From the NCBI GenBank assembly GCA_030613375.1, contig JAUWMC010000004.1, forward strand, positions 1 through 46,143: a stretch of DNA of 46,143 bases, read 5' to 3'. Below, piece after piece: positions 1 through 46,143 of the stretch. Position numbers and translations under genes: made by a program. The DNA comes from Microcaldota archaeon (lineage in GTDB: Archaea > Micrarchaeota > Micrarchaeia > Anstonellales > Bilamarchaeaceae). The stretch's first letter is position 1, and every line of letters begins with the position of its first letter. The notes under the pieces were generated by a model. That model worked only from the letters and a program-made list of their open reading frames with translations. It was not told the DNA's origin and did no database searches.

Positions 1-61
1 AATGAAAAGATAAATGAAGAGAGATGACGAATATTATTCAATCTAATATGGGTGAGAGAAT

Positions 62-1174
62 ATGAAGACGACTTTGAGCATTATTAAAGCGGATGTTGGA
101 AGCTACTGTGGCCACCAAAGGTGCCACGTAAACCTCATGAATGAGGCAGATAAAGTGCTGAAGGAAGCCAAGGCATCAGGAATTCTTATAGATTATTATG
201 TTGCAAGATGTGGAGATGATTTAGATCTTATCATGACCCATGATAAAGGAGAGGGGAATGAGCAGGTTCACAAAACCGCATGGGACGCATTTATTACCGC
301 AACCGAAGAAGCAAAGAGGCTTAAGCTTTATGGAGCAGGGCAGGATCTTCTTTCCGATGCATTTTCCGGAAACGTAAAGGGACTGGGTCCAGGATGCGCG
401 GAAATTGAATTTGAGGAAAGAAAGAGCGAACCCGTAGTATGTTTCCTTATGGACAAAACCGACCCGGGTGCATTCAACTTCCCAGTATATAGAATGTTTG
501 CAGATCCGTTTTGCACTCCCGGTCTTGTAATTGACCCGAATATGCGCGGAGGTTTCACATTTGAAGTATTTGATGTTTATGAAAACAAGAAGGTGCTTCT
601 CAAAACCCCAGAGGAACTCTACGATTTGCTTGCATTGATTGGATCTACTTCCAAATATGTAATAAAACGTGTGTATCCTGGTCCAGAAAATAAGGTACCT
701 GAAAATGAACCTGCTGCGTGCGTAAGCACGGACAAGCTTTTTCAGATCGCAGGAGAGTATGTAGGAAAAGATGACCCTGTTGCAATTGTGCGTGGGCAGA
801 GCGGGCTTCCTGCAATTGGAGAAATTGTAGAACCCTATTCATTCCCTCACTTGGTTTCAGGATGGATGCGTGGTTCTCATGTAGGCCCCATATATCCATG
901 TGCAATGGACCAATCTGACCCAACCCGTTTCGATGGACCTACAAGAATAGTTGCTTTAGGATTCCAGCTTGCTGAAGGAAAGCTTGTTGGCCCAAATGAC
1001 ATATTCGCAGACCATGCCTTTGATAGGGCAAGGAAGAAATCCCTTGCTGCAGCAGATTATATGCGCAGACATGGACCTTTCCAGCCACACAGGCTTCCTC
1101 CAGCAGATATGGAATATACTTCCATGCCTAAGGTAATGGAGAAACTTAAGGGAAGGTTTGAACCCGTAGAATAG
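62..1174 (+). CDS. fbp: Fructose-1,6-bisphosphate aldolase/phosphatase (archaeal bifunctional type)
   Basis: 370 aa ORF; characteristic N-terminus (TTLSIIKADVGSYCGHQ) and internal motifs (DKTDPGAFNFPVYRMFADPF...GLVIDPNMRGGFTFEV) of archaeal FBPA/ase. Confidence 0.95.
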   Translation: MKTTLSIIKADVGSYCGHQRCHVNLMNEADKVLKEAKASGILIDYYVARCGDDLDLIMTHDKGEGNEQVHKTAWDAFITATEEAKRLKLYGAGQDLLSDAFSGNVKGLGPGCAEIEFEERKSEPVVCFLMDKTDPGAFNFPVYRMFADPFCTPGLVIDPNMRGGFTFEVFDVYENKKVLLKTPEELYDLLALIGSTSKYVIKRVYPGPENKVPENEPAACVSTDKLFQIAGEYVGKDDPVAIVRGQSGLPAIGEIVEPYSFPHLVSGWMRGSHVGPIYPCAMDQSDPTRFDGPTRIVALGFQLAEGKLVGPNDIFADHAFDRARKKSLAAADYMRRHGPFQPHRLPPADMEYTSMPKVMEKLKGRFEPVE

Positions 1175-1206
1175 GCCAGTAAAGTAACTCCCAGAGGGAG
1201 GGCCAG

Positions 1207-1584
1207 ATGTTCAGGCTAAGCAATGCCAGGATGCCCAAGATCAAAACAAGGGCGGTTGCCGCCAAGCAGTTTGCTCCATCTATTGGCCCTGAACCTCGTG
1301 TTTCATATAAACATCAGTCAAATCCCACATTAAAGCTAATCCAAGGCGGAAAATCTGAAGGCGCAAAGAAATTCGGGAAAAGAAAACTCTGCACATTCTG
1401 CAAAAATGAACTCAACTCCCAGGAAGAAGATGCTTTAATGGAGTGGAGAAAGGGTGTTGCTTATGCGCTTGGCCATAAAAATCCAGAGTATATCTGGCCA
1501 AAGGTTCGTGTTGAAGAAGACATGAAAAAGGACTCTGGTACGTGTTGGGGTTTCGGCTACCATGAAGACAAATATTATAAATAA
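1207..1584 (+). CDS. Hypothetical protein with CxxC (CTFCKNEL)
   Basis: 125 aa ORF, codirectional, RBS-like gggaggg upstream; single CxxC pair. Confidence 0.6.
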   Translation: MFRLSNARMPKIKTRAVAAKQFAPSIGPEPRVSYKHQSNPTLKLIQGGKSEGAKKFGKRKLCTFCKNELNSQEEDALMEWRKGVAYALGHKNPEYIWPKVRVEEDMKKDSGTCWGFGYHEDKYYK

Positions 1585-1603
1585 TTCCCTCTATTCTTCT
1601 TTC

Positions 1604-2197
1604 ATGAAGCGGTTCCTGCTTTCACTTTTGCTCATTCTTTCTATTTCCTATTCTTTGGAATATTCTACTCTGGAAATGCGCATAATAGACCAGAATGCAA
1701 ATCCCATAGAAGGTTCACACTTCTTTCTTGAATGCAAAATGAGCTTCACTACTGTAGATAGGTATCTTTGCACCAGCGATATGAATGGAACCTGCAAAAG
1801 CGGGTGCATGGACTGTGCCCCAGGTGAAACTGCATTTGTTCGTGCAAAATATGCAAACAAAACTCTTGAGCAGGAAATAACTGGGTGGACAGGTTCGGAT
1901 GCAGAAAGCTGCCTTTCTTTTCACCCCCCATCTAATCCATTGGGAACATTCATAATAGAAATTGAATACGAAGAAGATGAGCTGTTTCAGGATACTGGTG
2001 ATGAGGATTTGAATGCCCAGGAAAACATCCCTGAAAATGTGAATATAGAAACAAAAGATTACCATTTCAGCTCTACAGAATATGAGTATACTTCCTATGT
2101 GGAAGAAGATGAAGAAGTGCAAGAAGAAAGTTGCCTTCCTGCCTTCGCACTACTTGGATTATTCTTCCTCTATTATGCCAAGTATTCTCTCAATTGA
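1604..2197 (+). CDS. Secreted/membrane-anchored protein with Cys-rich ectodomain, acidic stalk and C-terminal ESCLPAFALL hydrophobic tail
   Basis: Signal peptide MKRFLLSLLLILSISYS (internal Met of the 1562 ORF), Cys-rich region, acidic linker, terminal hydrophobic segment. Confidence 0.65.
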   Translation: MKRFLLSLLLILSISYSLEYSTLEMRIIDQNANPIEGSHFFLECKMSFTTVDRYLCTSDMNGTCKSGCMDCAPGETAFVRAKYANKTLEQEITGWTGSDAESCLSFHPPSNPLGTFIIEIEYEEDELFQDTGDEDLNAQENIPENVNIETKDYHFSSTEYEYTSYVEEDEEVQEESCLPAFALLGLFFLYYAKYSLN

Positions 2198-3112
2198 TTC
2201 CCTTGGGCTTTCTTCGGCAATATTTAGCACATATACAGGAACCCTCTCAAATAGCTCAGCAAAAAAGGATTTGCGCATCCAGGTTTTCCTTGGGCTTCTA
2301 ATTAATTGATGTGGATTGCAGAAATCATTCTTCGTTAGGTATTTTACTGCTTCATCAGGTTCGAGCTCTTTGAATGCAGGCTTTCCTTTCTCATTAGTAA
2401 GCAATACTGCGGCTCCCATTACTGACCGGGAAAACAGCCTTCCTGCCCCAAAAAGCATCCTTACATCTACAATACTTCTCCCTACAGTGTCCTTTTGCCC
2501 CCTACACTTTTTCAGAAGTTTTGCATACTGTTTCCAGTCTTGGGAAATGTTATCTCTTACATACGAATTCTTCTCAGAAGAACTAACCAGCACATCATTT
2601 GCAAGTTTTACGAACATCCAATCATCCGTAAGAAAATTAGTGTATTTTTCTAACATCAGCCCATAAGTAAGAGTGGTTTTTCCGCTTCCGCTGGGCCCAA
2701 TAAGCGCTATTCCATTCCCCCCGAAATCTACATACGAGCCATGGATTGAAAACCTCCGATGCTCAGAACGTACATCTTCAAGGAATTCCGCAACCAGACC
2801 TAGTGCAATGGACTTTATCCATCCATAATAATCACAATTTTCAATAATCACCGTTTTCGAAGCAGGTTCATATTTGACCCGCATGGTTTTTCCTGTTTTT
2901 ATGGAAAATATCCTTGCATGTGGCCTTATCGACTCTATCATAGGGTGGAAATTGTCCTCCCACATCTCCTTATGTTCCCTGGAATCCGTGAAGAGTTTTA
3001 CACAGGTTCCGTAGATATCTGCCTTGCATTCGTAAAGCGACCTCGAGTAAATCTTAGTAAAGAGCTTTTCTTTTTCCTCCATTGTAATTTTGAGAACTTC
3101 ATACATACTCAC
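2159..3112 (-). CDS. HPr kinase/phosphorylase C-terminal-like (HprK-like) P-loop kinase
   Basis: 317 aa; Walker A GPSGSGKTTL and downstream TDDWMFVK in HprK/PEPCK-like arrangement; converges on and overlaps the preceding gene by ~39 bp. Confidence 0.65.
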   Translation of the reverse strand: MSMYEVLKITMEEKEKLFTKIYSRSLYECKADIYGTCVKLFTDSREHKEMWEDNFHPMIESIRPHARIFSIKTGKTMRVKYEPASKTVIIENCDYYGWIKSIALGLVAEFLEDVRSEHRRFSIHGSYVDFGGNGIALIGPSGSGKTTLTYGLMLEKYTNFLTDDWMFVKLANDVLVSSSEKNSYVRDNISQDWKQYAKLLKKCRGQKDTVGRSIVDVRMLFGAGRLFSRSVMGAAVLLTNEKGKPAFKELEPDEAVKYLTKNDFCNPHQLIRSPRKTWMRKSFFAELFERVPVYVLNIAEESPRESIERILGIIEEE

Positions 3113-3165
3113 TCTTCAGGCGGAACAATCTTAAAGGTTAAGTCCGTTAGTGAAACCGAGGGTCC

Positions 3166-4023
3166 ATGATTCGACTTGGATACGTATACCCTGCGGGAAA
3201 GCTCCTGAAACCCCCTAAGAGGAAGCTTACAGATGAAAAGCTAATTGAATCTGGTAGGGAAAACCTCTTGAGAATTGCGGATGCGCTTGAATGGAATGCT
3301 AAGCACGAAATAAGGCTATTCAGAATTCCTCTTGATTCAATCCCGTTCAGCCCGAAAAACACCCTCAAATCCTGGAAAAAGAAGCTTGATGTGGAAGGCG
3401 AAGTGATCGGGAAATTCATCCGCAAAAACAGGATGCGTATTTTCATGCACACTTCCCCTCAGTATTACCTAAGCGCCCAGGATCCTGCAAATCTTAAACA
3501 ATCTATTGCGGAAATTGAGCACTGTTCAGCCACACTTGATTTGCTTGGACTTGGTGCATCCGCGAAAATAATCACCAACATAGGAAGAATTCCAAAAAGA
3601 AGGAAGAATACTGCAAGGAGGTTTATTTCCAATTTTTCCAAGCTTTCTTCTCACGCCCAGGAGCGAATAGTCGTGGAAAACGATGATCTGCACTGGTCAT
3701 TCTATGATGCTTTTGGAGTTGCTGGAAAGCTCCATATTCCGATTGTATTCAATTATCCAGCATTTCTCAAGAACAAATTCACTGACCTTTCCCCACAGGA
3801 CATCATAAATGTAGCAGCGATAAGCTGGGAAAAAGATGATGGAAGGCAAAAAGTTCATTACTCAGAAAATGTGCGAGGGCAAAAAAAGAAGTGCACAATT
3901 TCTAAGCGCACTTTCCGCAAATTCCACGAGGAAATCCTAGGTCTTAAGGTGGATGTGGTCCTCCATAGTGAAGAAGGGGGTCGTTCCGTGCTCAAAGCCC
4001 AAGAAATTATAAATCAGGTGTAA
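3166..4023 (+). CDS. uvsE: UV damage endonuclease UvdE/UvsE-like
   Basis: 285 aa; RLGYVYPAGK N-terminus, FRIPLDSIPF, HTSPQYYLS, VENDDLHWSF, HSEEGGR motifs of the UVDE TIM-barrel family. Confidence 0.85.
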   Translation: MIRLGYVYPAGKLLKPPKRKLTDEKLIESGRENLLRIADALEWNAKHEIRLFRIPLDSIPFSPKNTLKSWKKKLDVEGEVIGKFIRKNRMRIFMHTSPQYYLSAQDPANLKQSIAEIEHCSATLDLLGLGASAKIITNIGRIPKRRKNTARRFISNFSKLSSHAQERIVVENDDLHWSFYDAFGVAGKLHIPIVFNYPAFLKNKFTDLSPQDIINVAAISWEKDDGRQKVHYSENVRGQKKKCTISKRTFRKFHEEILGLKVDVVLHSEEGGRSVLKAQEIINQV

Positions 4024-4025
4024 TC

Positions 4026-4313
4026 ATGACAAGAAAGAGCATAGCATTAAAATATACTTTAGGAATTTCGATATTTGCAATTTTGGGAATACTGCTCGTA
4101 GTATTCTTTCCGGGAAAGGGAATAGGATTACTTGCTCCATTGCTTATGGGTCCTGGAATCACTATTCTTCTATTAGGGATTTTCTATGATTCATCCCTAG
4201 GGCCTTTCTTCGGTTTTAGTGACGAGGCATTTGTAAGAAAAATTAAGTATGCATATATAGGAATTGGAGGGCTATTTGCCCTGATGGGTTTCTTTATGTG
4301 GGCATTTGCGTAG
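4026..4313 (+). CDS. Small integral membrane protein (about 3 TM)
   Basis: 95 aa hydrophobic ORF starting 3 nt after the uvsE stop. Confidence 0.65.
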   Translation: MTRKSIALKYTLGISIFAILGILLVVFFPGKGIGLLAPLLMGPGITILLLGIFYDSSLGPFFGFSDEAFVRKIKYAYIGIGGLFALMGFFMWAFA

Positions 4314-4354
4314 GTTTATAAAGTTCAAATGAGGAAAATAAAAAAGGTGTAAAT

Positions 4355-5434
4355 ATGGGTCAAAAAGGAATACTGGTTAAGAAAGCAAAAACCCTTCGCG
4401 GGGATGCGGTAAGGTGGCTGGACAAAAACCTCCAGGGAAAAACATTTAGTCAGAGGTATTTGGATGCAAGAAAGCTGTTTAATGTAGCTGGAAATGCAAG
4501 AAGCAAGCTGGAATACGCACTTCCAAAGGACATTAAACTAAGAGGTAAGCTTGCAAAAGAAAGAGAAAAACTTTACACTCAATATAATGATGCAATCTCC
4601 GAGCTTACAACAGATGTGGAAGATGCATTAAAGCAGATGAAGAAGCTTAGGGGAGAATTCCTTGCTTCCGAAAGCGCTGGGCAACGTGTGGAATATGATG
4701 AACAAATGAAGAAGCTCAAAACTAGATTGGATGATCTTCGGGAATATGCAAAATGGGTTCCTGCTGACCTTAAGAGGCGTGAATATCGAAGAGCAGATGC
4801 CACAATTAATGCAGCCCTTTCTCCAGAAACAGTTCCAAAAAGACGCGTTCCAGTAACCAAGGTGAGGAAAGAGCTTCGGGAAGTGGCCTCAGAAATGAAA
4901 GATCTTAAATCCAAGAGGGCAGCCGCAAAAAGTGCAGCTAAAAAACTAACTTTTGCTCGCCAGATAAACAAACTTCGTGCAAAGAGGGGCAGGCTTCAAG
5001 CAAAGCTTGAGATTCCTGTTGAAACCGCAGTTGCATCTAAGGAAGAAGAGATGGATTTCACCAAATTCGCAAGTAAAGCTGAGCGCAAACGCTTCTTTGC
5101 TGAGCAGGAAAAGGTTATAGGCGCAACAGCAGTTGCAAAGATCATGCCCAATAAAAAAGATCGTGAAATGGTCTTTACCGAAGCAGATACAGAGAAATTT
5201 GATCGGAAGCAAAGGAACGTGGCTGGAAAAAAAGAAATGCTTGCTGCCCTAAAGGAAGCCCGCGTTCTTACTAAGGAGATGGCTGCAAAGAAGAAAGCCG
5301 GAAAGTCTATGGCAGGAGTGCGTAGGAAAAGGTTTGAAGCATTTGCAAGGTACATGGAACTTGGTGGGAACCCGGAAAGAGTCCCAAAAAACATCCTAAA
5401 AGCCATGATCGAAGAAGGAAGGAGAATGGGGTAG
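4355..5434 (+). CDS. Lys/Arg-rich coiled-coil protein
   Basis: 359 aa; long charged heptad-like stretches; TATA (tttataaag ~4316) and RBS-like aggtgt upstream. Confidence 0.65.
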   Translation: MGQKGILVKKAKTLRGDAVRWLDKNLQGKTFSQRYLDARKLFNVAGNARSKLEYALPKDIKLRGKLAKEREKLYTQYNDAISELTTDVEDALKQMKKLRGEFLASESAGQRVEYDEQMKKLKTRLDDLREYAKWVPADLKRREYRRADATINAALSPETVPKRRVPVTKVRKELREVASEMKDLKSKRAAAKSAAKKLTFARQINKLRAKRGRLQAKLEIPVETAVASKEEEMDFTKFASKAERKRFFAEQEKVIGATAVAKIMPNKKDREMVFTEADTEKFDRKQRNVAGKKEMLAALKEARVLTKEMAAKKKAGKSMAGVRRKRFEAFARYMELGGNPERVPKNILKAMIEEGRRMG

Positions 5435-5441
5435 TATACAG

Positions 5442-5903
5442 ATGAGTAACGGACAGAAAGTAAAAATACCCAAGAAGAAGCGAGCTGACCAAATAGCGAT
5501 TTATGAATACCGAGTAAATATTGGCGGGGAAACATATGCAATCCAGACAGCAAATCGCCTTAATTTGGAAACCCTTGATGCAAAGAAAGGCTCAAGCGCG
5601 GAAATTTCCGGAGAAGATCTTGTTTCTGCCCTGAAATCCTACAATGTAAATGTGCTAATGCCAGGAATTGAGAATTTTGGCAGGATATCTAAAGTAACCG
5701 AGAGGGAATGGCAGGGCAAAACTATCGAGGAGAAAGAGCCAGTTTTTGGTGGAATAAATGGGATTCTAAATCTGCTTTCAGAATGGGAATCTGTTCCAGT
5801 AGTGGGCATAAAGTTTAACGGCAAGGAAAAAATTTCAAAAAGCAAGCTTCTTTCTTCAAACTTTGAAGAAAATCCATTTACTAGAATAACTACGAGGGCA
5901 TAA
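5442..5903 (+). CDS. Hypothetical protein
   Basis: 153 aa ORF, 8 nt after the preceding stop and abutting the next gene (TAAATG). Confidence 0.6.
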   Translation: MSNGQKVKIPKKKRADQIAIYEYRVNIGGETYAIQTANRLNLETLDAKKGSSAEISGEDLVSALKSYNVNVLMPGIENFGRISKVTEREWQGKTIEEKEPVFGGINGILNLLSEWESVPVVGIKFNGKEKISKSKLLSSNFEENPFTRITTRA

Positions 5904-6218
5904 ATGGCTGAAGACGATATTACAATATGCCCGCACTGTGGCTCGGATTTATCTGATCCTGAAAATGTACAGCCTATGAACCGCGCTGCGATTTTAAGCT
6001 GGACTGGGAAAGAGATGTGCCCCAACTGCCATTATTATGGCTTTTTTCTTTCTGTTCCCCGCTCTCAGCTATCTAAAATGGAATTTCCGAATAAAAACGT
6101 TAAATTGAACCTCAAGGCTGCGCAAAACCTAATGGTGCACGAAAGCAACTCCTGGCTTGTCGCAGTTATATTTATTACCGTAGTTGCAACTCTCTTTTAC
6201 CTTCTCCTTACTACGTAA
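5904..6218 (+). CDS. Zinc-ribbon, C-terminal TM protein
   Basis: 104 aa; CPHCGSD...CPNCHYYG plus terminal TM helix; starts directly after preceding stop. Confidence 0.65.
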   Translation: MAEDDITICPHCGSDLSDPENVQPMNRAAILSWTGKEMCPNCHYYGFFLSVPRSQLSKMEFPNKNVKLNLKAAQNLMVHESNSWLVAVIFITVVATLFYLLLTT

Positions 6219-6390
6219 ATAAGTTTATAAATTCTACAATGGTAATAATTACGGTGTTACCTTGGTCCAAAAAAGGTGGAAAAAGGGCTTAGTTAATAAT
6301 CTTTTATATTTTCTAATATTCTTTTTCTTTTAATATATTATAATGTGGTAAATGTGGGTTTAAATAGTTTAATCGCCATATATACCATTC

Positions 6391-7104
6391 ATGCTTGAAC
6401 GTTTACCTCGCACCAAAGCTCTCCTCGTAATCCCTAAAAACAAGAAAATGAAGCGCTTTGTTGACACTTCTGTTGCAGCAAACGGCCCGCTTCTTGAGGG
6501 ATTAATGAATAGCAAATCAGACCTCAGGAACATAATCTTAGTTGTTGATGAGATGCTTAAACAGGATTTAAAATTCGGAACCCGCCTTCCCAAAACCCTT
6601 CTTTCCTTCAGCCGTGAGGTTGCATCTACCTGGGATAGTATAACAAAGGAGGAAAAAGAAAAAGCCGGAGTAGATCCTGAGTTTTGCAGGCAAATTTCCC
6701 CTGCTTCTGCGTATTTCAGTAATATACGAAGGGGAAATATTTCATTTGGAATTCTTCTAGACACCACTGAAACTAAAAGAAGTATGATTAAGCGCTGGAA
6801 ACTTCTTTTGGGCTTGCAGCACGGAACTGTTCCTTTTGAGGAAGTCCAGGAGTTTTTCCTTAAACAAGCCCAAGAATGCCTGCAACTTAATTCTTTTGAA
6901 GTAACCAAAGACGGAATTAAGCTTACGGGGGAGCGTGCACATATAGATGGTGAGACTGGAGAGATTGAAACTATTCCCGGTGAAATAAAGTTAGTGCACA
7001 AAAGCATCCACTCAAATATTTTTGAATATGAAGAAAGGCTTTTCCGGCTCAAGAACAAAGTCGCAAACCGCCTCATTGTTGGCTACTCCCCTATATTACA
7101 ATAA
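6391..7104 (+). CDS. Hypothetical protein
   Basis: 237 aa ORF; TATA-like tttaaata ~25 nt upstream of the ATG (leaderless). Confidence 0.55.
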   Translation: MLERLPRTKALLVIPKNKKMKRFVDTSVAANGPLLEGLMNSKSDLRNIILVVDEMLKQDLKFGTRLPKTLLSFSREVASTWDSITKEEKEKAGVDPEFCRQISPASAYFSNIRRGNISFGILLDTTETKRSMIKRWKLLLGLQHGTVPFEEVQEFFLKQAQECLQLNSFEVTKDGIKLTGERAHIDGETGEIETIPGEIKLVHKSIHSNIFEYEERLFRLKNKVANRLIVGYSPILQ

Positions 7105-7223
7105 TCTTTTATATTTTCTAACAAGTAATTAGAACAAATATTTAGTTATATATGTTCGTTCATACTAATGGATCTTATAACACGTGTAATTATTCAGAAA
7201 TAAATACCTTGGGGGTATTGGAA

Positions 7224-8390
7224 ATGGACATGGAAAAGTATAAACCAAGATATGTGGAATTACCAAAACCAATTACCACTCTTAGGCGACTCTCTTTATT
7301 GGGCCTTGCGGATATGGAGGAATTACTTGTTCTCGAAAAAGAGTATGGGCTCCCCTTTCCCCTACTCACATCCGAATATTTTGTAAGCCTCATGGACATC
7401 AAAGATCCCCAAGACCCCCTCCGGCAGCTCGTTGTCCCCACAAAAGAAGAATTAAACGCCTATTATAACATGGATGTGAGCCAGCAAAAAGAACGCGGCT
7501 CCTTTGATACAAGCGGAGAACACACTAACCTAAAAGCACCCGGGTTACAGCACAAATACGGCTCCACTGCACTTGCATTAATAAGCAACGTTTGTGCAGG
7601 CTTATGCAGGGAATGTTTCAGAAAAAGAATTTTCTTTGAAGAAAGCGGAGCTGCCAATGAAGCTACTTTTCCGAATGAAAAAGCAATTGAATATCTTAAA
7701 AAACACAAAGAAATTAATACTATTCTCCTCTCCGGTGGAGATGCTTTCATGCTTTCGGATGACTCTCTCCTGGACCTTTTGGATATTCTAGCCGACAAGA
7801 CCCTTGACCACATAACAACCATACGCTTTGGGTCTAAGATATTTGCATACTACCCCCAGCGAGTTACTCAGAAACTTGTTACCATATTAAAAGATTATGA
7901 ACAAAAAACCGGAAAATGCATCCAAATTTCAACCCATTTTGAACATGCAAATGAGCTTGGCCCAGAATGCATAAAATCTCTTGATTTGCTCCATGGCGCA
8001 GGCTTGATTGTATACAACCAGACTGTTTTACTTAACGGAATCAATTACGACGTGGATATGCTCTACAACCTATTTTCCAAAATGGCAGAACATGGCGTTC
8101 GCCCATACTATCTATTTCAGTGCAGGCCTGTTATCGGCTCAATGCATCAGCAGGTTCCCTTAGTTGAAGGTGTAAAGATATACAACAAGCTGATGCAAAG
8201 AATGTCTGGAGTTCACAAACCACTCTATGCAATGTCTACAAAACTCGGGAAGATGCAGATTGTCGGGCTTCATCCTGAAAATGAAAACATAATTGTACTT
8301 AGGCGGCACTCTTCCAAAAAAATAGAAGATACTGGCAAAGTATTGTTTTATGATGTTTCCAAAAATGATCCCTACTGGGTCTATACTTAG
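7224..8390 (+). CDS. KamA-family radical SAM protein (lysine 2,3-aminomutase-like)
   Basis: CAGLCRECFRKR = CxxxCxxC cluster motif, HFEHANEL, YLFQCRPV, retained Lys in YAMSTKLGKMQIVG. ORF track starts at 7152; ATG 7224 (MDMEKYKPRYVELP), preceded by a G-rich RBS, is the more likely start. Confidence 0.85.
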   Translation: MDMEKYKPRYVELPKPITTLRRLSLLGLADMEELLVLEKEYGLPFPLLTSEYFVSLMDIKDPQDPLRQLVVPTKEELNAYYNMDVSQQKERGSFDTSGEHTNLKAPGLQHKYGSTALALISNVCAGLCRECFRKRIFFEESGAANEATFPNEKAIEYLKKHKEINTILLSGGDAFMLSDDSLLDLLDILADKTLDHITTIRFGSKIFAYYPQRVTQKLVTILKDYEQKTGKCIQISTHFEHANELGPECIKSLDLLHGAGLIVYNQTVLLNGINYDVDMLYNLFSKMAEHGVRPYYLFQCRPVIGSMHQQVPLVEGVKIYNKLMQRMSGVHKPLYAMSTKLGKMQIVGLHPENENIIVLRRHSSKKIEDTGKVLFYDVSKNDPYWVYT

Positions 8391-8412
8391 AATTACCTTA
8401 TTTTCAATACTC

Positions 8413-8438
8413 TATTATATTTTCTAATAAACTATTAG
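8413..8438. terminator. AT-rich boundary element / candidate U-rich terminator (copy A)
   Basis: tattatattttctaataaactattag, identical to 9813-9838; contains CTAATA-aac-TATTAG dyad; lies between convergent stops. Confidence 0.45.
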
Positions 8439-8440
8439 TA

Positions 8441-8911
8441 TTACATCTTTAGGATTAACTGTTCAAACTCCGCTGGCTCAAACCCAAGCGATTTATATGC
8501 TCTTTTTGCCCCTGCATTGCACTTGGCCACATAAAGCCGTATTGTTTTTATCTTCTTTTTCTTAAACCACTTTTTCATCTCTACAAATAGCTTCTTCCCG
8601 ATGCCCTTCCCTCTGTTTTCTTCTGTTACGTAGACTTGCCCAATATGGCCCTTTTCTTTCTCCACAAAAACCGGAGGGTCCTCCTCAATCTTTCCACTGA
8701 TGTATCCTACAATCTTCCCATCCTCTTCCGCAACAAAAAATGCTTTTTTTGATTTTTTCATATCTTCCAATATGCATCGTTTTTGGATCTTTTTGAAATT
8801 TTTCCGCAAATTGAAATCAACCTGGCAATCATTGATTTGGCTCATGTACAACTGGTATGCGAGCTCAGTAATCTCGTCCAAATCCTTTTTGGTTGCTTTC
8901 CGGATTCTCAC
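8441..8911 (-). CDS. GNAT N-acetyltransferase (paralog A)
   Basis: VRIRKATKKDLDEI...QVYVTEENRGKGIGKKLF...YKSLGF; GTG start at 8911 preferred because the upstream 'MIYY' codons lie in the TATA-rich promoter. Confidence 0.85.
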   Translation of the reverse strand: MRIRKATKKDLDEITELAYQLYMSQINDCQVDFNLRKNFKKIQKRCILEDMKKSKKAFFVAEEDGKIVGYISGKIEEDPPVFVEKEKGHIGQVYVTEENRGKGIGKKLFVEMKKWFKKKKIKTIRLYVAKCNAGAKRAYKSLGFEPAEFEQLILKM

Positions 8912-8918
8912 ACTTTCC

Positions 8919-9002
8919 CTATAATATATCATATATTATATATAGGACGCAAAACTGCTCCCTTTTCAATACTCTTTTAGAAATTCTAATACTTTTTATT
9001 TT
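8919..9002 (-). promoter_or_regulatory. GNAT-A promoter/upstream block, near-identical to 10307-10390
   Basis: ~84 nt with about 4 mismatches to the block upstream of GNAT-B; contains ctataatatatcatatattatatata TATA-rich core. Confidence 0.65.
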
Positions 9003-9063
9003 TTGATTCAGTGGAAAGCTTCCCTGGAAAGCTTTATATATGACGTCTGCACAAAAGGACAAC

Positions 9064-9267
9064 ATGACAGTATTGCAAACAGCATACGAATCCTACCTGA
9101 GAATGGACTTAACAGAGCATTCTGGTGCATGGGTAGCCATTTTCAAGGATACTGTCATTGCAGTCGGAAAAGGCCCTAAGGAAACATATGCTAAAGCGAT
9201 TAAAATAGATAAAAGCGGTCGGTTTTTGTTAACCAAGGTTACTTCTAAAGAATTACAGATATTGTGA
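9064..9267 (+). CDS. DUF5678-like small protein
   Basis: MTVLQTAYESYLRMDLTEHSGAWVAIFKDTVIAVGKGPKETYAKAIK resembles DUF5678; TATA tttatata at ~9032 gives a leaderless start at 9064. Confidence 0.65.
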   Translation: MTVLQTAYESYLRMDLTEHSGAWVAIFKDTVIAVGKGPKETYAKAIKIDKSGRFLLTKVTSKELQIL

Positions 9268-9695
9268 GACCAATGGCATTTTCATTTAAATATAAACAGT
9301 TTATTTTTCCAGACGGAACAACAATTTCAGTGCCCAAAATACCAGTATCTTTGGTGGGAAAAACAAAACCATTGAAAACCATGGGTCTTTTGGATTCGGG
9401 GGCAACTGAAACTATTATTCCAACGGAAATAGCGGATCTGCTTTGGCTGTAAATGAAAAAATCGAATAAAACCACTGTAACTGCTGTCGGTGGGAAGACT
9501 AAGGCCTGGCAATCAAAGATGAAGATTATCGTAGAGGAAAAGGGCCGAAGAAAGCACCAAATTACTGCCCCCATTTGTATAATGAGGGACGAGGACTTAG
9601 ATGAGATCGTGATTGGCCGGGAAGGATTTTTTGAAGCATTTGATATTACCTTCATGGAAACGAAAAAGAAGGTGAAATTAAAACCGGTGGGCTAA
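9264..9695 (+). pseudogene. Retropepsin-like aspartyl protease interrupted by in-frame TAA (9450-9452)
   Basis: Same frame across the stop: ...GLLDSGATETIIPTEIADLLWL* MKKSNKTTVTAVGG...EIVIGREGFFEAFDITF; DSGA active-site motif; GTGA overlap with preceding stop. Confidence 0.65.
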
Positions 9696-9806
9696 ATGTG
9701 CAAGAAAGAGTCCAGGAGCATATCCGAAGCTAAAAAGAAGCTGAGTTTCAAAGGTGGGAAAGACCTCTCCCAAAAGATAGATGAAGTAGTATATGATGAA
9801 GAGTAA
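9696..9806 (+). CDS. 36-aa small ORF (MCKKESRSISEAKKKLSFKGGKDLSQKIDEVVYDEE)
   Basis: ATG immediately follows preceding stop (TAAATG); charged soluble peptide; not in ORF track because of length. Confidence 0.35.
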   Translation: MCKKESRSISEAKKKLSFKGGKDLSQKIDEVVYDEE

Positions 9807-9812
9807 ATACTT

Positions 9813-9838
9813 TATTATATTTTCTAATAAACTATTAG
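9813..9838. terminator. AT-rich boundary element / candidate terminator (copy B)
   Basis: 26 nt identical to 8413-8438. Confidence 0.45.
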
Positions 9839-10299
9839 ATATGCATCCTCCAGTATGCCCTGAACGATTTGAACCCGAGCTCTTTGTATAATTGCCGTGC
9901 GTTTTTGTTAGAAACCTGGAAGGAAATCTCCAGGATTTTCAACTTTCTCTTTTTGAACCATTTTTTGAGCTCCAGGAATAGCTTTTTTCCAATTCCCTTA
10001 TTCCTGAACCCAGGTTCCACATAAAAATCAAAAACTTCCCCAAGTCCCCTCTCTTCAAAAATCGGATGGGTCTTGCCATGCCTCCCAGAAATTAGGCCGA
10101 CCAGCTTTCCGTTTTCGCTTGCAACGAAAAATGCGTTTTTTGGATTTTTGAACAAATCTCGTACATATCTTCTTTGTTTGGTGTTGAAATCTTTTGCAAG
10201 TTTTGGAAAATCTGAAAATTGCTCATGGTATAGTAGCAAGTTTCTTGAGAAAGTGTGTATGGCCTTCAAATCTCTCTTTGTTGCCTTTCGAATCTCCAT
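9835..10299 (-). CDS. GNAT N-acetyltransferase (paralog B)
   Basis: MEIRKATKRDLKAI...DFYVEPGFRNKGIGKKLFLELKKWFKKRKL...YKELGF; paralogous to 8441-8911. Confidence 0.85.
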   Translation of the reverse strand: MEIRKATKRDLKAIHTFSRNLLLYHEQFSDFPKLAKDFNTKQRRYVRDLFKNPKNAFFVASENGKLVGLISGRHGKTHPIFEERGLGEVFDFYVEPGFRNKGIGKKLFLELKKWFKKRKLKILEISFQVSNKNARQLYKELGFKSFRAYWRMHI

Positions 10300-10306
10300 A
10301 GTTCTC

Positions 10307-10390
10307 CTATAATATATCATATATTATATATATGACGCAAAACTGTCCCCTTTTCAATACTCTTTTAGAAATTCTAATACTTTCTATTTT
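10307..10390 (-). promoter_or_regulatory. GNAT-B promoter/upstream block, near-identical to 8919-9002
   Basis: Direct comparison by eye, about 4 mismatches in 84 nt. Confidence 0.65.
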
Positions 10391-10520
10391 GTAGGTTTAC
10401 CTTCCGTCGGTGGATTATATGCATTCGAATCTTTTGGCATATCTTACCCTGGAAAGCTAGGTTTCGAGCACCGAAAAATTGGCTCAACGATCGGAATGAA
10501 AACCTGAAAATGCTCCTAAA

Positions 10521-10768
10521 TACCGTAACGGTAAACTGCAAAGATGCTCAGTTACTGTTACAGTAAACCGTTGCATGTACCGCGCGCATCTCCTTTTGCT
10601 TATGGTTTACTGTTAGGGTGTGGAGCCGGAATGGTGGAAGCGGTAACCTTGGTTATGGGCCGGAAAGCGCCCAAAAGATAAGAATTTGGGGTGAAACAAG
10701 GTAAGCTGGTGTACTGTATGGGTGTGAGAAAGATTTGGGTTTACTTATAGGGTATTAGTTATAACTAA
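10521..10768. promoter_or_regulatory. Operator-like cluster: five GTTTAC(Y)GT-type dyad sites plus 14-bp perfect palindrome TTAGTTATAACTAA
   Basis: Sites at 10521-10536 (-), 10552-10569 (-), 10604-10620 (+), 10709-10724 (+, degenerate), 10739-10754 (+, degenerate); palindrome 10755-10768, 31 bp before the ATG at 10800. Confidence 0.5.
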
Positions 10769-10799
10769 CTGTGTTCGTTTTAAGTTTCTTTGTGCAATT

Positions 10800-11387
10800 A
10801 TGCTCGGTGAAAGAATGTTCAAAAGAATTAGGTATTCTGGAAAAGGAAGAGTAGGTTTGACTCATGATCTAGAAGCAGATGTATTCTCTCCGTTTAATAA
10901 TGGGCATTTTTCAGAGGCATTTGCTAATATGGATGCATATTTAGATCATAGATTAGAGAGTTTTTTAAGGCATCTCTACACTGGATTCAAAGAACAAGAT
11001 CTTATAAACGAAGTGTTCTCTGCAACAGGAGGCAGAGGTTTCGCACATATGTGTGTTAGAATACTGAAGAGTAAAAAAATAATAGATGGAGAAACCAGTA
11101 AAGATATCCAAGAGTTTAAAACCATTAGAAATGTTTTACTCCATAATCTGATGCCCACAACCAAACTGTTTAAGGAAAAATATATGGCATGGTGGAATAA
11201 AATCCAAACTCAAGAAGAATTTGATAAGGAAGGGGAAGAGATACTGAGGAGGGCTTTATCCTCTGGTCAGAAAGCATATCTAAAAATTGGAAGTATGACT
11301 GAAGAAATAGAAAAAAACAGAGAATATTACTTTTCAATGGAATTTTTTCATGAGGGGAAAAGGGATCTCGGACCAGCGAAAAAGTAA
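10800..11387 (+). CDS. HEPN-domain-like protein (candidate RNase)
   Basis: 195 aa helical protein with IQEFKTIRNVLLHN, an R-x4-H motif typical of HEPN RNases. Confidence 0.5.
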   Translation: MLGERMFKRIRYSGKGRVGLTHDLEADVFSPFNNGHFSEAFANMDAYLDHRLESFLRHLYTGFKEQDLINEVFSATGGRGFAHMCVRILKSKKIIDGETSKDIQEFKTIRNVLLHNLMPTTKLFKEKYMAWWNKIQTQEEFDKEGEEILRRALSSGQKAYLKIGSMTEEIEKNREYYFSMEFFHEGKRDLGPAKK

Positions 11388-11412
11388 TAAATGTTCAAAG
11401 AGAAAGGAATAC

Positions 11413-11916
11413 ATGACTTTATCTATTTCAGGTATGGAAATCCATGGGGACTGGACACCGATTCTAGCACTTGCTACAATATTGTCCGTGATATTACTAT
11501 GGACCCACCATATATATGTTGTAAACTTGGAAAAAAACAAAAAAAGAGTTCAAGAGAAGGTTAAAGAAGACGTTAGGAACTTGATCAACGACAATAATTT
11601 ATTGATAAAGGAATACGGTGAAGAGGAATTTGCTCAGTTTCTCTATGATACAACTGAATTCAAAGTTCTTACTAAGGGATTTGTCCCAGATTTCGAAAAA
11701 ATGTTCAGTTATGGCATAGCAATTTTGATCTTTAGTAGCATTTGGATATTTCTAGGAATGATTCACATTTTCATACCAATAGCATGCATATACTCATTAT
11801 TGATTTGTATTTTTGTTTTCGGTAGGGCCATGTATCGGATACGGGGTACTTATAATAAAACCGAAAGATATCTAGATGGAGAGAAAGCTTGGGACATATT
11901 GAGTGCGAAGGATTAA
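11413..11916 (+). CDS. Multi-TM membrane protein with coiled cytosolic segment
   Basis: Hydrophobic helices ILALATILSVILLWTHHIYVV, IAILIFSSIWIFLGMIHIFI, ACIYSLLICIFVFG; RBS-like aaagga before ATG 11413; codirectional with the HEPN gene. Confidence 0.6.
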   Translation: MTLSISGMEIHGDWTPILALATILSVILLWTHHIYVVNLEKNKKRVQEKVKEDVRNLINDNNLLIKEYGEEEFAQFLYDTTEFKVLTKGFVPDFEKMFSYGIAILIFSSIWIFLGMIHIFIPIACIYSLLICIFVFGRAMYRIRGTYNKTERYLDGEKAWDILSAKD

Positions 11917-11964
11917 TTAATTCTAAATGATTATTAGTAATTCTAATAATTTGTTCTACTTAGT

Positions 11965-12813
11965 CTAAGCCAACATCGGAGTTTCGACACTGCTCAAATT
12001 ATCTGAAAATACCATCAACTCCTGTCCAATCCCTGCTTTTCCCGCACTATAATGCAAATTGTATATTCTTTGGCCATATCTAGAATACAATTTTTTAATC
12101 GGTTCTACATTATCATATGTCAGTAACCATTTTTGAGTAATAATCTTTTTTATGTCATCAGAAATTTTTTTGTGATCCATCTCAGAGTAGTGGTTTAGAT
12201 ACAATTCCTTTCCCTTCACGTAGTAAGGGGGATCAAAATAGAAGAGAGTATTCTTAGGAAGCGTATTACGAAGTGAATTCATCAGAACCGAAGCGTCTGA
12301 ATTATATAATCTAATTTGATTTTTGTATCTAGAAATCCGTTTGATCCGATCTATCAAGTTCTCTTTGTTGTATCTCGCATCGATTTTCCATTTTCCTTCT
12401 TGTTTATAGCCTCCAATAACTCCTGCCCGTAGAATTCCGGAATGATTAGTGCGATTTAGGAAAAATGTGGAGAATCCAAGTTCTAATAAACTTCCCCCAG
12501 CCCCAGACTGTTGTTTCTTTTTCTGTCGTTTCCAAACTTTAAGAGTTACTGGAGTTTTTTGTATTAATTCGCAGAGTTCTTCGGTCTCATTAAGAACCGA
12601 ATGCCAAAATGCGAATATTGAATGGTCTATGTCATTAATTATTATCTCCGAAGCGTAACCATCCAAGAGTAGAGAAAGTGCAACTGAGGCTCCCCCAGCA
12701 TAAGGTTCAACATAAGTACAATCTAACAAAGAATTCTCCTGGATTAGCTGTTTGATGTAGGGTATGAGTTTTCCCTTGCCTCCAGGGTAACGGAGTGGAG
12801 AATAAAATGCCAT
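11965..12813 (-). CDS. dam: D12-class DNA adenine N6-methyltransferase (Dam-like)
   Basis: SPLRYPGGKGKLIPYI, VEPYAGGASVALSLL, FYFDPPYYVKG motifs. Confidence 0.92.
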   Translation of the reverse strand: MAFYSPLRYPGGKGKLIPYIKQLIQENSLLDCTYVEPYAGGASVALSLLLDGYASEIIINDIDHSIFAFWHSVLNETEELCELIQKTPVTLKVWKRQKKKQQSGAGGSLLELGFSTFFLNRTNHSGILRAGVIGGYKQEGKWKIDARYNKENLIDRIKRISRYKNQIRLYNSDASVLMNSLRNTLPKNTLFYFDPPYYVKGKELYLNHYSEMDHKKISDDIKKIITQKWLLTYDNVEPIKKLYSRYGQRIYNLHYSAGKAGIGQELMVFSDNLSSVETPMLA

Positions 12814-12817
12814 AAAA

Positions 12818-14119
12818 TCACTTCATGTTCTTCCAAACTAACTCCATAAATTCTTGCATGTTGTCCCAAGCGATATTCAAGTACTCTGGGTTAGGAGAGA
12901 AATTCTTATTATGCACATACTCGTGTAAGGTGGGTATTCCTAACACTCCAGATCCATCTTGCTGCAGTATTGAACTGAGCTGTTTACGTAACTTTTTTGA
13001 AGCGACTCCGCGTGATGATAGGTGATCAGAAATACTAGAAATTTTCTGTCTTAACTTAAGTTGAGCTCCCTTGGGAGTTCTTTTTGGCAATTTATGATTT
13101 TCGATATAGCAATCACAACTCAGTTCTAGAAAAACTCTAAACAATACTGCAGTTGCATTAGAGAAATCTTTCAGTTTTAACTTTTTAAATTCGTGAGATA
13201 TCCTGTTAAGTTTTGGATAATCATGAATATTTTCAAAGGTGACATTCTTTGGGATCAAACACGTTCGAAAAGCAGGCTGAGCTTTTTTTCTTGAAGAATC
13301 TTCCTTACCCGCGATGAGATTGATGATATTCTCACGGTCCTTTTTGTCATATATTTTCTTAACTTTAAACGAGGGATCTGAAAGAACAGTCACAAGTTTA
13401 GATAATCTTCTCACACTTTCTTTTTTAGGTATAGAAAAATCTAGTTCCCCGTCTTTTGTTCTGATGCCTAATCGAGATCTGACATATGGATCGCTAAGCA
13501 TACGCTCTAAGTTTGTAATTGATAGTTTTCCTAGTTGTTTTTTTGTCGTTGTACCAGGTTCAGACACCTCTTGAAGAAGATTCATAACTTGTTGGGCCAT
13601 CTGTTTTTGTGGGGGGAGTTTCTCGGAGGTTCGTTCTTCAAAAATACGTCTTTGTTGAGTATCCCAACCAACAAGCCCCACACCATTGTTTTGACCAGTA
13701 TGCTCTAGTTTAATCCACTTGTTCGCCTCATCTATACTATCAAAAACCACACAAGTTACTTCATTTATTGGGTTTGAAAGATAGATACGGTGAAGCTCCT
13801 TAAATCTTTTTTTAATAGAAACTTGTGAGGGATCATCTATTAGTTCTGGATTTGACAACAATTTTAACGCAATGATTCTACGATTCCCCTCCAAAACATT
13901 AAATCTGTTCGGATCCCCATTAATGGGAAATACTGCTATCCTCCTAAGAGGACTAAGTCTATTCTCAAGAATGTGTTCTGCAAGACGACACAAGTTATTT
14001 CCTTGATTTTTGATCATTCGCTCTATCGCTTCTTTCTGATTAGACATCACCTCAAAACGGTAGTTCTCCTTATTTACGCTGAGATCATTCAAAAGGATCA
14101 CTTTTTCAATTATCGTCAT
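12818..14119 (-). CDS. ParB-like N-terminal domain protein
   Basis: RFNVLEGNRRIIALKLL ParB/Srx-like motif; start likely MTIIEKVILLNDLSV at 14119; 4-nt gap to the methylase gene. Confidence 0.6.
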   Translation of the reverse strand: MTIIEKVILLNDLSVNKENYRFEVMSNQKEAIERMIKNQGNNLCRLAEHILENRLSPLRRIAVFPINGDPNRFNVLEGNRRIIALKLLSNPELIDDPSQVSIKKRFKELHRIYLSNPINEVTCVVFDSIDEANKWIKLEHTGQNNGVGLVGWDTQQRRIFEERTSEKLPPQKQMAQQVMNLLQEVSEPGTTTKKQLGKLSITNLERMLSDPYVRSRLGIRTKDGELDFSIPKKESVRRLSKLVTVLSDPSFKVKKIYDKKDRENIINLIAGKEDSSRKKAQPAFRTCLIPKNVTFENIHDYPKLNRISHEFKKLKLKDFSNATAVLFRVFLELSCDCYIENHKLPKRTPKGAQLKLRQKISSISDHLSSRGVASKKLRKQLSSILQQDGSGVLGIPTLHEYVHNKNFSPNPEYLNIAWDNMQEFMELVWKNMK

Positions 14120-14230
14120 ATGCACCACATGAATATGAATTATCATACTGTAGATATAAAAATCTTGCACAAGAAGCCTCCCGAGGTGATGCCTTAATTT
14201 TTTCCATTTCCCACCACCAAATCCATTCAA

Positions 14231-14477
14231 TCAAAACTGAATATTGGCGGTAAAAATGGCCGTAGTTTGATTGGCATGACATCATCTAAATTTTCAATGT
14301 CTTTATCAAAAAGTTCTATCAGATTTTTTTGATATTTTTTATAGTATGTCTTCTTCAATTCTTTCCGTTTGATATATTTATCTTCGTCAAACTGGCACAT
14401 TCCCACCTAGGACATATAATGAGTTGGTTTTCCACTTCCATTTTCGAGATAAGGGGATTGCTACAATCGGTTTTCAT
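14231..14477 (-). pseudogene. Frameshifted small ORF coupled to the type IIG R-M gene (ATGA overlap)
   Basis: Frame 1 MKTDCSNPLISKMEVENQLIICPRWECASL..., continuing in another frame as MCQFDEDKYIKRKELKKTYYKKYQKNLIELFDKDIENLDDVMPIKLRPFLPPIFSFD*. Confidence 0.4.
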
Positions 14478-17239
14478 TTCAACCTTTCTTCAATCATCTT
14501 CTTTTCTTTTTCGGTTATTCCATAAATTCTGTAGATCTTATCATCTATCTCTGTATCGATTTTGAGTATCTCCTGCTCAATCCTAAATTTTTCATCAGTT
14601 TGTTTATCCTTCAGAACGTTGTTCCTTTCGACCAAATGCCTCAATTTATCCACTAAAACGACTATTTCTTCTTGTTTCACCATATTGGAAATCTTAATAG
14701 GAAATAATTTGGCATTTTGTATCAATATTTTCTGGAACAGCCTTTTGGACTTGTCCAGAAACTTTTCCCTATGATAAAAATTGATTAATTTTGAATTGAG
14801 CAATGCTAAGACATACTTAATCCTAACCTGGTTCTCATCACGGATAAGAATATTAAAGGCAACTTGTGAGTTGTAAAGTTCTAATTCAGAGTATCCAGCG
14901 TATATTCTAGGTGGTTTTCCACTCACAATCTGCCTGATAAGAATACGTGGTCTGGTGAAAAACCTCTCTTCTCTGGGAGCACCTAACTTGTTTCCATACT
15001 TGATCCAATTTTCCCCATTCCAGAACACACCATAACGCAAGATATCCCCCCCTGAAAGCAGTCGTTTAAACGTAGAATCTTTTTGATGATTTGCATGGAA
15101 TACCCTTGTTTTAATCTGTTCCTGAGTATGTCCTTTGTACTTATCATAAGGTGTTAATCCCAATGAAAAATCAGCAACTTTAATCAAAGGTACTGTGTCC
15201 TGCACTATCTTCCTTAATACTGAACTAACCTTTTCATCTGCAAATATGTTAAATACTTTTTTTTCGTTTTTATCCCAACCCCTCTGATTTACTGTTAATG
15301 TTTGATTAGCAGTTTCTTTAGAGATTAAATCGATCTTCCCATCACTATCATATAATAATATCTGTGTCTTGTTAATCTTCATCGAATCTTTCTTTTTAAA
15401 GATTAGAATTATGGTCTCCACTTTAGCCCCTTCAAAAACATTATCCGGCATTCTTACTATCTTGACTAAATTTGTGGTTTCCATTAAAAACCGCCGTATT
15501 TTTTCGTATGAGCTATTAAATAAAATCGAATTCGGGATAATAAATCCAAAATAGCCTCCTTTTTTGAGTAATTTGACACAACGTTCAACGAATAGAGAAT
15601 AGAGATTTATTCTGTTTTCAGCGGTTTTATATCCACTGAATAAAGCAGCAACTTGATCTGGAGGCAACGTTTTTATGTCTACATATGGGGGATTTCCAAC
15701 AATAATGTCAAAACCTCCCTCCGCCATTATCCCTTCGAACTCAGAATCCCAATTAAACGCTTTGTCCCCTGCAACCTCAGCATCATCAATTAAAGAATTT
15801 CCAACCTTCACATTCTTATCAAGAGCAGGAAGGAGGTGCCTTTTCTCAGCAGCCTTCAAAAGCAAATTCAACCGAGAAATCTCCACCGCCTTCTCATCCA
15901 AATCCACTCCATAAACATTATCGCGAAGAATCTCAATCTTCTTAGTAATCGGAACCCCATCTCCTCCAAGCTTACTCTGCCCATACTTCCCTTTCAACTT
16001 CCGTGCCCAATACGAATCCAGCTCATCAAAAACCCTCAAAAGAAAAGAGCCCGAACCACACGCAGGATCCAAAACCTTAATGTTCGCAACAGTCTCCGCC
16101 CGTTTCCCCTTGATATGCTCCCCAACAGTATTCTTCACTATATAATCCACAACATAAGTTGGAGTATAATAAATTCCCTGTTCTTTCCTTTTCTTATGCG
16201 ATTTCTCAACTTTAGCCCTTTTAGCAGTCTTCTTCAAAAGATGCCCCAGATACTGCTCATACATATTCCCCAAAACATCTGCATTTATAGCAGAAAAATC
16301 ATAGTGAATTGAACCATCCGAAGTTCGATACGTCCCCCGAATAACATCCATTAAAACATCATTATCTATCTTAAGATCTTCAGAAAAGTGCCCAGAAGCA
16401 AACAACTTACTATTAAACGCCTTATCATACTCCCGAAACAACTCATTCAAAGCATCAATTACCTTCCCCCTTTTACGCGATTCAAAATCACGCACCAACT
16501 CAATTAATTTAGGACCAACAGAAATACGACGATCCTCCGCAGTACGAACAAATACCAAACGGTCTAGAATCCTCTGTACAGCCTCATCCAGCTCATCTGA
16601 GGAGATATCATACTTAGAGTTATGCTTTACAATATCCTTGCTTAAAGCACCCCTCCAACGCATCATATCCTCAAAAATCTGCTTTCCAACTGGAGTTTTC
16701 ATCCGTTTCTTTCCTACTTTTAGGGCTTCGGCACTCAATTTGCCTTCTTCCATACTTTCCCTGGAGAGCAACCAAAGTTCCTCAAAACGCGGAACATACT
16801 CATAATGGGCAAATTCCTTGAATTTGTTAATGGAGGGGTCCCCAGTGTACTTCCACTCAGCATTGAACACCTTCAGACCTTCAAAATCAGTCAAAATGGC
16901 CCAGGCACAATCCTTATGCCAAGAATAATCTATGGCCTGCTTGGAGAATATGGGGTCATTCAGGTCTGCCTTGACTCTTTTAGCTTCTACAAAGAATTTA
17001 GGTATTCCATTTATTCTAAAACCATAATCTACTCGTTTTTTGGAAATATTCTCTTCCATTGAAACTTCATCTGAAACTGCTGAGAAGTCCCAACCAAGGG
17101 CTTCGAATAAGGGCTGAATATAACGGGTTTTGGTCTCTTCTTCAGAGTACTTGTTGGCTTTTCCGCTTTCTAAATCTTTTTTGAAATGTTCAACTAGTTT
17201 GGATACCCTCTCTTTAGCGTCAGCCTTAGAAATAGTCAT
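14474..17239 (-). CDS. Type IIG (Eco57I-like) restriction-modification enzyme
   Basis: 921 aa; N-terminal nuclease-like region (VDYGFRINGIPKFFVEAKR), LDPACGSGSFLLRVFDEL, DIIVGNPPYVDIK, C-terminal target-recognition-like region. Confidence 0.88.
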   Translation of the reverse strand: MTISKADAKERVSKLVEHFKKDLESGKANKYSEEETKTRYIQPLFEALGWDFSAVSDEVSMEENISKKRVDYGFRINGIPKFFVEAKRVKADLNDPIFSKQAIDYSWHKDCAWAILTDFEGLKVFNAEWKYTGDPSINKFKEFAHYEYVPRFEELWLLSRESMEEGKLSAEALKVGKKRMKTPVGKQIFEDMMRWRGALSKDIVKHNSKYDISSDELDEAVQRILDRLVFVRTAEDRRISVGPKLIELVRDFESRKRGKVIDALNELFREYDKAFNSKLFASGHFSEDLKIDNDVLMDVIRGTYRTSDGSIHYDFSAINADVLGNMYEQYLGHLLKKTAKRAKVEKSHKKRKEQGIYYTPTYVVDYIVKNTVGEHIKGKRAETVANIKVLDPACGSGSFLLRVFDELDSYWARKLKGKYGQSKLGGDGVPITKKIEILRDNVYGVDLDEKAVEISRLNLLLKAAEKRHLLPALDKNVKVGNSLIDDAEVAGDKAFNWDSEFEGIMAEGGFDIIVGNPPYVDIKTLPPDQVAALFSGYKTAENRINLYSLFVERCVKLLKKGGYFGFIIPNSILFNSSYEKIRRFLMETTNLVKIVRMPDNVFEGAKVETIILIFKKKDSMKINKTQILLYDSDGKIDLISKETANQTLTVNQRGWDKNEKKVFNIFADEKVSSVLRKIVQDTVPLIKVADFSLGLTPYDKYKGHTQEQIKTRVFHANHQKDSTFKRLLSGGDILRYGVFWNGENWIKYGNKLGAPREERFFTRPRILIRQIVSGKPPRIYAGYSELELYNSQVAFNILIRDENQVRIKYVLALLNSKLINFYHREKFLDKSKRLFQKILIQNAKLFPIKISNMVKQEEIVVLVDKLRHLVERNNVLKDKQTDEKFRIEQEILKIDTEIDDKIYRIYGITEKEKKMIEERLK

Positions 17240-17293
17240 AAAATGGCTTCTGCGAGAGCATTTAAAAGGTTTATAGAATCATAATAATGCCCT

Positions 17294-18748
17294 ATGAGTA
17301 AAAAAAGTCTGGGCGAAGCTAAAGCGCATAAAAACTTAGTAAGGAAAACAAAGGAACTATTAAGCGAGTATGGATTTTTTATACTTGATTCGGACAAAGA
17401 GATGCTGAAGTATCTTAGAGAAACATATAGATATGCCCATAAGACAGTTCCCGATTTAATCTGTGTTCAGAATAAAGCCCAAGAGAATAATAAATCTATG
17501 TCTGATTTTATAATAGAAGTAAAAAGTGGAAAAAATCTGACTTGTGATGATGAAAAACAACTAAAAAACTTCTCATCTTGCATCTCAACATATCTTTTGG
17601 TAGAACGTGAAAATAGCAAAATTCTCCAGAGGCATAAAAAAAGTAAAATTAGATCACAAGTTGGCTTATTAGTGTTTGATAAAAAGAGGAGGATTCTGGA
17701 ACAATGTTGCCCCGCTTTCTTAAATATAGTTAATTTTAAAGGTAAGAAACAGAAACTCCCACATAGAATACTTGAATTTTTGGTGTGTGACAATCCCATC
17801 TGCCTAGATGGAATGGATTATGTGCTTTTTACTGACCGCAACCCCCATGCCCTTAAAAATTCGTTTTATTCGGATGGCAAAGAACACACAACAGCACATT
17901 ATTTAGATTACGGTAAATTTGGGGGGTCTTGGAAGCACTTTAAAAATGAATTCGTTAATTCGTTGCATAAATTATTCAAAAGCAAAAAAATTACTAACTC
18001 TAATTCGCTTTGGGGATTCTCTATAGGGTTATCGCAACATTCCTCCCACAAAACGGTTTTTGGTTATGGTCTTCCCAGTTTTATAGTAATGTTGGAGCGG
18101 ATAGTGAAAAACCATGACACTGGATCCCAAAAGAGACCAAACTTACGAACATTAGATGATCAATGTATATCAGAACCTTGGCACAACACAGACTTTTTCT
18201 TTTACACTTTTTTTGAAACTGAGAAAGGAGCAGAAAACTTACAATATATCCGTGGAAAACTAGATTTTCTCAAACAACGAGGGAGAAAAGCCAGATTAGT
18301 AAAAGCATCTATAGAGGATAGCTATTATTTTTCAGATTTGATCCACACTAGCTTTATCCAAGAATTCTCGGAATACCTTGGAATCAATCCTTTCTTTCAA
18401 ATAGATGGAATAGACTTGTTGCTGGCTGACCCTCAATTCAAAAAGACAAAGACCGTTACGATCGAAAACCCAAAATCCATTTGGTACCTTACTGAAATAA
18501 CTGAGTGGGGAGATATAAACAGAATCTTTTTCATGGGAACCATTAACAATCAGCAAGTAGGTTTGACCAGCTACGACCCAAAAATAATCCAACGTGTGCT
18601 TTTGGGTAGAAAAATGCGGGCACTATTCAGAAGACCGAAACAGAGAGTTTTTCGCTTTGATGGCCCTACTGGGATTAGCCCATGCATAGAAGTGGAAGCC
18701 ATACATGGAGTTAGGAAAAAGTCTCAACCCATTAAAAAGAAGAGATAG
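17294..18748 (+). CDS. PD-(D/E)XK nuclease-like protein with uncharacterised C-terminal region
   Basis: 484 aa; VPDLICVQ...DFIIEVKSGKN fits PD-x(n)-ExK near the N-terminus; divergent from the R-M gene. Confidence 0.5.
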   Translation: MSKKSLGEAKAHKNLVRKTKELLSEYGFFILDSDKEMLKYLRETYRYAHKTVPDLICVQNKAQENNKSMSDFIIEVKSGKNLTCDDEKQLKNFSSCISTYLLVERENSKILQRHKKSKIRSQVGLLVFDKKRRILEQCCPAFLNIVNFKGKKQKLPHRILEFLVCDNPICLDGMDYVLFTDRNPHALKNSFYSDGKEHTTAHYLDYGKFGGSWKHFKNEFVNSLHKLFKSKKITNSNSLWGFSIGLSQHSSHKTVFGYGLPSFIVMLERIVKNHDTGSQKRPNLRTLDDQCISEPWHNTDFFFYTFFETEKGAENLQYIRGKLDFLKQRGRKARLVKASIEDSYYFSDLIHTSFIQEFSEYLGINPFFQIDGIDLLLADPQFKKTKTVTIENPKSIWYLTEITEWGDINRIFFMGTINNQQVGLTSYDPKIIQRVLLGRKMRALFRRPKQRVFRFDGPTGISPCIEVEAIHGVRKKSQPIKKKR

Positions 18749-18842
18749 CTAGTTGCAGCATGAGACTCTGTTAATTGGATCTGCAGTCCGAATGATTCAT
18801 ACTATGAGGAAAAAACTATTCATATGTTTTGGTGGGTTTTTC

Positions 18843-20489
18843 CTATTTTTTATCTACGGCTCCACCCTTCTTTGTGTATTCTCGGATGGCTTTCTTGAAT
18901 TTACTTTCAACGAAGTGTTTCACGTCATCGTTATCGTATTCTCTAAAGAAATCATGTACTGAGATAAACATTGTTTTATCGTTTCTAATACGGAGCAACG
19001 CTCCCTTCTCATCAAATTTTTTGTCTTTGATATAGATTTTTCTGCATTTTTGTGCCTCGGATTTTTTGTCATGGAATAACAAAACTAAACCGCACAAGAC
19101 AATTATGTCTGAAAGATGTTCTCGCATTTTCTTATTGCCAGCGAGTATCCTTCCTTCCAACTCATCAAATTCTTCCAACTTCTGCGAGATAAAGTATATG
19201 TTATATGACATTCGTGCAATCTCAAGTGCATTCTCATCATTTGGCAGTTGGATTGAATGAACGTGCCTTAATCCATCAACTAGATAACTGATAAAGTTCA
19301 GGGGTTCATATGGATAAGTTTCAAGTAAATCGATAATAAACTCCTCACTAAAGAAACTTCTCATTGCCATAGCAAATGACTTCCACTTTGGCATTCTGAT
19401 AAAATTTTCAAAGTACCTCCTGAAAGAATATCTATGCCTCTTGGTCCATGCCTTCCGGTTTAGCGAATAGAGCATTACTTTTTTGAATGATTTGAGCACC
19501 AATTCCGTTTCATGGTGATTGCCCTCGTAGTTAAGGGACTTAGTTCCAATCGAAGTGAGTGCCCGAAGAATATAATCTGACATATTAACCATATTTTTAT
19601 CAAGTGAAATCATAAAAGCAGACTCCAAAGCAGTAAGAATCTCTTCTAAAAACCAGCTTGTATGGAGGTACATACTAGATTCATCAGAATGGGACGTTAG
19701 ATGTTCATTTTTGAATTCCCAGTTTGTGCTAACATAAAATTTCGCTATATCATGCAATCCATCTATACATCGTTTAATTAGTACCTTGTCCCTGACTTCT
19801 ATAGAATTAATTAATAAGAATTCAAATTCCTGCAACCTATTCTCCACCGAAGGAATGTCCTTTTTTTCAACCGAATGAAATAAGTCATTTTCTAGCTTCT
19901 GTATGACATGGATTCTATCAACTATTCGTTGACATCTAAAAACAAAGAATGGCAATGAAAGAATGCTAGCTAAGATAAATACTAATGAGATTATTTTTGC
20001 CCCCTCGATAACCCATGCTAAGCTTATTAGACTAAGAGTCAGTGTGAAGATATAAATGATGAAAAGAGGTAAAAGAATCCAGTCCTTCAAGAAGAAGTCC
20101 ATATCTAAAAAGATATATCTCTTCGAGTTAGATTCATAATAAAAAAATAAAACTGCTACTGAAAGTGCCAGCAAAGCGGCTAATATCTCTGCCCCCGTGA
20201 TTATTGCATTATCATCGGGCACATGAATGCTAGGGATGGATAGAATGTTTGGAGTATTATATACATGATATGCTAATCCTAGAACAAACAGCAATATGAT
20301 GATGCCCAGTGTTATATGCAAGGGGTCGGTCGCCGTTTTTGTGTTAACTCCATGTCGTTTTAGATCTTGTTTAGAAAAAAGTATGTCTGTTTGAACCTGA
20401 TCTGGATTTACGAGGTATTTCTCGAATTTATCATACACCATCTGCTTGTATGGAATGTAAAATATAAGCTTATCACTGTGATGCACCAT
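18843..20489 (-). CDS. Membrane protein with N-terminal TM helices and large helical cytosolic domain
   Basis: 548 aa; TM segments ITLGIIILLFVLGLAYHVY, ILAALLALSVAVLFFYY, ILLPLFIIYIFTLTLSLISLAWV, IISLVFILASILSLPFFVF. Confidence 0.6.
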   Translation of the reverse strand: MVHHSDKLIFYIPYKQMVYDKFEKYLVNPDQVQTDILFSKQDLKRHGVNTKTATDPLHITLGIIILLFVLGLAYHVYNTPNILSIPSIHVPDDNAIITGAEILAALLALSVAVLFFYYESNSKRYIFLDMDFFLKDWILLPLFIIYIFTLTLSLISLAWVIEGAKIISLVFILASILSLPFFVFRCQRIVDRIHVIQKLENDLFHSVEKKDIPSVENRLQEFEFLLINSIEVRDKVLIKRCIDGLHDIAKFYVSTNWEFKNEHLTSHSDESSMYLHTSWFLEEILTALESAFMISLDKNMVNMSDYILRALTSIGTKSLNYEGNHHETELVLKSFKKVMLYSLNRKAWTKRHRYSFRRYFENFIRMPKWKSFAMAMRSFFSEEFIIDLLETYPYEPLNFISYLVDGLRHVHSIQLPNDENALEIARMSYNIYFISQKLEEFDELEGRILAGNKKMREHLSDIIVLCGLVLLFHDKKSEAQKCRKIYIKDKKFDEKGALLRIRNDKTMFISVHDFFREYDNDDVKHFVESKFKKAIREYTKKGGAVDKK

Positions 20490-20531
20490 ACTCCAGGTTT
20501 TATTTAAATATTTTACATGTGCAACGTAAGT

Positions 20532-21890
20532 ATGACTTCTTTAACGTTTTATGGCGGCGCAGGAGAAATCGGCGGAAACAAGATTCTCCTGGAAGACAAA
20601 GATGCCAAAATCTACCTGGACTTCGGCCAAGAGTTCAACTTTGGAGAGGAGTATTTCTGGGAGTATTTGCAGCCAAGAGGAGCAAATGGATTGGAGGTTT
20701 ATTTTGAGTTTGGATTGCTGCCGGAAGTGGAGAAGCTCTACTCGAGGAAGAAGCTAGAGAGGACCAAGCTAAAGTACCAGGAGCCGGACGTAGATGGAGT
20801 AATCATAAGCCACATACACTCGGACCACATGGGCCACCTTCCCTTCCTGGATGAGGGGATTCCGGTTTACATGGGGCACGGGACGCACAAATTAGCAGAG
20901 ATATACCATAAATTATACCCTTCATTCTTCAATATAGGCACGCACTCAAGCATAACGCACTTCAGGTCAAGGGAGAAGTTCAAAGTAAAGCACCTGGAGG
21001 TAGAGCCCATCCATGTAGAACATTCCGCCCCGGGGGCTTACGGGTTCATAATCAAAACAAGCAAGGGAAATATTGTATATACCGGGGATTTCAGGATTCA
21101 TGGCCCAAGGAAGGACATGACTGAGGAGTTCATAAAGAAGGCAAAGGAGGCAAAGCCGTATGCTTTGATATGCGAAGGGACAAGGATGGAGCAGGAGAGT
21201 GAGCATAATTTCACTGAGAAAGAGGTGGAGGAGCGGGTTTCAGGGATTGTTTCCGGGTCTAAAGGGTTGGTGTTCGGGTACTTCGCAATGAGCAATATAG
21301 ACCGCTTTATGAGTTTTTACAGGGCTGCAAAGGAGAACGGGAGAATGCTGGTGATTGATACCAGGCTTGCATACGTGGTGCAGGAGATGAGGGAGAAGAT
21401 TCCGGTGCTTCCGGATGTAATGAAAGACAGGAACATAAGGGTGTATTACAGGCTGGCGAAATCCTGCACTTTTACTGAAAAGGACTATTATGTGTGGGAA
21501 AGGGAATTTATGGAGAATATGGTTACTTATGAGGAGATAAAGAAAAATCCTTCAGAGTATTTAGTGCATTTGAATTTCAACCGTTTAATTGAATTGGTTT
21601 ATTTGCAGCCTTCTGAAGCTGATTTTATTTACTCTAGTTCTGAGCACTTTTTGGAAGGCGAGGGGAACGAAGAGGAGAGAAAACGCTGGGAAGCGTGGAT
21701 GAAGCATTTTGGGATTAAGTTTCATAAGGCGCACTGCTCCGGGCACGCTTCCAAAAAGGATTTAGAAAGAGTTATTAAGGAGATAAATCCTGAAGTTTTG
21801 ATTCCAGTGCATACGAACGTTCCTGAGGCGTTTAAGGAGTTTCATTCTAATGTGAAGATTCCTACGAAAGGGGAAAGACTGGAACTATAG
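20532..21890 (+). CDS. MBL-fold RNase J/CPSF-like metallohydrolase
   Basis: TFYGGAGEIGGNKILLE, SHIHSDHMGHLP, VEHSAPGAYGFII, VYTGDFRIHG, CSGHASKKDL, IPVHTNVPEAF motifs; likely start ATG 20532. Confidence 0.85.
   Translation: MTSLTFYGGAGEIGGNKILLEDKDAKIYLDFGQEFNFGEEYFWEYLQPRGANGLEVYFEFGLLPEVEKLYSRKKLERTKLKYQEPDVDGVIISHIHSDHMGHLPFLDEGIPVYMGHGTHKLAEIYHKLYPSFFNIGTHSSITHFRSREKFKVKHLEVEPIHVEHSAPGAYGFIIKTSKGNIVYTGDFRIHGPRKDMTEEFIKKAKEAKPYALICEGTRMEQESEHNFTEKEVEERVSGIVSGSKGLVFGYFAMSNIDRFMSFYRAAKENGRMLVIDTRLAYVVQEMREKIPVLPDVMKDRNIRVYYRLAKSCTFTEKDYYVWEREFMENMVTYEEIKKNPSEYLVHLNFNRLIELVYLQPSEADFIYSSSEHFLEGEGNEEERKRWEAWMKHFGIKFHKAHCSGHASKKDLERVIKEINPEVLIPVHTNVPEAFKEFHSNVKIPTKGERLEL
21771..21890 (+). repeat. 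R0: native 3' end of the MBL gene (template of the repeat family)
   Basis: Encodes VIKEINPEVLIPVHTNVPEAFKEFHSNVKIPTKGERLEL*. Confidence 0.85.
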
Positions 21891-21962
21891 TGGAAACACC
21901 GGAAAGCTACCCTCACTAGGTATTTAACTAAGACATGGGCAATAGTTTTCAGGTGAAAGGAG

Positions 21963-22091
21963 ATGAAAAAGAATGTAACAATCCCTATTGAGGAGTACAG
22001 GAAACTGAAAAGATGTAAGGAGATTGTGCTTCATATTGAAGAGGAAATTCGTGAATTTCGGGAAGAGTTCGCAGAAAAAGCAAGGGAGTAG
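21963..22091 (+). CDS. 42-aa antitoxin-like small protein (MKKNVTIPIEEYRKLKRCKEIVLHIEEEIREFREEFAEKARE)
   Basis: ATG after RBS-like aaaggag; VapB/RHH-type short beta-then-helix pattern; TATA-like ggtatttaa upstream. Confidence 0.5.
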   Translation: MKKNVTIPIEEYRKLKRCKEIVLHIEEEIREFREEFAEKARE

Positions 22092-22164
22092 AGATATCTA
22101 CCAAATTATTATGGTGCAAAAATAGAATAATGTGAACCCCACCTTTGCATCAACCTGGGCAGAT

Positions 22165-23538
22165 TCAAAGCCCGAAATCCCCCATGTCAAAAACCAAAAA
22201 TCCTTCTTTTTTCAGTTTTTCCTTGTTTTTGATGCTTTTTGCAACCAGGCAGTATTTGGGCTTTAGTTTCGTTTCCATAAAAGAGGATGTTTCCACCAGC
22301 TTCTCCAGTACCCTGCGGGCCTTGGAATAATCCAGCCTTTTCCATTTGAATTCGCAAAAATAGATGGTTTTTCCGGAAACACCGACCAAATCTATCTCAT
22401 ACTGCCCCCCGCCTTTTGATTTGGGTATTTTGCCCCACTGCCTTCCAAAGTTCTCCAGCTTTAGCTTTTCCGCAACGAAGTCCGAGCAGATTATTTCAAA
22501 AGAGCGGCCATAAACAGAATTCAGGTCTGTTTTGACTTTTTTTATGAAATCCGGGGACTTTTTTGCGTATTCTGAATAGTTCTTGTAGATGTATGCAAAC
22601 CAGAATCGGATGAGCGGGTGAGCTATCTCGTAAATTCCCCTTTTTCCCTCAAAGGGCTTCACAAAGCGGATAATTTCAAAATAATTTTTAAGCTCATCAA
22701 CCTGGCGGGTAATGGAAGGCACCGGTTTGTTCAGGTAAGCTGCTATAGAGGAAATTGTGTTGTTTCCCGTTGCTATTGCTTCGAGTATGGAATAATATGT
22801 GCCGCTTCTTCCCCCAAACTCCTGATATAGGATAAGCTTTACTTCATCCTCCAGAACAGCGTTTGGAATGAAAAAAAACTCGTCCAGTATCTTTTCAAAG
22901 GGCTTCCCGCCTAAATCAAAATCTTCGATGGAAACATAATATTTTGGATATCCTCCGAAAACGGAATATGCCTTTATCGTATCTTCGGAAGACAGCTTCA
23001 GGATTTTGCACATTTCCACTATAGAATCAAAGGAAAGCGGGTTAAGCCGAATTGATTTTTTTACCCTTCCGTAGAGTGGCTCCTTGGAATCCTGGAATGA
23101 TTTTTTTAGCAGGCCAAGCAGAGAGCCGGAAAAAAGGATCAGGTTTCCTTCATCCTCATGCAAATCCGCAGTTTTTTGCAGAACTCCCATGATTGAAGGA
23201 TCTATTGCATAGAAGTTCTGGAACTCATCAAAAACAATGGCTCCATTAAACCGTTCAATGAGCACTTTGAAAAAATCCTCCCAGCTGGCTACCTCCTCCA
23301 GCTCGCCCAGCACCTTTTTTTGCTTCAAAAGAGAGGCGTATTCGCGCAGCAGGGATTCAGAAGTTTTATTGCGGTTGACAAAGAAATAAAGTCCTTTGTT
23401 TCCAATGAATTCTAGGAGGAGCCGTGTCTTTCCGACTCTCCGGATTCCATAAAGTGCTACCAGGAAAAGCTTATTTTTTGAAAGTTTCTCCAGTTTTTTC
23501 AGCTCTTCCATTTCGGGTTTTCTCCCTACAAACTTCAT
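22165..23538 (-). CDS. Archaeal ATPase (Arch_ATPase/DUF234-type AAA ATPase with C-terminal nuclease-like fold)
   Basis: FVGRKPEMEELKKL, YGIRRVGKTRLLLEF, IVFDEFQNF, C-terminal YEIDLVGVSGKTIYFCEFKWK. Confidence 0.85.
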   Translation of the reverse strand: MKFVGRKPEMEELKKLEKLSKNKLFLVALYGIRRVGKTRLLLEFIGNKGLYFFVNRNKTSESLLREYASLLKQKKVLGELEEVASWEDFFKVLIERFNGAIVFDEFQNFYAIDPSIMGVLQKTADLHEDEGNLILFSGSLLGLLKKSFQDSKEPLYGRVKKSIRLNPLSFDSIVEMCKILKLSSEDTIKAYSVFGGYPKYYVSIEDFDLGGKPFEKILDEFFFIPNAVLEDEVKLILYQEFGGRSGTYYSILEAIATGNNTISSIAAYLNKPVPSITRQVDELKNYFEIIRFVKPFEGKRGIYEIAHPLIRFWFAYIYKNYSEYAKKSPDFIKKVKTDLNSVYGRSFEIICSDFVAEKLKLENFGRQWGKIPKSKGGGQYEIDLVGVSGKTIYFCEFKWKRLDYSKARRVLEKLVETSSFMETKLKPKYCLVAKSIKNKEKLKKEGFLVFDMGDFGL

Positions 23539-23630
23539 TTATATTCACCTACTGAATAATTCAATGAATGAATAACTTTAAAAGACTTTCTTAGGCGCTT
23601 TTCCTGTGTAAATGAGGGTAGGTGGAACGG

Positions 23631-23750
23631 GTTATTAAGGAGATAAATCCTGAAGTTTTGATTCCTGTGCATACGAACGTGCCTGAGAAGTTTAAGGAGC
23701 TTCATTCTAATGTGTTGATTCCTAAGAAAGGGGAAAGGCTGGAATTGTAG
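23631..23750 (+). repeat. R1: displaced copy of the MBL gene 3' end (120 bp)
   Basis: Ungapped comparison with 21771-21890: 109/120 identical; encodes VIKEINPEVLIPVHTNVPEKFKELHSNVLIPKKGERLEL*. Confidence 0.92.
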
Positions 23751-23780
23751 AAAGGAGAAGTGAAAATGGCTTTACTGGCA

Positions 23781-24167
23781 TTAGGTTGCTAAACAAATTG
23801 TGGACAAGTATATGTGAACTACTCCAGTAATTCCATATACTAGTAGAAACAATAGAATTTTTGAGGCCATACTCTCGATCCTAAGTTTATTCCGGAAATG
23901 AGAAAGCCTTGGAGTCAAAACTGCGAAAGAGGCTACTGTCCAGGCAAAAAAATTAAAGACCATTTCCTGCTCATTTGGACAATCACTATACGCATGGTGT
24001 GCCCCGAGTATTACGCCAAGAGCTAAGAATACAAGGAGGATTAGGGCGACCACCCTAACCTTCATAGAAAAATTTGATGCAGTAAAGGCTAGACTATTAA
24101 GGGGGGGATCATCTGTGTACCTAAACCAGCCATTTAGTCTTTCCTGTTTCTTTTTGCCTGTGGCCAT
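23781..24167 (-). CDS. Integral membrane protein
   Basis: 128 aa with hydrophobic helices VVALILLVFLALGVILGAHHA, NFFAWTVASFAVL, ILLFLLVYGITGVVHIYL. Confidence 0.5.
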   Translation of the reverse strand: MATGKKKQERLNGWFRYTDDPPLNSLAFTASNFSMKVRVVALILLVFLALGVILGAHHAYSDCPNEQEMVFNFFAWTVASFAVLTPRLSHFRNKLRIESMASKILLFLLVYGITGVVHIYLSTICLAT

Positions 24168-24259
24168 AGGAATCCTACTCTGCCAAACATTAAAATTCTT
24201 GCCTTTGAAGCCTTGGAGAAAGGGGAAAAATTAGTGCTTCAGAATTAGATGAGGTTTGC

Positions 24260-24826
24260 ATGACGATCACTTTTGATGATGCAAAAGAATTGAATGCGGT
24301 TCCGGAGGAGATCCTACGTAAAGCAGCCAGGGTTTCCCTCTCAGCAGGGCTTAGGGTGAAATTCGCAACTCCGATTACAAGCAATAACTTCATCAGGGTT
24401 GATGAATATTGTGAGCGCGCTCTTGGGCTAGGTGCATCCGGGCTTAAGTTCTATAGGTATATGCAGATTGGAAATGCTTCCCTGGGGCCTTCATTTGAAT
24501 TAAGCGCAAAACAGGAAAAGGAATTTTTTGCGCTTTTTGAAAAAGCAAGGCAAAAATACCCAAAAGAGATTCTTGAGATTTACTTATCTGGAGGTTTTTC
24601 CCCGCGTCCGGGAAGCAGGAATGAGTCGCTTGCGCTTCAAAGCCAGTTTTGCCCGGCTGGGGTGATGCTCTTTACAATGACCCCGGATAATCTTGTTTAT
24701 GGATGCCCATTCCTTATAGAAAAGGGGAATGAAATTGGGATTCTCAAAAAAGAAGGGATTTTTCTCTTTGAAGAGCCATCCAAAGCAGGAAGGGAAAAAT
24801 GCATTGTTTCTGGACAAAAGATATAA
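24260..24826 (+). pseudogene. C-terminal fragment of a radical SAM/SPASM-like protein
   Basis: FCPAGVMLFTMTPDNLVYGCPFL resembles SPASM/C-terminal radical SAM motif; no CxxxCxxC present and the N-terminal barrel is missing. Confidence 0.5.
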
Positions 24827-24887
24827 TAACTACAAATAGTTAGGTTATGCTTTTTGTAGCCATATAAAAAGATTTTGCCAGAAATTT

Positions 24888-24973
24888 CTGTGCATACGAA
24901 CGTGCCTGAAGCGTTTAAGGCGTTTCATTCTAATGTGCTGATTCCTAAAAAAGGGGAAATACTGGAATTATGA
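24888..24973 (+). repeat. R2: displaced copy of the MBL gene 3' end (86 bp)
   Basis: Encodes VHTNVPEAFKAFHSNVLIPKKGEILEL*. Confidence 0.9.
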
Positions 24974-24981
24974 AACACTGC

Positions 24982-25359
24982 TTAAGCTCCCATCTCCCCC
25001 AGTACTTTTTTCTTGAGATTGTCAGTATTATAGTGCACTAACAGGGCATATGCTCCAAAAGCAATAGGGAGAAGAGAAGTCACTGATAGTGCAGATGGGA
25101 ATGAGGTAATGGAAAGGCCAATAAAGAATGTCGTCAAGATAACGATGCCAAGCAGATAAACTTTGGATCCACCTGCAAACCTGGCTGCATATTTCCCCCC
25201 TTCAACTTCTTCAGGATAAAGTGCACATGAGCTGAAAAAGCTCTTGTTAACCAGCAAGTATTTTGCTGGCCCCTTTGAAGCTTTCTCTAATTTGAATTTC
25301 TTTTCCAGCTTCTTGATTGTCTTGTCCCACTCAGCCTTAGTGAATAGTTTATCTGACAT
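24982..25359 (-). CDS. Membrane protein
   Basis: MSDKLFTKAEWDKTIKKLEKKF... with two TM helices; ATG 25359. Confidence 0.55.
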   Translation of the reverse strand: MSDKLFTKAEWDKTIKKLEKKFKLEKASKGPAKYLLVNKSFFSSCALYPEEVEGGKYAARFAGGSKVYLLGIVILTTFFIGLSITSFPSALSVTSLLPIAFGAYALLVHYNTDNLKKKVLGEMGA

Positions 25360-25411
25360 ACATGCACTTCGGAGAGGCAATAATTATAATACTGAGCATA
25401 GAAGCCTGAAC

Positions 25412-26092
25412 ATGGGAGAGTTCAAGGCTGTGCTTTTCGATTTAGATAATACGCTGCTGGATTTCTGGAGCTTTAAGCAGAAGGCCGCGAAAGCCGCGGC
25501 CAGGGCGATGATTAGGAAGGGATTGCCGGAGAAGGAAGGCAGGGTGTACAGGAAAATCTTTGAGGTGTATGATGAGTATGGGGTGGAATACCAGAAGACA
25601 TTCTACCAGGTGATACATCCGTACAGGCTGGAAGTGGGGCAGGCGGAGAGGATACAGCAGGCGGCGATAGTTGCGTACCTGAGGAGCAAGTTCAATTCAT
25701 TGAAGCCGTATCCGGGAGTAGTATCTACCCTGGGGAAGCTGAAAAAGAGGGCGAAGATAGGGATAGTGACCGATGCCCCAAGGAACAAGGCGTGGATGCG
25801 TTTGGTTCTTTCCAGGTTGGACAGGCTGTTTGAAACTGTAGTTACTACGGATGATACAAAAGTTAAGAAGCCGCACAGGGCTCCGTTTGAGGCTGCTTTA
25901 AGGAAACTTAGGGTGGAAGCTTCTGATGCGCTTTTTGTGGGCGATAATAATGACAGGGATATGCTGGGGGCGAAGAAATTAGGCATGAAGGTTTGTTTAG
26001 CTAAGTATGGGGAGAAATTTAAGAGAAATAAGAAAGTTAAGCTGGATTATGAGATTAAGGATTTTAGGGAATTACTGGAGATCGTTGGATAG
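25412..26092 (+). CDS. HAD-superfamily hydrolase
   Basis: VLFDLDNTLLDF (motif I), IVTDAPR, KKPHRAPFEAALRKL, FVGDNNDRDMLGAKKLG; start ATG 25412, not 25244. Confidence 0.9.
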   Translation: MGEFKAVLFDLDNTLLDFWSFKQKAAKAAARAMIRKGLPEKEGRVYRKIFEVYDEYGVEYQKTFYQVIHPYRLEVGQAERIQQAAIVAYLRSKFNSLKPYPGVVSTLGKLKKRAKIGIVTDAPRNKAWMRLVLSRLDRLFETVVTTDDTKVKKPHRAPFEAALRKLRVEASDALFVGDNNDRDMLGAKKLGMKVCLAKYGEKFKRNKKVKLDYEIKDFRELLEIVG

Positions 26093-26193
26093 AGAAAGGG
26101 GGAAAGCTGGAATTATAGTGGAAGCACCGGAAGCCTGCCCCCATCAGGTATTTAAATAAGGCGTGAGCAATAAATTCTAGGTGAAAGCCAATG
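26092..26193 (+). repeat. R4: short 3' tail plus 78-bp downstream promoter block shared with 21888-21965
   Basis: agaaagggggaaagctggaattatag then 78 nt with the same length and ~60/78 identities to the R0 downstream block. Confidence 0.75.
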
Positions 26194-26373
26194 GGAGAAA
26201 ATGTAACTCTGGACATGATTTACCAAGAGCTAAAGGACATACGGAAAGACCTCTCGGTCCTTGAACATGCAGTGATACCAACAGAGAAACTTTCAGATGA
26301 AGAGTTTAAAGAGCACCTGAAAGACCTTGAGGATGCCCTTAAAGGCCCCAGGGCAAATTATAAAGCTGTTTAG
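26191..26373 (+). CDS. RelB-like antitoxin
   Basis: 60 aa acidic helical protein immediately upstream of a RelE-like ORF. Confidence 0.65.
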   Translation: MGENVTLDMIYQELKDIRKDLSVLEHAVIPTEKLSDEEFKEHLKDLEDALKGPRANYKAV

Positions 26374-26383
26374 GAGTTTTTTC

Positions 26384-26650
26384 ATGTTTGATGTTCTGCT
26401 TGGTAAAAAACCTCAGAAATCATTTGGGCAATTGGATGAAAACACCAGGAAAAGGATATTTTCGGTTTTTGAAATTCTTGAGGTAAATCCCTGGCCTGCC
26501 CAAGATTTTGACCTTGCAAAAATAGAAAGCTTGGAAGACTGCTTTAGAATTCGTATTGGAAAATATCGGATCTGTTACCATGTAAATACAAACGCCAAGG
26601 AAATAACTGTGTATCGGATTGAAAAAAAGAAAGATTCTACTTATAAGTAA
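26384..26650 (+). CDS. RelE/ParE-family toxin
   Basis: MFDVLLGKKPQKSFGQLDENTRKRIF...CFRIRIGKYRICYHVNTNAKEITVYRIEKKKDSTYK. Confidence 0.85.
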   Translation: MFDVLLGKKPQKSFGQLDENTRKRIFSVFEILEVNPWPAQDFDLAKIESLEDCFRIRIGKYRICYHVNTNAKEITVYRIEKKKDSTYK

Positions 26651-26659
26651 ATGTCAAAA

Positions 26660-26727
26660 CTGAGGCGTTTAAGGAGTTTCATTCAAATGTTTTGATTCCT
26701 AAGAAAGGGGAAAAGCTGAGATTATAG
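26660..26727 (+). repeat. R3: displaced copy of the MBL gene 3' end (68 bp)
   Basis: ctgaggcgtttaaggagtttcattcaaatgttttgattcctaagaaaggggaaaagctgagattatag = EAFKEFHSNVLIPKKGEKLRL*. Confidence 0.88.
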
Positions 26728-26802
26728 CGGAAACCCAAAGTTTTTATAAAACAATAGACGAATTTGTAGCTAGGTGCAATTATACCTAAAAACAAAAACC
26801 TG

Positions 26803-27171
26803 GTGACTTCTGCAAAGATCTGTGCCGGATCAATTGGGTTGACTCTTATACTTATTGTGCTGTATTTACTGATTCCTGTCGCAATTTCTTTAATTACTGG
26901 AATTAGCCTTTCGGAGGCCAGCGAAGGAGAGCCCTCCAGCACGATCTCTGGCCTGATCGCAATCGGAGTATTTGTGCTGTTAATTTTTTCTGCAATCATA
27001 TTCTCAATTTGCGCATTGCTGATACTGATCGAAATTGTTACTGCAAATAAGAACATTAAATGGAAGATATTTTGGATCCTGGTTTGTGGCATATTTGGAA
27101 TATTCGGGATATTTGCTTATCTGTTCTGGGGGAGAAAGGGGGAAAGCTGGGATCCTAGCGAAAACACCTGA
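26803..27171 (+). CDS. Small multi-TM membrane protein
   Basis: 122 aa; hydrophobic helices; C-terminus (GRKGESWDPSENT) encoded within the R5 repeat remnant. Confidence 0.5.
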   Translation: MTSAKICAGSIGLTLILIVLYLLIPVAISLITGISLSEASEGEPSSTISGLIAIGVFVLLIFSAIIFSICALLILIEIVTANKNIKWKIFWILVCGIFGIFGIFAYLFWGRKGESWDPSENT

Positions 27172-27176
27172 AGGAT
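27131..27176 (+). repeat. R5: degenerate 3' tail remnant
   Basis: ggagaaagggggaaagctgggatcctagcgaaaacacctgaagg aligns with the R4 tail and its downstream tgg-aa-cacc-gaag. Confidence 0.55.
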
Positions 27177-27231
27177 GGTGCTTGCTTCAATATAAAGATA
27201 AAGTGGGAAAGGTATAAATCTTGTTTGCAAC

Positions 27232-28872
27232 ATGAAAAAAGAGATGTATGCAATCAAGCTAATTGCCTTAGCCATATTCATCTCTTCGATTGTGAACTGC
27301 ATTAGTTTCTTGCAGATAACAAATGGCCCTCCTGGACACATCATCTACAATGATTTGGACATTACAACCACTACTCAGATATATGCGTCAGCAACCATCA
27401 CTGAAAACGCCATCGATAGCCCTGTTAAATCCTGTACGTTCTACCTAGATGGAGAAGAACATGCAACATCTGAACCCACTTATTATAATGAACACACAAA
27501 ATTATGCAGATTAGATGAGGGGATTCTCCTGCCTGCAGGATACCACACCATGAGGATATCTTTTGATGGTGGAAATACCATTCATGACCCAAAAATCATC
27601 TTCGTATATTCTCACAACAAAGAAACAGACCTTTCAGTCATACAAGAGAACATATCTCCTCATGGAACTGATTCGGATGCATATGATGGAATCCCATTCG
27701 TGATGAATTATAGAATTTCAGATGCTAGTGGAATAATCCAGGATTTGGAATATTACGTAACCTGGCATGTTGATGGGAAGGAATATGCAAGGCAGAGAGT
27801 TTTGCAGAAACGCCCAAGGGACCACCTAGTAGCCCAAGAGTTTTTGTTGGAAGGGGGAGTGCACACGATTTCAATCAGCATTGATGTGGAAAATGCCCTG
27901 CATGAATCAAACGAGAACAATAATGAACACAGCATGGAAATAAACGTATTTGAAAAACACCCCGGAAAAAAGATCTCCATCAGCATGATTGACCCCTTTC
28001 GTTTGAAACGCCCTTACCCCTACATTGCAAGATATCATGCTACATATTACGTGGCCAACATTGGGGAAGATGACATTGCAGGCCCGCTTACAATCAGAAT
28101 AATTAACTCTGGAGAAGAATCCAATATTACCATACCGTCATTAAACTCCGGAGAAGTGCTTGCATTTCCGGTTTCGTGTTCGGAGAAGGGGCGCAGCCCA
28201 TGTGCGCAAACAGTTGAGATAACGCCAGAAATCTCTGCCGAATCATTCTGGGAGATATATTCTAATAAACAAGGTAGCCTTTATGGATTTGTCTTACTTA
28301 ACTCAAATGACCCTACTGCAACCATTGAAGCACTATCATTTCCATCAAAAATTTGCAGCAATAGTCCATTCAAAATGGAATATTATGTCACCAATGCTGC
28401 ATACTTATCTGATAAGCACTCTAGCAACACCCCGGAACTGACTACAGACGTATTGATAGATGGGAGGGAAATATATTCTGCTAGTTATTCACTAAATGGG
28501 GAAAAGAGACAATTATTTTCAACTCCGAAGATTAGCTTGGAAGAGGGGTGCCATAACTTTTATGTGACAGCTGATTCTGAAGATGCCCTAATATCCAATG
28601 GGCCAAAGGAGGAGATGTTTTATGGTGATGGGGAAAGATATGGGCTGATTTGTGCAGAAAACTGCCTCACAACCGAAGAGAATCTAGAAACGGTTGAAGA
28701 ACTAGATGCGGTGGAAACAATAGCTGAAGTTGCAGAATTTAAGGAAAACCAAACTATTGCGGAGCCTCCCGATGTAAACAAAATTGATGGGGAAAAGAGT
28801 GCGGAAGAAGAAAGCTGCCTGCCTGCGTTTGTGCTGCTGGTTGGCCTTGTTGGATTGGCTTTCAGGACATAG
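27232..28872 (+). CDS. Secreted CARDB-like multi-domain protein with C-terminal ESCLPAFVLL tail
   Basis: N-terminal signal peptide; repeated CARDB-like segments (VENALHESNENNNEHSMEINVF); acidic linker and EEESCLPAFVLLVGLVGLAFRT terminus. Confidence 0.7.
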   Translation: MKKEMYAIKLIALAIFISSIVNCISFLQITNGPPGHIIYNDLDITTTTQIYASATITENAIDSPVKSCTFYLDGEEHATSEPTYYNEHTKLCRLDEGILLPAGYHTMRISFDGGNTIHDPKIIFVYSHNKETDLSVIQENISPHGTDSDAYDGIPFVMNYRISDASGIIQDLEYYVTWHVDGKEYARQRVLQKRPRDHLVAQEFLLEGGVHTISISIDVENALHESNENNNEHSMEINVFEKHPGKKISISMIDPFRLKRPYPYIARYHATYYVANIGEDDIAGPLTIRIINSGEESNITIPSLNSGEVLAFPVSCSEKGRSPCAQTVEITPEISAESFWEIYSNKQGSLYGFVLLNSNDPTATIEALSFPSKICSNSPFKMEYYVTNAAYLSDKHSSNTPELTTDVLIDGREIYSASYSLNGEKRQLFSTPKISLEEGCHNFYVTADSEDALISNGPKEEMFYGDGERYGLICAENCLTTEENLETVEELDAVETIAEVAEFKENQTIAEPPDVNKIDGEKSAEEESCLPAFVLLVGLVGLAFRT

Positions 28873-28921
28873 AGAAATGGAAGGATGATTAGAATTCTAC
28901 TGGAAGCACTGGAAACCTGGA
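28872..28921 (+). repeat. R6: very degenerate tail/downstream remnant
   Basis: gaattctactggaagcactggaaacctgg vs R4 gaattatagtggaagcaccggaagcctgc. Confidence 0.4.
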
Positions 28922-29024
28922 GCTTCCGCTCAATTAAAAGGTGCGGGTTTGCAATCTAATTAGAAAGGGGTGTTTGGGAAAAACGAACGATCTGTTTAAA
29001 AATACTAAACAATATGTTTAGGAT

Positions 29025-29558
29025 ATGCGAACACTTATATCGAGCAAAAAGAGAAAAAAATTAATGCAATTAATACTGGAGAATCCGGAGAGAATTCCTG
29101 GGGTGCGGGAAGTGGCAAGGAAATCTGGGGTGAGCCCGGCATCTGCTTCCGTGCTCATGAACAGCCTGGGGAAGGACGAATTCATAAAGAAGGGGAAGCT
29201 GGACCTGGGAAACCCGGAGGTGAGGGCGCTCAAAACCCTCTTTAATGTGGAGAGGGCAGCGCCTGCGGTGGAAGTGCTTAGGAAAAAGATTCCTGGGGTG
29301 CAGGGAGTGGGAGTATTTGGGAGCTGGGCAAACGGAACCAACCTAAAAGACTCGGATATTGATGTATGGGTGAAGGTAGAGAAGGAGCCAGAAATGCTCA
29401 AGGCTGCGGAAGCGAGGAGGACGCTGGAAAAGAAACTGGGCGCAGGGGTGGACCTGGTGTTCCTGGATAAGAAAAGGGTGAAAGGGCACATGGAAAAGAA
29501 CCCGGTGTTTTACTTTTCGCTGCATTACTCAATTGTATTGTGGGGAGAGGGAGTATGA
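29025..29558 (+). CDS. HTH + minimal nucleotidyltransferase (MNT antitoxin)
   Basis: N-terminal HTH; GVFGSWANGTNLKDSDIDVWV = GS-x(n)-DxD of MNT. Confidence 0.88.
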   Translation: MRTLISSKKRKKLMQLILENPERIPGVREVARKSGVSPASASVLMNSLGKDEFIKKGKLDLGNPEVRALKTLFNVERAAPAVEVLRKKIPGVQGVGVFGSWANGTNLKDSDIDVWVKVEKEPEMLKAAEARRTLEKKLGAGVDLVFLDKKRVKGHMEKNPVFYFSLHYSIVLWGEGV

Positions 29559-29977
29559 TTACTCTTAAAGATTGCATTGAGCAGGGGATGATAAGGGAGA
29601 TTGCGCCTTCAATAGTGCAGGCAAAAAGCCAGATGGAAAAGGCGCAGGTGATGCTGGAAGAAGCGGAGAAGGCAGTGAAAAATGGGAGCCCGAACTCTGC
29701 GGTGCTTGCGGGGTACGCAGCGATGTTTGATGGGGCAATGGCGCTTTTGTTTAAGGATGGATATCGGGAAAGGAGCCATGCGTGTGTAGCAAGGTATTTG
29801 GAAGCGAATTATTCTGAGAAGCTGGGCATTTCTTTTGTGCATTTATTGGACGAATACCGGGAAAAGAGGCACAAGGTTTCGTATTCCTCTGAGTATTATC
29901 CTACTGTTGATGAGGCAAAAAACCTGGTGGAGTTTGCAGGAAAATTCCTGGAAAAAATAGAAAAATTGTTGGAGTAG
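29555..29977 (+). CDS. HEPN-domain toxin (MNT-HEPN pair)
   Basis: MITLKDCIEQGMIREI...AVLAGYAAMFDGAMALLFKDGYRERSH; ATGA overlap with MNT stop. Confidence 0.85.
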   Translation: MITLKDCIEQGMIREIAPSIVQAKSQMEKAQVMLEEAEKAVKNGSPNSAVLAGYAAMFDGAMALLFKDGYRERSHACVARYLEANYSEKLGISFVHLLDEYREKRHKVSYSSEYYPTVDEAKNLVEFAGKFLEKIEKLLE

Positions 29978-29986
29978 GGATTGAGC

Positions 29987-32440
29987 CTACTCAGTTACCA
30001 GGAAGCTCCACCAGGGCCTTTCTTCTCCAACTACCTCTTCGGTTTCCTTATCCACTACAGTATCTACTTCCATGTCCACTTCAATGAGCCAAAGAAGTTT
30101 TGCCTTCCTGGTTTTTCTTATCCTGTACGCAGGCTTGTCCTCCCAGGTAGTGTTCTGGAAGTCTTTCAGGCTCTCCCTAGACTCAACGAATTTCTGCGGA
30201 TCGAAACGCTTTCCCGCTAGGGTGTAAAGGGAGAAATGCGAAAGGGAAGCTGAAACCGTATTCAGATTGACATTTACAGTAGAGGGAATCATCTGCCAGC
30301 CCTCTCCGGCATTTGCAAAGATTGCAAGGTTTTCCTCCTGCATTCCACCAAGCTGGTTTTCATTGTACTTGAGGATTAATCTTGCGGGCTTGCTAAGCGT
30401 ACCTTCGCTTTCTACACTATACACATCCCCTATGGGGTCTATGCCGGAATAAGCATCAACAATCTGGATATTTATCTCCTTGTCCAAAGCAAATGCATCC
30501 GGAGGAATACGAAGGATTATCTGCCCCATATCTATAAGAGTTCCTTCTGGGCCCACATCCCGGAGTATGTTCATTACTTTGGCTAAACCTGCTTCGGTTG
30601 TTTCCGGCTGGATTCCTTTATCTGCCCAAACATTAGGCTCCTGGTATATGCCTGCTTCAGCTACACCAATATCTGTGCTGACATCATAGCAATTATCTAA
30701 AGTATTGTAGCCTTCAAGAGTATCCGTATTGTCTTCATCAAGTTCGTCTGCAAGCGTATCTATGATCTCCCCGGAATGTGCAACAAGAACGCAATCCTCA
30801 GGATCAAATACAGCGTTGAACTGCACATTTGGAACAGTAACGCTGTGCCCGGGAGCAAGGTATCCATACAAAACTACCTCTGCTGATTCCTCTTGGGGAG
30901 GGGTGTAGGGCATTGCAGTAAGGCCTGAGAATTTATTCCCCTCCTCAGAGAGTATGTTGTAAACCTGCTTGGATTTGCCGCCATTTCCAGGAACGGTTTC
31001 TACGGCCATTACAAGGGGTTCATCGGTTTCTTCCCCTTCTATGGTTACGATTTCCTGGGCCCAGTATACGGTAAACTCTGTGCCTGCGGGAATATTTTCG
31101 GTCCCTTCATTTACAATCGTGGTTGCAATATCAAAGGTTAGCATGGTTTTGCCACCTGAGAGTGTGGTTTCAGTATAAGTGGGGCTTCCGTATTCCAAGT
31201 AAAGAACTAAATCCGGCTTGTCGCAAACATCCCCAACTCCATCATTATCAGCATCTTCCTGGTAGGGATTGGAAATGTAGGGGCAGTTGTCTGCGCCATC
31301 ATACCAACCATCATCATCATAATCATAGAAGGTTGCAACAAAACACTCTCCATCCTGCAAAGAAAGATACTCTGTGGGCCCCCAGGTATCAAAATCGCGC
31401 ATCAGGCGCGCATCCGGGTAGAAATATGAGGTAGCTACGCCATCATCATCCCCTGGATAATGGAACTCAGTTCCATCAAGCAGCCATCCATTACATTCAT
31501 TATCATAATCATAGGAATCGGGAACGATTGTGTAAAGATTGTAGTTAATCCATGCAGCAGGCCTTGTATAATGGCCTAGAGTAAGCAAAGCATTGTTCTC
31601 ATAGGACTGGTCACTTGCATATGTGTTGAGATAACTTGTGCTGAAATTTCCTCCTCCCCAATTTGGCTGAATAATTAGGTTTTTCCTCCCATCGAATCCA
31701 TCGTAACCAACAACAATAGCATAATGATTTGCATACAGGTAGCCATCGCTTTCTTTGTCCCCATCTGCCCTGTATAGATAGACTAAAGGCCTTCCATGGT
31801 CAATTTCATTCGTTACAAGGTCCCAAATGTCATTAACATCAGAATTCTCAGTTATTTTGTATTTAGTAACAGTAAAATCAACTGAAGAATATTCATTAAA
31901 CCAAACATCTAATCCGCTTTTGAATTTGTCCGGAAGCACTGCAGTTTGCCCGCATCCGGTTATCCTGTCCATATATCTGCCGCGGCCGAGCTCTACAATA
32001 GTATCTTCAGGAAGGCCATCAGAATTTACTCCTCCAAACATAAGGCCTTCGATTCCTCTGCGCTCCCACCAACCCAAAATTGAAGCGCCTGCAGCCGGAC
32101 CGCAGCCTGTAGGGAATCCATCTCCTCCACATGCGCCCCGTATGTACATATCAGGCTGGTAATACGCAGGAACTCCGGAAATAATTGCCCTTTCCCCATA
32201 AGTATATGTTTCCGGGCCAACAGTGCTCTCTGGGCCCACTTCAACCATCTCAGCCGGAGAATCAGGAAGAATCTTTCCTGTATCATTAAGGTCATCATCC
32301 GGATCAAAAGGATCTAAATACTCATCAGAAGATTGAGTCTCCTGGGGGTCGAGCGGGCCAAGCCCATCATCATCCATTTTGGCAAAAGAAAAAGTTGCCA
32401 GCAAAATGCAGAACACAAGCATTACTCTTGAGAATAACAT
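29987..32440 (-). CDS. Secreted C39-like cysteine peptidase with thrombospondin type 3-like repeat and ZU5-like domain
   Basis: Signal peptide; TGCGPAAGASILGWW, YANHYAIVVGYDG, IIQPNWGG (C39-like triad regions); DNCPYISNPYQEDADNDGVGDVCD; MGQIILRIPPDAFALDKEINIQI. Confidence 0.8.
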   Translation of the reverse strand: MLFSRVMLVFCILLATFSFAKMDDDGLGPLDPQETQSSDEYLDPFDPDDDLNDTGKILPDSPAEMVEVGPESTVGPETYTYGERAIISGVPAYYQPDMYIRGACGGDGFPTGCGPAAGASILGWWERRGIEGLMFGGVNSDGLPEDTIVELGRGRYMDRITGCGQTAVLPDKFKSGLDVWFNEYSSVDFTVTKYKITENSDVNDIWDLVTNEIDHGRPLVYLYRADGDKESDGYLYANHYAIVVGYDGFDGRKNLIIQPNWGGGNFSTSYLNTYASDQSYENNALLTLGHYTRPAAWINYNLYTIVPDSYDYDNECNGWLLDGTEFHYPGDDDGVATSYFYPDARLMRDFDTWGPTEYLSLQDGECFVATFYDYDDDGWYDGADNCPYISNPYQEDADNDGVGDVCDKPDLVLYLEYGSPTYTETTLSGGKTMLTFDIATTIVNEGTENIPAGTEFTVYWAQEIVTIEGEETDEPLVMAVETVPGNGGKSKQVYNILSEEGNKFSGLTAMPYTPPQEESAEVVLYGYLAPGHSVTVPNVQFNAVFDPEDCVLVAHSGEIIDTLADELDEDNTDTLEGYNTLDNCYDVSTDIGVAEAGIYQEPNVWADKGIQPETTEAGLAKVMNILRDVGPEGTLIDMGQIILRIPPDAFALDKEINIQIVDAYSGIDPIGDVYSVESEGTLSKPARLILKYNENQLGGMQEENLAIFANAGEGWQMIPSTVNVNLNTVSASLSHFSLYTLAGKRFDPQKFVESRESLKDFQNTTWEDKPAYRIRKTRKAKLLWLIEVDMEVDTVVDKETEEVVGEERPWWSFLVTE

Positions 32441-32507
32441 GGGAATAGCTCAAAGGCAATAATTATAATTCTGAGCATAAAGTCCTGGAGAAAGGGAAAA
32501 ATGAAAA

Positions 32508-32663
32508 TTACTGCGCACCAATCTTTTTCCTCAATTCCGCAATCTCCTCATGAAGCTTCCGATCTTTCTTAATCGGATCGAATTTTGCTTTCTTTTCAAG
32601 CTCTTCCAGCCTTGATTTTAAATTGGCTTTTTTCTTTCCCAAATCTTTTTTGCTTAAACCCAT
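32508..32663 (-). CDS. Small coiled-coil protein
   Basis: MGLSKKDLGKKKANLKSRLEELEKKAKFDPIKKDRKLHEEIAELRKKIGAQ. Confidence 0.5.
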   Translation of the reverse strand: MGLSKKDLGKKKANLKSRLEELEKKAKFDPIKKDRKLHEEIAELRKKIGAQ

Positions 32664-32749
32664 ATGCTCACCGGATATTAACAGATTAGAAGAGCAATTA
32701 TTTATATGCAAGTATGGGGGAAAATGCAGAAAACATCGCTTAATTCAGC

Positions 32750-33796
32750 CTAATTCCATTTTTGCTTTAACATTCTTTTTATTAGTTCTTTCGATAAATT
32801 AAAGCTTTTTGCCTTGGGAAAACCCGGAAAAGAATTGACTTCTATAACTGTTGCCTTATTGCTTCCCTTGGAAAACATCACATCAATGCCTGCGAAACCT
32901 AATCCCATTGCCTTTGCAGCATTTAGCGATGTTTGTATTGCATCATCCAATAGTCCGTGGGGAAGACCATGGATAAACTGCGGGTCCTCACCCCGGGCCC
33001 CCTGTGAGATATTCATTGTGAGTAAATTAGGGTCATTGCTCCTTGGATAGATATGTAGTACCTCCCCAAAAGCAACATATATCCTCAAATCCCATAATCT
33101 GCCCTCAACTAAAAAAGGCTCTATGGCATCTTCAATTATTACGTCCTGGGTTAGCAGTTCCTGAAGGAAATCATCTTTACCGGTCATGTCTGTGAACTCC
33201 CAACCGCGATCTGATTTTTTGCTTATTATCTGGCCACTTTTAAATCGGAAGTTGGTAAGCCACTTATTTGTTTCAAAATAGCTTATTCCCTTGCCCATTG
33301 AACCATACCTTACTTTTATGAAAAGTTTTTCACCATTATCTAGCATATCTTGTACTTTCTTGTAGTCTCTGATGGAATAAGTGTTTGGGACTGCAATACC
33401 AGCTTTGGCTAAAATTGTATTAGTAAGCTGCTTATCCCTCTCCAAATAAATTTTGTCAGGATGATTAATGAAGTGGATTTTTTTATTTTTATAAAAAGAA
33501 GTTAATCTGTTATCAATATCTTCCCAAAATTTCTTGAATTTGGAAAAATATCTATAGTTTCCGTAGGTATCCTTGCTTTCTGCTGTTTCGATATATTTTT
33601 CCCAATAATCAAAGGGGAAAAAAAGAAGTATTGTCAGTTCATCTGTTTCTACTTCTGGAAGTTCACCCCTGAATACCGAATCATAATTTGCTGTTTTGAA
33701 AGAAATTCCCTCTCTTCCGAGAAAGTTTTGCTGTTTAATGAATTTGTTGAAAGAATCGAAGTCTTTCTCATCACCAATCGCCAAAAGTGTTTTCAT
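32750..33796 (-). CDS. ATP-grasp (RimK-like) ligase
   Basis: KAGIAVPNTYSI, LFIKVRYGSMGKGI, VEGRLWDLRIYVAFGEVLHIYPR, GFAGIDVMFSK...VIEVNSFPGF. Confidence 0.85.
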   Translation of the reverse strand: MKTLLAIGDEKDFDSFNKFIKQQNFLGREGISFKTANYDSVFRGELPEVETDELTILLFFPFDYWEKYIETAESKDTYGNYRYFSKFKKFWEDIDNRLTSFYKNKKIHFINHPDKIYLERDKQLTNTILAKAGIAVPNTYSIRDYKKVQDMLDNGEKLFIKVRYGSMGKGISYFETNKWLTNFRFKSGQIISKKSDRGWEFTDMTGKDDFLQELLTQDVIIEDAIEPFLVEGRLWDLRIYVAFGEVLHIYPRSNDPNLLTMNISQGARGEDPQFIHGLPHGLLDDAIQTSLNAAKAMGLGFAGIDVMFSKGSNKATVIEVNSFPGFPKAKSFNLSKELIKRMLKQKWN

Positions 33797-33891
33797 AAAT
33801 ATCCCTGGATAATAAGCAAATATGGAAACTTGTTCTCACTATGGCTTTATATACAGAAATAAAGCCCTGGAGAAAGGGGAAAACTAATGAA

Positions 33892-35058
33892 TTAGTTCCT
33901 GGGCCTTCTTGGGCGCCTGGACTGAGAACCTCTGCCTTTGCGACCAGATCTTCCTTGAGGCTTCGGGCCTCCACGGCCTCCACGCTTGCCTTTCCAGCTA
34001 GAATGGTTTGGTTTTCTCGGCTCATCGTCCGAAATGAAATTGATTACTTTTCCTTCGGCTCCCATGCGCCCGGTTCTCCCAACTCTATGAAGATGAGTTT
34101 CCTTGTTTTCAGCCTTATCAAAATTTACAATGAGGTCTACGTTTTCTATATGTAACCCGCGGGAAGCAACATTGGTTGCAACCAGTATATTGATGGATCC
34201 GTCCTTAAATCCGGAAATAACCTTGTTGCGTCTACATTGCTCCATATCTCCCTGGAGCATGCCTACACCTTCTATATTTCTTTGCTTAAGCTTTGCCTTC
34301 AGCCTGAGTACGCCTCTTTTGGTTCTCATGAAAATAAGGGTTTTTACTCCGCGGTGGGAATCAAGTATCCTATGTAAAGTGGAAACCTTATCTACGTGCG
34401 AAAGCTCGATTTGCTCTTCATTTATTGTAGAAACAACCTTCATCTCCCCAACTTCAATAAACTCGGAATCAGGCATATATTTGGAAATTATGTTCTTTAC
34501 TCCCTTGTCTACGGTTGCTGAAAAAAGAAGTGTTACGTGCTTGGAAGGAAGATGTGAAAGAATAGTCAGCACTTCCTTCTGGAATCCGATATCTAACATA
34601 TGATCTGCTTCATCCAAAACGATTAGGTTGAAGCTGGAAAGATGGATTTTTCTCCTTTTGCATAGATCCTGTAATCTTCCCGGGGTTGCAACAAGAATAT
34701 TGTATTTCTTTTCAAGTTCCCTCAACTGGATGTTTATTTTCTGCCCTCCATATACTGCACAGGTCTTTAGGCCATGTTTTTCTCCAAGTTCTTGTATTTC
34801 CGTAGATACCTGCATTGCAAGTTCTCTTGTGGGAGTTAGCACAAGGGCTTTAGAGGTTTTGCCTGAGGCAATACGTTCAACTATGCCAATTCCAAAAGCA
34901 GCGGTTTTTCCGGTTCCGGTCTGGCTTCGTACAACTAAGTTAGCTCCGGCAAGTATTTTGGGGATAGCTTTTTCCTGCACTTCCGTAGGCTGAGTATAGC
35001 CGCACGCATCTATTGCTTTCAGGGTTTTGCCTGAAAGTCCTAAATCTATAAATTTCAT
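33892..35058 (-). CDS. DEAD-box RNA helicase with RG-rich C-terminal tail
   Basis: SQTGTGKTAAF, PTRELAMQ, VLDEADHMLD, SAT, HRVGRTGRMG; C-terminal KRGGRGGPKPQGRSGRKGRGSQSRRPRRPRN. Confidence 0.95.
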   Translation of the reverse strand: MKFIDLGLSGKTLKAIDACGYTQPTEVQEKAIPKILAGANLVVRSQTGTGKTAAFGIGIVERIASGKTSKALVLTPTRELAMQVSTEIQELGEKHGLKTCAVYGGQKINIQLRELEKKYNILVATPGRLQDLCKRRKIHLSSFNLIVLDEADHMLDIGFQKEVLTILSHLPSKHVTLLFSATVDKGVKNIISKYMPDSEFIEVGEMKVVSTINEEQIELSHVDKVSTLHRILDSHRGVKTLIFMRTKRGVLRLKAKLKQRNIEGVGMLQGDMEQCRRNKVISGFKDGSINILVATNVASRGLHIENVDLIVNFDKAENKETHLHRVGRTGRMGAEGKVINFISDDEPRKPNHSSWKGKRGGRGGPKPQGRSGRKGRGSQSRRPRRPRN

Positions 35059-35232
35059 TAGCTCACTTTTTTTGAAAGATTACTTCACCTTCTTTCTAAG
35101 TATTGGTTATTAAAGCAGGTGTTCATACAAATTGTGATTAGATGTGTTTAAAAGAGTATTGTTTAGGTTATAGTGGTCATAGAATGTAGCCTTAAATTAC
35201 CTTCTATTGTAAATATACTGTGGGTAGAGGTT

Positions 35233-37428
35233 ATGAAATTCAATTCTAGAGAGATTAATGAAGCTGCTCCTAAGGTGAATGCACCGAGGAACAGGGAAGA
35301 AAAAAGGTCAGGCAAATTCAGGAAATTCGAAAGAGCAGTTGCAGGAGTTGCAGTAAGTGCGTTCCTGTTTGCGGTTCCGCTGGTTTCAGGAAATGCAAAT
35401 GCGGATGATGGATCTAAGTCAAAGGCGGGCAATAATTCAGGTGAGGCTGCTGAAATTGTCCCATTATACAGTGATGAAGAAGCAGAAGCTTTACTGAGGG
35501 CTGCAGCGAAAAATCCAAATTATACTGCGGAAAAAAGGGAAGAAGCACTGAACGCTGCGAATGAACTTGCTGCCAAGAGAAGGGCGACCAAGGAAAATCC
35601 GGAAAAGAAAGTGGATGATGATACTATAAGAGAAACAGAGGCTGTTCTAACCTCTCTAGATAACTTTTCAGAGCAAATAGAATCGATAGAGCAAGAAAAA
35701 GCTCCTAAAGAGAAACCTGCGGCTGGAGTGAACGAAAACGTAGGTGTGGGAGCTGAAGAATTAGATAAAGATAAAATAGTAAGGCACAACGTGGTGTTCC
35801 CTCCTGCACCAAGCAGCTATAATGACCCGGCGCTCAACCCGTTCCGGGGTGCAGTGGATTTGGGCGGGAACCCAAGGACACTGAAGATGGATAATCCTGT
35901 AGATTTGGGAATAAATTTTCTTGCAAATGAGGCAGGGAGTTCTGTATTTGGTGCATTCATGTACAGGAACCTCCTGCGCCTTGATTTGGGTGCGCTCTCA
36001 TTCAGGGGGCCGCTTGCACCATTTGGAAGGGTTATGCTGAGGCCGGAGCTCAATGTATGGAGAGTAAAGGGTGTGTATTATGGAAGCGCGGCATTTATGG
36101 GAAACATGCCTTCCTGGGTATATAGCTCGCATTCTGTGGGGCTTGGGTATTCCCAGCCAATGGGGGAGAACTTCAGGCTCAGGATGGGAGGAATATTCGG
36201 AGGTGCGCTTTCCTACCCAACATATGATGATACGTATGTGAATTTCAGCGTGGGATTATCAGCGGAGATTGCAAAAACGCTGCTGCTTTATGGAGTGCCC
36301 ACATTCTATTTTGCGGCAGATGACCCGATAAAAACTGCATATATCGGGTATTATGAACCAAAATTCCAGGATGTGGAAGTTGGGGCCCAGGTGATGCTTG
36401 ACCAGTATACGATCCGGGCCTTCGCAGACATTGGATTGGTTGGGGATACTTACGGGATATACAATAGATACGGATTCAGGGGAACCCGCACAGTAAGCGT
36501 AAGGGACAACGTGATTGATGCGGATATAGATATCTGGCTTTCCCTGGGAATGACCCATTGGTCCCAGCAGCTGGGCGGAAGGATGGACCCTGTAATAATG
36601 GTTGGGATGAATGTGATCCTCGCAAATGAGAGATTCAACTCCACGAATACTGCGGAGTATTCGCACCTGCAGGATGGGAGCATAGAGTTTGCGGAAACGA
36701 GTATTCCTGATGCAGAGCACCCCGGGCCCTATGGATTCGGAAGGTCAGGAGACCCGTATTATGATGTGCCCATAAATGAGATGAAGCGGAGAATGCTGGA
36801 TTCTTCAACCTTTGAGGAATTTAGCAACTCATATGGAAACCTTTCTGATGAACAGGTATTGATTAGGGCAAGGTTCCTGGGTGCATTCATGCAGCAGGTT
36901 GCATATGCGAACGATGCATATGAATCCATGACCAATGGGAATATCTTCGACTCGGAGATAGAGAGAATAGCGGGTGCAACCAACGAGAACATCTTCCAGT
37001 ACCTCCAGGAATATATCGGGTGGTACCAGAGCAACTCCGGACCCATGCCTGAGAGCCTCCAAAATGGAATTGCAGTCTGTGCCGGAATCCACTGGCTCAT
37101 GGCAGAATTTATGAGGGCAAATGGGATGAATGCGATAGTTATGGGAGTGAACACCCCGGATGGGATGCACATGATAACTGCAGGCCAGCTAAGCGACAGG
37201 ACGGTTCTTCTGGATTATGGGAACACATATGAGACTCCAGATGGAACCCTGGACCAGGCGCTGAGGTTTTATGGCCAGAACAATGGGGCCCATACCTACC
37301 AGTCGCCGTTCTTTGGAGCAGATGGATACATGGGGTATTACCTCACGAGTGAGGGAAGGCTGCTGCACAGAACCGTCGGGCTGGACAACCCTGATTTGCT
37401 CAAAAAGGATTTCTTAGGGGTAAGATAA
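35233..37428 (+). CDS. Large secreted protein: beta-barrel-like central region and transglutaminase-like C-terminal region
   Basis: Signal peptide with ANA-DD cleavage; alternating polar/aromatic strands ~aa 200-480; VCAGIHWLMAEFMRANGMNAIVMGVNTPDGMHMITAGQLSDRTVLLDYGN resembles a Cys-His-Asp transglutaminase core. Confidence 0.6.
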   Translation: MKFNSREINEAAPKVNAPRNREEKRSGKFRKFERAVAGVAVSAFLFAVPLVSGNANADDGSKSKAGNNSGEAAEIVPLYSDEEAEALLRAAAKNPNYTAEKREEALNAANELAAKRRATKENPEKKVDDDTIRETEAVLTSLDNFSEQIESIEQEKAPKEKPAAGVNENVGVGAEELDKDKIVRHNVVFPPAPSSYNDPALNPFRGAVDLGGNPRTLKMDNPVDLGINFLANEAGSSVFGAFMYRNLLRLDLGALSFRGPLAPFGRVMLRPELNVWRVKGVYYGSAAFMGNMPSWVYSSHSVGLGYSQPMGENFRLRMGGIFGGALSYPTYDDTYVNFSVGLSAEIAKTLLLYGVPTFYFAADDPIKTAYIGYYEPKFQDVEVGAQVMLDQYTIRAFADIGLVGDTYGIYNRYGFRGTRTVSVRDNVIDADIDIWLSLGMTHWSQQLGGRMDPVIMVGMNVILANERFNSTNTAEYSHLQDGSIEFAETSIPDAEHPGPYGFGRSGDPYYDVPINEMKRRMLDSSTFEEFSNSYGNLSDEQVLIRARFLGAFMQQVAYANDAYESMTNGNIFDSEIERIAGATNENIFQYLQEYIGWYQSNSGPMPESLQNGIAVCAGIHWLMAEFMRANGMNAIVMGVNTPDGMHMITAGQLSDRTVLLDYGNTYETPDGTLDQALRFYGQNNGAHTYQSPFFGADGYMGYYLTSEGRLLHRTVGLDNPDLLKKDFLGVR

Positions 37429-37459
37429 ATCCCTTCCATTAATTTTTATTTTTTAGAAT

Positions 37460-37532
37460 AGAGCGAGTGGAATTAATAGAATTAATGAAAAAAAATAAAA
37501 TTAAAAAAATAAGAAAAGAAAAAATCAAAAAA
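37460..37532 (-). terminator. Candidate U-rich transcription terminator for cspA
   Basis: On the minus strand, multiple T-runs immediately after the csp stop. Confidence 0.5.
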
Positions 37533-37542
37533 CTGGAGAAAT

Positions 37543-37737
37543 CTAAAGTTTTTCTACGTTTTCTGCTTTGGGTCCCCTGTCACCTTCAGTAACATCGAAC
37601 TTTACTTTGTCGCCTTCTGCGAGTGTGGTTCCTTCTTTGAGCCCACTCTCGTGCACAAAGTACTCTTTTCCATCATCTCCGGCAATAAAACCGAAGCGCT
37701 TAGTTTCGTTAAAGAACTTTACTGTTCCTTCTGTCAT
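37543..37737 (-). CDS. cspA: Cold shock protein (CspA family)
   Basis: MTEGTVKFFNETKRFGFIAGDDGKEYFVHESGL...GDKVKFDVTEGDRGPKAENV. Confidence 0.95.
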   Translation of the reverse strand: MTEGTVKFFNETKRFGFIAGDDGKEYFVHESGLKEGTTLAEGDKVKFDVTEGDRGPKAENVEKL

Positions 37738-37867
37738 GTTATACACCTATATATACTTTTACTAATGGGAGTATCGATTGTTAGGTTTTATAACCCTTTC
37801 CTTTTGGGATAATCTGCCAAGATATGGAAATGCTGCAATTTTTATAATTTGGGGAGGATATTGCCGC

Positions 37868-39577
37868 ATGAAAGGGAGGATTCTTGTATTCTCGGTTTTG
37901 CTGGTTTTGATTTTTGCATTTGGGTGCCCAGGAGAAGAAATAGGTCCCTCGGATCTTGTGGAAGAGGAGTATGTTCCCCCGATTAAAGAAGTTTCCAAAG
38001 AGGAACAGATTGTGGAGCAGGCTCCTGAACTGGAAGATGTTCCAGAAGGGATTCTAACATATAAGCTAAATGAAAATGCGGAGGGGTACCAGGAACTAAA
38101 GGGCCACGTGTATAATTTGGGAGTGGTTTCCAATGACCCGAATGAGCTAAAAGCTGAGTATGAAGCAGGGTTTGTGCAGGGAAGGCTGCAGAAGAATCAA
38201 CTTGCGGATACAAGGGATAATGGATGGGACACTGCATATCTTGTTGACCCGAGCGAATACAAATTCCGCCCTCCGAGTGAAGGGCAGCTTACCCAGGCGG
38301 AAGGATTTCTCCTGGGAAATTACAATTATACTGTGAATTATGCAAAAGATGCAGATGGGAAGGTAAAAAACAGGATTTCGAGGATACTTTTCAGGATTCT
38401 GGGGGTTTACCACGGAGCTACTCTGGATGAGCCACAGGAACTAGACTTCAGCGGAGAATGGCTTCCCGGACCGGATTACTTTAGTGAAGAAGAGCTTGGG
38501 CTCAATTATGGGAGTGAGGGAGTTTCATTTTTGGATGTGTATTTCCTCAATGCGGGAACGGACATGTGGGACGTTGTAGATAATGCAAAGGAGGCTCAGG
38601 GGAAGGAGCCTTCAAGATGTACAGCATTCATGAAAAAAACTGAAGATGATATGTATTTTGCACATAATACCTGGAGTTGTTTCCTGGACCAGAGCATGGT
38701 GTACACTTACTATATTGCGGGAACGTATGTTACGTTCAATGGGAATAGTCCGGGAATCGTTACAAGCCTTACTGATTTCGGATATAACGGTAATGGAATA
38801 GGGTTCCTGGAAACAACGCACGATAGTACGTACACAGAGCCGAAAGTGAATTCACTTTGGATGTTTATGCGGGCAGCAATTGCAGAAAGTTTTGCAGAAT
38901 CACTGGATGATTTCTATTACATGGTTTCGCTTGAGGCTTCGGGAACATATATGAACGGATATATGATTTATGATGACAAAACTGGGGAGATGGGGCTTGT
39001 GGAAATGTCATACAAGAGCTTTATTTACTACAAATCAAATGCGGAAGGGGGATATGATATTGTAACTAAGCCGGAGGGGCTCTCTACCAAATATGATGAA
39101 GAATTGGTGCAGCCGGGAATATTCCTTGGAATAAATTATCCTGCATCCCATATGGTAAGGGAAGAAATAAACCCTGTGGAGAATAGGCCCGCAAGAAGGC
39201 TCCAATTGGAGGAGTTCATTGGACAGGTGGATGATATTGAATCTGCGAAATGGCTAATTACTTATACCGATCCAGGAGATCCGCTTTCCATATACGGAAG
39301 GTGGGATTTAGGTTTCGGGGATACTTCTACTCCAAAAAAGGTTCCGGATGGGTCTCTGGATGCAAAAGCTGGGTCTGCTTCCATGATGAATTATGAAGTA
39401 AGTGGGAAGCTGGACTTTGAGACTCCGGAAAAAGGGTTCTGGATGAAGTACGGGACTGCTGTATTTGATGGGAAACCATTTATTTGGAGCGAATCGGACT
39501 GGAGCGACCAGGAATTGAGGGATATTCCGGATAGAGTAGAAGGGGAATTCGAGCTCTTTAATGTGTATATGAAATAG
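37868..39577 (+). CDS. Lipoprotein with phospholipase B-like (Ntn hydrolase) domain
   Basis: Lipobox-like LVLIFAFGC; SRCTAFMKKTEDDMYFAHNTWS and DPLSIYGRWDLGF...PDGSLDAKAGSASM resemble PLBD-family motifs. Confidence 0.65.
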   Translation: MKGRILVFSVLLVLIFAFGCPGEEIGPSDLVEEEYVPPIKEVSKEEQIVEQAPELEDVPEGILTYKLNENAEGYQELKGHVYNLGVVSNDPNELKAEYEAGFVQGRLQKNQLADTRDNGWDTAYLVDPSEYKFRPPSEGQLTQAEGFLLGNYNYTVNYAKDADGKVKNRISRILFRILGVYHGATLDEPQELDFSGEWLPGPDYFSEEELGLNYGSEGVSFLDVYFLNAGTDMWDVVDNAKEAQGKEPSRCTAFMKKTEDDMYFAHNTWSCFLDQSMVYTYYIAGTYVTFNGNSPGIVTSLTDFGYNGNGIGFLETTHDSTYTEPKVNSLWMFMRAAIAESFAESLDDFYYMVSLEASGTYMNGYMIYDDKTGEMGLVEMSYKSFIYYKSNAEGGYDIVTKPEGLSTKYDEELVQPGIFLGINYPASHMVREEINPVENRPARRLQLEEFIGQVDDIESAKWLITYTDPGDPLSIYGRWDLGFGDTSTPKKVPDGSLDAKAGSASMMNYEVSGKLDFETPEKGFWMKYGTAVFDGKPFIWSESDWSDQELRDIPDRVEGEFELFNVYMK

Positions 39578-39594
39578 GAAAAACTGCGCAAAGC

Positions 39595-39906
39595 CTATGC
39601 AGCTTCCTGCACAGCTTGCTTTGCGCTCTTTCCTTCAACCACTTTGTGTTTTATTCCTTTTTCTTCAAGTGCAGTAACCATATTCGGGCCAAACTTTCCA
39701 CTTATTATGAGTTCTACCCCTTCATTGGAAAGCATCTGCACAACACCAAAGGATGCACCTCCTCCCCCTACTGCAAAGGGATTCTTCATCACCTTTGAAA
39801 CCTCCCCATCTTCAAAAATTATATAGTGGGGAGCCCTCCCGGTAACTGGGCACACGGGAGAATCTTCTTTTCCATCTTCAGACGATACGGTTATTTTCAT
39901 TTTCAA
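39595..39906 (-). CDS. NifX/NifB-associated (dinitrogenase FeMo-cofactor biosynthesis-like) domain protein
   Basis: KITVSSEDGKEDSPVCPVTGRAPHYIIFEDGEV...GKFGPNMVTALEEKGIK. Confidence 0.85.
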   Translation of the reverse strand: MKMKITVSSEDGKEDSPVCPVTGRAPHYIIFEDGEVSKVMKNPFAVGGGGASFGVVQMLSNEGVELIISGKFGPNMVTALEEKGIKHKVVEGKSAKQAVQEAA

Positions 39907-40402
39907 ACAACTCCATTAATTTTTCAGTAAGTAATCCCTGTAAAGGCGCTGCAATAATGATTGCAGCAGAAAGCAGAACAGTATATGTAAGGCCAAAATA
40001 GAGTATAAGTATAGGAAAGAGGGGGACTTTTACTGCGCGCGCATAAAGAAATGCAGAAAGAAGACCGTTTCGCACTCCGTGCTTCTGCATATCGTTTAGG
40101 AGGGGGTACCACATATAGATAGGACCTGTGGAGATGATGCCTGCAAGTACAGCGAGAATCCAACCTTTCGGGCCAGAATCATGGCCCATGTGAGCTGCGA
40201 GGAGTTTTGGCTTCACAAAATAGTTTGCAAACGCAAGAAGGGCAAATATAAGCACAAAAACAGGCACGAGCTTCAGGATTAATGCGGAAAAGAAATCCAG
40301 GGAAGAAAGAATCTTTTCAGGGGAGAAAAGATATGCAACCATGTAAAGCGTAAGCACTGCGAAAAGGAAATACCACCCGGAATTGCTTTTTTCGCTTACC
40401 AT
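39878..40402 (-). CDS. Predicted permease, second half (ArsP/DUF318-like)
   Basis: LAVLAGIISTGPIYMWYPLLNDMQKHGVRNGLLSAFLYARAVKVPLFPILILYFG. Confidence 0.75.
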   Translation of the reverse strand: MVSEKSNSGWYFLFAVLTLYMVAYLFSPEKILSSLDFFSALILKLVPVFVLIFALLAFANYFVKPKLLAAHMGHDSGPKGWILAVLAGIISTGPIYMWYPLLNDMQKHGVRNGLLSAFLYARAVKVPLFPILILYFGLTYTVLLSAAIIIAAPLQGLLTEKLMELFENENNRIV

Positions 40403-40833
40403 GCGCCCACCACAGATGAAACTGCTATTGCTACAATTATCGAGAAAAGGAATGCGGCAATGTTGCGGGAAAGTGCAAACCTCTTTCCCAAGAGGAGGGC
40501 TTCTGCAGGAAATTGCAAAAATCCAACAGTTACCCAGGAAACCAAGAATGCGGTGACTGCGAGAAGGCTTACATTCGAATCAGCCAGTTCCCCTCCAAGG
40601 ATATAGCTGGTAGAAGGATTGCCTGCGAGAATGCTTCCTAGGATGCTTCCTATAAGAGGGTCTATGAGTGGATTTCCGGAAAACAAAGATGAATAGACTT
40701 CTTTGGGAATAAATGAATTGGCAAATGAGATTAGGAGTATTGCTCCAATGAGTACGGGAAGTGTTCCCCAGAGCGAGTTTGCAGCTTTTTTAAGTGAAAG
40801 CAGTATCAAATCAAAATCCAAAAAATGCACCAT
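40396..40833 (-). CDS. Predicted permease, first half (ArsP/DUF318-like)
   Basis: IGSILGSILAGNPSTSYILGGEL...ALLLGKRFALSRNIAAFLFSII; overlaps the next ORF by 7 nt. Confidence 0.75.
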   Translation of the reverse strand: MVHFLDFDLILLSLKKAANSLWGTLPVLIGAILLISFANSFIPKEVYSSLFSGNPLIDPLIGSILGSILAGNPSTSYILGGELADSNVSLLAVTAFLVSWVTVGFLQFPAEALLLGKRFALSRNIAAFLFSIIVAIAVSSVVGAW

Positions 40834-40897
40834 GAATATATATTCACTTCCAATTTAAAAGGAGATGTGCATCGGATTCTCTACATGAACAAGTGTG

Positions 40898-42310
40898 TCA
40901 GTATTTTTCTTCTACTTTTTTCTGTACCCAGCTGGGCTTCCTAAAGTGGTACAGTACTAAGGGGGCGGAACCCAGAATTAATATTCCGAATATAAGGAAG
41001 CCTTCGTAGAAAATAATTCCTCCGGTTTGCTCCTGGGCAGGCGGGAAAAATCCGAGTGATATTGCGGCTATTGAAGCAATGAGGCCGATTCCTGCAATAA
41101 TGAAGACTCCAACCCTCCCTCCGGGCATGGAAAACATTCCTGGTTTTTCCTTTACTGATTTGGAATGGATAATTGCAGCTGCAAACATCAGTATGTACAT
41201 AATTAGGTAAAGTTGGGCAGTAAGTACAGTAATTATCCAAAAGGAAGTGCTTACATCCGGCATCATTACGAATACAATTGCAAGGAGGGTTACGATTACT
41301 GCTTGAATTAGGAGGATATTGGTGGGCATATCGTTCTTGTTTACTTTGCTGAATATGGGTGGAAGGGAGCCTTCTCGCGCAACCTTGAGGAGGCCGCGGC
41401 TCGGCCCTGCAATCCAGGTGTTTATTTGCGCAACTGTTCCTCCTACTATAAAGAGCATAACTATAGGGAGAAGCCATCCTGCTGAATAATTGTTGATGAG
41501 GGCGGAGAATGCTTCCATTACTCCTGCAACTAAGCTAATCTCCTGCTTGGGAACTACGGAGGCTATTGCAAGGGAGCCTAAAACGAATACTACGAAAGCA
41601 ATTACTGCTGCAAGAAAGATTGCACGTGGGTATTCAACTGTGGGGTTTTTGAGCCGAGTTATGTGGGCTGCAGACATTTCAATTCCTGCATAGAGGAGGA
41701 TTCCTCCTATTGCGAGTACGAGGCTGTTTATTCCATGGAATTCTGGGATGATTGCATCTAATGAGATGTTTATTTGGATGGGGTTTCCTCCAAGAATCCA
41801 GATTAATGAAAGGAGGATGAGGAAGGCTCCGGGAAGAAGGGTTCCAAGAACTACTCCATATGTGCTTAGTTTTGTGGAGAGGTTCATTCCGCGGAAGTTG
41901 AGCAGGGTTACGCCCCAGTATATTACGAGGATTGCGGCAAGAAGAAAAAGGCCGTTGCTCGCGAGTGCAGGGTCGATTGCGAATGCGAGGGTAGCTGCGG
42001 CAAAACTAAGGATGGTTATGTAAAGAGTAACACTTTGTATCCACTGAAGCCAGATTGCAAGAAGTCCCCATTTCTTTCCAAAGGCTTTGGAAACCCATAC
42101 GTTTATGCCTCCGGAGGGGAAGCGGGTTGCGAGAAAGGCTGCAGTGAGGGCAGCGGGAATGAAGAATAGGAGTGCAGTTAAAGCGTAGAAAAATATTGAG
42201 GAAAAACCAAACTCTGCATTTTCAGTGAGGCCACTTAGGCTAAAGAGTGCTGCAACAGTCATTAGGGCGAGTGTGGTTACCCCTAAGTAGGTTTTACCCT
42301 GCTTCGCCAT
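40898..42310 (-). CDS. APC-family amino acid permease
   Basis: 470 aa, ~12 TM; RFPSGGINVWVSKAFGKKWGLLAIWLQW, GIEMSAAHITRLKNPTVEYPRAI. Confidence 0.88.
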   Translation of the reverse strand: MAKQGKTYLGVTTLALMTVAALFSLSGLTENAEFGFSSIFFYALTALLFFIPAALTAAFLATRFPSGGINVWVSKAFGKKWGLLAIWLQWIQSVTLYITILSFAAATLAFAIDPALASNGLFLLAAILVIYWGVTLLNFRGMNLSTKLSTYGVVLGTLLPGAFLILLSLIWILGGNPIQINISLDAIIPEFHGINSLVLAIGGILLYAGIEMSAAHITRLKNPTVEYPRAIFLAAVIAFVVFVLGSLAIASVVPKQEISLVAGVMEAFSALINNYSAGWLLPIVMLFIVGGTVAQINTWIAGPSRGLLKVAREGSLPPIFSKVNKNDMPTNILLIQAVIVTLLAIVFVMMPDVSTSFWIITVLTAQLYLIMYILMFAAAIIHSKSVKEKPGMFSMPGGRVGVFIIAGIGLIASIAAISLGFFPPAQEQTGGIIFYEGFLIFGILILGSAPLVLYHFRKPSWVQKKVEEKY

Positions 42311-42413
42311 GGAGCTCTATAGAAAATAAGGTTTAAATTATGGCGGGATTCAGTTGATTACTGGGGTGCAGATGAAGTAAACCGCTTCTTGGAAAATTCT
42401 GTTTTTCATTTTT

Positions 42414-43526
42414 TCACCTCACTTTGATCTCCTTCCTGAGGATTATTTCTGTAAGTGCGCTATCGAGCTCAAAGCACAGGTCCAGGGGAGAAAGCTCAGG
42501 GCTGAATCCACCAAGGATTCTTTTTTCCGTGGCTTCCCTTAGGAGAAAAATTGCAGCTTCAGGGTATTTGCCAATCATGCTTTTTGCAAAGGCAAGATTC
42601 CCTGTATCTATATTCGAGCTTGGGACGATTGGGAGGATTAGGGGGGGAAGGCCGTAAATCATTTCAATCCTTTTTATTGCGGAGAATGCTGCGCCGCCTA
42701 TTTTTGCATCATCGAATTCAAATGGCACAACTGCAAACGCTGCTTCCGGGCAGAGAATTCCTGGAATAAGAAGGTAGATGTTCTTGTAATTCCAAAGGGA
42801 AGATGGGCGGGCGAGCTTTAGCCTGGCGGATTCCTTCATTTCTTCAAGGGAGAATTCTTTGTTTCCGGAAAGATATTTTTTCTCTGTGGAGGCCAGCCTG
42901 AAATTGGTTAGTATGCCATCAAGCTTGACCATTACCGCATCGATTGGCTCGTTTGTGCCTTGGAGTGCCCCTTCAAGGTTCATTTCCAGTGCTTTGGAAT
43001 ATGCGGGGGAGATATCATCCACTTCCATAATCTGCAGGGTTTTTTCCAGGAAAGAGCGCAGCAGCTGGGCAATATTGGTTCCGTCTCCTGCAGGGATTTC
43101 ATCCAGGCTCGTATTTCTTTTTGGGAGAGGGGACTTCATGATGCGGATTGTTCCTTCCTCTTCTGAAAGAATCCGCTGCTGGATAAAGCTTTTCTTATAG
43201 GCATTATCCACGAAGCAATCAAGCGTAAGCTCAAGTATCCCGCAATCTATGCCAAATGCCTGGGCAATGCGCGCAGTGAGAAACGCTTCTCCATCCGGGC
43301 GGGCAATCTGCCTGGGAAGCCACAGTCCCTTAAGGTTTAGCTCGAGCGCATCAAAATCCACTCCCCACCTATTCTTGAGGAAGGAGATTGCGCGCTCCCT
43401 GGCTTTTGTGCCCACTGGCCCGGTCCGCAGGCCCATTTGCCTTTGGAAATCGTTTCCTGAACGGACATATGGAAGCTTAAGCCTCTCTTTTACTTCTTCG
43501 GGTTTGGAAAATATTGGTTTGCTCAT
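42414..43526 (-). CDS. Hypothetical protein
   Basis: 370 aa ORF; overlaps the upstream AbrB-like gene (ATGA). Confidence 0.55.
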   Translation of the reverse strand: MSKPIFSKPEEVKERLKLPYVRSGNDFQRQMGLRTGPVGTKARERAISFLKNRWGVDFDALELNLKGLWLPRQIARPDGEAFLTARIAQAFGIDCGILELTLDCFVDNAYKKSFIQQRILSEEEGTIRIMKSPLPKRNTSLDEIPAGDGTNIAQLLRSFLEKTLQIMEVDDISPAYSKALEMNLEGALQGTNEPIDAVMVKLDGILTNFRLASTEKKYLSGNKEFSLEEMKESARLKLARPSSLWNYKNIYLLIPGILCPEAAFAVVPFEFDDAKIGGAAFSAIKRIEMIYGLPPLILPIVPSSNIDTGNLAFAKSMIGKYPEAAIFLLREATEKRILGGFSPELSPLDLCFELDSALTEIILRKEIKVR

Positions 43527-43738
43527 TTTTTACACCTCTTTTTTGCATAGCTCCCGTTGCGGGAGTAAGGACAGTACTCAGAATCAGGCAGCGCTTTCGC
43601 TACGTCTATTGTTACTGTAGAATCGGTTGCAGAGCTTACGCTAAGAAGAATTTTTTCTCCATTTTTAATTTGGAGGGCATCACGGATTTCCAGCGGTAGA
43701 ACTAGTCGCCCCTTCTTATCGAGGCGGATGAAGTACAT
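43523..43738 (-). CDS. AbrB/SpoVT-family DNA-binding protein
   Basis: MYFIRLDKKGRLVLPLEIRDALQIKNGEKILLSV; start at 43738 preferred over the GTG at 43759. Confidence 0.85.
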   Translation of the reverse strand: MYFIRLDKKGRLVLPLEIRDALQIKNGEKILLSVSSATDSTVTIDVAKALPDSEYCPYSRNGSYAKKRCKK

Positions 43739-43861
43739 CCCTTTCCATGAAGGCACCACCGGCCTTTTTTATTCATATCATTACACCTCTTTTGAGTATT
43801 AGGAGTTTCCCACTATTTAATGGTTTCTGATTGTGGGAGAATATGTTTAAAAGGATATTGG

Positions 43862-44869
43862 TCAGTTTCCGTTTTTTGCTCCATATCCATTGAGGAGGCG
43901 CTTTACCTTGCGGTGCTTTCCAAGTCCCCCCATTGAAGCATAATCCTTTGCAGTCCTTTCATTCTCATCCCGCACACTTACTCTCGCACCGGCGGAAAGA
44001 AGAGTTAAGCATAGTTCGAGGTGGCCATATGCAGCGGCCTGCATAAGAGGGGTAACTCCCTGTGCAGTTGCTGCGTCTATGGTTGCGCCTTTTTCCAGAA
44101 GAAGCTTTGAGAGTTCGTTGTTCCCTCTGGTTGCGGCCCAAAAGAGAGCGGTTTCTTTGCTTTCGTTAAAGAGCTTGGGATTTGCCCCTGACTCAAGTAA
44201 GAGCTGGGCGGCGTCAAGATTGCCGTTTTTGGAAACACCAATTAGGGCACTCCAGCCTGCATTGTCCTGGGCATTCGGGTTTGCACCATTATTCAAAAGG
44301 AATTTCATACGCCCTATTTTTCCGGTTCTAGAAACAGTAATAAGGGGAGTTTCACCGAGCTCATCCTGCGAATCAATGGATGCGCCTTTCTGAAGGGCAT
44401 CCTTAAGTTTTCGGACATCCCAGTTTTTTGCGGAATCGAGAAGCTGCTGAGCAATTTGAGTGCGGTCCACCTGCTGAAGCTGCACTGACTCATCAGAGAG
44501 AGTAAGGGAAACGGCGGTAACTGCTCCAGTTGCTAGAGTAAGGAAAGTTGCGGCAATAAGAATTGGCCTGCGGAACCTGCAGAAAAAACTCTTTGCGGTG
44601 CTGGCTTTGAGCTGGGCTGCAGTTGAGGCACTGGTGATTGGCTTGCGTAATCTGCAGAAAAAATCTCCAGTAACTTCTGGAAACTTGCGGAAACCCCGTT
44701 TTGTAACTTCTGGAAAACTGCGAAAAAACTTTCCGGTAGCTCCTGAAAAACTGCGGAAAAAGCTTCCGGTAGCACTGGCTTTGTGCTGTACCAATCTGAG
44801 TTTGTATTTCAGCTGGATCCCAGTACTTACGGGCTGGGTGGGTTCATCCCCGCGGGGTGCTTTATTCAT
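43862..44869 (-). CDS. Ankyrin-repeat protein with TM helix and N-terminal 11-aa tandem repeats
   Basis: GETPLITVSRTGKIGRMKFLLNNGANPNAQDNAGWSALI... ankyrin repeats; TM ILIAATFLTLATGAVTAVSL; repeats at aa ~35-80. Confidence 0.85.
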   Translation of the reverse strand: MNKAPRGDEPTQPVSTGIQLKYKLRLVQHKASATGSFFRSFSGATGKFFRSFPEVTKRGFRKFPEVTGDFFCRLRKPITSASTAAQLKASTAKSFFCRFRRPILIAATFLTLATGAVTAVSLTLSDESVQLQQVDRTQIAQQLLDSAKNWDVRKLKDALQKGASIDSQDELGETPLITVSRTGKIGRMKFLLNNGANPNAQDNAGWSALIGVSKNGNLDAAQLLLESGANPKLFNESKETALFWAATRGNNELSKLLLEKGATIDAATAQGVTPLMQAAAYGHLELCLTLLSAGARVSVRDENERTAKDYASMGGLGKHRKVKRLLNGYGAKNGN

Positions 44870-44966
44870 TAGTATATATTGTGTTTAAAGGTGTTTAAAA
44901 CGTATCGGTGGAGCGGAAGGCAATATTTAATAAGTTTATTAAATGAGTAAAGGCAGGTTTATATAC

Positions 44967-46143
44967 ATGGTAATGAAAGGACAGAGTTCTCTGGAACAGT
45001 TGCTTATGACTGCGCTAGGGCTCACCTTCATCGGGTTGATTCTTTTCTTTGCCATGAATTTTGCAAGTGATTCAATCAGGGTTTCCCAGGCACAGGATGC
45101 AGTAGACAAGCTTGCAAAGAGTGCAGATTATGTGGATTCACTGGGCCCCATGTCACAGGATGTTGTAGATATTTATGTGCCGGAAGGACTGAGATTCGTA
45201 AACGTGTCGGATGACAGGGTGATGATGAGAATTAGCCTTTCAAGTGGAGATGCGGATGTGTATTCACATACACATGCAGATCTTATCGGAGATATCCCCA
45301 GAGTTCCAGGGCCGCAGGAAGTAACGATAACCGCTACACCTGATGGAAGGATAAGATTCGGAAATGCGGCACTTCTTTGTCTCCCTTCAACAATTACAAG
45401 GACGTTTACGCAGGGAGATGTAGATAGTGATACTTTTTCGGTTACGAACGTGGGGGATTTTGAGATAAATGATATTATTGCTGTGCTTAGCGGAAACGTG
45501 AATGATATACTTACTCTGAATCAGCCGGGCGGAACGCTCCCTGTGGGAGACACAGATAATGTTGGGCTGGATTTTGATGTGGCCCTGGATAAAGAAAAAG
45601 GGGTATATACAGGTTGGGTAACTGTAACAGGAAGTAACGGGACAGAATGCGCAACCGCGGTTACGATAACACTTTTCGTTACAAATTTAGGGGAGGAGGA
45701 TGAGGATGGCCCAATCGTTACGAATCTTGAGTTTTCCCCCACACAGCCTACAAGGATTACTCCAATTATAATCAATGCAACCGGGGATGATTCAACTACA
45801 GGAAATAGCACAATAGAACTTTGCCAGCTGGAGCTGGATTATTCGGGAATATGGAACGATATGCCTGCTGTGGACGGAACATATGATGAGATTGTGGAGG
45901 AGGTTACCTACGATGTGGGAACGCTGAGGAAGGGCGTGCACAATATAAGAGTAAGGTGCATGGATTCAGAGCTCAATATCGGGGAGCCGGAAGCAACTAC
46001 ATTCTCAATAAACCAGATGCTGTTTGTTTCGGTAACCAGTGCGCTGGACACACCGGAACAGAGGTGGAAAGACTGGATGGACACCCATGGCTCTGCAGTG
46101 GGGTTGAGTTGGGGATACAACATTTATTCAGTAGATGAAATAC
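44967..46143 (+). CDS. Class III signal peptide (archaeal pilin/flagellin-type) surface protein, truncated by window end
   Basis: MVMKGQSSLEQLLMTALGLTFIGLILFFAMNFA...; open frame to the window edge; TATA tttatata just upstream; absent from supplied ORF track. Confidence 0.82.
   Translation, partial: MVMKGQSSLEQLLMTALGLTFIGLILFFAMNFASDSIRVSQAQDAVDKLAKSADYVDSLGPMSQDVVDIYVPEGLRFVNVSDDRVMMRISLSSGDADVYSHTHADLIGDIPRVPGPQEVTITATPDGRIRFGNAALLCLPSTITRTFTQGDVDSDTFSVTNVGDFEINDIIAVLSGNVNDILTLNQPGGTLPVGDTDNVGLDFDVALDKEKGVYTGWVTVTGSNGTECATAVTITLFVTNLGEEDEDGPIVTNLEFSPTQPTRITPIIINATGDDSTTGNSTIELCQLELDYSGIWNDMPAVDGTYDEIVEEVTYDVGTLRKGVHNIRVRCMDSELNIGEPEATTFSINQMLFVSVTSALDTPEQRWKDWMDTHGSAVGLSWGYNIYSVDEI

Follow-up and report, generated by a model that had tools for sequence, protein, structure and literature searches.

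How does the 3' end of one intact protein-coding gene come to be repeated downstream of that gene, time after time and between genes unrelated to each other? The question is raised by a 46,143-nucleotide stretch of Micrarchaeota DNA (the window), which is the complete 46-kb contig C89 of G000, a MAG of 1.16 Mb that is 94% complete. The product of the gene concerned, here called the MBL gene, has Pfam matches to Lactamase_B_2 and RMMBL, and its nearest solved structure is EF2904 (2AZ4, E 3e-28), itself an uncharacterised protein, rather than a canonical RNase J. On balance, the locus is probably an accretion array, which arose as incoming DNA displaced the 3' end of this MBL/beta-CASP gene again and again. 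The native 3' end (R0), the displaced copies or "tails" (R1-R6) and the cargo modules lying between them are collected in Table 1.

Table 1. Features of the MBL locus, in order along the window
Feature	Position	Strand	Remarks
MBL-fold/beta-CASP gene, intact, RNase J superfamily	20532..21890	+	conserved start at 20532
R0, native 3' terminus of the MBL gene (last 126 bp)	21765..21890	+	reference for the tails
Promoter element P, immediately 3' of the MBL stop	21891..21930	+	TGGAAACACCGGAA at 21891-21904, TATA-like box ~21921-21929
Module 1: 42-aa antitoxin-like ORF (21963-22091 +) and DUF234/ATPase_2 gene (22165-23538 -)	21891..23624		
R1, displaced tail, 126 bp	23625..23750	+	90% to R0, E 3.3e-43 (BLASTN)
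Module 2: membrane ORF (23781-24167 -) and 188-aa ORF (24260-24826 +)	23751..24883		
R2, displaced tail, ~90 bp	24884..24978	+	85% to R0, E 9e-26 (BLASTN)
Module 3: membrane ORF (24982-25362 -) and HAD1 hydrolase (25412-26092 +)	24982..26092		
R4, 26-bp tail directly 3' of the HAD1 stop	26093..26118	+	G001 likewise has a tail after HAD1
Transferable unit: tail, P, RelB (26191-26373) and RelE (26384-26650)	26096..26663	+	
R3, displaced tail, 68 bp	26660..26727	+	85% to R0, E 1.7e-18; BLASTN match reaches 26734, then P-like element
Module 5: small membrane ORF, weak PLDc_N match	26803..27171	+	
R5, degenerate ~25-bp tail and P	27131..27176	+	
Module 6: CARDB-domain surface protein	27232..28872	+	
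R6, degenerate tail and P, before MNT-HEPN	28872..28921	+	clear tails at the matching position in G001 and G003
MNT-HEPN toxin-antitoxin pair	29025..29977	+	cargo common to the genus
DEAD-box helicase	33892..35058	-	conserved; anchors the variable region on its downstream side

The downstream repeats are real, R1-R3 being recovered by BLASTN against the whole 1.16-Mb assembly, which yielded no further MBL tails elsewhere, save one 23-bp promoter match. All three share one orientation and keep the stop codon in register, much as an earlier note made from the letters of this DNA had observed. That note had described R4 as a tail only, but R4 proves to sit inside a 114-bp match (77%) to 21866-21979, made up of the last 25 bp of the MBL gene and ~90 bp beyond its stop (the promoter and the start of the antitoxin ORF). 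The downstream half of this match contains TGGAARCACYGGAA, ~20-30 bp upstream of a TATA-like box. This is a promoter-associated motif found genome-wide, with 10 exact sites in the genome, mostly upstream of a TATA-like box, and 125 sites when up to 2 mismatches are allowed, against 26 for a reversed control. Element P is present 3' of R0, R4 and R6, and partly 3' of R3. Since the match in R4-R6 includes the TGGAARCACYGGAA-bearing promoter downstream of the stop, these three are read here as a tail end plus promoter P, the ancestral element downstream of the gene; their reading as independent RNase J tails was dropped, P making up most of their length. R5 and R6, which the same note had listed as degenerate remnants, thus stand as degenerate copies of such a tail-and-promoter block; taken alone they are weak matches. 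At the position of R6 before MNT-HEPN, G001 carries a 27-bp tail (26/27 identical) and G003 a 41-bp tail. Some of the 25-bp tails are barely long enough to be recognised, and their identification relies on synteny.

The residues LIPKKGE are shared by R1-R3 where R0 has KIPTKGE, as had been pointed out before; the proposal that the tails therefore came from a donor version is not proven by this difference and was set aside. The intact MBL gene of congener G004 also reads LIPKKGE, so that R0 itself looks like the derived version and may be the one that changed. R1 shares 93% identity with the G004 gene as against 90% with R0, and R3 is 92-94% identical to the displaced tail of G004 as against 85% to its own MBL gene; the neighbours of R3 and of the G004 tail differ on both sides.

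The cargo lies on both strands, and the + strand cargo genes mostly stop a few bp before a tail. Labels of short ORFs, such as "antitoxin-like", are tentative, and the 188-aa ORF of module 2, previously taken for a SPASM fragment, gave no match in Pfam. No DNA match was detected in five congeners for modules 1, 2, 5 and 6 or for the membrane ORF of module 3. HAD1, on the other hand, is a conserved neighbour of the MBL gene across the Micrarchaeota, where HAD1-MBL adjacency is widespread; in this genus, a bare MBL tail directly follows HAD1 in G000 and G001. The next gene after HAD1 is RelBE in the window, a permease in G001, a homologue (48%) of an 802-aa protein directly 3' of HAD1 in G002, and another gene in G004, in which the gene for the 802-aa protein lies directly 3' of the MBL stop. 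The unit of tail, P, RelB and RelE is also found in G002, at an unrelated locus, with 89% identity over 568 bp; there it has a tail at its left end and none at its right, the site is not an MBL gene, and comparison of the RelBE/R3 junction with it points to ~3 bp of microhomology (one junction). A tail followed by MNT-HEPN is seen in both G001 and G003, with different neighbours. Comparison of the locus among the congeners thus bears out the expectation that the modules are individually present or absent, with shuffled neighbours, between conserved anchors.

When the MBL orthologs of relatives were compared together with their downstream DNA, at least seven further Micrarchaeota proved to have partial 3'-end copies at an MBL gene. 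The orthologous gene is accompanied by such copies in G001 (a frameshifted copy of ~540 bp and a 25-bp tail), G003 (43 and ~38 bp), G004 (65 bp, 92%), G024 (five successive tails, one of 330 bp and four of 105-142 bp), G027 (313 bp, 94%, and a truncated copy of 933 bp) and G032 (320 bp, located upstream of the full MBL gene). In addition, two tails (96 and 88 bp) accompany a 39%-identical MBL paralog in G053, and G106 has an orphan tail of 87 bp; most of the remaining MBL orthologs have no tail within the DNA examined. All of these genomes are MAGs whose contigs often break at the tail repeats, and orders that run across contigs (e.g. G001 C36/C41 and G002 C36/C45) are inferred. The phenomenon is essentially confined to MBL genes: when 485 ORFs from 57 loci had their final 120 bp searched against the locus of origin, only MBL genes had partial 3' copies nearby, and the remaining matches were to full paralogs (Fic, HAD) or to what seems to be a duplication made in assembly. 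Likewise, the MBL gene was the sole one with partial 3' copies nearby among 496 ORFs tested in G000 (608 kb, about half of the genome: contigs C1-C60, up to 20 kb each, and the window).

The clearest view of how DNA entered comes from a pair of genomes. In G021, whose site is empty, P and a GNAT operon directly abut the MBL stop codon. In G024 the GNAT operon is 83% identical to that of G021 over 899 bp, with the homology starting no more than 9 bp from the MBL end, and ~6.5 kb of modules (Fic, ankyrin, HAD, AAA_14/DUF4143 ATPase, HAD and a membrane protein) lie between it and the MBL gene, all but the last bounded by an MBL tail. This empty/filled pair indicates that the 3' terminus of the MBL gene was the point at which DNA came in. 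The far tails also adjoin conserved downstream genes elsewhere -- GNAT in G004, DEAD in G027. Taken together, the recurrence, the empty/filled pair and the individual presence or absence of modules support accretion, and this part of the earlier proposal, that the terminus is regenerated and the old termini are displaced, stands. The qualifier "site-specific", which had been attached to the insertion, is not supported, in view of the variable 5' edges of the tails, their mosaicism, the lack of recombinase genes in the scanned modules and the existence of stubs from the other end of the gene.

The favoured route is "C-terminal displacement", for which homologous or illegitimate recombination would use the MBL gene as its anchor. 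An incoming fragment bearing the 3' end of an MBL gene, or the gene in full, next to its cargo would recombine with the resident gene, which would retain or gain an intact terminus and have the cargo placed beside it; the remains of the old terminus, a 5'-truncated tail of 25-933 bp, would be pushed downstream along with its old neighbours, and successive events would pile up units of tail and cargo. The joining may be due to RadA-type crossover or to microhomology rather than to a dedicated recombinase, and selection would presumably retain an event only if the MBL ORF survives it unbroken. Most copies have their 3' edge at or very close to the stop codon, and their 5' edges range from -25 to -933, with lengths skewed short rather than uniform, a skew that tells against this route. 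Within the last 46 bp, the informative sites of the five tails of G024 form blocks backing three conflicting groupings, with modest support from a mosaic test of t0 and t1 (max-chi2 p = 0.006, the best of 18 pairs tested); the last ~35 bp are fast-evolving in any case. In G027 and G087, a full-length MBL gene of one subfamily lies directly upstream of a truncated MBL gene of the other. Judged from these sequences, the variable 5' edges, the mosaic tails and the juxtaposed subfamilies would fit displacement and not a fixed att core. One such core, at -26..-15 (AAAGGGGAAAG), suggested itself from the 25-bp tails and was rejected, as it agrees neither with the tails of greater length nor with the scatter of the mosaic breaks.

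A site-specific recombinase could nevertheless act in trans, with the MBL 3' end as attB and non-autonomous cassettes bearing a tail as attP, the terminus being regenerated each time. The precise placement of the empty/filled pair at the stop codon would be expected of it, as would the 3' edges of most copies at or beside the stop, the small size of the modules (1-2 kb) and the shared 5' edge of the 25-27 bp tails of R4, R5 and G001, several short copies starting at about -25 to -27, a position that could mark a core; tyrosine recombinases are, moreover, encoded in the genomes of G000, G001, G003, G032 and G053. We regard it as unlikely all the same, given the spread of the 5' edges, the absence of recombinase genes from the scanned modules and of any PF00589 match from tail-bearing G004, G024, G027 and G054 (incomplete MAGs), and the RelBE unit that sits at a non-MBL site with no second tail. 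Contig C89 itself has no PF00589 match, in agreement with the earlier remark that the window holds no integrase. Stubs of the MBL 5' end also exist (in G045 one that starts at the ATG and is identical over 53 bp, with further ones in G003 and G097), and 2.9 million viral contigs, searched with full-length and tail profiles, contain no relative of the gene or of its tail, a result on which a viral origin was rejected as well. It had also been argued that intact tandem MBL paralogs in related genomes would make the tails decayed gene duplicates. On such a view, units of MBL gene and cargo would have been duplicated and the redundant copies would have lost their 5' parts. Something of this is indeed seen: full-length genes lie beside 5'-truncated MBL copies in G027 and G087 (203-310 aa), with such a pairing in G032 also, a tail directly follows HAD1 just where many relatives show HAD1-MBL adjacency, and an ORF in G047 fuses the first ~10 and last ~24 MBL codons, as if the inner part of a copy had been deleted. 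It is therefore probable that some tails are what is left of whole MBL genes that were displaced. As an account of the array, decay of intact tandem orthologs is only partly supported and we think it rather improbable: no array of intact tandem MBL orthologs was seen in the loci compared, the 3' end survives in almost every remnant and the 5' end in few, the cargo between tails is unrelated, so that units were not simply duplicated, and G024 would require five independent 5' losses.

The tail might instead be kept or copied for a function, as the 3' UTR or terminator of the preceding cargo gene or as a regulatory element ahead of the gene that follows, and the way in which + strand cargo genes end just before a tail, together with the P elements described above, is in keeping with this. 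Many tails, however, have no P element, neither role needs the 5' 40-300 bp of coding homology, and no consistent structured element was detected; this explanation is very improbable. Eight tails were folded, giving z-scores of -2.1 to +0.3 with only one below -1.3 and no consistent attC-like fold, and none of the tails has an Rfam match. Three further candidates were rejected on such results: an integron (no attC fold in the tails, no integrase match on the array contig), an RNA element (no Rfam match) and a diversity-generating retroelement of the TR/VR kind, no reverse transcriptase being found in the scanned modules and the differences among tails not being restricted to A.

Displacement arrays of this general form have been described in bacteria. 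In rhs loci (PMC2935791) and in the T6SS immunity arrays of V. cholerae (PMC5361080), for which homology-facilitated illegitimate recombination has been proposed and no integrase implicated, a conserved gene acquires a new module at its 3' part, and the old 3' ends become downstream orphans between cargo. The MBL array likewise consists of same-orientation 3' fragments of one gene with unrelated genes between them, and modules are present or absent between relatives while the anchors are conserved. It differs in that its tails all encode the same MBL/beta-CASP C-terminus, not alternative toxin tips, that its cargo is unrelated (toxin-antitoxin pairs, ATPases, HAD, Fic) and that its hosts are DPANN archaea; as every tail encodes the same C-terminus, the array works alike but does not belong to the toxin class, and its target is an archaeal gene that apparently encodes no toxin. 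The process described in PMC3240628 from bacterial transformation and conjugation experiments, homology-facilitated illegitimate recombination, similarly combines one homologous anchor with one illegitimate junction and a net gain of foreign DNA, which at the MBL gene is deduced from scars alone. Genomic islands integrated at the 3' ends of genes, catalogued by Islander (PMC4383910), share with the array a regenerated target terminus, a displaced fragment that marks endpoints, and tandem accretion, whereas the MBL modules are only 1-2 kb, lack an integrase and target a protein-coding gene, leaving fragments of variable length. Integron cassette arrays and CALINs, including archaeal ones (PMC9668308, in which Micrarchaeota are not mentioned), resemble it in their modules of 1-2 genes between repeated sites, in their toxin-antitoxin cargo and in having no adjacent integrase; unlike theirs, the MBL repeats are coding sequence of a neighbouring gene with no attC-like fold, and the cargo occupies both strands. 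A more speculative reading, which we consider doubtful, is that of a DPANN cassette-capture system in which the coding 3' end of the CARF/HAD-associated MBL/beta-CASP gene would serve as attachment site, with recombination activity possibly supplied in trans, giving an integron-like collection of toxin-antitoxin and defence-like modules with no IntI or attC.

Gene gain in the streamlined, mostly uncultured DPANN archaea is poorly known. A caution that follows from this locus is that a short "tail" homology found behind a conserved gene can be a scar of accretion, and not an ordinary pseudogene or attachment site. The evidence supports the conclusion that small Micrarchaeota have repeatedly gained short foreign gene modules at the end of the MBL gene, each leaving behind a copy of its last few dozen bases. 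As the scars of one capture after another are preserved in order at this locus, which is met again across a Micrarchaeota family in both empty and filled examples, the order of capture, the donors and the junctions can be read from it, and the recombination route becomes testable even without a cultured host.

The sequence TGGAARCACYGGAA has 10 exact sites genome-wide (loci L013-L022). In many cases ACCTnC...CTTCC comes after it, with a TATA-like box 20-30 bp downstream; a related sequence is also present 3' of the MBL stop in the related genome G021. TGGAARCACYGGAA looks like an upstream promoter or operator element used throughout the genome.

Partial copies of MBL genes also include 5' stubs, mirror images of the displaced tails in that they keep the gene start rather than the gene end. 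The L088 stub matches the MBL gene identically for 53 bp from the ATG, with the intact gene 1.2 kb downstream. In another remnant (L182:7890-7995), the first ~10 codons are joined to the last ~24, an apparent internal deletion.

Positions of the features discussed
Feature	Location
TGGAARCACYGGAA	window 21891-21904, 26119-26132, 28901-28914
MBL 5'-part stubs	L088:1263-1315, L189:263-296, L225:6441-6611, L119:1-258
Dam-like methylase, ParB-like gene, type IIG restriction-modification enzyme	within window 11965-18748
CARF(Csa3-like)-HAD1-MBL/beta-CASP or HAD1-MBL cluster	L079-L081, L083, L090, L100, L104, L113, L114, L136

A TnpB-like (IS605 OrfB type) gene (L268:126-1313) has a 75-bp copy of its 3' end (88%) on a different contig (L274:15466-15540), probably a transposon end; several short, 100% identical gene-end duplications in L096 (genome G019) are probably an assembly artefact.

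The tail array lies in a defence-rich region, with the methylase, ParB-like and type IIG genes a short way upstream. Across the Micrarchaeota, MBL belongs to a conserved cluster, CARF(Csa3-like)-HAD1-MBL/beta-CASP or only HAD1-MBL, sometimes accompanied by an IetA-like AAA ATPase (L078, L094); one possibility is that this cluster, in either form, is an unrecognised defence or signalling locus.
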